A stretch of 45,525 nucleotides of DNA from an uncultured Gammaproteobacteria bacterium (lineage in GTDB: Bacteria > Pseudomonadota > Gammaproteobacteria > PS1 > Pseudothioglobaceae), in contig CACLHR010000010.1 of assembly GCA_902606745.1 (NCBI GenBank), positions 1-45,525 of the forward strand, in the 5' to 3' direction. The notes below the pieces were generated by a model. It did no database searches. It was not told the origin of the DNA and saw only the letters and a program-made list of their open reading frames with translations. Both the position numbers and the translations under genes were made by a program. This document shows, piece by piece, positions 1-45,525 of the stretch; the first letter of the stretch is position 1; every line of letters begins with the position of its first letter.

Positions 1-248
1 TCGAAAGGGGCGCCATTCATGATTTGGGCATAATGTTTTCCTGAAGAACCAGGAATTAGTATCACTTTGTGTTGTCCTGTAGAGCCTGCTGTTTTTATCT
101 CAAAGTGCTTTGCAATTACTTTCATAGTTGGATAAAAGTTACTTGCTACGGCAACTTTTAGCTCGTCAGCAACTACCTGAGTAGCACCCATAAAGAATCC
201 AAAAAAAACAAAAAAACAAGCGATCAACCTAAGTTTAGTTTTTCTCAT
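1..248 (-). CDS. modA: Molybdate ABC transporter substrate-binding protein ModA, N-terminal part
   Basis: The window cuts this gene after 82 codons, so only the N-terminus is visible. Translation from the ATG at 248 gives a signal peptide (MRKTKLR followed by a Phe-rich hydrophobic stretch) and then VAVASNFYPTMKVIAKHFE and LIPGSSGKHYAQIMNGAPFD. The family hallmarks are the AASNF-like start of the mature domain and the SSGKHYAQI loop, whose serines contact the oxyanion. ModA is the periplasmic binding protein that delivers molybdate (or tungstate) to ModBC. The partner genes would lie left of the window. The assignment to ModA is fairly secure; which oxyanion it binds cannot be told from this fragment. 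Confidence 0.85.
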   Translation of the reverse strand, partial: MRKTKLRLIACFFVFFGFFMGATQVVADELKVAVASNFYPTMKVIAKHFEIKTAGSTGQHKVILIPGSSGKHYAQIMNGAPF

Positions 249-487
249 AGTTTATAATTGATTGACATAAGGACGTATAGTAAAAATGAATATAATTTAA
301 TTGCGCTACAGATAAAAACGGATTACTAGATGACAAAAATTAAACTAGCACTCCATTTTAAACTGAAAGGGTTATTTAGTTAATAAAAACAGGCTCTTTC
401 AAGCCTCCATAATTGTATTCAAGTATGTTAATATAACGCCCTAACAATCGTTAGAATTTATGTTGTTGAAATTTATTGAGTAAAACC

Positions 488-1024
488 ATGTCACTAAAAA
501 AAATACTATCACTTTTTTTATTATTATTTAATCTAATTGGTGTTTCTAGTGCTGACTTTGCTGATGGACTTGATGCATATAATGCAGGTGACCACAAAAC
601 AGCACTTCATGAATGGCTGCCACTTGCTGAAGAGGGTGACGCTAGGGCTCAATATAATGTAGGGTGGATGAATGCTTATGGTATTGGAACGCTGAAAGAT
701 CATGAAGAAGCTGTGAATTGGTATCGAAAATCTGCCGATCAAGGTTTTGTTCATGCACAATTCAATCTAGGAAACATGCATCTAAGAGGTGATGGCGTTG
801 AAAAGGATGACACCCTTGCCTTTAGCTGGTTTCTTAAAGCCGCTGAACAAGGAGATGCTGCTTCTCAATACAATTTAGGTCGGATGTATGTTCTTGGTAA
901 AGGGGTAGTTGAAAATATGGCTGAAGCTAAACATTGGATTAAAAAAGCTTACGAAAACAACGATAAAAACATCGCAATACTCGCTGAAGAAGTATGGGAT
1001 AAGTTTAAATTGGGCAGTTACTAA
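488..1024 (+). CDS. Secreted Sel1-repeat (TPR-like) protein
   Basis: A protein of about 178 residues with a cleavable signal peptide (MSLKKILSLFLLLFNLIGVSSA) followed by at least three Sel1-like repeats: AQYNVGWMNAYGIG, AQFNLGNMHLRGDGV and SQYNLGRMYVLGKGV, each continuing into an alanine-rich second helix. Sel1 repeats form alpha-solenoid scaffolds for protein-protein contacts, here most likely in the periplasm. I chose the ATG at 488 over an in-frame TTG at 476 because it starts directly at the signal peptide. The gene is convergent with the neighbouring dehydrogenase, with only 4 bases between the stop codons, and its partner is unknown. Confidence 0.8.
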   Translation: MSLKKILSLFLLLFNLIGVSSADFADGLDAYNAGDHKTALHEWLPLAEEGDARAQYNVGWMNAYGIGTLKDHEEAVNWYRKSADQGFVHAQFNLGNMHLRGDGVEKDDTLAFSWFLKAAEQGDAASQYNLGRMYVLGKGVVENMAEAKHWIKKAYENNDKNIAILAEEVWDKFKLGSY

Positions 1025-1028
1025 AAAG

Positions 1029-2069
1029 TTAACTCTCAACTCCTAAAACAACAACTGAGCAAGATTTGATGCTTACCATCTCAGCCTCAATAATTGCCAC
1101 TGATTCAGCTGCCTGCTTCAATAAATTTATATTGATTTTCTTATTACTTAGAATGTCATCTACAAAAGAACGGATTTCAAATTCATAGCCCATTCCTTCA
1201 TCCAAATTTATTAGCTCAGGTTCATAGCCTGATCGAAATAATGTCAGTGTTTCTTCATCATCTAATAAATAACAAGCCGTCGCCTTTTCAAAATTTGCAG
1301 TATAAGACATGTTGAATCCATAGCCTTCTTGCATTGTCCATGTCCCCTCAGCAGTCACTAAAGGAGCATTCTGAGACTGATCATAAATGTAATGAGTAGC
1401 CACGTGGTCAATACCACCACTAGGCCCTTTATAGCCTTGACTGAAAACCGCCCTTGGCATACCAAAACAATAATTAATAAAATCAGTGTCATGAATATGA
1501 AGATCTAATATTGCTCCTCCACATTCATCATCACTGGAATAAAATGTTCCTGGTGGGTGGCTGGTTTGGCGTTTACAAGTCAAAGAAAGACACTCGCCAT
1601 ACTCTTTGTTTTTTATCAATTTCTTCAGCCAAACCCAAGCAGGCCAATAACGTAAACACATCGCTGACATTATATTAGTGGAAGAATTCAATGCCAGAGC
1701 AACTATCCTTTTGGCTTCATCGTAGGTTCGCGCTAATGGTTTTTCAACTAAGACATGTTTGCCTTTCGCTAACGCTGCCTCAACGAAAACAAAATGTAAG
1801 TTTGTGCCAACACAAATATCGACTAGTTCAATGTCTGGGTCATCAATCAAATCCATTCCGTCAAGATATTTTTTGGCTTCGAGTCTTGTAACACTACCCT
1901 GAGCTTGGCCTCTAATGTTACCTTCGGCTCTGTTAGAGCCGTCAAGTCGACTTTTTTTTGGATCGGCAATAGCTACTACCTCTACTTCACCAATTTGTGA
2001 GTAAATATCTAAATGTGTTGAACCCATGCTACCTAAACCAATAACGCCAACTTTTAGTTTTTTAGCCAT
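1029..2069 (-). CDS. Gfo/Idh/MocA-family sugar dehydrogenase (first of two)
   Basis: A 346-residue NAD(P)-dependent oxidoreductase. The Rossmann fold begins with VGVIGLGSMGSTH (about 7-19) and the acidic end of strand 2 is AIADPKK. The EKP motif is at 109-111, with its lysine close to nicotinamide and substrate. The C-terminal half has GGAILDLHIHDTDF (184-197), where D189 and H193 occupy the usual catalytic positions. It is the last gene of the leftward amino-sugar operon, 14 bases after the TIM-barrel gene. Family members oxidise or reduce sugar hydroxyls, often at C3. With the neighbouring epimerase-like protein and second dehydrogenase this resembles the oxidise-epimerise-reduce logic of E. 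coli ycjQRS. The substrate is not known. Confidence 0.85.
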   Translation of the reverse strand: MAKKLKVGVIGLGSMGSTHLDIYSQIGEVEVVAIADPKKSRLDGSNRAEGNIRGQAQGSVTRLEAKKYLDGMDLIDDPDIELVDICVGTNLHFVFVEAALAKGKHVLVEKPLARTYDEAKRIVALALNSSTNIMSAMCLRYWPAWVWLKKLIKNKEYGECLSLTCKRQTSHPPGTFYSSDDECGGAILDLHIHDTDFINYCFGMPRAVFSQGYKGPSGGIDHVATHYIYDQSQNAPLVTAEGTWTMQEGYGFNMSYTANFEKATACYLLDDEETLTLFRSGYEPELINLDEGMGYEFEIRSFVDDILSNKKININLLKQAAESVAIIEAEMVSIKSCSVVVLGVES

Positions 2070-2083
2070 AATGCTTTATAGAT

Positions 2084-2938
2084 TTAAGTTGAACTATTGA
2101 AATCAAATATTTGGTTCATTGCGTTCGATGTGCGAGCTAGAAGTGTCTCATCCCAAGGCAACATTTCTGCAATAATTGTACTTTGATAGTTAATGGCTTT
2201 CAGGGCATTGATAGTCTCTTTCCAAGGAACATCTCCTACGCCAATATCACAAAAACTAAAGCTACCAGTCCAATCAAAATTTTCTTTATAATCTTTGATC
2301 TGAATCCTTTTAATTCTATGACGTAGCAACTCAACCCAATGTGGTGGATATTGCTGATAGCCAATTAAGTTACCGACATCTAAATAAACACCTAACTTCT
2401 CTGAATCAAAAGAATCTACAAAATCTCTAAGTTCAATTGGTGAATAGAAAAATCCATTCCAAACATTCTCCATGCACAAATCTACGTCTAAATCTTCTGC
2501 AATTGGAAGTAGCTGGTTAATCGCGTATCTTAATCGCTCCAAAGCTCTATCATAACGAACGATTTCGGGGGAGATTGGGCTTTTCACAACTCCTGGGACA
2601 AACAATAACGCCTTGCATTCTAGATTGCTTGCGACCTTAAGTGCATTTTGATGGAGCTTAATAGAGTTTTTTCTTACATCTTCATCATCGCTGGTTGGGC
2701 TTACACCCCAGCTCATACCGGTCGCAATACTATCAACAAATATTCCAGAGTCATTAATTTTTTGACGAATAACTTTACACTCAGTTTTTGAGGTACTCGT
2801 ATTTATTACGCCCTCATTTGAAACGGACAATTCAAGAGCGTCAAACCCATTGGATTTAGTTTGATTTAAAGCAGACTCTATAGATTCATTATTTGATAGT
2901 CCATTCTTAAATGAAAGATAACTTATACCCTTAATCAA
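2084..2938 (-). CDS. Xylose-isomerase-like TIM-barrel protein (sugar epimerase/isomerase family)
   Basis: 284 residues of the AP-endonuclease 2/xylose-isomerase-like TIM-barrel superfamily. Barrel-end motifs expected to bind a divalent metal are seen at E157 (CMENVW), D187 (YLDVGN) and E258 (IIAEMLPW). The strand that normally ends in H-x-K-D reads IQIKDYK, so Q213 stands where a metal-binding His is usual. Either the metal site is altered or another residue supplies the ligand. It sits between two Gfo/Idh/MocA dehydrogenases in one operon, with gaps of 14 and 11 bases. Relatives include keto-sugar epimerases such as YcjR, inosose dehydratases and 3-ketoglycoside lyases. I favour epimerase or lyase action on a keto-sugar made by a neighbour, as inference. 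Confidence 0.75.
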   Translation of the reverse strand: MIKGISYLSFKNGLSNNESIESALNQTKSNGFDALELSVSNEGVINTSTSKTECKVIRQKINDSGIFVDSIATGMSWGVSPTSDDEDVRKNSIKLHQNALKVASNLECKALLFVPGVVKSPISPEIVRYDRALERLRYAINQLLPIAEDLDVDLCMENVWNGFFYSPIELRDFVDSFDSEKLGVYLDVGNLIGYQQYPPHWVELLRHRIKRIQIKDYKENFDWTGSFSFCDIGVGDVPWKETINALKAINYQSTIIAEMLPWDETLLARTSNAMNQIFDFNSST

Positions 2939-2949
2939 AACTTTCTCCT

Positions 2950-4101
2950 TTAATATAGTGCATCAAGCTCTTGCCATGTTTCAGTCATATCAATAATTTC
3001 TCCCTTGATTCGACTTTCATCGATAGCCATCGCAACTAGACCTGCCTCTATAGCATCCTTAGGACCAACAGGCAATGAATCTGATTCACCACGAAGAAAT
3101 GCTATGATGTCTGCACACATTAATTGATCAGCACCATAATGAGCAGGATAATTTCCAGCAATTTCTGTACTTAAATAATTAAATTTGTGATCCTCTAGGC
3201 ACTTTCCTGTTCGTGCATCAGTGATTCGAAGATTGCCTCTCATGAAGTCCCCTTCTGCCATTCCACGACTACCAATAATACAAAAGCGTCGATGTTCGTC
3301 AGGAACATTAATACTTGTATGGAAAGAAAAACTAACATCGTTTGGATATTCTAATAATGCATTTTGATGGTCAACAATATCAGCGTCACTGGTAAACGGA
3401 TCATCGACACTTTCCCAGTATGATAGTTTTTGCTGATAAACGTCATCGTGCTTATTACCCGGAGATTCCTCAGGGATAAAATTGCCTCTTCCACCAAAAC
3501 TTGCAACTCTAGTCGGCCTCTCACCCACAACATTGTTATATATATCTAAGTCATGGCAACACTTTTCTAACATAAAGCCACCTGAATATTTTTCTAAACG
3601 GCGCCAGTCACGCATGAAAAATGACCCGTGATAGGGTGCAATATGTTCATTGGCTTCTATCGATGTAATTCGACCTAACATTCCTGCATCTATTACACGT
3701 CGTAATTCTCTCATGTGTTGGGAATAACGCAACACAAGACCCACAATTAGTTGGTTTTCACCGTGCTCATGTATTAATTCAGCAAGACTGAAGCTTTCTG
3801 ACTTGGTGATAACAATTGGTTTTTCTGTAAAAACTTTTAATCCTGCCTCTAGTCCGGCTCTGATATGTTCCAAATGAAGATGATTTGGTGATGCTACCCA
3901 AAGTAGGTCAAGGCTAGACTTGGCAATCAGAGTTTCTACACTTTCATGTTGCTGAAGTTGGTTCGCGATACCTTCAAGCAGTGATAATCCGCAAGGATCT
4001 GGGTCGACGTAACCGACCAATTCCAGCTCTGTCATATCGGCTTGCATCATCTTAAGAACATTGCCAGCCCTTAAACCTAAACCAACAATACCAGTTCTCA
4101 T
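2950..4101 (-). CDS. Gfo/Idh/MocA-family sugar dehydrogenase (second, KCCHD type)
   Basis: A 383-residue oxidoreductase, clearly distinct from the one at 1029-2069. The N-terminal Rossmann motif is VGLGLRAGNV, the EKP motif is at 93-95 (FTEKPIVITK) and the catalytic stretch is GGFMLEKCCHDLDI with K180, H183 and D184-D186. The KCCHDLD form is typical of a subgroup found in carbohydrate clusters. It lies 10 bases downstream of the ABC ATPase gene and 11 bases upstream of the TIM-barrel gene, so it should be co-transcribed. Having two different dehydrogenases suggests that one oxidises and the other re-reduces the same sugar after epimerisation. The exact substrate cannot be read from sequence. 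Confidence 0.85.
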   Translation of the reverse strand: MRTGIVGLGLRAGNVLKMMQADMTELELVGYVDPDPCGLSLLEGIANQLQQHESVETLIAKSSLDLLWVASPNHLHLEHIRAGLEAGLKVFTEKPIVITKSESFSLAELIHEHGENQLIVGLVLRYSQHMRELRRVIDAGMLGRITSIEANEHIAPYHGSFFMRDWRRLEKYSGGFMLEKCCHDLDIYNNVVGERPTRVASFGGRGNFIPEESPGNKHDDVYQQKLSYWESVDDPFTSDADIVDHQNALLEYPNDVSFSFHTSINVPDEHRRFCIIGSRGMAEGDFMRGNLRITDARTGKCLEDHKFNYLSTEIAGNYPAHYGADQLMCADIIAFLRGESDSLPVGPKDAIEAGLVAMAIDESRIKGEIIDMTETWQELDALY

Positions 4102-4111
4102 AATTATTCCC

Positions 4112-5212
4112 CTAACTAACCTCAGCTGCCTGTTTTCTGTGCAGTGCTATCTCTTGTGAATTAAATGCATGACACTTTGAAGAATCTATCAGCAAGTTGA
4201 TTGTTTGCCCAGGGTGAATTAAAGTATCTCCAGGCAATACGGCGCAAAAGTCATCATTACCAGCGGCTGAACCATAGATGATTGCTGTTGCACCTATATG
4301 CTCTACAACCTCTACATTCATTGACAATCCCTGATTATCGGAGCTAAGCATAAGGTCTTCAGGACGAACACCAAGCTCAATTGTATCCCCTGACTTTGTC
4401 CCTCCTATTTCTACAGGCAAAGAAATGTTTTCTGCACCAAGTTTCACTGTCAATTCGTTACTTTCAACAACAGTATTGTTTGTCTTTATAAAATTCATTT
4501 TCGGATGGCCAATAAAACCAGCAACAAACTTTGTTGTAGGATGGTGATACAACTCCATTGGTGCTCCAAATTGCTGTACTACTCCATCATTCAAAACCAC
4601 AATTTTGTCAGCCATAGTCATAGCTTCGATTTGATCATGGGTAACATAGATCATTGTGGTTTTTAAGTTTTGGTGTAGTTTAGCCAATTCGACCCTCATA
4701 TCTCCACGAAGGGCAGCATCTAAGTTAGAGAGCGGCTCGTCAAATAGAAAAACTCTGGGATTTCGAACAATTGATCTACCTATGGCGACCCTTTGGCGCT
4801 GGCCACCAGAAAGCTGTCCGGGCTTAAAATCTAAACGATCGGTTAATTGCAGTATTTCAGCAGCACGATCAACTCGCTGCTTTAATTCAGCTTCATTAAT
4901 TTTTGCAACTCTCAGTGGAAAGGCAATGTTTTCAAATACGGACAAATGTGGATATAGCGCGTAGGACTGAAATACCATAGAGATGCCACGATCAACCGGC
5001 TGTGCATTGGAAACATCCTCTTCATCAATAAATACCTTGCCACTAGAAGCCTCTTCTAAACCACAGATAATTCTTAGTAATGTCGTTTTTCCACAACCCG
5101 AAGGGCCAACAAAAACAACAAACTCCTTGTCTTCAATACCTAGGCTAATGTTATTTAAAACCTCGGTTTCACCAAAACTTTTAAAAATATTTTCCAGTTG
5201 CAAAGTCGCCAT
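4112..5212 (-). CDS. Sugar ABC transporter ATP-binding protein, MalK/UgpC type
   Basis: A 366-residue ATPase with the complete nucleotide-binding set: Walker A GPSGCGKTT (about 36-44), Q-loop VFQSYALYPH, signature LSGGQRQRVAIGR, Walker B VFLFDEPLSNLD and H-loop YVTHDQIEAM. A C-terminal TOBE/MalK-type extension follows (ELGVRPEDL region), characteristic of carbohydrate importers of the CUT1 group. It powers the permeases at 6685-8507. It is separated from the binding-protein gene by 183 bases with two strong stem-loops, and is tightly linked to the dehydrogenase genes downstream. An mscK-like or ugpC label would be only generic; the specificity is inferred from the hexosaminidase and nag genes. 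Confidence 0.92.
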   Translation of the reverse strand: MATLQLENIFKSFGETEVLNNISLGIEDKEFVVFVGPSGCGKTTLLRIICGLEEASSGKVFIDEEDVSNAQPVDRGISMVFQSYALYPHLSVFENIAFPLRVAKINEAELKQRVDRAAEILQLTDRLDFKPGQLSGGQRQRVAIGRSIVRNPRVFLFDEPLSNLDAALRGDMRVELAKLHQNLKTTMIYVTHDQIEAMTMADKIVVLNDGVVQQFGAPMELYHHPTTKFVAGFIGHPKMNFIKTNNTVVESNELTVKLGAENISLPVEIGGTKSGDTIELGVRPEDLMLSSDNQGLSMNVEVVEHIGATAIIYGSAAGNDDFCAVLPGDTLIHPGQTINLLIDSSKCHAFNSQEIALHRKQAAEVS

Positions 5213-5289
5213 ATTTTTATCCTTGATTATGGCACATCAATTATGATATGCAGTAAATTATTATTTTTCTTACACCCAAGGCAAACCAT

Positions 5290-5333
5290 AAAAACATACT
5301 TAAAATTTATTGAAAACAGATAAGTATGTTTTT
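5290..5333. terminator. 13-bp perfect inverted repeat, terminator-like
   Basis: AAAAACATACTTA at 5290-5302 is repeated in reverse complement at 5321-5333 with an 18-base loop. Read on the minus strand the distal arm ends in TTTTT. The arms are A/T-rich, so as a terminator it would be weak. It lies between the binding-protein gene and the ATPase gene, where partial termination or 3' mRNA protection is common. Confidence 0.4.
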
Positions 5334-5351
5334 GAAGTTAGCCTTTTAGGT

Positions 5352-5379
5352 GCAGGAGCAACGTTGCCGTTGCTCCTGC
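5352..5379 (-). promoter_or_regulatory. Stem-loop downstream of the sugar-binding-protein gene
   Basis: GCAGGAGCAAC (5352-5362) and GTTGCTCCTGC (5369-5379) form an 11-bp perfect GC-rich stem with a 6-base loop. It begins 16 bases after the binding-protein stop codon and no U-tract follows on the minus strand. The likely role is stabilising the upstream mRNA so that binding protein is made in excess, as in many sugar operons. A 16-bp palindrome, AGTCAACTAGTTGACT, lies just next to it at 5381-5396. Confidence 0.55.
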
Positions 5380-5395
5380 TAGTCAACTAGTTGAC

Positions 5396-6601
5396 TTACA
5401 GACCCTCGGCTAGAGTGTCTGCAGCCTCTGCCACTAGATCAGCAGCAGAACCTTCACCCAAGATCATGCCTTGGATGGCGCTGTTGATACCCATTTGAAG
5501 TGCTTTGAAGTCTTCAAATAATGGCTCAGGACCACCTCTACCGATTGGATCAACAAATACTTGCCAATAGTCAGTAGTGTAGTAGACATCATCCATCATT
5601 TTCTCATATTGCATAATTGGTGTTAAACCCCAACTCTTATCTAGATCGTATTGTGCTTCACCAGATGAAAGAGCAGCAGCTAACTCCATCGCAAGACCTT
5701 CATTAGCAGAACCTTTAAATACCGCAATTGAGTCAGTAATTAACAATGTACCGCTTTCGCCACTTGGTCCAGCTGGGATAGGTACAACTATCTCAGCAAT
5801 ATTAGCATTATGTTGACCACCGCCCCATGGGCCGTTGATATACATACCAATCTGACCATCGTTGTATAACTGAGTCAGTTGAGAACGCTCATATCCCATT
5901 GGTCCTTCCTGCGCAACACCAGCTAACTTACCGTAAAATTCTAGTGTCTCAACAGTCTCAGGACTGTTGAAAGTTATCTCACCAGTATCTGCATTACTTA
6001 CAGTACCACCATTGCTATATAGGTAGTTAAGGAATTGGTGCATAGTGTTGTCAAAGTCTTTAGCAGCTAAACCAATACCTGCAGCTGAGGTATTGTCATT
6101 AACAGCCTTAGCCATATTGTAAAGTCCTGTCCAAGTTCTTGGAGCAACACAAGCTTCACCCGCTGCTTCAACTAAACCACAGTTGATGAATAACGCTTTC
6201 GTTGAGAAAGCATGTGGAAAGCCCCAGAATTGCCCACCATCAGAAACAGTGGCAAGAATACCAGGCTGATACATTGCCTGTTGTGCATCTGGAATAGTGA
6301 CTGGAACAATCAAGCCACTACGACCTAGTTGCTTCAAGGTACGAGAGCCCATATATGCCAAACCAACTGGATCACCAGCAGCAGCTAGTGTTGTTGACTT
6401 GTCTTGACATGTGCCCCAAGGTACTGCTTCTGCATTAACTGTAACACCAGCATGGCTGGCCTCAAAATCAGCAATCACAGCTTGGTCAGCGGCACGTATT
6501 TCGCCACCACACATAATCATATGCACCTCTTCTGCTTGCACTGGTGCCATTAATCCTAGGCCCATAACAAGCAAGAAGAGTGTTCGCTTTATATATTTCA
6601 T
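5396..6601 (-). CDS. Extracellular sugar-binding protein of the ABC transporter (CUT1 family)
   Basis: 401 residues with a clear signal peptide (MKYIKRTLFLLVMGLGLMAPVQA, cleavage before EEV) and the features of bacterial family 1 solute-binding proteins: an early FEASHAGVTVNAEAVPW strand-helix-strand, NDGQIGMYINGPWGGG around the hinge and GLTPIMQYEKM near the C-terminus. It captures the oligosaccharide in the periplasm and hands it to the two permeases encoded just upstream. The start has a good ribosome site, AAGGAG, and a 9-bp inverted repeat lies upstream at 6632-6659. The flanking hexosaminidase and nag genes make GlcNAc-containing sugar the likely ligand, by inference. Confidence 0.9.
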   Translation of the reverse strand: MKYIKRTLFLLVMGLGLMAPVQAEEVHMIMCGGEIRAADQAVIADFEASHAGVTVNAEAVPWGTCQDKSTTLAAAGDPVGLAYMGSRTLKQLGRSGLIVPVTIPDAQQAMYQPGILATVSDGGQFWGFPHAFSTKALFINCGLVEAAGEACVAPRTWTGLYNMAKAVNDNTSAAGIGLAAKDFDNTMHQFLNYLYSNGGTVSNADTGEITFNSPETVETLEFYGKLAGVAQEGPMGYERSQLTQLYNDGQIGMYINGPWGGGQHNANIAEIVVPIPAGPSGESGTLLITDSIAVFKGSANEGLAMELAAALSSGEAQYDLDKSWGLTPIMQYEKMMDDVYYTTDYWQVFVDPIGRGGPEPLFEDFKALQMGINSAIQGMILGEGSAADLVAEAADTLAEGL

Positions 6602-6631
6602 TTTTACTTCTCCTTTATTTTTACATCAAGC

Positions 6632-6659
6632 TACCAGAAATAAATAATTTTTTCTGGTA
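6632..6659 (-). promoter_or_regulatory. 9-bp inverted repeat between permease and binding-protein genes
   Basis: TACCAGAAA (6632-6640) and TTTCTGGTA (6651-6659) can form a hairpin in the leftward transcript just before the binding-protein ribosome site. It may act as a processing or stability element. No promoter is obvious here. Confidence 0.3.
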
Positions 6660-6684
6660 ACGGTTTATGTGAGTATTTTACTTC

Positions 6685-7569
6685 TCACTCCTTTACTGCC
6701 CCCGATGTTAAACCTGCTATTAGATGTTTCTGCATAAACAGGAAAATAACTAACACGGGCAGAATTCCAATGAGGCTTGCCGCCATCATTTCGTTCCATA
6801 AAACTCTTTGATAACCAATAAACTCAAATATACCAGCAGGAAGTGGCATGTAATCTCTATCTTGGTTAAACGTAATTGCGAATAAAAACTGTTGTGCATA
6901 AGCGCCAATAAATATTGCAACACCAACGACAACTAAACCGGGAACTGCTAAAGGCAGAATCACTCTACGCAATGTATAAAGGCGTGAAGCTCCATCCACA
7001 AACGACGCCTCCTCTAATTCATACGGTATCTTCTCTAAAAATGATTTAAGTAGCCAGATTCCTGTTGGTACAAGAAATGCGACACCAGGAATAATCATTG
7101 CCCAATAAGTATTCAACATACCATACATTCGTAACAATTTATATAATGGAATGAGTAAAACCGCTCCAGAGAACATATTGACAGCTAAAAATAGTGTAAG
7201 ACTAATTGATTTTCCGCGAAAGCTAAAGCGTGCGTAGGCATAAGCAGCAGGAATCACAAAAATCATTGAGAAAATAGTAACCGCAGTGGCTAAAAATACA
7301 CTATTAAATATATATCGGCCTAGTTGTGGGACGGTTACCCACATATCTCTATAGGCTTGAAAACTCATTTTATCTGACCAAAACCTACTAATAAAATCAA
7401 CAAAGCTCATTGTTTCTCCAACTGGAACGTCAGGTCGACTAAATAAATGAGTTAATGGTCTCAATGATGCAGTGAACATTTCAACAAAAGGAAGCAACAT
7501 AAAAGTTAAAAATAGTGCGATTGAAACGTAAATTCCTATCTTGTGGAGTAATGAGTATTTGTCCATCAT
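6685..7569 (-). CDS. Sugar ABC transporter permease, MalG type
   Basis: 294 residues with about six membrane helices, the first at about 13-30 and the last at about 262-280. The cytoplasmic EAA loop that docks on the ATPase reads EEASFVDGASRLYTLRRVILPLAVPG, a canonical binding-protein-dependent transport inner-membrane motif. The length and C-terminal end (AGLTSGAVKE, the usual KG.T.GAVK form) match MalG-type permeases. The start overlaps the end of the partner permease gene by 4 bases, which implies translational coupling. Confidence 0.92.
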   Translation of the reverse strand: MMDKYSLLHKIGIYVSIALFLTFMLLPFVEMFTASLRPLTHLFSRPDVPVGETMSFVDFISRFWSDKMSFQAYRDMWVTVPQLGRYIFNSVFLATAVTIFSMIFVIPAAYAYARFSFRGKSISLTLFLAVNMFSGAVLLIPLYKLLRMYGMLNTYWAMIIPGVAFLVPTGIWLLKSFLEKIPYELEEASFVDGASRLYTLRRVILPLAVPGLVVVGVAIFIGAYAQQFLFAITFNQDRDYMPLPAGIFEFIGYQRVLWNEMMAASLIGILPVLVIFLFMQKHLIAGLTSGAVKE

Positions 7570-8507
7570 TTTGCTACCCCAGAATAGCCGAATTTTTTAC
7601 TAACTCTTCCTAACACAGCTAGGTAGATAAGAGAGAAAACACCTAAAATTAGAACAACAAGAACTGCTCGAGTTGCGCCCGCACCAAATTTATAACTGAA
7701 AATAGCTGTTTTGAAGGTATCAATTATGAGAGTGGTGGTTGCACCACGAGGGCCACCTTCGGTCAGAATCCAAATAATCTCAAAAGAATTAAAAGTCCAG
7801 ATAGCAGACAGTAAAGCCATAGTAACAACAGTAGGCATAATTTGTGGCATTGTGATTCTACGGAAACGATACCAACGTGAGGCGCCATCGACATAAGCGG
7901 CCTCATACAAATCTCTTGGGACACCCTGCATGGCAGCTAAAAAGAATAAGGTAACCATCGGCGTACCAATCCAAACGTCGGTCACAACTGCTGAATAAAA
8001 GGCACTTTGCTTGTAGCCCAAGAAGCTGAATGGTCCATCAGTTAAACCAATCATCTCCGCGAAATTTGAAAGGAGACCGAAATGACCATTGTATAACCAC
8101 AACCAACCAAAACAACCTATTGCTATAGGGATGATCCAAGGTGGCATAACTAATGCCCGGATAACTCCACGCGCCCTGATATTGCTTGCCAGCAAAGTGG
8201 CACCAATCAAGCCCAATATAATTTTTAACCCAACCGAAAGGAACATCCAATAAAAGGTTCGATTGACAATCGCAGGAAACTTGCGACCACCGAGTGCTTT
8301 TTCATAGTTAGCCCAACCGATATAATCTGCACCCTCTATTAAGGTCCCCAAGTTTGAATTTGTGAAAGAAAGGCGAAATGTTTCAACTAATGGCCATACA
8401 ACTATCAAAAACATATATATCGCTGCCGGGGCGATTAAAGCCCATGCAAAAAGAGTTGTTGTTTGTGCTTTAGTTTTTGGCCTGAACATTTGCAACAAAT
8501 CACTCAT
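7566..8507 (-). CDS. Sugar ABC transporter permease, MalF type
   Basis: 313 residues with six predicted membrane helices, starting at about 21-45 (IAPAAIYMFLIVVWPLVETF, the usual first helix of this group). The EAA loop is YEAAYVDGASRWYRFRRITMPQI. It pairs with the MalG-type permease to form the membrane channel. The first 8 bases overlap the end of the hexosaminidase gene, so permease and enzyme synthesis are tied together. The conserved stretch WTFNSFEIIWILTEGGP, found in CUT1 permeases, supports carbohydrate specificity. Confidence 0.92.
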   Translation of the reverse strand: MSDLLQMFRPKTKAQTTTLFAWALIAPAAIYMFLIVVWPLVETFRLSFTNSNLGTLIEGADYIGWANYEKALGGRKFPAIVNRTFYWMFLSVGLKIILGLIGATLLASNIRARGVIRALVMPPWIIPIAIGCFGWLWLYNGHFGLLSNFAEMIGLTDGPFSFLGYKQSAFYSAVVTDVWIGTPMVTLFFLAAMQGVPRDLYEAAYVDGASRWYRFRRITMPQIMPTVVTMALLSAIWTFNSFEIIWILTEGGPRGATTTLIIDTFKTAIFSYKFGAGATRAVLVVLILGVFSLIYLAVLGRVSKKFGYSGVAK

Positions 8508-10494
8508 TGATTAAAACCTCCTTATTCTTTGCTGGATCGGACATGATATCAAAATTTTCCGACTTATAAAAGTCCCAACCAATTTTTTCAAATAAATCCC
8601 TATAGCTATTCAATACCAAATCATTCAATTCGGCACCTTTGCGTCTATTGTTTTGACTAGTCCATGCGCTTTCTGATAGTCCCAGAATTCTTGGACACAA
8701 CATTGACTCCATGTCGTTATCCTTAAGAATTGTTTCGCTCCAAAGATGTCCCTGTATTCCTTCAATATTTGACTCAAGTTCTAGCTCATCTGAAGGAATA
8801 ATCTGCCAATCAACGGTATCCTCTAAGGAGACAATTGCAGCCCAATTAACACCTCGATCACTATAAGTTTGACTTTGAGCCATATCAAAATAAATATACT
8901 CAGCAGGACATAATACAACCTTAAAACCCTTTCTAGCTAATTTATAACCAGACTCAAGATTTTGCCAAGAAAACAACAGCTTATCTGATCTTTTCTCATG
9001 GTAACTACCTTCTTCAGCTTCTTGCCATGCAGCAGTTTTTTTACCATGAGATTCGACCTTGGCGGAAAGTTTATTAATAAACCAAGATGCGACATCTTTA
9101 TTAGTTTCGAGATCGTATTTTGTTTTTAAAGCGTCAACTGCAGGAGAACTTTTCCAGCTTTCAGGTGCCACCTCATCGCCGCCTAAATGAATATAATCGC
9201 CCGGAAATAGATTACATAGATCATCAATTAAAGGCTCAATAATTAAAAATGTCTCAGGCATTGCAGGATTTAAAGTATTTTGAAAATAACCTTGAATTGA
9301 AACTTCGTTACTTTTATCTCTTGGGTCGCGGGTAGTTGGAAAGAGTTGAATTAACGACAAGTTATGTCCCGGTAAATCAAACTCAGGCATTACATCAATA
9401 TAATTAGATGAAGCTCTCTCAATAACTCGCTTGATATCACTAGAGTCATAGCAACCTCCGGTTGGATTGGGGCCTGAACCAAAAATAGGTGGGACTAAAA
9501 GGTTATTCCCTCTTTTAGCAGTGGCAGTGGCAAGTTCAGGATTACTATCAAGCTTGAAACGGAATGCTTCATCGTCAGTGCCGTGCCAATGAAACTTGTT
9601 GAGTTTAAATAAGCTCATTAAATCCAGAAGTTTTAAAATACTTTCGACAGCATAAAAATGCCTAGCGCAATCTAGATGCTGGCCACGCCAATCAAAACGT
9701 GGCTGGTCTATGATTGTGCCGCATGGAATTAATTTGTGATACGTTTGGTTCAATTGTAATAAAGTAACCAAGCCATAAAATAAGCCTTGTTCGTCACCAG
9801 CATTAAGTTCGATAACATCACTAGTTATAACTAGGTTATATGAAGAACTTGCTTTATGCTTTTGGACTTTAATGATTAGTTTTGTATTATAGCTAATAAG
9901 ATCTTTATTATTGCTAGATAGAATGTTGAAACCGAGTCTTTTACCAAGTTCAGAAGCAGCACTAACAGCTCTAGTTACCATCTCTGAATCTTCAAGGGAA
10001 AGACCTAAGGGTTGAGTTAAATTACATACTCCTGCACTAGGCATCCATTCTCTAGGATGTGGTATCAATCGCAAAGATTTGTCAATCGATTTATTAGATG
10101 AAGTCTTTGCTATGGACTCCGAAGAGGAGAAAACTTGGAAATCCAAATCATCAACATATACTGAAATAAATGTGCCATCAAGAAATTTTACAAAAACACC
10201 TTGTGGACTCCAGGTATGGTTCAGGGGTCTATGCCTAGAATATTCATAAGCATACTTAAAAGACCACTCTTCACCTGGAAGCAAAGAGGACTTATTAAGT
10301 TGTGATATCTCTACATAACCACCGACTTGAGTGATGACAAGACAATTATTTACGGACTTGATAGGAGAAAGTAAACTGAAGCAGATCAGAAAATTATCTA
10401 GCGGCTTGTCACTATTATTCTTGAGTACCGAGCAGAATTGACCATCTGAATCGATAGTGTTTACCAAAACAAATTCCGTGTCTACTATACTCAT
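8500..10494 (-). CDS. Beta-N-acetylhexosaminidase, GH20
   Basis: About 664 residues. A non-catalytic N-terminal domain is followed by a GH20 small alpha/beta domain and the catalytic TIM barrel, with HWHGTDDEAFRFK, FDLPGHN and the catalytic Asp-Glu pair in YIHLGGDEVAPESW. GH20 enzymes release terminal GlcNAc or GalNAc by substrate-assisted catalysis. I see no signal peptide, so it probably acts in the cytoplasm on imported oligosaccharides. An in-frame upstream ATG at 10542 would add 16 residues. I prefer 10494, where homology-like sequence begins, but its AGGAG is only one base away, so the start is uncertain. It is the first gene of the leftward operon. Confidence 0.9.
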   Translation of the reverse strand: MSIVDTEFVLVNTIDSDGQFCSVLKNNSDKPLDNFLICFSLLSPIKSVNNCLVITQVGGYVEISQLNKSSLLPGEEWSFKYAYEYSRHRPLNHTWSPQGVFVKFLDGTFISVYVDDLDFQVFSSSESIAKTSSNKSIDKSLRLIPHPREWMPSAGVCNLTQPLGLSLEDSEMVTRAVSAASELGKRLGFNILSSNNKDLISYNTKLIIKVQKHKASSSYNLVITSDVIELNAGDEQGLFYGLVTLLQLNQTYHKLIPCGTIIDQPRFDWRGQHLDCARHFYAVESILKLLDLMSLFKLNKFHWHGTDDEAFRFKLDSNPELATATAKRGNNLLVPPIFGSGPNPTGGCYDSSDIKRVIERASSNYIDVMPEFDLPGHNLSLIQLFPTTRDPRDKSNEVSIQGYFQNTLNPAMPETFLIIEPLIDDLCNLFPGDYIHLGGDEVAPESWKSSPAVDALKTKYDLETNKDVASWFINKLSAKVESHGKKTAAWQEAEEGSYHEKRSDKLLFSWQNLESGYKLARKGFKVVLCPAEYIYFDMAQSQTYSDRGVNWAAIVSLEDTVDWQIIPSDELELESNIEGIQGHLWSETILKDNDMESMLCPRILGLSESAWTSQNNRRKGAELNDLVLNSYRDLFEKIGWDFYKSENFDIMSDPAKNKEVLINE

Positions 10495-10585
10495 ACTCCT
10501 CTTCAATAAAACCACTAAATTGAGAAAAAAAATTTCTGCCATTAACTTTTAAAGTTAATTCTCTAAGTGGTGGTGTTGTTACAAA

Positions 10586-10610
10586 ATTGGTAATGAAATG
10601 GTATTATATA
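10586..10610 (-). promoter_or_regulatory. Operator 1 for the leftward hexosaminidase operon (putative NagR site)
   Basis: A 25-bp site with two half-sites 11 bp apart, ATTGGTAAT then ATGGTATTA. It matches the reverse complement of 10741-10765 at 21 of 25 positions. It covers the leftward -10 box (10603-10608) and the probable transcription start. Binding by the GntR regulator encoded beside it is inferred from position. Confidence 0.6.
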
Positions 10611-10632
10611 TCAGGATACAATTAAAAAGCAA
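10603..10632 (-). promoter_or_regulatory. Promoter of the hexosaminidase-transporter operon
   Basis: On the minus strand: -35 TTGCTT (10627-10632), an 18-base spacer and -10 TATAAT (10603-10608). The -10 lies inside operator 1, so a bound repressor would exclude RNA polymerase. Confidence 0.55.
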
Positions 10633-10718
10633 ATTTGTTTTTATATAATTATTATTGCACTTTTATTTTCTAGATAAAGACCTTTTTTGTTTTCATAATA
10701 GTGTTTTTTTGCAGATTA

Positions 10719-10748
10719 TTGTTTTATACGTAAAATATATAATATAAT
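10719..10748 (+). promoter_or_regulatory. Promoter of nagR-nagA-nagB
   Basis: On the plus strand: -35 TTGTTT (10719-10724), an 18-base spacer and -10 TATAAT (10743-10748). The layout mirrors the leftward promoter exactly, including the 18-base spacer and the overlap of the -10 with an operator. The expected start of transcription is near 10755. Confidence 0.55.
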
Positions 10749-10765
10749 ACCAATTTAATACCAAT
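10741..10765 (+). promoter_or_regulatory. Operator 2 for nagR-nagA-nagB (putative NagR site)
   Basis: Two direct copies of TAATACCAAT (10745-10754 and 10756-10765), 11 bp apart and thus on one face of the helix. In reverse complement it aligns with operator 1. It overlaps the rightward -10, which suggests autorepression of nagR. Confidence 0.6.
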
Positions 10766-10831
10766 AATTTGATTGCCATATGATAAATACGGCCAATGTA
10801 ATGTCGAAACAATCAATAAAGCAATAATCTG

Positions 10832-11584
10832 ATGACTGAAAGAAACGTTTTAATCAACTATTTACTTCCCTCTAGTGATAGCCCTGAATCTCTCTATAAA
10901 CAGCTTTCACGATCTCTTCATAATGCCATCCAACAGGGGATGTTAAATCCTGGTGATTCGTTAATTCCTGAAAGAGAATTAGCAAACAAACTTAACTTAT
11001 CAAGAATTACTGTTAGAAAAGCCATAGATCAACTTGTTGATATTGGTGTGTTACAAAAACGTCATGGTGCTGGCACTATTGTTTCTGATAATGTTGACAT
11101 TGTTCTGCATAAAAATCTTTCTTCTCTGAATAGTTTTACTGCTGATATGAATAGACGAGGTCTTGAATCCCATTCAAGAATTGTTTTACGTGAGGAGGGC
11201 AAAGCTAGTCCAAAAGAAGCTTTAATATTAAATTTGAAAGAAGAGGATTATGTTCATCGACTAAACAGAATCAGATTTTTAGTGAATGAACCATTGCTTT
11301 ATGAGATAGCAATTATTCCTGCTTCCATTATCTCAATTACTACCGCGCTGGATGACTCACTTTACGAAACACTTAAAAGAAAAAATATGAACCCCGTTAC
11401 TGCCAAACAAAATATTCATGCCATAAATGCAGATCACGATATAGCTGATAAATTGGAGGTAAGTCCTGGCAGTGCAGTCTTGTTTGTGGAGAGGCGTGGT
11501 AAAGATGTCAATGGGAAAGTTGTAGAATATACGCAGTCTTACTATCGTGGCGACCGTTATGACTATGTGGTGGAATTAGGATGA
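10832..11584 (+). CDS. nagR: GntR-family (HutC subfamily) regulator of amino-sugar genes
   Basis: 250 residues. An N-terminal winged HTH (about 18-85: SLYKQLSRSLHNAIQ, LIPERELANKLNLSRITVRKAI, GVLQKRHGAGTIV) is followed by a UTRA effector domain (about 100-245) ending in FVERRGKDVNGKVVEYTQSYYRGDRYDY. HutC-type members of nag loci bind GlcN-6-P or GlcNAc-6-P and leave DNA when the sugar is present. The gene is divergent from the hexosaminidase operon and overlaps nagA by ATGA. No clear Shine-Dalgarno precedes the ATG at 10832. The symbol rests on context; NagQ or DasR-like names would be equivalent. Confidence 0.88.
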   Translation: MTERNVLINYLLPSSDSPESLYKQLSRSLHNAIQQGMLNPGDSLIPERELANKLNLSRITVRKAIDQLVDIGVLQKRHGAGTIVSDNVDIVLHKNLSSLNSFTADMNRRGLESHSRIVLREEGKASPKEALILNLKEEDYVHRLNRIRFLVNEPLLYEIAIIPASIISITTALDDSLYETLKRKNMNPVTAKQNIHAINADHDIADKLEVSPGSAVLFVERRGKDVNGKVVEYTQSYYRGDRYDYVVELG

Positions 11585-12729
11585 AACAGGCAATATTAGG
11601 ATCACAAATATTTTGTGGAGAACGTTTCTATGATGATCACGCTTTGCTAGTAGATGGCAAATCTATTGTCGATATAGTTGAAAAAAATAATATCCCCGAC
11701 AACTTTAAAAAAATAGAATTAGATCAGGGTATTCTTGCACCGGGATTTATTGATCTTCAGGTTAATGGTGGTGGTGGTGCATTATTTAACAACTCTCCTA
11801 ACAAGGAAAGTTTAAAAACCATAATAAAGGCGCACCAATTTTTTGGTACTACCAGTATTATGCCGACAGTTATTAGTGACTCACTGGAAGTTCTTGAGCA
11901 ATGCATTCAAACAGTTACTGAAGAAATAAAGAATAACTCTTCACTATTGGGTATTCATATTGAGGGTCCTTTCTTTAATATTAAATATCGAGGCGTACAT
12001 CAAAAAAAATATATTAGCACTATTAACTCTGATTATTTAAATTTGTTCGAATCCTTAAAAGGCTTCCCAGTTATGCTGACCCTAGCGCCTGAGTGTATTT
12101 CTAGTCAGCAATTGAAGCAGCTTACATCTCTTGGTATAAAAACCCTTGCTGGTCATAGTGATGCAAGCTATGATGAGTTAGATGAGGCTATCAAAAACGG
12201 TCTTGATGGATTTACTCATCTGTTCAATGCCATGAGTCAGATATCTGCCCGCGAACCCGGAGTTGTTGGCGCTGCATTACACTTTGAAAATACATTTGCA
12301 AGTATTATTGTTGACTTACATCACGTTCACCCATCATTAATCCAGTTGGCATATCAGTTAAAACAAAAAGGTAAACTGTTCTTTATTTCTGACTCCATGG
12401 CTACTATTAATCATGGTAAGCCCTCTTTTGAACTTTATGATGAAGTGGTAAATGAATCAGATGGTCGTCTCGTGAACTCGGAAGGAAAGTTAGCCGGTTC
12501 ATCTATTACCCAGATTGACGCAGTTAAAAATGCCTACCAAAAGTGCAACATTCCATTGAATCAAGCACTTGCTATGGCCTCACGGTACCCCGCAGAATAC
12601 TTAGGAATTGCAAATCATTTGGGTTTTTTAAAACCCGGTTATAGAGCTGACTTAGTGCATTTTGATTCGAATTTTAAGGTACACAATGCTTGGGTGTCTG
12701 GTAAACAAATTAATAGAAAGTCATCATGA
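11581..12729 (+). CDS. nagA: N-acetylglucosamine-6-phosphate deacetylase
   Basis: 382 residues, the normal NagA length. Amidohydrolase-fold signatures are APGFIDLQVNGGGG (about 55-68), the metal-ligand glutamate in HIEGPFFN, the histidines in LAGHSDAS and THLFNAMS, and the catalytic Asp in FFISDSM. It converts GlcNAc-6-P to GlcN-6-P and acetate in the cytoplasm. It is translationally coupled to nagR upstream and nagB downstream, each by a 4-base ATGA overlap. Its substrate requires a GlcNAc kinase or PTS, and neither is encoded in this window. Confidence 0.95.
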   Translation: MKQAILGSQIFCGERFYDDHALLVDGKSIVDIVEKNNIPDNFKKIELDQGILAPGFIDLQVNGGGGALFNNSPNKESLKTIIKAHQFFGTTSIMPTVISDSLEVLEQCIQTVTEEIKNNSSLLGIHIEGPFFNIKYRGVHQKKYISTINSDYLNLFESLKGFPVMLTLAPECISSQQLKQLTSLGIKTLAGHSDASYDELDEAIKNGLDGFTHLFNAMSQISAREPGVVGAALHFENTFASIIVDLHHVHPSLIQLAYQLKQKGKLFFISDSMATINHGKPSFELYDEVVNESDGRLVNSEGKLAGSSITQIDAVKNAYQKCNIPLNQALAMASRYPAEYLGIANHLGFLKPGYRADLVHFDSNFKVHNAWVSGKQINRKSS

Positions 12730-13508
12730 GAGTAGTAATTCTTCCCTCTGAATTAAAGGCAAGCAATTTTGCTGCCAATATTATTGGAAAATTTATTTCT
12801 GAAAAAGAAAAAGCAGTGCTTGGTCTAGCAACAGGCAGTTCTACAGTGTTAACCTATAAAGCTCTGATCAAAAAATACGAACAACGAGAAATCAGCTTCA
12901 AGTCTGTTACTACATTCAATCTAGATGAGTATGTGGGTCTCCACCCTGACCATCCTCAAAGCTATCGACATTATATGAATAGCAACCTCTTCAATCACAT
13001 TGACATCAATTACAAAAATGTTTTTATCCCTGAATGTTTAGATGATGATTACGATACCAGCTGTGAAAACTACGAGTCCATGATAAAGCGTCATGGTGGA
13101 ATTGATATTCAGGTTCTAGGTATAGGAACCAATGGACATATTGGTTTCAATGAACCCACATCAAGCCTAAACTCAAGAACAAGAATTAAAACATTGACAC
13201 AAAACACAATTGAAAACAATTCTCGTTTTTTTAAAGATAATGAAACACAACCAACACTCGCCATCACTATGGGTATTGGAACGATAATGGAAGCAAAACA
13301 GATTCTTCTTTTAGGTCTGGGTAAACACAAAAGCCAAGCCGTCGCTGAGATAATTGAAGGTCCGGTATCGTCATTCTTTCCAGGAAGCATTCTTCAGCTA
13401 CACAAAAATGTAATAGTCGTTGTAGACAAGCATGCAGCGTCAAACTTAAAGCTGTATGATTATTACATTCATACAGAAAAAATGCATCGAGCATATACGT
13501 CTAAATGA
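12726..13508 (+). CDS. nagB: Glucosamine-6-phosphate deaminase
   Basis: 260 residues, close to the E. coli enzyme. Family motifs are GLATGSS near the phosphate site, FNLDEYVGL (catalytic Asp region), and GIGTNGHIGFNEP with the ring-opening His; LLLGLGKHKSQAV comes late in the chain. It turns GlcN-6-P into fructose-6-P and ammonia, completing the GlcNAc route. It overlaps nagA by 4 bases. Whether it carries the allosteric GlcNAc-6-P site of the hexameric enterobacterial enzyme cannot be judged by eye. Confidence 0.95.
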   Translation: MRVVILPSELKASNFAANIIGKFISEKEKAVLGLATGSSTVLTYKALIKKYEQREISFKSVTTFNLDEYVGLHPDHPQSYRHYMNSNLFNHIDINYKNVFIPECLDDDYDTSCENYESMIKRHGGIDIQVLGIGTNGHIGFNEPTSSLNSRTRIKTLTQNTIENNSRFFKDNETQPTLAITMGIGTIMEAKQILLLGLGKHKSQAVAEIIEGPVSSFFPGSILQLHKNVIVVVDKHAASNLKLYDYYIHTEKMHRAYTSK

Positions 13509-13551
13509 TAAATCAACATACCTCACTGAATATGATTATAGGGATTACCGA

Positions 13552-14256
13552 ATGAGCTTGATTTGCAAGCCACTTTTTGAACACGATAGCTCAACTTTTA
13601 CCTATCTTATAGCTGACAGCGTCACAAGAGAGGCAGCAATTATTGATGCTGTAGATTCTATGATAGACCGTGATATTGAGTTAATTCAAGAATTAGAACT
13701 TGACTTAAAATTTATAATGGAAACACACATTCATGCTGATCATATAACCAGTGCTTGTCCACTTAAAAAAACCTTCCCTCTCGCTAAAATTGTAATAGGA
13801 ATAGAAAATATTGACGCGGAAGCGTGTGCTGATATTATGGTTGGAGAGGGGCATATTTTGCCTATTGGTAAGCATGAGATTGTTGTAATAGAAACACCAG
13901 GACACACTCCTGGCTGCATATCATATCTTGTTGACAACAAAGTCTTTACAGGTGATTCATTATTTATTAGAAGCACAGGCCGGTGTGATTTCCAGGGAGG
14001 ATCTGCGTCAACGCTTTATCACTCTATACACAAATTATTTACGCTACCTGATTCAACGCTTGTCCATCCTGGTCACGACTATAACGGCTTCACAGTTAGT
14101 ACTATCGGTGAAGAGAAAGAATTCAACTCATTAATCAGGCTAGAATTTGATAAAGCAACCTTTGTCAATAAAGTTGACAACTTGAATCTTGAACCACCAA
14201 AAAAAATAAAGACGGCTGTACCAGCAAATCATAGTTGCGGTCTCATAAAAAACTGA
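13552..14256 (+). CDS. ETHE1-type persulfide dioxygenase (metallo-beta-lactamase fold)
   Basis: 234 residues from the ATG at 13552; a longer frame opening at 13456 would overlap nagB and is not needed. Metal-ligand motifs include ETHIHADH, IETPGHTPGCISY, FTGDSLFIRSTGRCDFQGG and LVHPGHDYNG, followed by TIGEEKEFN. The GR-x-DFQ-GG and TIGEEK elements separate ETHE1 persulfide dioxygenases from glyoxalase II. These mononuclear iron enzymes oxidise glutathione persulfide to sulfite. The gene follows nagB by 43 bases and may share its transcript, an unusual partner for amino-sugar genes but fitting a sulfur-oxidising host. Confidence 0.85.
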   Translation: MSLICKPLFEHDSSTFTYLIADSVTREAAIIDAVDSMIDRDIELIQELELDLKFIMETHIHADHITSACPLKKTFPLAKIVIGIENIDAEACADIMVGEGHILPIGKHEIVVIETPGHTPGCISYLVDNKVFTGDSLFIRSTGRCDFQGGSASTLYHSIHKLFTLPDSTLVHPGHDYNGFTVSTIGEEKEFNSLIRLEFDKATFVNKVDNLNLEPPKKIKTAVPANHSCGLIKN

Positions 14257-14353
14257 AATTTTCTAAACATTAACATTTCATGTATCAGTGAAGGTATATT
14301 TAATGTAGCAAGCCAATAACTTAGATTTATTTTTATAACAATATAGGAGAGAT

Positions 14354-14617
14354 ATGGTGAATACAATGGTCATGATTGAAATAAATAATGGAACGTTTGA
14401 TGATTGGAAGAAAGGTTTTGATGACCTAGCTGATCAGAGAGCACAATTTTCAAGAGATGCTAAAGTAGGAAAAGTCGATGACCATACTGCTATTGTTGCT
14501 GTCGATGTTTTTGACCCAGCAGGCATGATGGCAATGTTTAACTCGGACGCAGCTAAAAAAATGGCCGAAGAGATGGGCGTGGTAAGGACTCCATTTAAGC
14601 TTCAGCCAATGGGGTAA
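14354..14617 (+). CDS. Small conserved protein, ferredoxin-like alpha/beta fold suspected
   Basis: 87 residues, with a strong ribosome site (AGGAGA, five bases before the ATG). The pattern is strand-helix-strand-strand-helix: TMVMIEIN, DDWKKGFDDLADQRAQF, DHTAIVAVDVFD, PAGMMAMFNSDAAKKMAEEMG. This resembles dimeric alpha-beta barrel (Dabb-like) or DUF3764-type proteins, which often bind or modify small molecules. No catalytic residue is evident. It is convergent with the small gene at 14618, the two stop codons abutting directly. Confidence 0.7.
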   Translation: MVNTMVMIEINNGTFDDWKKGFDDLADQRAQFSRDAKVGKVDDHTAIVAVDVFDPAGMMAMFNSDAAKKMAEEMGVVRTPFKLQPMG

Positions 14618-14797
14618 TTATTCACCTAAACCATCGATTGCTTTTGCATGGTAACGACCTGTCTTTTGTTTTTTTGACATCTTATTATATTCAATAAGTG
14701 CTTTTTGATAGCGATCTTCAGTTAGTTTATGCCAACCAATGCATCTACCGACTGGAGATCTGCCACAGCTACATCCACCTTTCTTTATAGATTCCAA
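14618..14797 (-). CDS. Small CDGSH-like cysteine protein (59 aa)
   Basis: A short frame that reads as coding: a Cys motif CSCGRSPVGRCIGWH (residues 9-23) followed by a charged helical tail ending in KTGRYHAKAIDGLGE. The C-x-C-x7-C-x3-H pattern is one residue shorter than the CDGSH 2Fe-2S signature C-x-C-x8-C-x3-H, so this may be a CDGSH relative or a small zinc ribbon. No ATG is available after the upstream in-frame stop; TTG at 14797 is the best start, and no Shine-Dalgarno is visible. It follows the 62-residue gene by 8 bases on the same strand, so coupling is plausible. Confidence 0.5.
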   Translation of the reverse strand: MESIKKGGCSCGRSPVGRCIGWHKLTEDRYQKALIEYNKMSKKQKTGRYHAKAIDGLGE

Positions 14798-14805
14798 AAT
14801 TTTTA

Positions 14806-14994
14806 TTATTTATTTCTTTCCCAACAACTCAGTATTTCATCTGCAATGAATTCTACTGGCGTTCCAGGAGGATATTCATGTCGAAATTCTGTTGCAACTC
14901 TCCGCGCAATTCGTTTGTCATTAGAAATGGGGGAAGACGGAAAACGATATGCTTGACTCAGCTGCTTAATGATATTTCTCATTCTTCTTTTCAT
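14806..14994 (-). CDS. Small basic protein of unknown function (62 aa)
   Basis: Starts at the ATG at 14994, which is preceded by GAGG eight bases away; a GTG at 15027 would add 11 residues. The product is rich in Arg and Lys at the N-terminus (MKRRMRNIIKQL) and ends DEILSCWERNK. I recognise no family. It precedes the small CDGSH-like frame and the two may form a mini-operon. An A/T-rich gap of about 270 bases with no gene separates it from the acetyltransferase at 15268. Confidence 0.5.
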   Translation of the reverse strand: MKRRMRNIIKQLSQAYRFPSSPISNDKRIARRVATEFRHEYPPGTPVEFIADEILSCWERNK

Positions 14995-15267
14995 GACATT
15001 TACCTCGTCATTTGTTAATTGGTGCACTTTTTATAGTAGCAAAAACATCATGTCAAGTTTTTTTGAGGAAAAAACACTAAAAAATAAATAAATTTTACAA
15101 AAATTTGAACTCAATATAAATTCATAACTCAAGTAAGATTAAGTTTTACCTCTTATATAACATAGGAAGAATAATATTGTTTGTAACTGTAATAAAGTAT
15201 GTATTCACTAAATAGTAACTCTATTATGATTGAAGTACTCTAGAAAATAACTATATTCGACAACATC

Positions 15268-15759
15268 ATGATCATAAGAAAATATAGAAAATCTGACTGG
15301 ATAGAAGTATGGCAAATTATTGAAAAAGTATTTCGTGAAGGTGAAACTTATGCCTATCCCCCTGAAATTTCAGAAGAAGATGCGCATAAGGTTTGGATAG
15401 AGTTACCAAAGGAGATATATGTTGCTATTGGGAAAGACAACAAAATACACGGTACATACTATATAAAAGCAAACCAACCAGCCCTAGGTTCGCATGTGTG
15501 TAACTGTGGTTATATTGTCTCTGAAACTGCTAGAGGAAAAGGTTTAGCGACCCGCATGTGTGAACACTCTCAAGAAGTAGCGAAAGAGTTGGGTTATAGA
15601 GCGATGCAATACAACCTTGTAGTTTCAACAAATGAAGACGCTATACGGTTGTGGAAAAAACTCGGCTTTACTATAGTTGGAAATTTACCCAAAGCATTCA
15701 AGAGTAAAAGTGCTGGTTACGTTGATGCATTTATAATGTATAAAGAACTATTGGCATAA
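15268..15759 (+). CDS. GNAT-family N-acetyltransferase
   Basis: 163 residues with the GNAT fold. The N-terminal strand-helix is IIRKYRKSDWIEVWQII, the acetyl-CoA pyrophosphate loop is SETARGKGLATRMCEH (the R/Q-x-x-G-x-G/A signature as ARGKGLA) and motif B is NEDAIRLWKKLGFTIVG. Such enzymes acetylate amines on small molecules, peptides or proteins. It is isolated: no close neighbour on the same strand, and its end faces another GNAT gene. The substrate is unknown. Confidence 0.85.
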   Translation: MIIRKYRKSDWIEVWQIIEKVFREGETYAYPPEISEEDAHKVWIELPKEIYVAIGKDNKIHGTYYIKANQPALGSHVCNCGYIVSETARGKGLATRMCEHSQEVAKELGYRAMQYNLVVSTNEDAIRLWKKLGFTIVGNLPKAFKSKSAGYVDAFIMYKELLA

Positions 15760-15768
15760 AAAAGCATC

Positions 15769-16278
15769 TTATTTATTATCGGACTTTAACAATAGCTTAA
15801 TGCAAGTCATTGTTTTTTTACGTGACAGAAAATATACTTCACACTCACCTATTTCCTTAAATCCAAGCTTCATTAAGACATTTGAGGAGCCTGTATTTCC
15901 TTTTATATAACATGCATTAATTTGTTTAAAGTTAAACTCTTTATTTACGTATTGAATTAGTGCCATTGCCGCTTCAGTGGCATAACCTTTACCCCAGTAC
16001 CGCCGTCCAATCCAAAAACCCAGATCTAAATCGTTATCTTCTTCTAGGCTTAATCCAACCCCGCCTATTAAAGAATTATTTCTAAATATACTAAAAAGCA
16101 GGTCATCATCATTGATATTATTTAACCACTCTCCAGCTTTTTTTTCCGTGTAAGGGTAGGGAACACCTGATAACCATTTCGCTACTTCCCAATCTCCGAT
16201 TTGAGAAACAATTAATTTCTTATTTGTTTTTTTTGTTGGCTTCTTTAAGACCAATCTTTTTGTCTTAATTTGATTCAT
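15769..16278 (-). CDS. GNAT acetyltransferase, RimJ/RimL-like
   Basis: 169 residues from the ATG at 16278; a TTG four codons upstream is possible. It begins with TKRLVLKK, the usual first strand of the RimJ/RimL group, has the acetyl-CoA loop RRYWGKGYATEAAMAL and closes with GSSNVLMKLGFKEIGE. It is not closely related to the GNAT at 15268. Members acetylate protein N-termini or small amines. The gene shows a lysine-rich N-terminus (KKPTKKTNKK) but no other oddity. Confidence 0.82.
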   Translation of the reverse strand: MNQIKTKRLVLKKPTKKTNKKLIVSQIGDWEVAKWLSGVPYPYTEKKAGEWLNNINDDDLLFSIFRNNSLIGGVGLSLEEDNDLDLGFWIGRRYWGKGYATEAAMALIQYVNKEFNFKQINACYIKGNTGSSNVLMKLGFKEIGECEVYFLSRKKTMTCIKLLLKSDNK

Positions 16279-16323
16279 AAGAAATATCAACTCAATACAT
16301 CCTAATTGTTATGCAGAGTTAAT

Positions 16324-17292
16324 TTAAGTTTTTTGCTTTCTGGAACAGGCAAACAAGTTTGTAATTTCAAAAACCGTGGTAGCCGCCGACAAAGAGGTTA
16401 ATTCTGCATGATCATAAGCTGGAGAAACTTCCACAACATCTGCAGAAATTATGTTTAACCCTGCCAATCCTCTCAAAACACCTACAAGCTCTCGTGATGA
16501 CATTCCTGCTATCTCAGGAGTCCCTGTGCCGGGTGCGTGAGCAGGATCCAGAACATCAATATCGATCGATAAATACATTGGATTGTCTCCCACACGATCT
16601 CTAATGCGTTTAGCAACATGGTCTATACCTTCACTTTGAAATTCATCACAATGTATAACTTTAAAGCCTAATTCCTTATCTTTTTTTAGATCATCTCTAG
16701 AATACAAAGGTCCTCGAATACCAACATGCATTGAGGCGCTCTCTAAGAAAAGTTTTTCTTCAGCTGCACGTCGAAATGGTGTGCCGTGAGTATAGGGAGC
16801 TCCATAATAGGTATCCCAAGTGTCTAAATGCGCATCAAAGTGAACGAGTGAAACCGGGCCATGGTAATGATTGACAGCGCGCAGTAATGGCAAGGCAATT
16901 GTATGGTCTCCACCCAGACTAATTATTCTAGCCACTTTTCCCAACAGGTCTGTTGCCCCCTTTTGAATTTCTACAACTGCTTTTTCAATATTGTAAGGGT
17001 TGCAAGATATATCCCCAGCATCAGCCACTTGTTGCTCCGCAAAAGGTTCGGTGTCATATGCCGGATGATACTGTGTACGTAAGTGCCTTGAAGCCTGCCT
17101 GATGGCTTGTGGTCCAAATCTAGCACCAGGTCGATAGCTGGTCCCTGCATCAAATGGAATTCCTACAATAGCTACATCACAATGTGAGACATCCCGGAGT
17201 TCAGGCAACCTAGCAAAGGTGGAAGGACCAGCAAAACGTGGAATCACTGTACCACTGATTGGTTGAATAGGTGTATTTTCTGAATTAGTCAT
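16324..17292 (-). CDS. speB: Agmatinase/ureohydrolase family enzyme
   Basis: 322 residues with a strong AAGGAGG ribosome site. The two-Mn ureohydrolase ligands are in GGDHTIALP, HFDAHLDTWDTYYG and SIDIDVLDPAHAPGTGTPE. SpeB hydrolyses agmatine to putrescine and urea; close relatives act on guanidinobutyrate, guanidinopropionate or proclavaminate, so the amine substrate is not fixed. No arginine decarboxylase is visible. The gene follows the ferredoxin gene on the same strand, but about 150 bases with a repeat element lie between, so they are probably not co-regulated. Confidence 0.85.
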   Translation of the reverse strand: MTNSENTPIQPISGTVIPRFAGPSTFARLPELRDVSHCDVAIVGIPFDAGTSYRPGARFGPQAIRQASRHLRTQYHPAYDTEPFAEQQVADAGDISCNPYNIEKAVVEIQKGATDLLGKVARIISLGGDHTIALPLLRAVNHYHGPVSLVHFDAHLDTWDTYYGAPYTHGTPFRRAAEEKLFLESASMHVGIRGPLYSRDDLKKDKELGFKVIHCDEFQSEGIDHVAKRIRDRVGDNPMYLSIDIDVLDPAHAPGTGTPEIAGMSSRELVGVLRGLAGLNIISADVVEVSPAYDHAELTSLSAATTVFEITNLFACSRKQKT

Positions 17293-17369
17293 TCCCCCTC
17301 CTTAGGTGAAAATAGTTTTTTCATATATTTGAAAATCTATTGAACTCAGTATATAACTATAAAGGATAA

Positions 17370-17430
17370 AAGTCCAAATTCCGTTTGATGTGTAACATAG
17401 GGCATATTAATATTTAGCCGAGCACGAGAG
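17370..17430 (-). repeat. Dispersed intergenic repeat, copy 1
   Basis: The first 20 bases, AAGTCCAAATTCCGTTTGAT, are identical to those at 27358, and the similarity continues without gaps for about 61 bases (roughly four fifths identical). Both copies lie immediately downstream of the stop codon of a leftward gene. A 6-bp hairpin (GAGCAC/GTGCTC, 17420-17436) overlaps its right end and has no counterpart in copy 2. Confidence 0.65.
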
Positions 17431-17440
17431 GTGCTCCCTC

Positions 17441-17791
17441 TTAGTTTCCTTTGCCGGGTTTTTCGGAAAATAAATGCATCTTTCCATCTGGAAAATTAAC
17501 CGGGTCATATTTTTCATGCTCTGGATCTGGGTCTCCGTTTTCAGTAATAACTGGCCACTTCATCTCAATACTATATTTTCTGTTGAACTCTAACCACTTA
17601 GCAGCAGCTGGATCGGTATCAGGAAATATAGCTTCAACTGGACATTCTGGCACACATATATCACAATCAATACATTCTTCTGGGTTAATAACAAGCATAT
17701 TTTCGCCTTCGTGGAAACAATCTACTGGGCATACTTCAACACAATCCAAGTGCTTACATTTGATACAATTATCGTTTACTATATAGGCCAT
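17441..17791 (-). CDS. fdxA: Ferredoxin FdxA, 7Fe (3Fe-4S plus 4Fe-4S)
   Basis: 116 residues. The N-terminal cluster region has C9, C12, C17, C21 and C24, and the second has C40, C43, C46 and C50 ([16 protein letters not shown]). The C-terminal extension with [16 protein letters not shown] and DGKMHLF is typical of 7Fe FdxA ferredoxins. It is a low-potential electron carrier in the cytoplasm. Its promoter region (17792-17956) is shared with the divergent small gene/peroxiredoxin unit and holds a third copy of the dispersed repeat. Confidence 0.93.
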
Positions 17792-17871
17792 TTAACTTTA
17801 TTCAATAATAGAAATTAAAATATATATTTGTGCTAATTTGAACATAGTATATAGCCTGAGGATATAAATGT

Positions 17872-17900
17872 AGTCTAAATCTCTTTTGATGTAAGAGGGG
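17872..17900 (-). repeat. Dispersed intergenic repeat, degenerate copy 3
   Basis: Begins AGTCTAAAT and continues CTTTTGATGTAAGAGGGG; about 22 of 29 positions match the copy at 27359. It lies between fdxA and the divergent small gene. The match is weak enough to be chance in A/T-rich DNA. Confidence 0.35.
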
Positions 17901-17956
17901 TGGAGTTTTTTTTGAGCTATAATTAAATTTCTTTAATAATATTTCAAGGAGTACTA

Positions 17957-18076
17957 ATGTCAGTAGCAAGAATTACGACAGTAACTTTTAAATCAAAAGA
18001 AGCAGCAGATATTGCTGTTGCATCATATGTAGAAAATTCACCAAATAATTTGTCCAGTAGAAGGAGGGAAGTATGA
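17957..18076 (+). CDS. Short ORF (39 aa), possibly a truncated Dabb-like protein
   Basis: An ATG at 17957 with AAGGAG upstream opens a 39-codon frame, MSVARITTVTFKSKEAADIA then VASYVENSPNNLSSRRREV. Its TGA overlaps the ATG of the next gene (ATGA). The first 30 residues look like the beta-alpha start of a ferredoxin-like/ABM-type domain, while the end is basic and derives from the next gene's ribosome site (AGAAGGAGGG). It may be the remnant of a longer gene whose 3' end was lost, or a leader peptide that couples translation. Confidence 0.45.
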   Translation: MSVARITTVTFKSKEAADIAVASYVENSPNNLSSRRREV

Positions 18077-18744
18077 CATCATTAGTAGATAACCAAATTG
18101 AAGCCGCAGAAAAAGAATGGCTAGAGCTTTGGAAGAAAGGTCCAACTCGACTTCGATGGACTGAAGTACCTTTACAAGTTGGAGACTTAGCTCCTGATTT
18201 TGAATTACAAGATACTTCCGGTAAATTGGTTCATCTAAGTGATTTTTGGAGTAAAGGCCCAGCCCTAATCTTGTTCTGGCGGCATTACGGTTGTAGTTGT
18301 GGTGTTGACCGTGCAAATCTTCTGAAAAGTGAATATGCAGACTATATAAAGTTAGGAGCATCCATCGCAGTGGTTGGGCAAGGCGAACCTGAGCGTTCAA
18401 AAGAATATTCACAAAAGAATGAAATACCCTGCCCTGTCTTATGTGACCCGACTTTTCAGGTCTATGAGGCCTATGACCTGCTCGAAGGCAAGCCCTCTCA
18501 AATCATCTATGATGCGCCCGAAGAGTACCTTCGAATTGACTATGACACTGGGGCAGAATTGCAAAAATCCCGTCACGGAACAGATGGTGGATTGGTAGAT
18601 AGCCCTTGGCAGCTACCTGGTGAATTTGTAGTTGATCAATCAGGCATGATTCGCCTTGCCCACCGCTATCAACATTGCGAGGATTGGCCTACTCCATCGG
18701 TGCTGATTCCGGCTATCAAGGAAGCTATCTGGGAAAGTAAATGA
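18073..18744 (+). CDS. Peroxiredoxin-like (AhpC/TSA, thioredoxin-fold) protein
   Basis: 223 residues with a strong AGGAGGG ribosome site. The thioredoxin-fold core starts at VGDLAPDFELQDTSGKLVHLSDF, the usual opening of AhpC/TSA proteins, then ALILFWRHYGCSCG, where the CSCG pair stands in the position of the peroxidatic Cys. PGEFVVDQSGMIRLAHRY closes the fold. An insertion around EEYLRIDYDTGAELQKS is not typical. It probably reduces peroxides or acts in thiol redox; the unusual C-x-C active site leaves this open. It ends about 130 bases before the island boundary. Confidence 0.8.
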   Translation: MTSLVDNQIEAAEKEWLELWKKGPTRLRWTEVPLQVGDLAPDFELQDTSGKLVHLSDFWSKGPALILFWRHYGCSCGVDRANLLKSEYADYIKLGASIAVVGQGEPERSKEYSQKNEIPCPVLCDPTFQVYEAYDLLEGKPSQIIYDAPEEYLRIDYDTGAELQKSRHGTDGGLVDSPWQLPGEFVVDQSGMIRLAHRYQHCEDWPTPSVLIPAIKEAIWESK

Positions 18745-18806
18745 ACCTCAATTTGCTGTTGGGTCGGCTTATATTATAAAAAGTGAAGGGTTTCAATTCA
18801 TTCTAG

Positions 18807-18825
18807 TGTACCCCGAGGGTATCCC
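18807..18825. repeat. Paired 11-bp-spaced motif beside the left att copy
   Basis: TGTACCCC (18807-18814) and GGTATCCC (18818-18825) start 11 bases apart. A similar pair, TGTAATCCC twice and again 11 bases apart, lies at 27808-27827 at nearly the same distance from the right att core (48 against 47 bases). They may be integrase arm-type sites. Confidence 0.4.
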
Positions 18826-18873
18826 AGAGCATTATTTAAGAAAGTAGTAAATCTCTGAAACCCTTATAGGATT

Positions 18874-18918
18874 TGGTGGTTATGGGTGGACTTGAACCAC
18901 CGACCCCAGCATTATGAA
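18874..18918. repeat. Left attachment site: 45-bp copy of the tRNA-Met 3' half
   Basis: Identical over 45 bases to 27875-27919, which is the 3' half of the intact tRNA-Met, from the anticodon loop through the T-arm to CCA. After 18918 the sequence diverges and cannot form a tRNA. Leftward, similarity continues to 18855, giving 61 of 64 matches. Confidence 0.9.
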
Positions 18919-18952
18919 AATGTATCTTGTAGTTTCCATTAAATGCTACGCA

Positions 18953-20482
18953 TCATTCATATAATTTTCTTTCAACTACTATTCCAAGATCATGATTAAT
19001 TTCGTAATGAATATTTTTCCTATATGGAAGTTTAAAACCATAAGCACAATTTAAAGCAAACCTTATTGTATTTACATTTGTTTTTGGTAATCCGTATTTG
19101 TCAAAGCAAATTTCAGGTGCTTTAATAGCATTGAAAATGCTACCTGCAAATAGATATTTTTCCTTTTCAGTTAGTTCTAAATTTAAAAATTTTCTCAAGC
19201 CATGGTCACCCTGGAAAACAACTATTGCTTCTGGGTCTATATTGTTGATTTTCTCCATAAACATTTTTACTTTTTTCAATGTGCACTGGTACGATGCTTT
19301 ATAACCTTCAAAATTTTGATTAAAATAATTGGTTGGCTCACATTCATTTGTAACTAGATATGGCACATTTCCACCAGCGTCATTGATAAATGCAAAAAAT
19401 GGGGTTTTTGGCATACCATTTTTGTCAATGTATTTTAAAAACTCATCAAGTGAATCCGGTGTTCCAGTATTTTTATTTAAAATACGTTGGTAAATCTTAG
19501 GTAAGGGAGTGGTTAAATAAAAATTCCATATTTCTGGTGGGAAAATACTGTGTAATGGATTTAAACAAGTCCAACCAATTGAACGTCTGCAACCAAATTC
19601 TGGGTCTGCTTGCCAATAAAAAGAACTATTCGCTTTTTTTAAGTAAGAAAATAAGGGTATTTCATTGTGAGTGTTATACATCATGTGTGGCCAACTTGGG
19701 AATGCAGTTGAACTATCAGAATATTTTGTTGAACTGGGCTTACGATGATAATCGAGTAGCATCAAAGATGTCAGTGAAGACAGTGTATCAGTATATGATG
19801 ATTGACTTTTATCAATATATTTTAATTCAGTGTTTGATAATTTATCTATCACTTCCTCTTTTGTAACAATATTAAATGGTTCAAGAGTATCGATAGCCAC
19901 TAGTCTGCGAGCGATAATATAATATACATTGCGTTTTATTAGAACGGCATCTTGAGCATAAAGTCTGCTATTGATTTCATATGAAATTGTTGGTTTTTTC
20001 CCAATATCTTCAGAGAGATAGCCAACTAAAGGAATGAATGTATTAATTAACATGAGAATAGAGAATATAAGGATCATTCTTATTGAGAAGACATTGAATT
20101 TTGTTCCAAATGCAATAATTGCAAGGCAGCAAAGCTCAAAAAATATAAATACTAGTATTCCAATTGACCTACAGGAGCCTAACTTTAGGCATAGAAATTC
20201 TTCAAATGGTATGTAAAAAAAATTAAGATAGAAGGCGAAACAAAGCAGAGGAAATAGGATATTTTTTTTCTTGAAAAATCGCTTTATTAGCATTTCTACA
20301 CTTAATGAAATGATGAAAATTACAATAAGAAGGGCTATTAATGATAGAAAAATTTCTAATACAGCAGGTCTACTAAGTTGTTTTAAATTTTCTGGTGACA
20401 AATAAGTAAAAAAAGGTACGAAAAAAATTAGCAATCCAATAACTGTTGTTGATAATTTACTAGTAAGATTTATATTTAACAT
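18953..20482 (-). CDS. Membrane-anchored sulfatase/alkaline-phosphatase-superfamily enzyme
   Basis: 509 residues. Five membrane helices fill the first ~156 residues (about 10-27, 40-62, 74-93, 105-126, 131-156) and a periplasmic hydrolase/transferase domain follows. SYTDTLSSLTSLMLLDY carries candidate nucleophile Ser/Thr residues, and VVFQGDHGL (QGDHG at 424-428) is the metal-binding Asp-His of the superfamily. The layout is like LTA synthase and phosphoethanolamine transferases, which move phospho-alcohol groups onto surface polymers; hydrolysis of sulfate esters is the alternative. It follows the YLDPGTGS gene by 73 bases in one transcription unit and ends next to the left att site. Confidence 0.75.
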   Translation of the reverse strand: MLNINLTSKLSTTVIGLLIFFVPFFTYLSPENLKQLSRPAVLEIFLSLIALLIVIFIISLSVEMLIKRFFKKKNILFPLLCFAFYLNFFYIPFEEFLCLKLGSCRSIGILVFIFFELCCLAIIAFGTKFNVFSIRMILIFSILMLINTFIPLVGYLSEDIGKKPTISYEINSRLYAQDAVLIKRNVYYIIARRLVAIDTLEPFNIVTKEEVIDKLSNTELKYIDKSQSSYTDTLSSLTSLMLLDYHRKPSSTKYSDSSTAFPSWPHMMYNTHNEIPLFSYLKKANSSFYWQADPEFGCRRSIGWTCLNPLHSIFPPEIWNFYLTTPLPKIYQRILNKNTGTPDSLDEFLKYIDKNGMPKTPFFAFINDAGGNVPYLVTNECEPTNYFNQNFEGYKASYQCTLKKVKMFMEKINNIDPEAIVVFQGDHGLRKFLNLELTEKEKYLFAGSIFNAIKAPEICFDKYGLPKTNVNTIRFALNCAYGFKLPYRKNIHYEINHDLGIVVERKLYE

Positions 20483-20555
20483 AAGTTTTTTGAATTTTCC
20501 GGCCTGATGATGTAACTTGTGTGTTGCTTAGGATCTTTTTCGAGTTAACAAGAAG

Positions 20556-20783
20556 TTAATCTTCTTCCGGCGTATCTGTGTCTGCTTTTTCTTTGCTAAA
20601 AAATGCTTTAACTTTTTGCCAGTATATTGATAAAAAAGCCATAACAGCTGCTATTCCGCCAATCAAGCCTTGAAGAAGCACACTTCCGGTTCCAGGATCA
20701 AGGTAAGCGTAAGCTGGAGAAGTATATGCAATTAAGCTAAAAATAAGAAACGGAAATTTTAAATTTGATATAGAGGTATTCAT
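20556..20783 (-). CDS. YLDPGTGS-motif small membrane protein
   Basis: 75 residues: a signal/first helix (FPFLIFSLIAYTSPAYA), then YLDPGTGSVLLQGLIGGIAAVMAFLSIYW as a second membrane segment and a charged tail (KVKAFFSKEKADTDTPEED). Short proteins with a Y-[IL]-DPGTGS motif after a signal sequence recur beside surface-polymer and sulfatase-like genes; no function is established as far as I know. The start is the ATG at 20783; the TTG just before it is less likely. It is probably the first gene of a two-gene operon with the sulfatase-family enzyme. Confidence 0.75.
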   Translation of the reverse strand: MNTSISNLKFPFLIFSLIAYTSPAYAYLDPGTGSVLLQGLIGGIAAVMAFLSIYWQKVKAFFSKEKADTDTPEED

Positions 20784-20854
20784 CAATATTTTAAATTAAA
20801 TACGTAATCTATAGAATAGGTATTATATGTGAAACTAATATTTCTAAATTAGGA

Positions 20855-20974
20855 ATGTGTTCATCGGACAATATTTATTTAATTTCAAACAACGTAAACA
20901 TAGAAAGATTAAATAATAATCCAGTAGTAATTAGCGAAGAAACATTAAAAAATATTCTAAGATTCCTATCTTAA
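20855..20974 (+). CDS. Very short ORF (39 aa), doubtful
   Basis: An ATG at 20855 opens MCSSDNIYLISNNVNIERLN and continues to a TAA at 20974, 24 bases before the glycerophosphotransferase-family gene. The frame is open for 20 codons upstream of the ATG. The composition looks protein-like, but it may be a chance frame or the tail of a deleted gene. The rest of 20784-20998 contains no other feature. Confidence 0.2.
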   Translation: MCSSDNIYLISNNVNIERLNNNPVVISEETLKNILRFLS

Positions 20975-20998
20975 ATAGTTTATTATGAAATAAATTTG

Positions 20999-22123
20999 AT
21001 GCTGAAAACTTTACAATATATATTGCATGCAAATGAATTTCTGCGCTTACCAAAGGTGAAGCGAAGAGTTGTTTTCTACTCCGAGGGGGAAAACTATTGG
21101 CCACTTTTTAAAGGCCTAATTGACGGAATTCTTGATCAGTCAGATCTGAATATCTGTTATATAAGTTCGGGAAAGGACGATCCTGGTTTTGAATATAGTG
21201 ATAATCACTTCAAATCATTTCTTATCGACGATAGTTATGTTCGTAATTGGCTCTTTGAGAATATGCAAGCGGATGTGTTGATTATGACAATGCCTGATCT
21301 TAATAATTATCAGGTAAAAAGATCTAAGCACCCCGTTCATTATATTTATTTGCAACACAATTTACTAAGTTTGCATATGTCATATCGGCAAGGTGCATTT
21401 GATTGGTTTGACACGGTGTTCTGTGCAGGCCCACATCATGTCCATGAAATTCGTTGTCTTGAAGAAAAATATAATTTACCGCAAAAAAAAATACTAGAGC
21501 ATGGTTATGCGAGATTGGACTCTATTATTAAGCATAAACAACCAGCAAAAGTTGATAATGAGTTCAAACACGCCCTATTCGCCCCATCATGGGGCAATAA
21601 TGCAGCGATTGAGTTGGGCTTTGGAGATCAAGTTGTTGAGAAGTTTCTATCTTTTGGATATAAAGTTACTTTGCGCCCCCATCCTGAAACTTTAAAGTCT
21701 TCTTCAAAAATAATTAGCAAAATAATCAGTAAGCATTCCAATAATAAAATGTTTATTTATGAGGAAGGTGTCTCCTCATTGGATTCATTTCATCAGTCTG
21801 ATTTTATGATTACTGACTGGTCAGGCGCCGCATTAGAATACTCATTCGGACTAAACAAACCAGTGATATTCCTTGATCTGCCAAAAAAGATTAATAATCC
21901 ATTGTATAAAGAGATTGATGTTATTCCACTAGAGGTTTCTGTCAGGGAAGATATTGGTGTTGTTGCTAGCGTAGATGATATAACTCCTTCATTAATTAGC
22001 TCACTACCTTATGGTAAAGTGGATCCAAGCAAATATGTATTTAATATTGGAAGATCTGATTTCTATGGTGTGAAATATATATTAGATTTGACAGATGATA
22101 TTTGCAATAAAAAATCCAACTAA
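20999..22123 (+). CDS. CDP-glycerol glycerophosphotransferase-family protein
   Basis: 374 residues from the ATG at 20999 (a TTG precedes it by one codon). The GT-B-like glycerophosphotransferase domain covers almost the whole protein: VVFYSEG at 24-30, H120 in YLQHN (candidate general base, like the His of TagF-type WHG), RPHPE at 226-230 and TDWSGAALEYSFGLNKPVIF at 272-291, which should bind the nucleotide-diphosphate donor. Family members polymerise or add glycerol-phosphate or ribitol-phosphate units for teichoic-acid-like polymers, capsules or LPS. It is paralogous to the N-terminal half of the fusion at 22261, which is encoded convergently next door. Confidence 0.82.
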   Translation: MLKTLQYILHANEFLRLPKVKRRVVFYSEGENYWPLFKGLIDGILDQSDLNICYISSGKDDPGFEYSDNHFKSFLIDDSYVRNWLFENMQADVLIMTMPDLNNYQVKRSKHPVHYIYLQHNLLSLHMSYRQGAFDWFDTVFCAGPHHVHEIRCLEEKYNLPQKKILEHGYARLDSIIKHKQPAKVDNEFKHALFAPSWGNNAAIELGFGDQVVEKFLSFGYKVTLRPHPETLKSSSKIISKIISKHSNNKMFIYEEGVSSLDSFHQSDFMITDWSGAALEYSFGLNKPVIFLDLPKKINNPLYKEIDVIPLEVSVREDIGVVASVDDITPSLISSLPYGKVDPSKYVFNIGRSDFYGVKYILDLTDDICNKKSN

Positions 22124-22260
22124 TATTTACCTAGTACTATTTATTATGACTCATTGATTTAATTGAATAGCAGTAGAATTTCTGCTATGACATTCAAGGT
22201 TTATGAGCAGAAAGAAGAGAACAACTATTCTTACATAATATCCTCTTTGACAACTTGAGT

Positions 22261-24210
22261 CTATGGATGCTCTCGGTAACTCTCGCCGTATAAATCCCTC
22301 AAGATTTCAAATGTGAGATCATCTACATGACCCTCAAAAATAATCTTTCCAGCTGAAATTCCTAGTAGCCTATTAGCAAATTTCTTCGCTAAATCAACTT
22401 GATGTAAACTTACAACAGCAGTTATAGACTTCTCAATACATATATCATTTAAAAGTGAAAGTATTTTCACTGAAATTGCTGGATCAAGACTAGCTACTGG
22501 TTCATCTGCCAATATAACAGTTGGTTCTTGAGTCAGGGCACGCGCAATACCTACTCGCTGCATTTCTCCTCCACTAAGATTTGAGACGCGCTCAAGTGAT
22601 TTGCTTAATAGGCCAACTCTATCAAGGGCTTCTAATGCAATCAACTTATCTTTTTTAGACCAGGGCATAAGACACTGTAAGTTTCCATGATGAGGCACCC
22701 TGCCAAGTAAAGCATTATGAAGAGCAGATTGACGACCAATTAGTTGATGTTGTTGAAATATCATAGCAGTTCGTCTTTGATGTGAATGCCATGATTTCTT
22801 ATCAGACAAATGTCCGTGTTCTTTAGTTGAAATAGACCCAGTAGATAAAGTGACAAGACCATTTAAAGCCCTTAACATAGTTGACTTGCCAGCACCTGAC
22901 GGACCTATTAAAACCGTAAGCTCTCCATCATAAATTTCAACATCACTTGCTTGCATTCCAATAACACCATTTGGATATGTGACACTAGCTTGATTAGTGC
23001 TTAAAAGAGTTATTGGTTTTACTAAATTCTTTTTATTAGCTGAGATATCATCTCGTTGAATTAAATCAAATAAATAATCAGCTCCAACTGAACCACTTGT
23101 TCCTAAATTAAAGACAGATTTCTTTCTTAATTTTGTAATATTCTTTTGAAAAGAATCATCAATATTGAGATTGGTGATTATATTTGGTATATCTGCTAGT
23201 TTTTCAGGGCTTACTATTTTGCCGGTTTTGGAGCGCATCTCCACTTCAAAAGCTGGCAAGTTGGTCGCGTTAAAATCTGCATTTCTAACTCTAATTGGGA
23301 CATCAATATATACTACAGGCTTGAGAAAACCAAAAGCATACTCAAGTGCAACACCAGAAAGGTCACTTATTAAAACATCTGAGTCTATTAAGGAACTAAT
23401 CGATGATAAATCCTTTTCTATCTTAAAAGTTTTGTATGTTTTTTGTCTTTCTGTAATTTTAGAAATTAATGAAGGATTATTGTTTATAGTCATCCAATGC
23501 GGTCTTAGTGTAACTGCAATGTTAGCTTCAGCAAGAATATTCAATAGATTACAGCAGAATTCACCATTATCAATTTCTAATAAACTATGTTGGCCATATG
23601 TTGGAGCGATAACAACATGCATGTCCCTTTTTTTTGTCTTCAAATTTTTAGGCTCTTGCTCGAAGGCGTCTAAAATATTTTCCAAATGGCCATACCCACA
23701 TTCAATTATTTCTTTTTGTTTTAGTCCGTAGTGATGCTCTATAGCTTTTAATTCATTATGCTGGTGAGGCCCTAAGCAAAGTATTGAATCGTAATAATCA
23801 AAGGCATCATGCATATATCCCATATGCGCACTAATAAGAGTGCTGAATACATAGGCATAATGAACATCATAAGGTGAACGGATAAAATTAAACTTACCTA
23901 AATCAGGCGTTGTTGTAACAAAAATCTTAAACTGCAAGGTTTGAAAAAAAACAGTTCTAACTTTGTCATAACCTATATAGTAAGGAAAAATATTTTTATT
24001 TTTATTTGTTAATATAGAATCAGTGTGATCAGATGTTATGTAATAAACCTCTATGTTATGAATATTTATTAACTCATTAATAATGTTAGAATAATGATTC
24101 CAATCCGAGCCTCTTTCTGCATAAAAAGCAATTTTTTTATCAATCTGATCAAGTTCTTTTATTTGTTGTAAGCTCTTTTCGGCTTCTAACGATAATTGAT
24201 GATTATTCAT
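22261..24210 (-). CDS. Fusion: glycerophosphotransferase-like domain + PhnC-type ABC ATPase
   Basis: 649 residues with two domains. Residues 1-385 resemble the protein at 20999 (TPDLGKF, LGPHQHNELKAIEHHYGL, RPH at 236-238, ISDLSGVALEYAFGFLKPVV at 281-300). Residues about 405-645 are a complete phosphonate-type ABC ATPase: Walker A GPSGAGKS at 436-443, Q-loop IFQQHQL, signature LSGGE at 545-549, Walker B VILADEP at 565-571 and H603. The paralogue's H120 aligns with S123 here, so the transferase domain may be inactive or binding-only. It is the last gene of the PhnD-PhnE-Sat operon, 35 bases after Sat, and supplies that transporter's ATPase. I know of no described fusion of this kind. Confidence 0.85.
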   Translation of the reverse strand: MNNHQLSLEAEKSLQQIKELDQIDKKIAFYAERGSDWNHYSNIINELINIHNIEVYYITSDHTDSILTNKNKNIFPYYIGYDKVRTVFFQTLQFKIFVTTTPDLGKFNFIRSPYDVHYAYVFSTLISAHMGYMHDAFDYYDSILCLGPHQHNELKAIEHHYGLKQKEIIECGYGHLENILDAFEQEPKNLKTKKRDMHVVIAPTYGQHSLLEIDNGEFCCNLLNILAEANIAVTLRPHWMTINNNPSLISKITERQKTYKTFKIEKDLSSISSLIDSDVLISDLSGVALEYAFGFLKPVVYIDVPIRVRNADFNATNLPAFEVEMRSKTGKIVSPEKLADIPNIITNLNIDDSFQKNITKLRKKSVFNLGTSGSVGADYLFDLIQRDDISANKKNLVKPITLLSTNQASVTYPNGVIGMQASDVEIYDGELTVLIGPSGAGKSTMLRALNGLVTLSTGSISTKEHGHLSDKKSWHSHQRRTAMIFQQHQLIGRQSALHNALLGRVPHHGNLQCLMPWSKKDKLIALEALDRVGLLSKSLERVSNLSGGEMQRVGIARALTQEPTVILADEPVASLDPAISVKILSLLNDICIEKSITAVVSLHQVDLAKKFANRLLGISAGKIIFEGHVDDLTFEILRDLYGESYREHP

Positions 24211-24245
24211 TATTTATTTGGTTAAAGTTAATTAGACATAGCAGT

Positions 24246-25319
24246 TCACTCTGGTACAAACATATTATTTGAATATATTGCTTCAATAACCTCAGGCCGC
24301 ATAACATAAGGAGGAGGTCTAAGGCCAGCTAAAAGTAATGAACGAATCTTAGTGCTACTAATATATTCAATTGAATCAGGGTCACTCGAAATATGCCTGC
24401 ATGCACTTTTATTTGTTATGGTATTACAAATCGAACAATAGTATGGTTCTTTGTATTTAATAATCTTTATTCCCAATGCATCTTCATATTTTGTGCAAAG
24501 ATTTTGAGAATCATATATATCATAATAATTATTCACTCCAGCATGGTCTCTTCCAATAATTATGTGGGTACATCCATAATTTCGACGTACTAATGCATGA
24601 AATAATGCTTCACGTGGACCAGCATAACGTCCGGATGTTGTTAACGCACTTAATATAACCCTATTCCTAGGATAATATTTAGATATTAAAAACTGATACC
24701 CATTAATTACAGCCATCGGAAGAAAATCCCCTGGCTTCTTTTGACCCAATATAGGCTGAATTAATAATCCGTCATACGATTCCAGAGTCATTCTTTGTAA
24801 CCACTCATGCGCACAATGTGGAGGGTTACGGGTGTGAAATGCAGCTACTGTATTCCATTTTTTTTCTTTGAATATAGCCTTTGTCTGACTGGGAGTTAAT
24901 TCATAACGTGAAAGTTCATGAAGTATTCTTTTTTTTATTGCAACTCTACCGCCAATGAAAACTTCTTTAGTTTTATAAAAAGCATTAACACCAGGGTGCT
25001 GTATGTCATCTGTACCATATATTTTTTTTGCGCATTTTTTTTTATCACATGAAAATATACTCTCTACTAGCATCTCACCAATTAAATTATCATCGTATAG
25101 TAATTTAACATTAGAATTAATTTTAAGATCATTTGCACTTTCCTTCGATATATCAAGGAAGATGGGCATACTAAAGAGTCTGCCATCAGGAAGTATATAG
25201 TTATCTATTACACTATAAAATTCATTTTCAGTCATAAATCCACTTAGTGGATGATATGAACCATTGGTAATTTTTTCTACTTCAAAAAATTGATTTTGAT
25301 TTAATGCAACTTCCTTCAT
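24246..25319 (-). CDS. sat: ATP sulfurylase-family protein (sulfate adenylyltransferase)
   Basis: 357 residues, slightly short for a stand-alone Sat. The N-terminal PUA-like domain opens with SYHPLSGFMTENEF. The catalytic domain has FHTRNPPHCAHEW (161-173; the two His of HxxH are H168 and H171), GRDHAG at 256-261 and ISSTKIRSLL at 320-329. A zinc-type site C295-x2-C298-x8-C307-x-H309 matches bacterial ATP sulfurylases. Usual Sats have Q-T-R-N; here the Gln is H162. Sat makes APS from ATP and sulfate, or ATP from APS in sulfur oxidisers. It lies 32 bases after PhnE with no APS kinase or reductase nearby, so its substrate in this operon is open. Confidence 0.85.
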   Translation of the reverse strand: MKEVALNQNQFFEVEKITNGSYHPLSGFMTENEFYSVIDNYILPDGRLFSMPIFLDISKESANDLKINSNVKLLYDDNLIGEMLVESIFSCDKKKCAKKIYGTDDIQHPGVNAFYKTKEVFIGGRVAIKKRILHELSRYELTPSQTKAIFKEKKWNTVAAFHTRNPPHCAHEWLQRMTLESYDGLLIQPILGQKKPGDFLPMAVINGYQFLISKYYPRNRVILSALTTSGRYAGPREALFHALVRRNYGCTHIIIGRDHAGVNNYYDIYDSQNLCTKYEDALGIKIIKYKEPYYCSICNTITNKSACRHISSDPDSIEYISSTKIRSLLLAGLRPPPYVMRPEVIEAIYSNNMFVPE

Positions 25320-25351
25320 TTTATTTATTAATATTACTAGGAATTATTTTA

Positions 25352-26158
25352 TTACTTCAGTCGATTACGCAATGCCGATCCTGATAAGTCAATAGCAGTT
25401 ACCATTACTAGAATTATAATAAGAATTGCAGAGACTTCATCATATCTCATAAGCCGCAAGGATCCAACTAATTCAGAACCTATACCACCTGCACCTACCA
25501 TTCCCATAACGGTTGAAGCCCTAAAATTGTATTCCCACCTGTAAATACAGAGGTCAGCACCCTGCGAATATAGCTGTGGCAAGATCGCATATCTAATAAC
25601 TTGCAGTCTTGATGCTCCAGTTGCTTGAGCGGCTTCGATAGGATGTGGATCAAGATGTTCTATTTGCTCAGCAAAAAACTTCCCCATCATTCCTGCGGAA
25701 TGAAGCCCCAAAGCCAGAACTCCAGGCAACGCTCCAAAACCAACTGCCGCCACGAAAATTATGCCCATAATTAACTCAGGTATAGCTCTTAAAAGATTTA
25801 GGATTACTCTACTTACTGAATATATAATTTTATGTGGTGACGTATTGTTGGCTGCCAATAGCCCTAGAGGAAAAGATAATATAAGAGCTAAAGCAGTACC
25901 AGCAATACTCATAACCAGAGTATCAAATAATGGTTCAGTCCATTTTTTTACTTCATTGAAATTTGGTGGAATCATCTCTTTAAATAAAATGCCAATCGAT
26001 GGCATACCTTCGAGCATTCTTTCTTTATCAAAGAACTCAACCAAATAAAAACAGGCTAGAACAATGCCAATAAATATAAGTGTTTGAAAACTTTTTTTTA
26101 CTAATGATTTTTTTTCACTAGCTAATATATTTTGAATTATTGAGTTTGGTTCTTTCAT
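25352..26158 (-). CDS. phnE: PhnE-type ABC transporter permease
   Basis: 268 residues with a first helix at about 23-43 and five more helices. The inner-membrane-component motif EAAQATGASRLQVIRYAILPQ (about 177-197) and YRWEYNFRASTVMGMVGAGGIG are hallmark PhnE sequences. It forms the membrane channel, probably as a homodimer, for the binding protein encoded upstream and the PhnC-like ATPase in the fusion protein. Phosphonate, phosphite or another oxyanion could be the substrate; no C-P lyase or phosphonatase is in the window. The gene is separated from PhnD by 228 bases with a terminator. Confidence 0.88.
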   Translation of the reverse strand: MKEPNSIIQNILASEKKSLVKKSFQTLIFIGIVLACFYLVEFFDKERMLEGMPSIGILFKEMIPPNFNEVKKWTEPLFDTLVMSIAGTALALILSFPLGLLAANNTSPHKIIYSVSRVILNLLRAIPELIMGIIFVAAVGFGALPGVLALGLHSAGMMGKFFAEQIEHLDPHPIEAAQATGASRLQVIRYAILPQLYSQGADLCIYRWEYNFRASTVMGMVGAGGIGSELVGSLRLMRYDEVSAILIIILVMVTAIDLSGSALRNRLK

Positions 26159-26330
26159 GAATTTAACAGTTCATCAATTTATAACCATTTATAAATTGAA
26201 TGTGGATTATTAAAGATTTGTATGTAGATATTTGATTCCATTAATAATTCAAGCATAGCGTAATTTGAATCAATTTATTATAATATTAATATTAATATTA
26301 TCTAATAGCAGGGATTTTTAAGATAGTGTA

Positions 26331-26375
26331 AAAAAAAGACAAGTCAATTTATGGTTATTTCACAAGTGACTTGTC
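26331..26375 (-). terminator. Rho-independent terminator after the PhnD gene
   Basis: On the minus strand GACAAGTCA (26375-26367) pairs with TGACTTGTC (26346-26338) across a 20-base loop and is followed directly by seven T residues (26337-26331). It starts 11 bases after the PhnD stop codon. Partial read-through would give excess binding protein over permease and ATPase, a common arrangement. The rest of the 228-base gap is A/T-rich without a gene. Confidence 0.7.
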
Positions 26376-26386
26376 CTTTCAAATCC

Positions 26387-27253
<867 letters not shown>

Positions 27254-27357
27254 TTATTAAAAATATCACGATTGTATATTATTTGAAGCTCCATCCTTAG
27301 TTGAATGCCATTGCTTAACTAAGTATGGGTAGGAAATTAAGTTCATATTTTTATTAT

Positions 27358-27418
27358 AAGTCCAAATTCCGTTTGATATGTGAGGGAGGTTATATTAATA
27401 CTTAGGTGAACCTGAGAG
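27358..27418 (-). repeat. Dispersed intergenic repeat, copy 2 (inside the island)
   Basis: Shares AAGTCCAAATTCCGTTTGAT and a further ~40 ungapped, less conserved bases with 17370-17430. Again it sits just downstream of a leftward gene (the 99-residue protein). No gene lies in the remaining part of 27239-27421. Confidence 0.65.
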
Positions 27419-27421
27419 CGG

Positions 27422-27721
27422 CTAAGTGCTTGTGCTTGTGCCTGCTCCAGCTACTAACTCAATTACAGTTGGCGCGGAATTCTCAGGTGGGCTAACCCAT
27501 AACTCTTGTAACTTGAGACGAGGATAGGTGTACTTAGCTATCTCTTTATAACAGTTAATCCTTTGGTCAAGGGTTGCCTCATCAGATTCAGCTATTTCAA
27601 TTAGCTTCTGGATTGGGTTAACATCCAACTCAAGAAGTAAGTCATCTGCTTTGATAAGAGTTACTTTATTAGGTGTTCCTTTCTTTCTTCCACCTACTTT
27701 TGAGTGTCCTTTTTCAAACAT
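27422..27721 (-). CDS. Small phage-like protein (99 aa), function unknown
   Basis: 99 residues. The N-terminus, SKVGGRKKGTPNKVT, has the G-R-x-x-G-x-x-N-K-x-T motif seen at the start of many small phage and mobile-element proteins, including some terminase-small-subunit-like and DUF5681-type proteins. The middle (ATLDQRINCYKEIAKYTYPRLK) is helical and matches the common phage phrase on repeated cycles through cell or plasmid proteins. The tail is low-complexity (GAGTSTST). It is the gene nearest the tRNA, where an island integrase would normally be, so it may be a leftover of the element's mobility module. Confidence 0.6.
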   Translation of the reverse strand: MFEKGHSKVGGRKKGTPNKVTLIKADDLLLELDVNPIQKLIEIAESDEATLDQRINCYKEIAKYTYPRLKLQELWVSPPENSAPTVIELVAGAGTSTST

Positions 27722-27754
27722 AGTGAATTAATAGTAATAATTTAGTTAAATTTG

Positions 27755-27870
27755 CCATAAAGGCTTTCATAACAATAATCTTATTGTGCTCTATAATTAT
27801 GTCAATATGTAATCCCAGTGTAATCCCAATAGGATTTACTGTTTATTAAAATTTGCTGAAAGCCTTATGG
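27755..27870. repeat. Inverted repeat around the putative arm sites
   Basis: CCATAAAGGCTTTCA (27755-27769) and TGAAAGCCTTATGG (27857-27870) are reverse complements apart from one extra A. They enclose the paired TGTAATCCC motifs and end next to the tRNA 3' end. They could be part of an attP-type recombination site. Confidence 0.4.
27808..27827. repeat. Paired TGTAATCCC direct repeats next to the tRNA end
   Basis: TGTAATCCC occurs at 27808-27816 and at 27819-27827, exactly 11 bases apart, so both copies face the same side of the helix. This is typical of arm-type integrase sites. A degenerate pair lies beside the left att copy. Confidence 0.45.
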
Positions 27871-27874
27871 GATA

Positions 27875-27951
27875 TGGTGGTTATGGGTGGACTTGAACCA
27901 CCGACCCCAGCATTATGAATGCTGTGCTCTAACCAGCTGAGCTACATAACC
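27875..27951 (-). tRNA. tRNA-Met (CAT), elongator; right attachment site
   Basis: 77 nt with CCA encoded. The acceptor stem is GGTTATG/CATAACC, the D-arm contains AGCTCAGCTGGTTAGAGC, the anticodon stem is CAGCA/TGCTG around TTCATAA (anticodon CAT), and the T-arm is GTGGTTCAAGTCCAC. The body resembles E. coli elongator tRNA-Met (GTAGCTCAG, TCATAATG, TGGGGTC) more than tRNA-Ile2, though the CAT anticodon alone does not separate them. Its 3' 45 bases (27875-27919) are the island's right att core; the element has kept the tRNA intact. Confidence 0.93.
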
Positions 27952-27963
27952 AAAAGAGCGGCT

Positions 27964-27992
27964 ATTATCGAAATATTTTAATAAAAAGTCAA
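27964..27992 (-). promoter_or_regulatory. Promoter of tRNA-Met
   Basis: On the minus strand: -35 TTGACT (27987-27992), a 17-base spacer and -10 GATAAT (27964-27969), followed after 12 bases by the tRNA 5' end. This is close to the sigma-70 consensus at ideal spacing. Confidence 0.65.
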
Positions 27993-28094
27993 GACAAACT
28001 GCTAAATAAGCAATTGATTAATATCATTCACTTTTCATCAACTAGATTTTCAATATAAAATTTGGTGATGTCTTTTATTACATTTAAGCTTTAA

Positions 28095-28709
28095 ATGGCT
28101 AAGTCAAATCTTAAAGTTGCTCTTACTGGAGGCATTGCTTCGGGAAAAAGTCAGGTCAGCGCCATTTTAGAAGGCCATGGTTGTTTCATCATTGATTTAG
28201 ATGTTATTGCAAGAGAAGTGGTCGAACCTGGAACAGCCGGTCTTAACGAATTGATAGAAAATTTTGGCAACTCTATTTTGTCAAATGATGGAACGCTTAA
28301 CCGCAAATATTTAAGAGATGAGCTGTTCAAAAAGGGACGCAATCGAGCACTCATTGAGCAAGTACTACATCCAAAAATTCTACACAAAATGAAAGCCGCT
28401 ATGGACGCATGTACACAAGGCATTGTGATTGTAGTTGTCCCACTTTTAGTTGAAAAAAACCTTTGGCAACCCTTTGAAAGAGCGATTCTAGTCGATTGTG
28501 AAGTTAAAAATCAAATTGATAGGCTCATGACTAGAGAGAAAATTGATCAATCAAAAGCAGAGGCCATGTTGTTAGCACAAGCTAGCCGTGAACAACGCCT
28601 TCAACTAAATGAACATCTTCCTACAGATATTATTGAAAATAATTCTAAAGTCACCGATCTTAAAGAAAAAGTTGACGAGCTCAGTCAAAAACTTTTTTCC
28701 CTTATTTAA
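28095..28709 (+). CDS. coaE: Dephospho-CoA kinase
   Basis: 204 residues. P-loop GGIASGKS at about 12-19, then IIDLDVIAREVVEPG (the substrate-binding D-x-D/A-R segment), HPKILHKM and VVVPLLVEK, all typical of CoaE. It phosphorylates the ribose 3'-OH of dephospho-CoA in the last step of CoA synthesis. It stands alone on the plus strand just outside the island, between tRNA-Met and the convergent ABC permease gene. Confidence 0.95.
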   Translation: MAKSNLKVALTGGIASGKSQVSAILEGHGCFIIDLDVIAREVVEPGTAGLNELIENFGNSILSNDGTLNRKYLRDELFKKGRNRALIEQVLHPKILHKMKAAMDACTQGIVIVVVPLLVEKNLWQPFERAILVDCEVKNQIDRLMTREKIDQSKAEAMLLAQASREQRLQLNEHLPTDIIENNSKVTDLKEKVDELSQKLFSLI

Positions 28710-28731
28710 CAATCATTAAATATCATAAGAA

Positions 28732-31257
28732 TTACTCATTACGTATGAGTGGATATACCTTTGGACTAAATATACTTCGGTTAGCCATTAGGATTAAAAC
28801 AAACGAAACCACTGCAGTTGATAATAATATCCAAAGGGTTAGGCCTAGATCAAACTGCCATGAAAGCTGCAAAGCATTCTCTACAACTAGGAAAGAACTT
28901 ATTGTTGCTACTGAAAGTGCAAAAAATATTAAAGTACCATAAATAACAGCAAACTCCATTGTCATTGCTTTAAGTATCGTTGGAAAATCAACGCCCAGTA
29001 TCTTATAGATTAGGTTGTTATATCTTCTGAATGTTGTTTGTACCAATACTGCGCTCACAATAACAATTAATCCAATAATGATCACAATTAAAGATATAGC
29101 GGTAACCGCTATAAATACTTTATTTAGAACTTCACTAACCTGAGATAGAATTCTATCGATCTTTATTGCAGAAACATTGGGAAACTTTTCAACAATCCTT
29201 GCTAAGATTTCACTAGATGGTAATTCTGACTTTAAAGTTCCAACATACTCATAGGGAAGTTTATTAGCAAAAGCTTTATTTATGATGATAGCAAAATTAA
29301 TGGAGATATCTCGATAGTCGACCTCTCTAAAATTCTTCACAATGCCAGTTACATCTCGGCCTAATATATTTAACACGATCTTATCATTGATTTTCATTCC
29401 TAGATCATATGCAGCACGACTATCCATTGAAATAAACAGCTCGTCCTCAATTCCAGGCTCCCACCACTCTCCCTCAATAATGGGGTTGTCTGGTTTTGGC
29501 TTCTCAGACCAAGATATCCTTCTATCTCCTCTTACAACCCATGCAGACCTATTACTCTCAGAAACAACTTCTTCTATTGGAGTTCCATTTAATGAGATAA
29601 ATGATGCACTCGCCATTGGGCTAAATTCAAGCTCTACATTAGGATCAACATCTTTAATGAAGGATTCCAGATCCCTTTGCATATCTCTATCTATACTAAC
29701 AAAAAATAGATCTGGAGCCATAGATGGAATACTGTCTGATATTTCTTTTTTTAAGTTGTTTGCAACAAAACTTAGAGTGAGTAATAAGGTTAAACCAATT
29801 CCTAACGAGATTGTCATAATTGGTGCAAGTGACTTTTTAGCCACAATGTTTCTATAAGCAATCCTATAACTGTTGTTGGAAAATTTATAAAAAGCTTTAA
29901 TAAACAAAATTAATAATTTTGATACTCCATAAAAAATGAGCATGGTGACAAAAAAGGCTACAAAGTATAAAACTGTATAAAGCTTCTGTTCAGTTTGATA
30001 AACAAAATAAGTCGTCAAAATAACTACCAAGATACTCAACAAAATAATGTTCATCAAGGAAAAATTTAAGCTTACAGGGTTAAAAGTATTTCGAAATAAA
30101 GCAGCCGCTTTAATTTCACTAATTGAATATAGCGAAGGTATAGAAAAAATTAAAACAACTAAGAGGCCAATGAAAAAAATATTGAGATATCCTATAAAAC
30201 TAAAAGTAGGTTGCAAATCAATTCCAAGCGCCTCGGGTAAGAGTTCATTCGCTAATAGTGGACTAAAAACACCTATAAAGTATGCAACAACTGAGGTCAA
30301 CACAAGAATCATCATGATCTCGTAAAAATACATTGTTTGAATAAAGCTGGATGAGAATCCTATTGATTTTTTAACTGCTATGCTAGTATTACTTTGATTT
30401 ACAAATGAGAGAAGCGTATTACTAATTCCGACGCCTGCAATGACCATTGCGCTAACGGAGACCAAGTTTAAAAAATTTGAAAAGTTATCTATTATCCTGC
30501 TAAGACTCTGACCACTCTCTCCAGGCAATCGTATTTCAATTGAATCATCGTATTCAACAATAGACCTTACGAGCTTTTCTTTTGCCTCGACCTGAGTTGA
30601 GTTTTTGAATTTAATTCGATACTGATGATCTAGAAAGCTACCTCCTGAATTAAGCCCAAATTGCTCATAACTCTCCATACTAATAATTGCAAATTCGCCG
30701 AAAACAGCACTTTCAGCTAAATCTGGAACAGAGGAAACCAGTCCAGCAACCTCAAACTGTTGACCCATGATAACAACATCATCACCAAAACTGAGTTTAA
30801 GCAGCTTTTGGATGCTCTCATTAATCAATACAGATGGCTTTTGTGAATTAACGAAAATTCTCTCAGATGCGATCTGGGGAATTGTTTCAATATTACCATA
30901 GAGTGGATAATTATCATCTACAGCTCTCAGCTCAGTAAATACTGGCGACTCCCCTTCTTTTGAAAGCATCGTGGCAAACTCAATAGCAGTACTTACCTTT
31001 CCAAGATCATCAAACTCATCAATTATCTTTTCAGGGAGTGGGTCTATACCGCTTGTGACCTGAATATCACCGCCTAGGAGTTTTTTCGAGTTATTCTCAA
31101 TTTCACTATTTAAAGCCTCTTTAACAGAAAATGTTAATGATAGAAGCAACAAGCTAACGAATAGGGTTGAGGTAACGACCCATAGTTTTTTATAGCTCCT
31201 AGTGAAGTCCCTTAAAGCGTACTTGTTGATTAATTTGAATTGCTGAATATCAAACAA
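28732..31257 (-). CDS. ybbP: FtsX-family ABC permease, YbbP-like
   Basis: 841 residues with a large duplicated architecture: an N-terminal helix (SYKKLWVVTSTLFVSLLLLSLTFS), a periplasmic MacB-like domain, helices at about 260-470, a second periplasmic domain and a final FtsX domain with three helices. Such permeases do not import substrates; they extract lipids or use mechanical force across the envelope. The start lies inside the end of the ATPase gene (8-base overlap). Together with that ATPase and tesA it reproduces the enterobacterial tesA-ybbA-ybbP neighbourhood, which suggests a conserved but still poorly defined envelope function. Confidence 0.85.
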   Translation of the reverse strand: MFDIQQFKLINKYALRDFTRSYKKLWVVTSTLFVSLLLLSLTFSVKEALNSEIENNSKKLLGGDIQVTSGIDPLPEKIIDEFDDLGKVSTAIEFATMLSKEGESPVFTELRAVDDNYPLYGNIETIPQIASERIFVNSQKPSVLINESIQKLLKLSFGDDVVIMGQQFEVAGLVSSVPDLAESAVFGEFAIISMESYEQFGLNSGGSFLDHQYRIKFKNSTQVEAKEKLVRSIVEYDDSIEIRLPGESGQSLSRIIDNFSNFLNLVSVSAMVIAGVGISNTLLSFVNQSNTSIAVKKSIGFSSSFIQTMYFYEIMMILVLTSVVAYFIGVFSPLLANELLPEALGIDLQPTFSFIGYLNIFFIGLLVVLIFSIPSLYSISEIKAAALFRNTFNPVSLNFSLMNIILLSILVVILTTYFVYQTEQKLYTVLYFVAFFVTMLIFYGVSKLLILFIKAFYKFSNNSYRIAYRNIVAKKSLAPIMTISLGIGLTLLLTLSFVANNLKKEISDSIPSMAPDLFFVSIDRDMQRDLESFIKDVDPNVELEFSPMASASFISLNGTPIEEVVSESNRSAWVVRGDRRISWSEKPKPDNPIIEGEWWEPGIEDELFISMDSRAAYDLGMKINDKIVLNILGRDVTGIVKNFREVDYRDISINFAIIINKAFANKLPYEYVGTLKSELPSSEILARIVEKFPNVSAIKIDRILSQVSEVLNKVFIAVTAISLIVIIIGLIVIVSAVLVQTTFRRYNNLIYKILGVDFPTILKAMTMEFAVIYGTLIFFALSVATISSFLVVENALQLSWQFDLGLTLWILLSTAVVSFVLILMANRSIFSPKVYPLIRNE

Positions 31258-31915
31258 TCTGGCCGTCCCTTATTTCAATGATACGATCACATCGTTTTGC
31301 TATTGAATTATCATGGGTTACCATCACAAGTGAAGTTTGGCTTTTTTTTGTATAGTCAAAAAGCAAATCAATCATGATTTCTGAGTTTGCACTGTCAAGA
31401 TTTCCAGTAGGCTCATCAGCCAAAATGATTTTAGGTTTATTGATTAGGGCTCTTGCTATTGCCACTCTTTGCTGCTCTCCTCCAGATAACTCACTTGGAA
31501 GATGATGAAGCCTATGAGAAAGGCCAAATTCACCAAGAAGCTCCTCAGCATCTTTTTCTAGATTATATTGCTGGTTTGCCTCAAGAGATAACAAAACATT
31601 CTCAACTGCAGTAAGGTTAGGAATTAAGTAAAAAGATTGAAAAACAATGCCAATATTTTTTCTTCTTACTTCTGATAATTCATTTTCTTTTAGTCCAACA
31701 ATTTCCTGATTATTAATTTTGACCGAACCTTTTGATGCAGTTTCTAGTCCAGAAGCTAGCATGATAATTGATGTTTTGCCTGAGCCGCTTGGTCCAACAA
31801 TAGAAACAACCTCTTCACTATCAATCGAGAAACTAATACTCTTTAAAACTTCAACAGTATCTGTTTTGGTGCCGTAATTTAATGAAACATTATTGAACTG
31901 TATGGCTGCACTCAT
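31250..31915 (-). CDS. ybbA: ABC transporter ATP-binding protein, YbbA/LolD-like
   Basis: 221 residues: Walker A GPSGSGKTS, Q-loop FQSFYLIPNLTAVENV, signature LSGGEQQRVAIARAL, Walker B IILADEPTGNLD and H-loop VTHDNS. The EPTGNLD form marks the MacB/LolD/YbbA group that works with FtsX-type permeases. It is divergent from tesA by only 27 bases and overlaps the permease gene, so the promoters of both directions must be packed into this short gap. Confidence 0.88.
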   Translation of the reverse strand: MSAAIQFNNVSLNYGTKTDTVEVLKSISFSIDSEEVVSIVGPSGSGKTSIIMLASGLETASKGSVKINNQEIVGLKENELSEVRRKNIGIVFQSFYLIPNLTAVENVLLSLEANQQYNLEKDAEELLGEFGLSHRLHHLPSELSGGEQQRVAIARALINKPKIILADEPTGNLDSANSEIMIDLLFDYTKKSQTSLVMVTHDNSIAKRCDRIIEIRDGQIV

Positions 31916-31942
31916 TTCAAAATCTAATATAAAATTCAGCGC

Positions 31943-32581
31943 ATGATTATCTCAAAAAATAAGACGCTAAAGTCGTTATTCTTTTTATTTTTTTTATCCA
32001 CAATATCGTTCAACGTCTTCGCTACAAATCAAATAAAAATTATGCTTTATGGTGACAGCTTGATGTCTGGTTATGGCTTACCTCAAAATGAAAATTTATC
32101 TTCTGTATTACCTTCCAAATTTAACCTTGCTGAGTCTCAATTACAAATCATTAATGCCAGTGTCTCTGGAAATACTTCAAGTAATGGTTTAGCCAGATTA
32201 GATTGGTCTCTCGAGGATAAACCAAATATTGTGATTTTATGTCTTGGCGCAAACGATATGTTAAGAGGTATAGACCCTAAATTAACCAAACAAAACCTTA
32301 ATCAAATAATTGAAAAAATGATACAAAATGGTTCAAAGGTTATACTTGCTGGGATGCGTTCACCTGAAAGTATGGGTAAGAACTATCAACAAAAATTCGA
32401 TCTAATTTATCAAGAACTTGCTGAAGAAAATGACGTGATTTTTATGCCATTCCTGCTCGAGGGTGTTGCACTTGAAAAAGATTACCTGCAAAGCGACTAC
32501 AAACACCCAAACGCCTTGGGTGTTAATATTATGGCAAGTAATTTGTATCCTTACATATTAAAAGGTATGGGTTTATTGTAA
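31943..32581 (+). CDS. tesA: Periplasmic GDSL esterase/lysophospholipase TesA
   Basis: 212 residues with an N-terminal signal sequence (KSLFFLFFLSTISFNVFA). SGNH-hydrolase blocks are seen: I, YGDSLMSGYG with the nucleophile Ser; II, the Gly in VSGNTS; III, GANDML with Asn; V, DYKHPNALG with the catalytic Asp and His. TesA-type enzymes show thioesterase, arylesterase and lysophospholipase L1 activity in the periplasm. The placement back to back with ybbA is the conserved arrangement in Gammaproteobacteria. Confidence 0.9.
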   Translation: MIISKNKTLKSLFFLFFLSTISFNVFATNQIKIMLYGDSLMSGYGLPQNENLSSVLPSKFNLAESQLQIINASVSGNTSSNGLARLDWSLEDKPNIVILCLGANDMLRGIDPKLTKQNLNQIIEKMIQNGSKVILAGMRSPESMGKNYQQKFDLIYQELAEENDVIFMPFLLEGVALEKDYLQSDYKHPNALGVNIMASNLYPYILKGMGLL

Positions 32582-32607
32582 ACTCCCTGCTTGGAATCTT
32601 TATCTAT

Positions 32608-32922
32608 TTATTTGATTATGAGGCGCTTGACCTCTTTGCCACCCATTAAATGTGACTCAATAATCTCGTCAACGTCTTCTTCATCAATATACTGATACCA
32701 AATGTCGTCTGGATAGACCACAGCGACTGGGCCATGCTCACATCGTCCTAGGCAACGAGACTCGCTGACACCAAAACGTCCTTCACCTAACATCAAATTC
32801 TCACGGCAGCGATCCTTGGCATGACGATAAAGTTCTTTGGCACCATTTTGTGAACAGCACTGCTTTCCATTAGTGCGAATATTGTTACAGAAAAAAATAT
32901 GGTGTTTGTAAAAGCTACTCAT
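32608..32922 (-). CDS. Thioredoxin-like 2Fe-2S ferredoxin-type protein
   Basis: 104 residues. Cluster ligands are likely C12 (HIFFCNN), one of C22/C23 and the pair in SRCLGRCEHGPVAVVYP, the pattern of thioredoxin-fold 2Fe-2S ferredoxins related to NuoE and the Aquifex ferredoxin. WYQYIDEEDVDEIIESHL is the usual C-terminal helix. It carries electrons, but the partner is not known. It overlaps the end of rsmI by 4 bases and is therefore co-translated with it. Confidence 0.85.
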   Translation of the reverse strand: MSSFYKHHIFFCNNIRTNGKQCCSQNGAKELYRHAKDRCRENLMLGEGRFGVSESRCLGRCEHGPVAVVYPDDIWYQYIDEEDVDEIIESHLMGGKEVKRLIIK

Positions 32923-33749
32923 AAATCTACGGCCTTCTTATAGCATTGATTTTTATCAATACCAGTAATTTTAGCGGCTAGCTTAGCCGCTTTTGATGCG
33001 CCCATTTCAGCGCAAAGAATCGGCAACAGAGAGTCCAATTGGTTCTCAGCCTCAGCTATATCTATTTTATCATTTGCTGAAATTAATATTACAAATTCCC
33101 CTTTCTGGTGGTTTTGTTCAATTGTGAGATATTGAATTAGATTTGGAATTGAATCTGTATGAATTGTCTCAAATGTTTTAGTTAACTCCTTGGCAAGGCA
33201 AACTTCTCTAACATCTCCAAATATTATATACATGTCACTTAGGGTCGACAATATACGCTTAGGAGATTCGTAAAAAATAATCGTCTCAGTTCTACTAACA
33301 AGGCTTTTTAATAGCTTTACTCTTGCAATTTGCTTGCTCGGTAAAAAACCTAAAAAGGTGAAGCTATCACTTGCTAGGCCTGAAACAGATAGAGCAGTTA
33401 TTAGTGCACTTGGACCCGGAATGGGAACAACTCTTAGACCTTCTTTTTTTGCTTGAACCACTAAAAAATAACCAGGATCACTGATAAGAGGTGTTCCTGC
33501 ATCGCTTATCAGTGCAATAGACTTTCCGGACTTTAATTCACCAATGATGGCTTTGGTTTTGTCCCGTTCATTGTGTTCATGAAAAGCACGAATGGGTTTT
33601 GAAATATCTAAGTGTGACAATAGTTTTTTGCTGCGTCGAGTGTTCTCTGCCAAGACAATATCAACACTTTTTAGTACTTCTACAGCCCTAAACGTGATGT
33701 CATCTAAATTACCAATTGGGGTGGCAACAATGAAGAGTATTCCTGTCAT
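32919..33749 (-). CDS. rsmI: 16S rRNA 2'-O-methyltransferase RsmI
   Basis: 276 residues of the tetrapyrrole-methylase fold. Characteristic pieces are LFIVATPIGNLDDITFRAVEVLKSVD at the start, AENTRRSKKLLSHL, ALISDAGTPLISDPGY and VVPIPGPSAL. RsmI methylates the ribose of C1402 in 16S rRNA, next to the P-site codon. In many Gammaproteobacteria rsmI is divergent from a yraN/dolP block; here it is divergent from a dolP-like lipoprotein gene, with 181 bases of A/T-rich, otherwise empty DNA between them. Confidence 0.95.
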   Translation of the reverse strand: MTGILFIVATPIGNLDDITFRAVEVLKSVDIVLAENTRRSKKLLSHLDISKPIRAFHEHNERDKTKAIIGELKSGKSIALISDAGTPLISDPGYFLVVQAKKEGLRVVPIPGPSALITALSVSGLASDSFTFLGFLPSKQIARVKLLKSLVSRTETIIFYESPKRILSTLSDMYIIFGDVREVCLAKELTKTFETIHTDSIPNLIQYLTIEQNHQKGEFVILISANDKIDIAEAENQLDSLLPILCAEMGASKAAKLAAKITGIDKNQCYKKAVDL

Positions 33750-33930
33750 ATATTTAACTTAAAACTAAAAAAACACTAATATGTTGTAAAAACAGACATC
33801 ATTATGCTTGATTAAACAATTAATTATCAAAATTTATCTCTTGGTTTAGTTTAAATATTGTTAAATCTGATTTAAAATACAGTTAAAGTTAATTTGAAAC
33901 TGTCCTCCCGACAGGATACAAGGAGTAATA

Positions 33931-34653
33931 GTGAAAAAAGTTATACTGTTATGCGCCTTTTTAGTTTCAACGTTTGTCTTATCTTCATGTTCTCCTATAG
34001 TGCAAGGTGCAGCAGCCGTAACTACGGTTGCTACGATGTCAAATGATCGTCGTAGTGCGGGTGAAATTCTTGATGACAAAACTCTTGACTTGAACCTGAG
34101 TAGCATTGTCAGAAAAGATACAATACTTGAAGATATGCATGTTAACTTCATGGTCTATAACAAAGCTGTACTAATGACAGGTGAAGCACCAAGCGAAGAA
34201 GCAAGAGGTTACCTCGAAAAATTAGTTAAGCAAAAAGCACCAAAAATGAAGCAACTCATCAATGAGGTTGCAGTGATGCCAAATAGTAGTTACTTATCAA
34301 GAGCTAAAGATGGAATTATTACTGTACAGATTGAAACATTATTTCTTGACCAAGAAGTCTTTTATCCAACGCATGTCCGTGTTATGACTGAACGAAGGAC
34401 GGCGTATCTAATGGGATCAGTCACCAAAAGAGAGGCTGAACATGCTACTAATCTAGCTACCAAAGCAAAAAATGTTGATAAGGTCGTTAAACTATTTAAC
34501 TACTTGTTGGTTCGTCCTGCAGCAGAAATTGAGAGAGATAACAAAAGGAAAGAGGAAGCAGAGAGAAGGGCTGAGCTTGAAGCTAAAAAGGCAGCACTTG
34601 AAGCAAAACAAACAGAACTTCAGCAACAGATTGAAGAACTGAACACTAACTAA
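33931..34653 (+). CDS. BON-domain outer-membrane lipoprotein, DolP-like
   Basis: 240 residues beginning with GTG behind a good AAGGAG. A lipoprotein signal ends in LSSC (Cys20). Then GAAAVTTVATMSNDRRSAGEILDD is the usual DolP lead-in, with BON domain 1 at about 48-115 and BON domain 2 at about 125-195, and an Arg/Lys/Glu-rich coiled-coil tail (200-240). DolP (YraP) supports outer-membrane integrity and BamA quality control. The coiled-coil tail is absent from the E. coli protein and is an addition. Its end overlaps the convergent rnhB by 8 bases. Confidence 0.85.
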   Translation: MKKVILLCAFLVSTFVLSSCSPIVQGAAAVTTVATMSNDRRSAGEILDDKTLDLNLSSIVRKDTILEDMHVNFMVYNKAVLMTGEAPSEEARGYLEKLVKQKAPKMKQLINEVAVMPNSSYLSRAKDGIITVQIETLFLDQEVFYPTHVRVMTERRTAYLMGSVTKREAEHATNLATKAKNVDKVVKLFNYLLVRPAAEIERDNKRKEEAERRAELEAKKAALEAKQTELQQQIEELNTN

Positions 34654-35290
34654 ACATCTTTATCGGCTCAAAAGATTGTCGGTGAACTCCTTTGATAGGG
34701 CCGTATTTTGACAAAGTTAAAAGGTGTTTCCGGGTGCCGTAACCTTTATGTTGAGCAAACCCGTATTTGGGATATTGCTTATCTAATTCTCTCATATGCC
34801 GATCTCGAGTCACTTTTGCAATGATAGATGCAGCTGAAATTACTGGCTCACTCAAGTCTCCTTTGACAATTGCAATACAGTTGGAAACATCAGGGCAACG
34901 ATTACCATCCACTATTACATTGAAAATAGTTTTGCCTCTACACTTGGAGTATTTTTCCTGTAAATCAATAATAGCTCTTTTCATTGCCAACATGGTTGCT
35001 TGTAAGATATTGATTTGATCAATTTCAATACTGCTTGCTTCGCCCACTGACCAGTAGCATTGATCACTAATCTGTTGATAGAATAAATCACGTTTTTTTT
35101 CGCTCAGTTTTTTTGAATCTGTCAAATCAGGCAGGTGAAAACCAGAGGGTAAAATAACAGCTGCCGCAACAACACTTCCTGCTAATGGTCCTCTTCCGGC
35201 TTCATCAACACCAATAGTTCTCAAATCAGAGTTATGTTTAAATTGCTTTGAAGCCAATGTCTGTTCGGTAATAAGCGCCTTGCCAGTCAA
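34646..35290 (-). CDS. rnhB: Ribonuclease HII
   Basis: 214 residues. Active-site carboxylates are in IGVDEAGRGPLAG (Asp, Glu), the Asp of VIVDGN and the Asp of the VTRDR segment; SIIAKVTRDRHM and YGFAQHKGYGT are family landmarks. It cuts RNA of RNA-DNA hybrids and single ribonucleotides in DNA. The longest frame starts with TTG at 35290, which overlaps the purD end by 53 bases; a TTG at 35257 is an alternative, and neither has a convincing ribosome site. Confidence 0.93.
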   Translation of the reverse strand: MTGKALITEQTLASKQFKHNSDLRTIGVDEAGRGPLAGSVVAAAVILPSGFHLPDLTDSKKLSEKKRDLFYQQISDQCYWSVGEASSIEIDQINILQATMLAMKRAIIDLQEKYSKCRGKTIFNVIVDGNRCPDVSNCIAIVKGDLSEPVISAASIIAKVTRDRHMRELDKQYPKYGFAQHKGYGTRKHLLTLSKYGPIKGVHRQSFEPIKMFS

Positions 35291-36503
35291 CTTTCTCTAG
35301 AAACCTATAGGCTTTCTTCTGCGCTTGATGAATGTCCTTCCCTAAAGCTGTGGCACACAAAACTCGTCCACCATTACTATATATATTATTGTTGCCTAGC
35401 TTGGTGCCTGCATGAAAAATCTTAGCATTTAACGAATCACTTGGTAGTTTAATTTTTTCTCCTTTAACATATTTTTCTGGGTAACCATCAGCTGCCATTA
35501 CAACTCCCAAACAGGCTCTTTCATCCCAATCAGCGGAAACCTCATCTAACTTACCTTTAGTCGCTGCAATGCAAAGTGAAGCAAGATTAGATTTCAAACG
35601 CATCATTATAGGTTGTGTTTCAGGATCACCAAATCTACAGTTATATTCCAAAACTTTCACTTTGCTATCTTTATCAATCATCAATCCCGCATATAGAAAA
35701 CCTGTGTAGGGCACTCCTTCTGAAGCCATCGCATCAACAGTGGCTCGAATCACTGTGTGCATCACATTGTCAAAAATGGCTTCACTAACAATCGGTGCAG
35801 GTGAGTAAGCTCCCATACCTCCAGTATTGGGTCCTTTATCACTATTATCGCGAGCCTTGTGGTCTTGTGAGGTTGCCATTGGTAGAATGTTTTTTCCATC
35901 TACCATGACAATAAAGCTTGCCTCTTCACCAACTAAAAATTCCTCAATAACAACACGCGACCCAGCGTCACCAAAACGGTTTTCTTGCAACATATCGTGT
36001 ATAGCATCAATTGCTTCTTGTTCTGTATTAGCAATAATAACGCCCTTCCCTGCTGCCAAGCCGTCCGCTTTAATAACTATAGGAGTACCCTTTTCCTTAA
36101 TATAATGAATGGCAGGTTCTTTTTCCGTAAATACTTGATAAAAGGCAGTAGGAATCTTATTTCTATACAAGAAGTCTTTACAAAAAGCCTTCGAGGCCTC
36201 TAATTGAGCAGCAAGTTGGGTTGGTCCAAAAATAGCTAACTTCTGGTCTCGAAAGTCATCTACAATACCATTCACCAGAGGGGCCTCTGGGCCAACAATT
36301 GTAATATCGATAGTTTCATTTTTGGCAAATTCTATTAGTGCCGGAATGTCTTCAGATAGTATCTCAATATTTGATATTTTATGTTCTAGCGCTGTACCTG
36401 CATTTCCTGGCGCAACAAAGACATGTTGAACCTCTTCAAATCCAGCACATTGCCAGGCTATTGCATGTTCACGACCACCAGATCCGATTACTAAAACCTT
36501 CAT
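35238..36503 (-). CDS. purD: Phosphoribosylamine-glycine ligase
   Basis: 421 residues, a normal PurD length. ATP-grasp signatures are VLVIGSGGREHAIAW at the start, VGPEAPLVNGIVDDF, IKADGLAAGKGVIIA, VVIEEFLVGEEASF, DNSDKGPNTGGMGAYSP and YNCRFGDPETQ (Mg-binding Glu and Asn). It makes glycinamide ribonucleotide in purine synthesis. The gene overlaps rnhB at its 3' end, and 154 A/T-rich bases without another gene separate it from truB. Confidence 0.96.
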   Translation of the reverse strand: MKVLVIGSGGREHAIAWQCAGFEEVQHVFVAPGNAGTALEHKISNIEILSEDIPALIEFAKNETIDITIVGPEAPLVNGIVDDFRDQKLAIFGPTQLAAQLEASKAFCKDFLYRNKIPTAFYQVFTEKEPAIHYIKEKGTPIVIKADGLAAGKGVIIANTEQEAIDAIHDMLQENRFGDAGSRVVIEEFLVGEEASFIVMVDGKNILPMATSQDHKARDNSDKGPNTGGMGAYSPAPIVSEAIFDNVMHTVIRATVDAMASEGVPYTGFLYAGLMIDKDSKVKVLEYNCRFGDPETQPIMMRLKSNLASLCIAATKGKLDEVSADWDERACLGVVMAADGYPEKYVKGEKIKLPSDSLNAKIFHAGTKLGNNNIYSNGGRVLCATALGKDIHQAQKKAYRFLEKVDWQGAYYRTDIGFKAI

Positions 36504-36657
36504 AATAATTCCATTCTATTGTTTGAACCTAATCGATCTAGTTAGTAATGATTACAAATTATAATCTAGCAAAATATGATCGCTCATAAAATGTAGAACA
36601 AAGTAATGATTATATGATTATTTTTACCTATTTAAAATTGCAGAACTTGATCTATAC

Positions 36658-37569
36658 TTAAATAAATAGCCTATTAGGTAAGATTTCAGATATTAGATTA
36701 CTTTCCCCGATGCCTAGAAATTGTTTATTATTATCATAAAGCTTAAGCTTTTGAGAAGTACTAAACCCTTGATACTCAATTTTCTTACCAAGTCTAATAT
36801 CGCTCGTTTGTTCTGAATTTAAATAAAGACTTTTAAGGTTGGGAAGCATTTCATCGGCACTTAGGATAACTGAATCAAGAGATTCAAGGTTTTGCTCTTT
36901 AAGTTTTGATAATTGTTCATAGGTTTTACTTTCACTGAGATTAAGATGGGCAAACCCAGTGCGCCTTAATTCAACAACGTGTCCACCACATCCCAGAGAT
37001 TTACCTATATCTTCAACTAAAGTTCTTATGTAAGTGCCTTTAGAGCAAAAAACCTCTAGACTTACAACTGATTCATCGAAGCTCAGGAAATTGATTTCGT
37101 GAATAGTCACTGGTCTTGGAGATCTTTCAATCTCAATACCTTTTCTTGCAAGCTTGTACAATGGAGTGCCGTTTCGTTTTAGTGCCGAATACATTGGCGG
37201 AACTTGGTTAATATCTCCAATAAACTGCAACAAAATGGTTTTAATAGAACTTTCATTAATTCCTTTAGTTGAACCAAAGTTTACTATTTTGCCCTCAGAG
37301 TCCCCAGTACTACTGACTTCGCCAAACTTGGCACGAACCAAGTAACGCTTGTCATCATCAAGCAGAAATTGTGCCACCTTGGTTGCCTGACCTAAACAGA
37401 TAGGCAACAAACCACTTGCGAGTGGATCTAAACTACCTGTATGTCCAGCCTTGTTCGCACCAAATAAGCGTTTTACTTGCTGCAAGGTGTAGTTTGAACT
37501 ACTTCCACTGGCCTTGTCTAGTAAGACAACACCACTAATGTCTCTGCCTTGTTGATTGCGTTTAGACAT
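36658..37569 (-). CDS. truB: tRNA pseudouridine-55 synthase
   Basis: 303 residues. GVVLLDKASGSSS and GHTGSLDPLASGLLPICLG contain the catalytic Asp (in GSLDP) that attacks U55; GTYIRTLVEDIG and GGHVVELRRTGF follow as usual, with a short PUA-like C-terminal domain. It modifies U55 in the T-loop of tRNAs. It is the last gene of the rimP-nusA-infB-rbfA-truB operon, with a 14-base gap from rbfA, the standard gammaproteobacterial order. Confidence 0.96.
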   Translation of the reverse strand: MSKRNQQGRDISGVVLLDKASGSSSNYTLQQVKRLFGANKAGHTGSLDPLASGLLPICLGQATKVAQFLLDDDKRYLVRAKFGEVSSTGDSEGKIVNFGSTKGINESSIKTILLQFIGDINQVPPMYSALKRNGTPLYKLARKGIEIERSPRPVTIHEINFLSFDESVVSLEVFCSKGTYIRTLVEDIGKSLGCGGHVVELRRTGFAHLNLSESKTYEQLSKLKEQNLESLDSVILSADEMLPNLKSLYLNSEQTSDIRLGKKIEYQGFSTSQKLKLYDNNKQFLGIGESNLISEILPNRLFI

Positions 37570-37583
37570 TGAAAGTAAATAAT

Positions 37584-37922
37584 TTAGAGTTTGCTAAGAA
37601 GGTCGTCTATCTTGGCCCCTGTATTAGGCGCGGTATCATAAATAAAACTCAGCGTAGGTGTATGCCGCAAATCCAAAGTTTTAGATAAGCTTGAACGAAA
37701 AAAACCACTAGCCCTGTTTAGCAAGGATACAACAGTTTTGATAGATTCTTCATCTACAGAAAAAAATACTTTTGCACTACTTAGATCACGACTAACAATA
37801 ACATCAGTTATAACAACCTGTTTTAATCGAGGATCTTTAGTCTCTTGCTTCAACAACAAAACTAATTCACGTCGCATAAGTTCATTGACCCTTTCAGTTC
37901 TATAACTAAGTTGTTGAGCCAC
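37584..37922 (-). CDS. rbfA: Ribosome-binding factor A
   Basis: 112 residues, a single KH-like domain. Opening RTERVNELMRRELVLLL and the sequence DLSSAKVFFSV, then LRHTPTLSFIYD, are typical of RbfA. It helps 30S subunit maturation and cold growth by binding near the 16S 5' region. It lies 14 bases after infB and 14 before truB in the operon. Confidence 0.95.
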   Translation of the reverse strand: MAQQLSYRTERVNELMRRELVLLLKQETKDPRLKQVVITDVIVSRDLSSAKVFFSVDEESIKTVVSLLNRASGFFRSSLSKTLDLRHTPTLSFIYDTAPNTGAKIDDLLSKL

Positions 37923-37936
37923 TAAGAAAATCTCCC

Positions 37937-40375
37937 CTATAGTTTACGAGCTCGCTCAATGCGTTCGAACACTTCAATTTGGTCGCCTGGCTGGACGTCA
38001 GTATAGTTGAGAACACCGATACCACATTCAGTACCCGACTTGACTTCTTTGACGTCATCTTTAAAGCGTCGCAATGATTCCAATTCCCCTTCATAAATAA
38101 CTATACTTTCACGCAGCACTCGGATTGGACTATCTTTCTTAATAACACCTTCGTCTACTATACAACCAGCAATGTCACCAAATTTAGGAGATCTAAAGAC
38201 GTCTTTCACGCTTGCCATACCAATAATATTTTCACTAAATTCTGGACTTAGCATGCCACCCATAATGGCCTTCATGTCATCAATCAAGTTATAGATTATG
38301 CTGTAATATTCAATCCTAACACCTTCCGTGTCAGCGGTTTTACGAGCAACGGCATCAGCACGTACGTTGAAACCAAGCACAATTGCTTTAGAAGCGCTTG
38401 CCAGCGAGATATCCGTGTTATTAATTGCACCAACACCAGAAAAAATGACCTTGGTTTTGACCTCCTCTGTTGAGAGTTTCTCTAAAGCGTCAACTAGCGC
38501 CTGAGCTGAACCATGAACGTCAGACTTCAGAAGAACATTGACGGTCGTAACTTCGCCTTCTTCCATTTTAGAAAAGAAGTCATCCATTTTTTCAGCTTGC
38601 TGCTTTTGTAATTTCGTTTCTCGGTCTTTGGTTTTTCTAAAATCAGCCACCTCTCGAGCCTTGCGCTCAGTCTCTACCACTAATACTTCAGCTCCTGAGT
38701 TTGGCACGCCAGATAAACCCAAAATTTCAACTGGTGTTGAAGGACCAGCTTTTTTAACTGGATTACCATTATCATTAATAATTTGCTTGACCTTGCCATA
38801 TTCCAAGCCAGCAATCACAATATCGCCTGTTTTCAGTGTTCCTGACTGTACCAAAATCGTGGTCACCTTGCCTCGACCTTTGTCCAATCTGGCTTCTAGA
38901 ACAACTCCACTTGCTGGTTTATCTACAGCCGCTTTAATTTCAGACATTTCTGCAGTCAGGGAGACACTATCTAGGAGCTCATCAATACCTTCTCCAGTGT
39001 GAGCTGAAACACCAACCATCAAGACGTCACCGCCCCATTCCTCGGAAATAACATCATGAGTGGACAGTACTTGCTTCACTTTGTCAATCTCCACACCCTC
39101 TTTATCTATTTTGTTAATTGCCACAACAATAGGAACTTTTGCATCTTTAGCATACTTAATGGATTCAATGGTTTGTGGCATGACTCCATCATCAGCAGCA
39201 ACGACGAGAATTACTATGTCAGTTGCATTTGCTCCTCGAAGTCTCATTTTGGAAAAAGCGGCATGCCCAGGAGTATCGATGAAAGTAATAATGTGGCCTT
39301 TTTGCGTGACCTGATAAGCGCCAATATGCTGAGTAATACCTCCTGCTTCTGCAGAAGCTACTTTGGATTTTCGAATATAATCGAGAAGAGATGTTTTTCC
39401 GTGGTCTACGTGACCCATGATGGTTACTACAGGCGGCCTTGGAGTTGCTTCCGTACTATCTTTTTCATCTTGCACTAAACTATCTTCTATGGTTTCTTTA
39501 CTGCTTGCTATTGGCGTGTGACCCATTTCCTCTACTACCAGCATTGCTGTGTCTTGATCTATTACATCATTCAAAGTCGCCATTACTCCCATACTCATCA
39601 TCACCTTAAGAACTTCACCTGCCTTGGTTGTCATTTTTAAAGCTAATTCAGAAATTTTTATTGTTTCAGGAATTAGAACTTCATGAATAATTGGTTCAAC
39701 CGGCATATGAAAACCGTGTTGTGCTTGTTCTTCTTGAACTTTTTGCGAAATTTGTGTTCTCTCTTTTTTCTTGAGTTTGCGATTTGGATTATGATGAGCA
39801 ACATGAAGCTCTTTACGTTTTGATGAAGATGTTGAAATTTTACGAAGCCTTTTTGGTTGTTTTTTTGTTTTGTCAGCTTTTTCAGTCACTGGAGGTTCTG
39901 TAACTTTTTTCTCTTCTTGTGCTTTTCCAGAAATCTCTTTCTGATTTTTTTGCGCTATTAACTCTTCATTTTTTATCTTTTGCTGACGAACCATATCTTG
40001 ACGTTTGGCATCGTGCTCTTGATCCTTTTGGTCAGCTAATCTACCAACCTCTAAAGCCTGTTTGGCTTTTAATATTTCATCATCTGTAGAAACATCAACT
40101 TCAACATTAGGCGCCTCACGCTTCTTTTTAACCTGAATTTTGACACCACCCGTTAAGGTTGAGGTTGTGTTTGACTTGGGTGTTTTGCGTGAAACAGAGA
40201 TATTTGATTTGGCTCCAGAACGTCTACTAAGGCTGGACATTAGTATGTTTCTTTCTTCTGCAGATATATCTGCTTCTACAGTTTTTCCTTCTATGCCTGC
40301 TTCAGCTAGAATCGATATAACCTGGTCAGGTGTCTTTTTGAGCAGTTTGGATAAACTTTCTACCGTATGTGCCAT
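37937..40375 (-). CDS. infB: Translation initiation factor IF-2
   Basis: 812 residues. The N-terminal IF2-associated helical domain ([20 protein letters not shown]) is followed by a long Lys/Glu-rich linker (about 90-215). The G domain has [19 protein letters not shown] (G1), DTPGHAAF (G3) and NKIDKEGV (G4); beta-barrel and IF2 domain 3/4 segments then bind fMet-tRNA ([17 protein letters not shown] and beyond). It recruits initiator tRNA, whose gene metY heads the same operon. The linker is shorter than in E. coli. Internal starts for shorter isoforms are possible but not evident. Confidence 0.97.
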
Positions 40376-40424
40376 ATTAATTGCCTTTAAATTCTATTGT
40401 GTTGAGCCTTTTATATACATAATA

Positions 40425-41900
40425 TTAATCAAACCATCCTTCATTTTCTCTGGCTGACATAATGACAGTTGAAGCGTTATCATTGCCGATATCATGAATT
40501 TCTAATAGTTCAATAATAGCTAGCTCTGCTAATGCATCAACCGTTAATATTTCTGCTTCAACCAATGCAGCTGCAAGAGAGTCATCTACACCCTCAATGG
40601 CTTGCAGAATCTCAGTAGCTTCTGCATCATTTAATGCTTTAACCAGTTGTGCGTCCTGTGCTCTTTCTTGAAGTTCTTCTACCATTTCAGAATCAAATTC
40701 CTCAATCTGTGACAAGATCTCAGCTTCAGCTTCCGCAATCTCATCTAGATTAGTATAGCCTTCGTCTATCAAAACTCCTGCAACCTCGGCATCAATGCCT
40801 AGCTTTTCAGCTAACTTTTCGCCCGTTTTTTGCACCTCATTTGCCTGTAGCTCGTCAGCATCGGTAAGCGACATAACATTTAGCTTCCAGCCCGTCAATT
40901 TGCTAGCTAATTTAATATTTTGACCACCTCTACCAATAGCAAGCGCCAATTGTTCTTCATCAACTGCTATGTCCATTGAACCTTTTTCTTCATCTACCAC
41001 AATTGAGCTGACTTCTGCTGGAGCCATCGCGTTAATAACAAACTGTGCAGGGTCTTCATCCCATAAAATAATATCCACCCTTTCACCATTAAGTTCATTC
41101 GAAACTGCCTGAACACGCGCACCTCGCATGCCGATACAAGAACCGATTGGATCTATGCGTTTGTCTTTGGCTTTAACAGCTAACTTAGAACGCAGTCCAG
41201 GATCTCTAGCTCCGGCTTTGATTTCTATTATGCCTTCACTGATTTCAGGAACTTCCATCTCAAAAAGCTCAACCATCATCTCGTTTGCTGTGCGACTTAA
41301 AAAAATTTGTGCACCCCTAGGAGTCGATTTCACTTCTTTAATGAAGGCTCTCAAACGGTCATTCTTTCTGATTGATTCGTTTGGTATTAAGTCATACTTC
41401 GAAATCATGCCGTCTATACCACCCATGTCAACATAAACATTTCCTCTGTCTACTCGTTTTACCGTAACCATTACTACCTCACCAACACGCTGGGAAAAAT
41501 TGTCAACAACAACGGTTCTTTCTGCTTCACGGACTTTTTGAATAATAACTTGCTTTGCAACCTGAGCAGCAATTCTGCCAAACTCGATAGACTCCATTTC
41601 TTCTTCTACATAAGAGTCTTCAAGTACTCCATTAGAATCAGCTTGATAAATGTGCAATTCGGAGTCAAATTCAGTTCCATCATCATCAACAAAATCAATA
41701 TCGTCTTCAACTACTAACCAGCGCCTAAAGGTTTTAAATTCACCACTGTGCCTATCTACTTCTACACGCACATCAAAATTCTTTCGCTTTTTTGTTGCCA
41801 CAGAAAGCGCCTCTTCTAATGATTCAATGACATCTTCTTGAGTTATATTTTTCTCGTTTGAGATTGCTTCAATCATTAAAAATAATTCTTTGCCATCCAT
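40425..41900 (-). CDS. nusA: Transcription termination/antitermination factor NusA
   Basis: 491 residues: N-terminal RNA-polymerase-binding domain, S1 domain (about 135-200, GEVVMVTVKRVDRGNVYVD), KH domains (DPIGSCIGMRGARVQAVSNELNGERVDII and AIGRGGQNIKLAS), and two acidic C-terminal repeats (about 370-420 and 440-491) as in Gammaproteobacteria that use alpha-CTD and lambda-N type contacts. It modulates pausing, termination and rRNA antitermination. It sits 9 bases after rimP and 49 before infB. The final repeat is very Glu/Ala-rich. Confidence 0.97.
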   Translation of the reverse strand: MDGKELFLMIEAISNEKNITQEDVIESLEEALSVATKKRKNFDVRVEVDRHSGEFKTFRRWLVVEDDIDFVDDDGTEFDSELHIYQADSNGVLEDSYVEEEMESIEFGRIAAQVAKQVIIQKVREAERTVVVDNFSQRVGEVVMVTVKRVDRGNVYVDMGGIDGMISKYDLIPNESIRKNDRLRAFIKEVKSTPRGAQIFLSRTANEMMVELFEMEVPEISEGIIEIKAGARDPGLRSKLAVKAKDKRIDPIGSCIGMRGARVQAVSNELNGERVDIILWDEDPAQFVINAMAPAEVSSIVVDEEKGSMDIAVDEEQLALAIGRGGQNIKLASKLTGWKLNVMSLTDADELQANEVQKTGEKLAEKLGIDAEVAGVLIDEGYTNLDEIAEAEAEILSQIEEFDSEMVEELQERAQDAQLVKALNDAEATEILQAIEGVDDSLAAALVEAEILTVDALAELAIIELLEIHDIGNDNASTVIMSARENEGWFD

Positions 41901-41909
41901 GTGCTTCTC

Positions 41910-42371
41910 CTAAAAATGAGCAACTAAATTTGCTTTTTCAATTAAACCTATGTCCAAAATAACCGGGCCGAGCTCTGTAACCAATTCAATTGTATTGCTT
42001 TTTTCGCTAATGCCGCCAATACAACCAGTAAAGTTTCTCTTACCATCGATTGCTCTGTATGTTCTTAGACGTACATCATGACCAAGAAAACGCTGGTAAT
42101 GTGAAATCACGAAGAGAGGTCGCTCAATTCCTGGTGATGACACTTCTAGATTATACTTACCGCTGATTGGGTCTTCAACATCCATTATCGCACTCACTTG
42201 TCTTGAAACAGTTTCACAATCATTCATCCCAATACCTTCTTCACAATCAATATAAAGCCTCAATACTGAATGCTTTCCACTGGCTATATATTTAATACCC
42301 AGCAATTCATAGCCCATATCTATAACGATTGGATTGATTATTGAAAATACTTTATCAACTATTTTAGCCAT
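41910..42371 (-). CDS. rimP: Ribosome maturation factor RimP
   Basis: 153 residues. The N-terminal alpha/beta domain contains LGIKYIASGKHSVLRLYIDCEEGIGMNDCETVSRQV, then VSSPGIERPLF, the family signature, and a C-terminal SH3-like domain. RimP assists 30S maturation. It is the first protein gene after the tRNA-fMet gene, separated by a hairpin with a T-run that should limit read-through from the tRNA promoter into the operon. Confidence 0.95.
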   Translation of the reverse strand: MAKIVDKVFSIINPIVIDMGYELLGIKYIASGKHSVLRLYIDCEEGIGMNDCETVSRQVSAIMDVEDPISGKYNLEVSSPGIERPLFVISHYQRFLGHDVRLRTYRAIDGKRNFTGCIGGISEKSNTIELVTELGPVILDIGLIEKANLVAHF

Positions 42372-42385
42372 AAAAAATTCCTAAT

Positions 42386-42407
42386 AAAAACCCCCAAAAG
42401 AGGGGGT
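42386..42407 (-). terminator. Rho-independent terminator/attenuator between tRNA-fMet and rimP
   Basis: On the minus strand ACCCCC (42407-42402) pairs with GGGGGT (42395-42390) across a 6-base loop and runs into TTTTTATTA. It lies only 7 bases after the tRNA 3' end. As there is no other clear promoter before rimP, some read-through would be needed to express the operon. Confidence 0.75.
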
Positions 42408-42413
42408 CTAAAT

Positions 42414-42490
<77 letters not shown>

Positions 42491-42503
42491 CTAAAGTGGC
42501 AGA

Positions 42504-42532
42504 ATTATACGCCCAAAAGCTTGTCACTTCAA
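42504..42532 (-). promoter_or_regulatory. Promoter of metY-rimP-nusA operon
   Basis: On the minus strand: -35 TTGAAG (42527-42532), a 17-base spacer and a perfect -10 TATAAT (42504-42509). Transcription should begin close to 42497, seven bases before the tRNA. Confidence 0.7.
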
Positions 42533-42588
42533 GAACTTTTGCCATGCAAGCACATTCATATCTAAACCGATTCCTTTATAATAAGCGC

Positions 42589-43545
42589 ATGCAACCAATC
42601 ACACTTGCTGTCTTGATGGACGACATCTCAAGTATCAATCGAAAAAAAGATTCTTCTTTTGCAATGATGCTTGAAGCACAAAATCGAAATTGGGAAATCT
42701 ACACTTTTGATAGTTTTAATATGTTCGACTTAAAAGGACAGGTATTCGCAAATGTCCGAAAAACTTTTGTTAATGACTCGGAGAATAATTGGTACTCATG
42801 TGGAGAACAAGAGTTACTCGCACTTTCAAAAGTTGATATTATTTTTATGCGCAAAGATCCTCCATTTGATATGGACTATATTTATGCCACCTATTTACTA
42901 GAGCAGGCTGAAATCGATGGCGTCATGGTTGTTAATAAACCTAGCTCACTAAGGGATGCTAATGAAAAATTGTTTTCATTAAATTTTTCTGATTACATAC
43001 CCAAAACTCTTGTCAGTTCAAATATACAACAACTCATAGCTTTTATTAATGATAACGAAGAAACAATTGTGAAGCCACTTGATGGCATGGGTGGAAAAGA
43101 CATATACAAACTAAAGATAGGCGATAAAAATATTAATGAAGTGTTGTTGGGTTTAACCAATCAAGGAAAACGCTACATTATGGCACAGGAATTTTTGCCG
43201 GAAATAAAACAGGGTGACAAACGTATTTTATTGATTAACGGCATTCCTATTGACTATGCACTTGCTCGATTGCCTGCAGAGGGTAGTTTTAAAGGAAACT
43301 TGGCCGCTGGAGCCAAAGGCGTTGGTCAGCCTTTAACTGAACGAGATCGATATCTATGCGAAAAAATTGCACCGATGCTGATTGAAAAAGAGCTAATATT
43401 TGTAGGTCTCGATGTTATTGGGGATTATATTACCGAGATTAATGTAACCAGCCCAACCGGCATTCGTGAACTAGACAAACAATTTGACCTTAACATCTCC
43501 GCCCAATTACTAGATGTCATTGAAGAGAAGTTAGCTTTGCGCTAA
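42589..43545 (+). CDS. gshB: Glutathione synthetase
   Basis: 318 residues from the ATG at 42589 (MQPITLAVLMDDISSI, the normal GshB start); a longer frame opening at 42454 would run over the tRNA gene and is rejected. ATP-grasp features: FMRKDPPFDMDYIYATYLLE, VKPLDGMGGKDIYKL, AQEFLPEIKQGDKRIL and EINVTSPTGIRELD. It joins gamma-Glu-Cys and Gly. Glutathione is also the carrier for the ETHE1-type persulfide dioxygenase encoded near 14 kb. Its end overlaps crcB by 15 bases in convergent orientation. Confidence 0.96.
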   Translation: MQPITLAVLMDDISSINRKKDSSFAMMLEAQNRNWEIYTFDSFNMFDLKGQVFANVRKTFVNDSENNWYSCGEQELLALSKVDIIFMRKDPPFDMDYIYATYLLEQAEIDGVMVVNKPSSLRDANEKLFSLNFSDYIPKTLVSSNIQQLIAFINDNEETIVKPLDGMGGKDIYKLKIGDKNINEVLLGLTNQGKRYIMAQEFLPEIKQGDKRILLINGIPIDYALARLPAEGSFKGNLAAGAKGVGQPLTERDRYLCEKIAPMLIEKELIFVGLDVIGDYITEINVTSPTGIRELDKQFDLNISAQLLDVIEEKLALR

Positions 43546-43932
43546 ATTAAAACCATATTTAGCTAGCATCACACCAAGACCAGCAGCTAAAAGTGAGAGA
43601 CCTATGTTCAACAAAATATTCAAAAGGGCTTGGCCATAGCTCCCTCCACTTAACATCTCAAGAGATTCAAATGAAAGCGTTGACATGGTTGTCAAAGAGC
43701 CGGTTAATCCAACTAATAACATAAGCCGATAGGTCTCACTGAGTAAGAGCTTTTCCAAAATAACAACCACTAATATGCCGGCAATAAAAGAACCAACAAC
43801 GTTAGAAATCAAAGTTCCATAAGGAAATGCTTTACCAAGGTACTGTATAGATAAAACGCCTATATAGTAGCGACAACTAGCGCCAACGCTTGCCCCTACT
43901 CCAATGCTCGCAATTGATGCTAGTGTATTCAT
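43531..43932 (-). CDS. crcB: Fluoride ion channel CrcB/Fluc
   Basis: 133 residues with four membrane helices. Family residues are GASVGASCRYYIG at the first helix, SNVVGSFIAGILV with the pore Asn, and GLTGSLTTMSTLSFE with the phenylalanine/threonine track and sodium-site region. It exports fluoride as a dual-topology dimer. No fluoride riboswitch is seen; the gene starts right at the end of rarA (one shared base), so it is driven by the upstream gene's transcript. Confidence 0.93.
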   Translation of the reverse strand: MNTLASIASIGVGASVGASCRYYIGVLSIQYLGKAFPYGTLISNVVGSFIAGILVVVILEKLLLSETYRLMLLVGLTGSLTTMSTLSFESLEMLSGGSYGQALLNILLNIGLSLLAAGLGVMLAKYGFNLAQS

Positions 43933-45182
43933 TAAGTTGATCTAAGTTCTTTTAATTTTTCCCTAATTTTAATCTCTAGTCCGCGGTCGGTGGGTTCATA
44001 ATAAATTTGTTCACCCATTTCCTTAGGAAAATAGCTTTGCCCTTTACTAAAGGCGCCTAGCTCATTATGTGCATAACGATAACCTTCACCGTAACCAAGT
44101 TCTTTCATCAATTTTGTACTCGCGTTGCATAGGTGAATTGGGACCTCCAAGTCACCACTACTCCTTGCATCCTCCATTGCTTGGTTAAATGCTTTATAGA
44201 CCGCGTTGGATTTTGGCGAACAGGCACAAAAAACAGCAGCTTGCGCTATAGCACGATTACCCTCTTTATCTCCCAAGCGTTCGTAAACGTCCCAAGCGTT
44301 CAGAGTAATTTGCAGTGCCCTTGGGTCAGCATTGCCTATATCTTCCGAGGCAATTGCAAGGAGACGTCTAGCAATCATCTTAGGATCGCAACCGGAAACA
44401 AGCATCCGCGCCATCCAATAAAGAGCTCCATCTGGTGAGGAGCCACGAACAGATTTATGAAAAGCGGACAGCTGTTGATAGAAAATATCACCCCCTTTGT
44501 CAAAAGTGCTGATTTTTTCTTGAAGCGTTTTTGTGACATCACTTTGATTGAGGTTTTTGTCCGATTTTTGACTCAACTGCTCGATGATGTTAATGACTCT
44601 ACGAGCATCGCCACCACTGGCTGCAATGATTTGTGACAACGAGCCATCATCTTCAAGTTTTACTGACTGACTTTCGAGAGCTCTCTTAGCAACAATACTG
44701 AGCTCATCATCGTTGAGTTTTTTTAGGACATATACTCGTAACCTAGATAACAACGAGGAGTTGATTTCAAAAGATGGGTTTTCTGTAGTTGCACCAATTA
44801 GTGTAATCAATCCAGATTCTATGTGAGGTAAAAAGGCATCTTGTTGTGCTTTATTAAAGCGATGAATTTCATCAACAAACAATACTGTACTTTTGTTATT
44901 TTGCTGATAAAGTTGAGAATGTTCGAGCACATTTCTAAGTTCTTTAATGCCGTCCAACACTGCAGACATCTGTTCAAAATGGACTCCCATTTGATTACAG
45001 ACAATACGCGCCAAAGTTGTTTTTCCTGAACCCGGCGGACCCCACAAAATCATTGAATGGAGTTTGCCGTCAGCTAATGTTTTACCAAGAGGTTTATCCG
45101 CATCCAGTAGATGACGTTGACCCACAAAGTCCGCCAAACTACTGGGTCTCAATATTTCAGCAAGTGGCTTATAGGTAGGCAT
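43932..45182 (-). CDS. rarA: Replication-associated recombination protein RarA
   Basis: 416 residues of the MgsA/WRNIP1/RarA family. AAA+ motifs: LADFVGQRHLL at the start, Walker A GPPGSGKTTLA, Walker B LFVDEIHRFNKAQQDAFLPHIE, sensor 1 GATTENPSFE and sensor 2 GGDARRVINIIE; the C-terminal tetramerisation domain contains SVRGSSPDGALYWMARML. It acts at stalled replication forks. It lies 7 bases after the apbE-like gene in the same direction and abuts crcB. Confidence 0.95.
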   Translation of the reverse strand: MPTYKPLAEILRPSSLADFVGQRHLLDADKPLGKTLADGKLHSMILWGPPGSGKTTLARIVCNQMGVHFEQMSAVLDGIKELRNVLEHSQLYQQNNKSTVLFVDEIHRFNKAQQDAFLPHIESGLITLIGATTENPSFEINSSLLSRLRVYVLKKLNDDELSIVAKRALESQSVKLEDDGSLSQIIAASGGDARRVINIIEQLSQKSDKNLNQSDVTKTLQEKISTFDKGGDIFYQQLSAFHKSVRGSSPDGALYWMARMLVSGCDPKMIARRLLAIASEDIGNADPRALQITLNAWDVYERLGDKEGNRAIAQAAVFCACSPKSNAVYKAFNQAMEDARSSGDLEVPIHLCNASTKLMKELGYGEGYRYAHNELGAFSKGQSYFPKEMGEQIYYEPTDRGLEIKIREKLKELRST

Positions 45183-45189
45183 AGTTAAG

Positions 45190-45525
45190 TTAAGGTAAGT
45201 TAATTTTTATGATTTGATTATTATCTTCTTTAATCGTTATAAGTAATGCAGTTAATTTCAATTTATTTGCGAGCTCAATAGCTTTCACACTGCCCATTGC
45301 CATCATAGCAGTAGCGTAAGCATCACTCATAGCACTTTGAGGATGAATCACAGTAGCCGAAGACAGGTCATTGTTGGCTGGCAAACCAGTTGCAGGGTTA
45401 AAAATATGCATGTATTTTTTACCTTCCCAAATAAAATAATTACGATAATTCCCAGAAGTTGCAATTGATGCATCTTTTAATACAATTGGAATCGGTGCTT
45501 TATTATCTGGACGCTCAACACCTAC
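45190..45525 (-). CDS. apbE: FAD:protein FMN transferase ApbE, C-terminal part
   Basis: The C-terminal 111 codons are visible and the frame is open to the window edge. Motifs include SIATSGNYRNYF (about 20-31 of the fragment), KYMHIFNPATGLPAN (His-x-Ile-x-Asn-Pro-x-Thr-Gly of ApbE) and SAMSDAYATAMMAMG, with Mg-binding Asp/Thr. ApbE transfers FMN to threonines of NqrB/NqrC and RnfD/RnfG type subunits in the periplasm. The N-terminus and any nqr genes lie outside. A short frame beginning at the internal ATG 45411 is not a real start. Confidence 0.9.
   Translation of the reverse strand, partial: VGVERPDNKAPIPIVLKDASIATSGNYRNYFIWEGKKYMHIFNPATGLPANNDLSSATVIHPQSAMSDAYATAMMAMGSVKAIELANKLKLTALLITIKEDNNQIIKINLP

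Follow-up and report, generated by a model that had tools for sequence, protein, structure and literature searches.

Regulatory domains are known at the C-terminus of ABC importer ATPases. In the PtxABC phosphite importer, the binding protein PtxB (structures 5o2j and 5jvb) binds methylphosphonate and phosphate more weakly than phosphite, according to the available sections of PMC5700983. Among the CDP-polyol transferases of the TagF/TarF/CpsA type (PF04464), TagF has a likely catalytic base in H444 and a second histidine, H584, that is bound to the donor pyrophosphate, and in Cps7A, a family member with transferase activity, a tyrosine occupies the base position (both from the available part of PMC11666461). 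The Pnt phosphonate-tailoring clusters have been described with PntC (PMC6697681), and the word glycerophosphotransferase is absent from that paper's main text. Here, we analyzed a window of 45,525 nt from a metagenome-assembled genome (MAG; 63 contigs, 82.5% complete) of an uncultured gammaproteobacterium of the family Pseudothioglobaceae, in which the ATPase of a PtxABC-type importer appears to carry a TagF-like transferase domain at its N-terminus. The genome is small, and its contents and family make-up are suggestive of the SUP05/Pseudothioglobus group of marine bacteria.

The gene is located on the minus strand at 22261..24210 and is a single open frame of 649 codons that starts with an ATG at 24210, whereas the plus strand over the same positions is full of stops. 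At the local base composition, the chance of a 649-codon open frame is about 8e-20, and the 390 codons of the N-terminal domain are open with a third-position GC like that of the neighboring genes. This domain (residues 1-390; 23041..24210, minus strand) matched PF04464 Glyphos_transf at residues 155-301 with 30.1 bits, which passes the Pfam gathering cut-off of 22.1, and the C-terminal domain (residues 395-649; 22261..23028, minus strand) matched PF00005 ABC_tran at residues 422-573 with 100.9 bits. The NCBIfam model TIGR02315 for PhnC covered residues 403-642 with 260.5 bits, slightly below its cut-off of 266.1, and the same model gave 268.1 bits for the stand-alone PhnC in the sister locus L010. 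The Walker A (GPSGAGKST, 436), Q-loop (FQQHQL, 485), signature (LSGGEMQ, 545), Walker B (ILADEP, 566) and switch histidine (SLHQ, 601) motifs are all present and place the ATPase part in the PhnC/PtxA type. An earlier note on this DNA had read an uninterrupted 649-codon frame holding a transferase and an ATPase with its PhnC-type motifs complete; the frame, the Pfam and NCBIfam matches and the motif positions from 436 to 601 confirmed both points for the sequence as assembled and placed the gene on the minus strand. AlphaFold, with 15 alignment rows, gave mean pLDDT values of 65-97 over the first 39 ten-residue blocks and a poor model of the ATPase half (block means of 28-57), which two alignment rows cover. 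The four top PDB matches of the N-domain in Foldseek were TagF entries (E 5e-11 to 1.5e-10) with moderate TM-scores of 0.51-0.55 by target length, and other GT-B proteins, including UDP-GlcNAc 2-epimerases, were close behind with TM-scores up to 0.65.

Gene order in L010, the closest sister locus, matches that of the window: PhnD, PhnE, Sat and PhnC are followed by a convergent transferase and a sulfatase-like gene. In L010, PhnC is a separate gene of 262 aa. The protein identities between the two loci were 81% for PhnD, 90% for PhnE, 81.5% for Sat, 86% for the PhnC part, 83% for the convergent transferase and 62% for the sulfatase-like protein, and the dN/dS values, in the same order, were 0.121, 0.076, 0.140, 0.127, 0.138 and 0.334. 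These values showed that the ATPase part of the fusion and the Sat homologue are under purifying selection. The leader between sat and the fusion (24211..24245, minus strand), taken with ATGAATA, resembles the phnC leader and start in L010; the DNA from sat to the next gene is alike in the two loci through ATGAATA and divergent afterwards. Since the fusion and the L010 phnC have the leader and the ATG in common, the transferase domain, which separates the former phnC start from the rest of phnC, looks as if a gene had been inserted just after the ATG. The record that holds L010 (CAJXYM010000009.1) is titled Flavobacteriales, and a transfer across phyla by way of this locus was considered and ruled out by GlmS and a survey of the record's family. 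The GlmS of the L010 record was 86% and 81% identical to those of two genomes of the window's genus, and the only one of 52 genomes of the family with these genes was the one that holds L010 itself. For these two reasons, we read L010 as probably a mis-binned contig of the window's genus. The bin contains a second GlmS fragment, 94% alike, and may be mixed, so absences there count for little.

The fusion was found in one of the 29 genomes of the genus. When these genomes were searched with the N-domain at 1e-3, the two matches were the source genome and a fragment in G020 at a contig edge, 81% identical to the window's convergent transferase. The whole fusion as query against 95 related genomes (1e-40, at most 12 candidates scored per genome) also gave two matches, the source genome and a stand-alone transferase in G031. 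N-domain homologues were present at 1e-15 in 12 of 369 genomes of the class, the source genome included, and the frames in the other 11 were 380-458 aa long and too short for a fusion. The fusion as query against genome contigs led to 57 loci, and 53 of these, some of them near-copies of one another, had a PhnC better than 1e-40. None of the 53 had a transferase domain joined to PhnC, where four (L025, L041, L052 and L061) start too near PhnC to reveal an upstream domain, and the N-domain query matched in L010 only, at its separate convergent transferase. The list of loci rests on short exact peptide patterns, and a diverged fusion could therefore be missed. A candidate second fusion in L056, with 532 open codons upstream of PhnC, was rejected as the shadow of an antisense gene, recognized by eye as a mannose-1-phosphate guanylyltransferase, and nothing was recognizable by eye in the 158 open codons upstream of PhnC in L055. 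Viral contigs searched with the fusion gave no relative, the best 5000 plasmid records held no single place that covered 80% of the fusion query, and plasmids searched with the N-domain alone gave no match. We found no description of the layout in the open-licence literature, and no such operon is reported in the available parts of PMC12718374 and PMC4046663. The earlier note, which knew of no described protein with this layout, had stated that PhnC normally stands alone, and the 53 loci (four of them too short) agreed with this. No family of such fusions emerged from these loci or from the other 11 genomes in which a homologue of the domain was present. As far as seen, the fusion is confined to one lineage, and no other ABC importer ATPase that carries a glycan- or teichoic-type transferase was found.

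The operon runs from PhnD over PhnE and the Sat homologue to the fusion. The PhnD position is occupied by a PtxB-like binding protein (26387..27238, minus strand) and the PhnE position by a PhnE/PtxC-type permease (25352..26158, minus strand; TIGR01097, 293.6 bits, cut-off 216.7). The best solved relatives of the binding protein are PtxB proteins, with 339 bits to Ps PtxB, and it scored 204 bits against the phosphonate model TIGR03431 PhnD, below the cut-off of 261.1. Alignment to 5o2j and 5jvb, using the site residues named in the available sections of PMC5700983, showed that all eight phosphite-site residues checked are kept (D39, Y72, Y117, S147, T148, S149, H177 and the capping Y225). Because the binding protein is PtxB-like and has all eight residues, a point that the earlier note had not foreseen, phosphite is the likelier cargo; the importer probably carries phosphite, and methylphosphonate or phosphate is possible. 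A PtxD homologue was found in 38 of the 53 PhnC loci and none in the other 15, some loci being short, and the homologue in L040 is a phosphite dehydrogenase with 425 bits to 4e5p. There was no PtxD among the ORFs of the operon, no phosphite dehydrogenase was found in the 82.5% complete source genome, where the best match to the L040 PtxD had 25% identity and 92 bits, and no PtxD was found in the possibly mixed L010 bin.

The importer operon adjoins a tRNA-Met gene (27875-27951) and an orphan ORF of 99 aa without a Pfam match (together 27422-27951), a setting that looks as if it were part of a mobile island. The genome encodes a second, stand-alone PhnC. Elsewhere in the genome (L084, G000:C5), a single ORF at 3209-4336 combines the integrase arm-binding N-terminus PF13356 with NTP_transf_3 and adjoins the second PhnD/PhnC set, and PhnD-like and PhnE-like parts were seen by eye in one long ORF at 6056-7609.

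A second Glyphos_transf gene (20996..22123, plus strand; Pfam, 40 bits) stands alone in the window, is convergent with the operon and keeps the conserved histidine. A recent tandem duplication of this gene was ruled out as the source of the fused domain by an identity of about 33% and by the tree, which carries a long-branch warning and groups the convergent transferase with those of L010 and L092 (100/99) and not with the fused domain. The ORF at 18953..20482 (minus strand), also present in L010 (62% identity), has a weak match to the sulfatase superfamily in Pfam (20.3 bits, short of the cut-off of 25 bits). A large protein is encoded alongside the stand-alone transferase at 167-2041 in L100, 8369-10180 in L101, 6700-8454 in L103 and 18953-20482 in the window; the one in L103 matches Pfam Sulfatase with 39.4 bits, and those in L100 and L101 were judged by eye only.

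Of the 11 further genomes that contain a relative, eight (L099-L105 and L009) were examined for the surroundings of the transferase, and PEP mutase or nucleotidyltransferase genes were near it in six of them. In L103, a cytidylyltransferase-PEP mutase, a TPP enzyme and an Fe-ADH directly precede the transferase. NTP_transf_3 genes are adjacent to it or one gene away in L099 and L104, a cytidylyltransferase-like gene is adjacent in L009, a class V aminotransferase and an NTP_transf_3 gene are about 5 kb away in L101, and an NTP-transferase-like gene was recognized in L102 by eye only. The stretches seen around the transferases of L100 and L105 contained no phosphonate gene. With the L103 PEP mutase as query, the source genome (82.5% complete) matched in the cytidylyltransferase part alone, with 22.7 bits, the L010 bin gave 35.1 bits, again to that part only, and G020 gave nothing. 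G028 matched the mutase part at 29%, and this match may be another member of the superfamily.

Residue 123 of the fusion is a serine (codon AGC), whereas all 13 aligned relatives in the 14-member alignment have a histidine. By motif and order, as opposed to a residue-level structural alignment, S123 is the counterpart of TagF H444 (in WHG), and H238 of the RPH motif, invariant in the 14-member alignment, is by the same means the counterpart of H584. The fused domain kept R236, H238, D283 and S285 and carries the substitutions H123S, H171C, W205Y and W284L. It lost 11 of the 58 columns that are invariant among nine close relatives, compared to six of 53 in the next worst of the ten. Measured against all 13 relatives, its losses came to three of 14 invariant columns, and the remote L097 and L098 had lost more (4/15 and 8/19, respectively). 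The tree gave the fused domain an end branch of 1.67, compared to a median of 0.41, and did not resolve its position. The absence of the base-position histidine, the long branch and the loss of more conserved residues than in close relatives make normal catalysis doubtful, and, as judged from the alignment, catalysis is likely to be impaired or altered. The missing histidine is no proof of inactivity, since the active Cps7A has a tyrosine at that position. The earlier note had suggested that the fusion anchors polymer-unit chemistry to the transporter, and the catalytic form of this idea is weakened by S123 and the 11 lost columns. The note's other suggestion, a transferase domain that serves as a sensor or docking module, may still apply.

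To account for these observations, we propose that a TagF-like transferase gene, one of a kind that often neighbors phosphonate-tailoring genes, was inserted in frame just after the start codon of a PtxABC-type importer ATPase gene. Every ATPase subunit would then carry a transferase domain at its N-terminus, on the cytoplasmic face of the membrane. The ATPase would still drive the import of phosphite, or of a small phosphonate. Its passenger would keep the donor pocket and no longer catalyze normal transfer. Docking or sensing is favored because the domain retains residues of the donor site but has lost the base, and the passenger may thus be a docking or ligand-sensing module that links uptake to the adjoining surface-tailoring genes. 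If so, nutrient uptake would be tied to the tailoring of the cell surface. As a whole, the statement of a genuine one-lineage fusion with phosphite-type import and a non-catalytic docking or sensing passenger is the best explanation that we can offer, and it is held tentatively, at somewhat less than an even chance. Counted in its favor were the open frame and its domains, the gene order and leader shared with L010, the dN/dS values, the eight PtxB residues, the PtxD homologues in 38 of 53 loci, the six of eight transferase contexts, the lost residues and long branch, and the retention of R236, H238, D283 and S285. Counted against it were the single genome, a MAG in which one missing base could hide two overlapping genes, the tyrosine of Cps7A, the three of 14 lost columns, fewer than in L097 and L098, and the contexts in L100 and L105.

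Two other readings of the passenger were weighed. The in-frame insertion may have been a neutral accident in which a transferase already in decay became attached to the ATPase, so that the passenger is tolerated without a role. A fusion in only one of 29 genomes, a long branch with lost residues and a second stand-alone PhnC in the genome fit such an accident, which we nevertheless consider unlikely: the 390 codons are open with a neighbor-like third-position GC, the N-domain was modeled confidently with TagF as the best match, and R236, H238, D283 and S285 are kept. These four residues also speak for a transferase that is active and tethered to the importer; the imported substrate would be activated, and the ATPase-attached domain would then pass it on to a glycan or lipid of the surface. 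Phosphonate-tailoring genes are found close to several homologues, the convergent second transferase and the sulfatase-like gene adjoin, and an active member of the family has a tyrosine at the base position (Cps7A; available part of PMC11666461). Because PEP mutase was not found in the source genome (one query; 82.5% complete), the cell would need to import any phosphonate, in agreement with such a role. Set against the serine at a position where 13 of 13 relatives have a histidine, the 11 of 58 lost core columns and the long branch, an active transferase at the importer is doubtful, and we rate its chances as low.

As sequenced, there is no in-frame ATG, GTG or TTG for the ATPase part between codons 376 and 418. 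When one base was added near the junction, 60 of the 99 positions tried yielded an independent ATPase start that lay 7 to 22 codons ahead of the normal one, with the transferase then forming a separate, overlapping gene; a single-base assembly error could therefore mimic a fusion. On this reading, the assembly lacks one base close to the junction and the organism has two separate overlapping genes, an account in line with a single instance on a MAG contig and with the stand-alone PhnC of L010. In contrast, the removal of one base near the junction restored an ATPase start at none of the 99 positions, and six gene pairs compared between the window and L010 were of near-equal length with zero frameshifts in about 2,000 codons, from which the error rate seems low. 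Even with two separate genes, the transferase would still be new at this position in the operon. We consider such an artefact improbable, and the join, as a rough estimate, very probably genuine.

The remaining gene of the operon encodes an ATP-sulfurylase (Sat) homologue of 357 aa (24246..25319, minus strand), assigned by Pfam, NCBIfam and PDB alignments. It scored above the NCBIfam cut-offs for PRK04149 (414.6 versus 387) and sopT (326.1 versus 322.95), with a match that starts at position 33 of the PRK04149 profile, and it keeps HxxH and GRDHAG. It reads FHTRNPPH where the others examined have FQTRN. The glutamine of the Q-T/L-R-N motif, which we take to be the sulfate-contacting residue, was present in all 30 other Sat genes examined (the 29 best-scoring other matches in the class and the genome's own second Sat) and in the four PDB alignments shown for the homologue. 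Within this sampling of class genomes and the PDB, the change from glutamine to histidine was found only in the window (24246-25319) and in L010 (3536-4606). Two stretches on viral contigs contained the FHTRNPPH pattern, and neither was a Sat by eye. Since the importer, an activating enzyme and transferases lie in one cluster, PtxD was not found and the Sat glutamine is changed, we also considered that phosphite imported by the PtxB-type transporter might be activated with ATP by the altered Sat, giving a mixed anhydride that corresponds to APS with phosphite in place of sulfate, and that the TagF-like transferases might then place the H-phosphonate on a surface polymer, a route that would replace oxidation by PtxD. 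This reading is independent of the join, and we give it very little credence. If true, it would be an unrecognized use of phosphite, with one of the transferases forming part of the importer. The operon as a whole may be of greater importance than the join, and independently of it: a phosphite-type importer with an altered Sat, with phosphite dehydrogenase not detected, kept in two related loci, offers a candidate for an alternative fate of phosphite within the phosphorus redox cycle.

A comparison with the known systems showed a likeness and a difference in each case. The fused domain resembles the TagF/TarF/CpsA-type CDP-polyol transferases (PF04464) in its Pfam match, in TagF as its best PDB fold matches and in the retained RPH histidine, and differs from them in the serine in place of the base-position histidine and in being joined to an ABC ATPase. 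The Sat homologue resembles ATP sulfurylase (8a8d and 1v47) in passing the family cut-offs and in HxxH and GRDHAG, and differs in the histidine in place of the QTRN glutamine and in being encoded in an importer operon. Compared to the Pnt phosphonate-tailoring clusters (PntC; available part of PMC6697681), broadly the same gene company surrounds six of the eight transferase relatives, whereas in the window an importer, and not biosynthesis, lies beside the transferase, and PEP mutase was not found in its genome. Finally, the locus shares with the PtxABC phosphite importer (PtxB structures 5o2j and 5jvb) a PtxB-type binding protein and a permease and ATPase of the PhnE and PhnC families. In contrast to PtxABC, PtxD was not found, a Sat homologue is part of the operon, and the ATPase has a transferase domain at its N-terminus.
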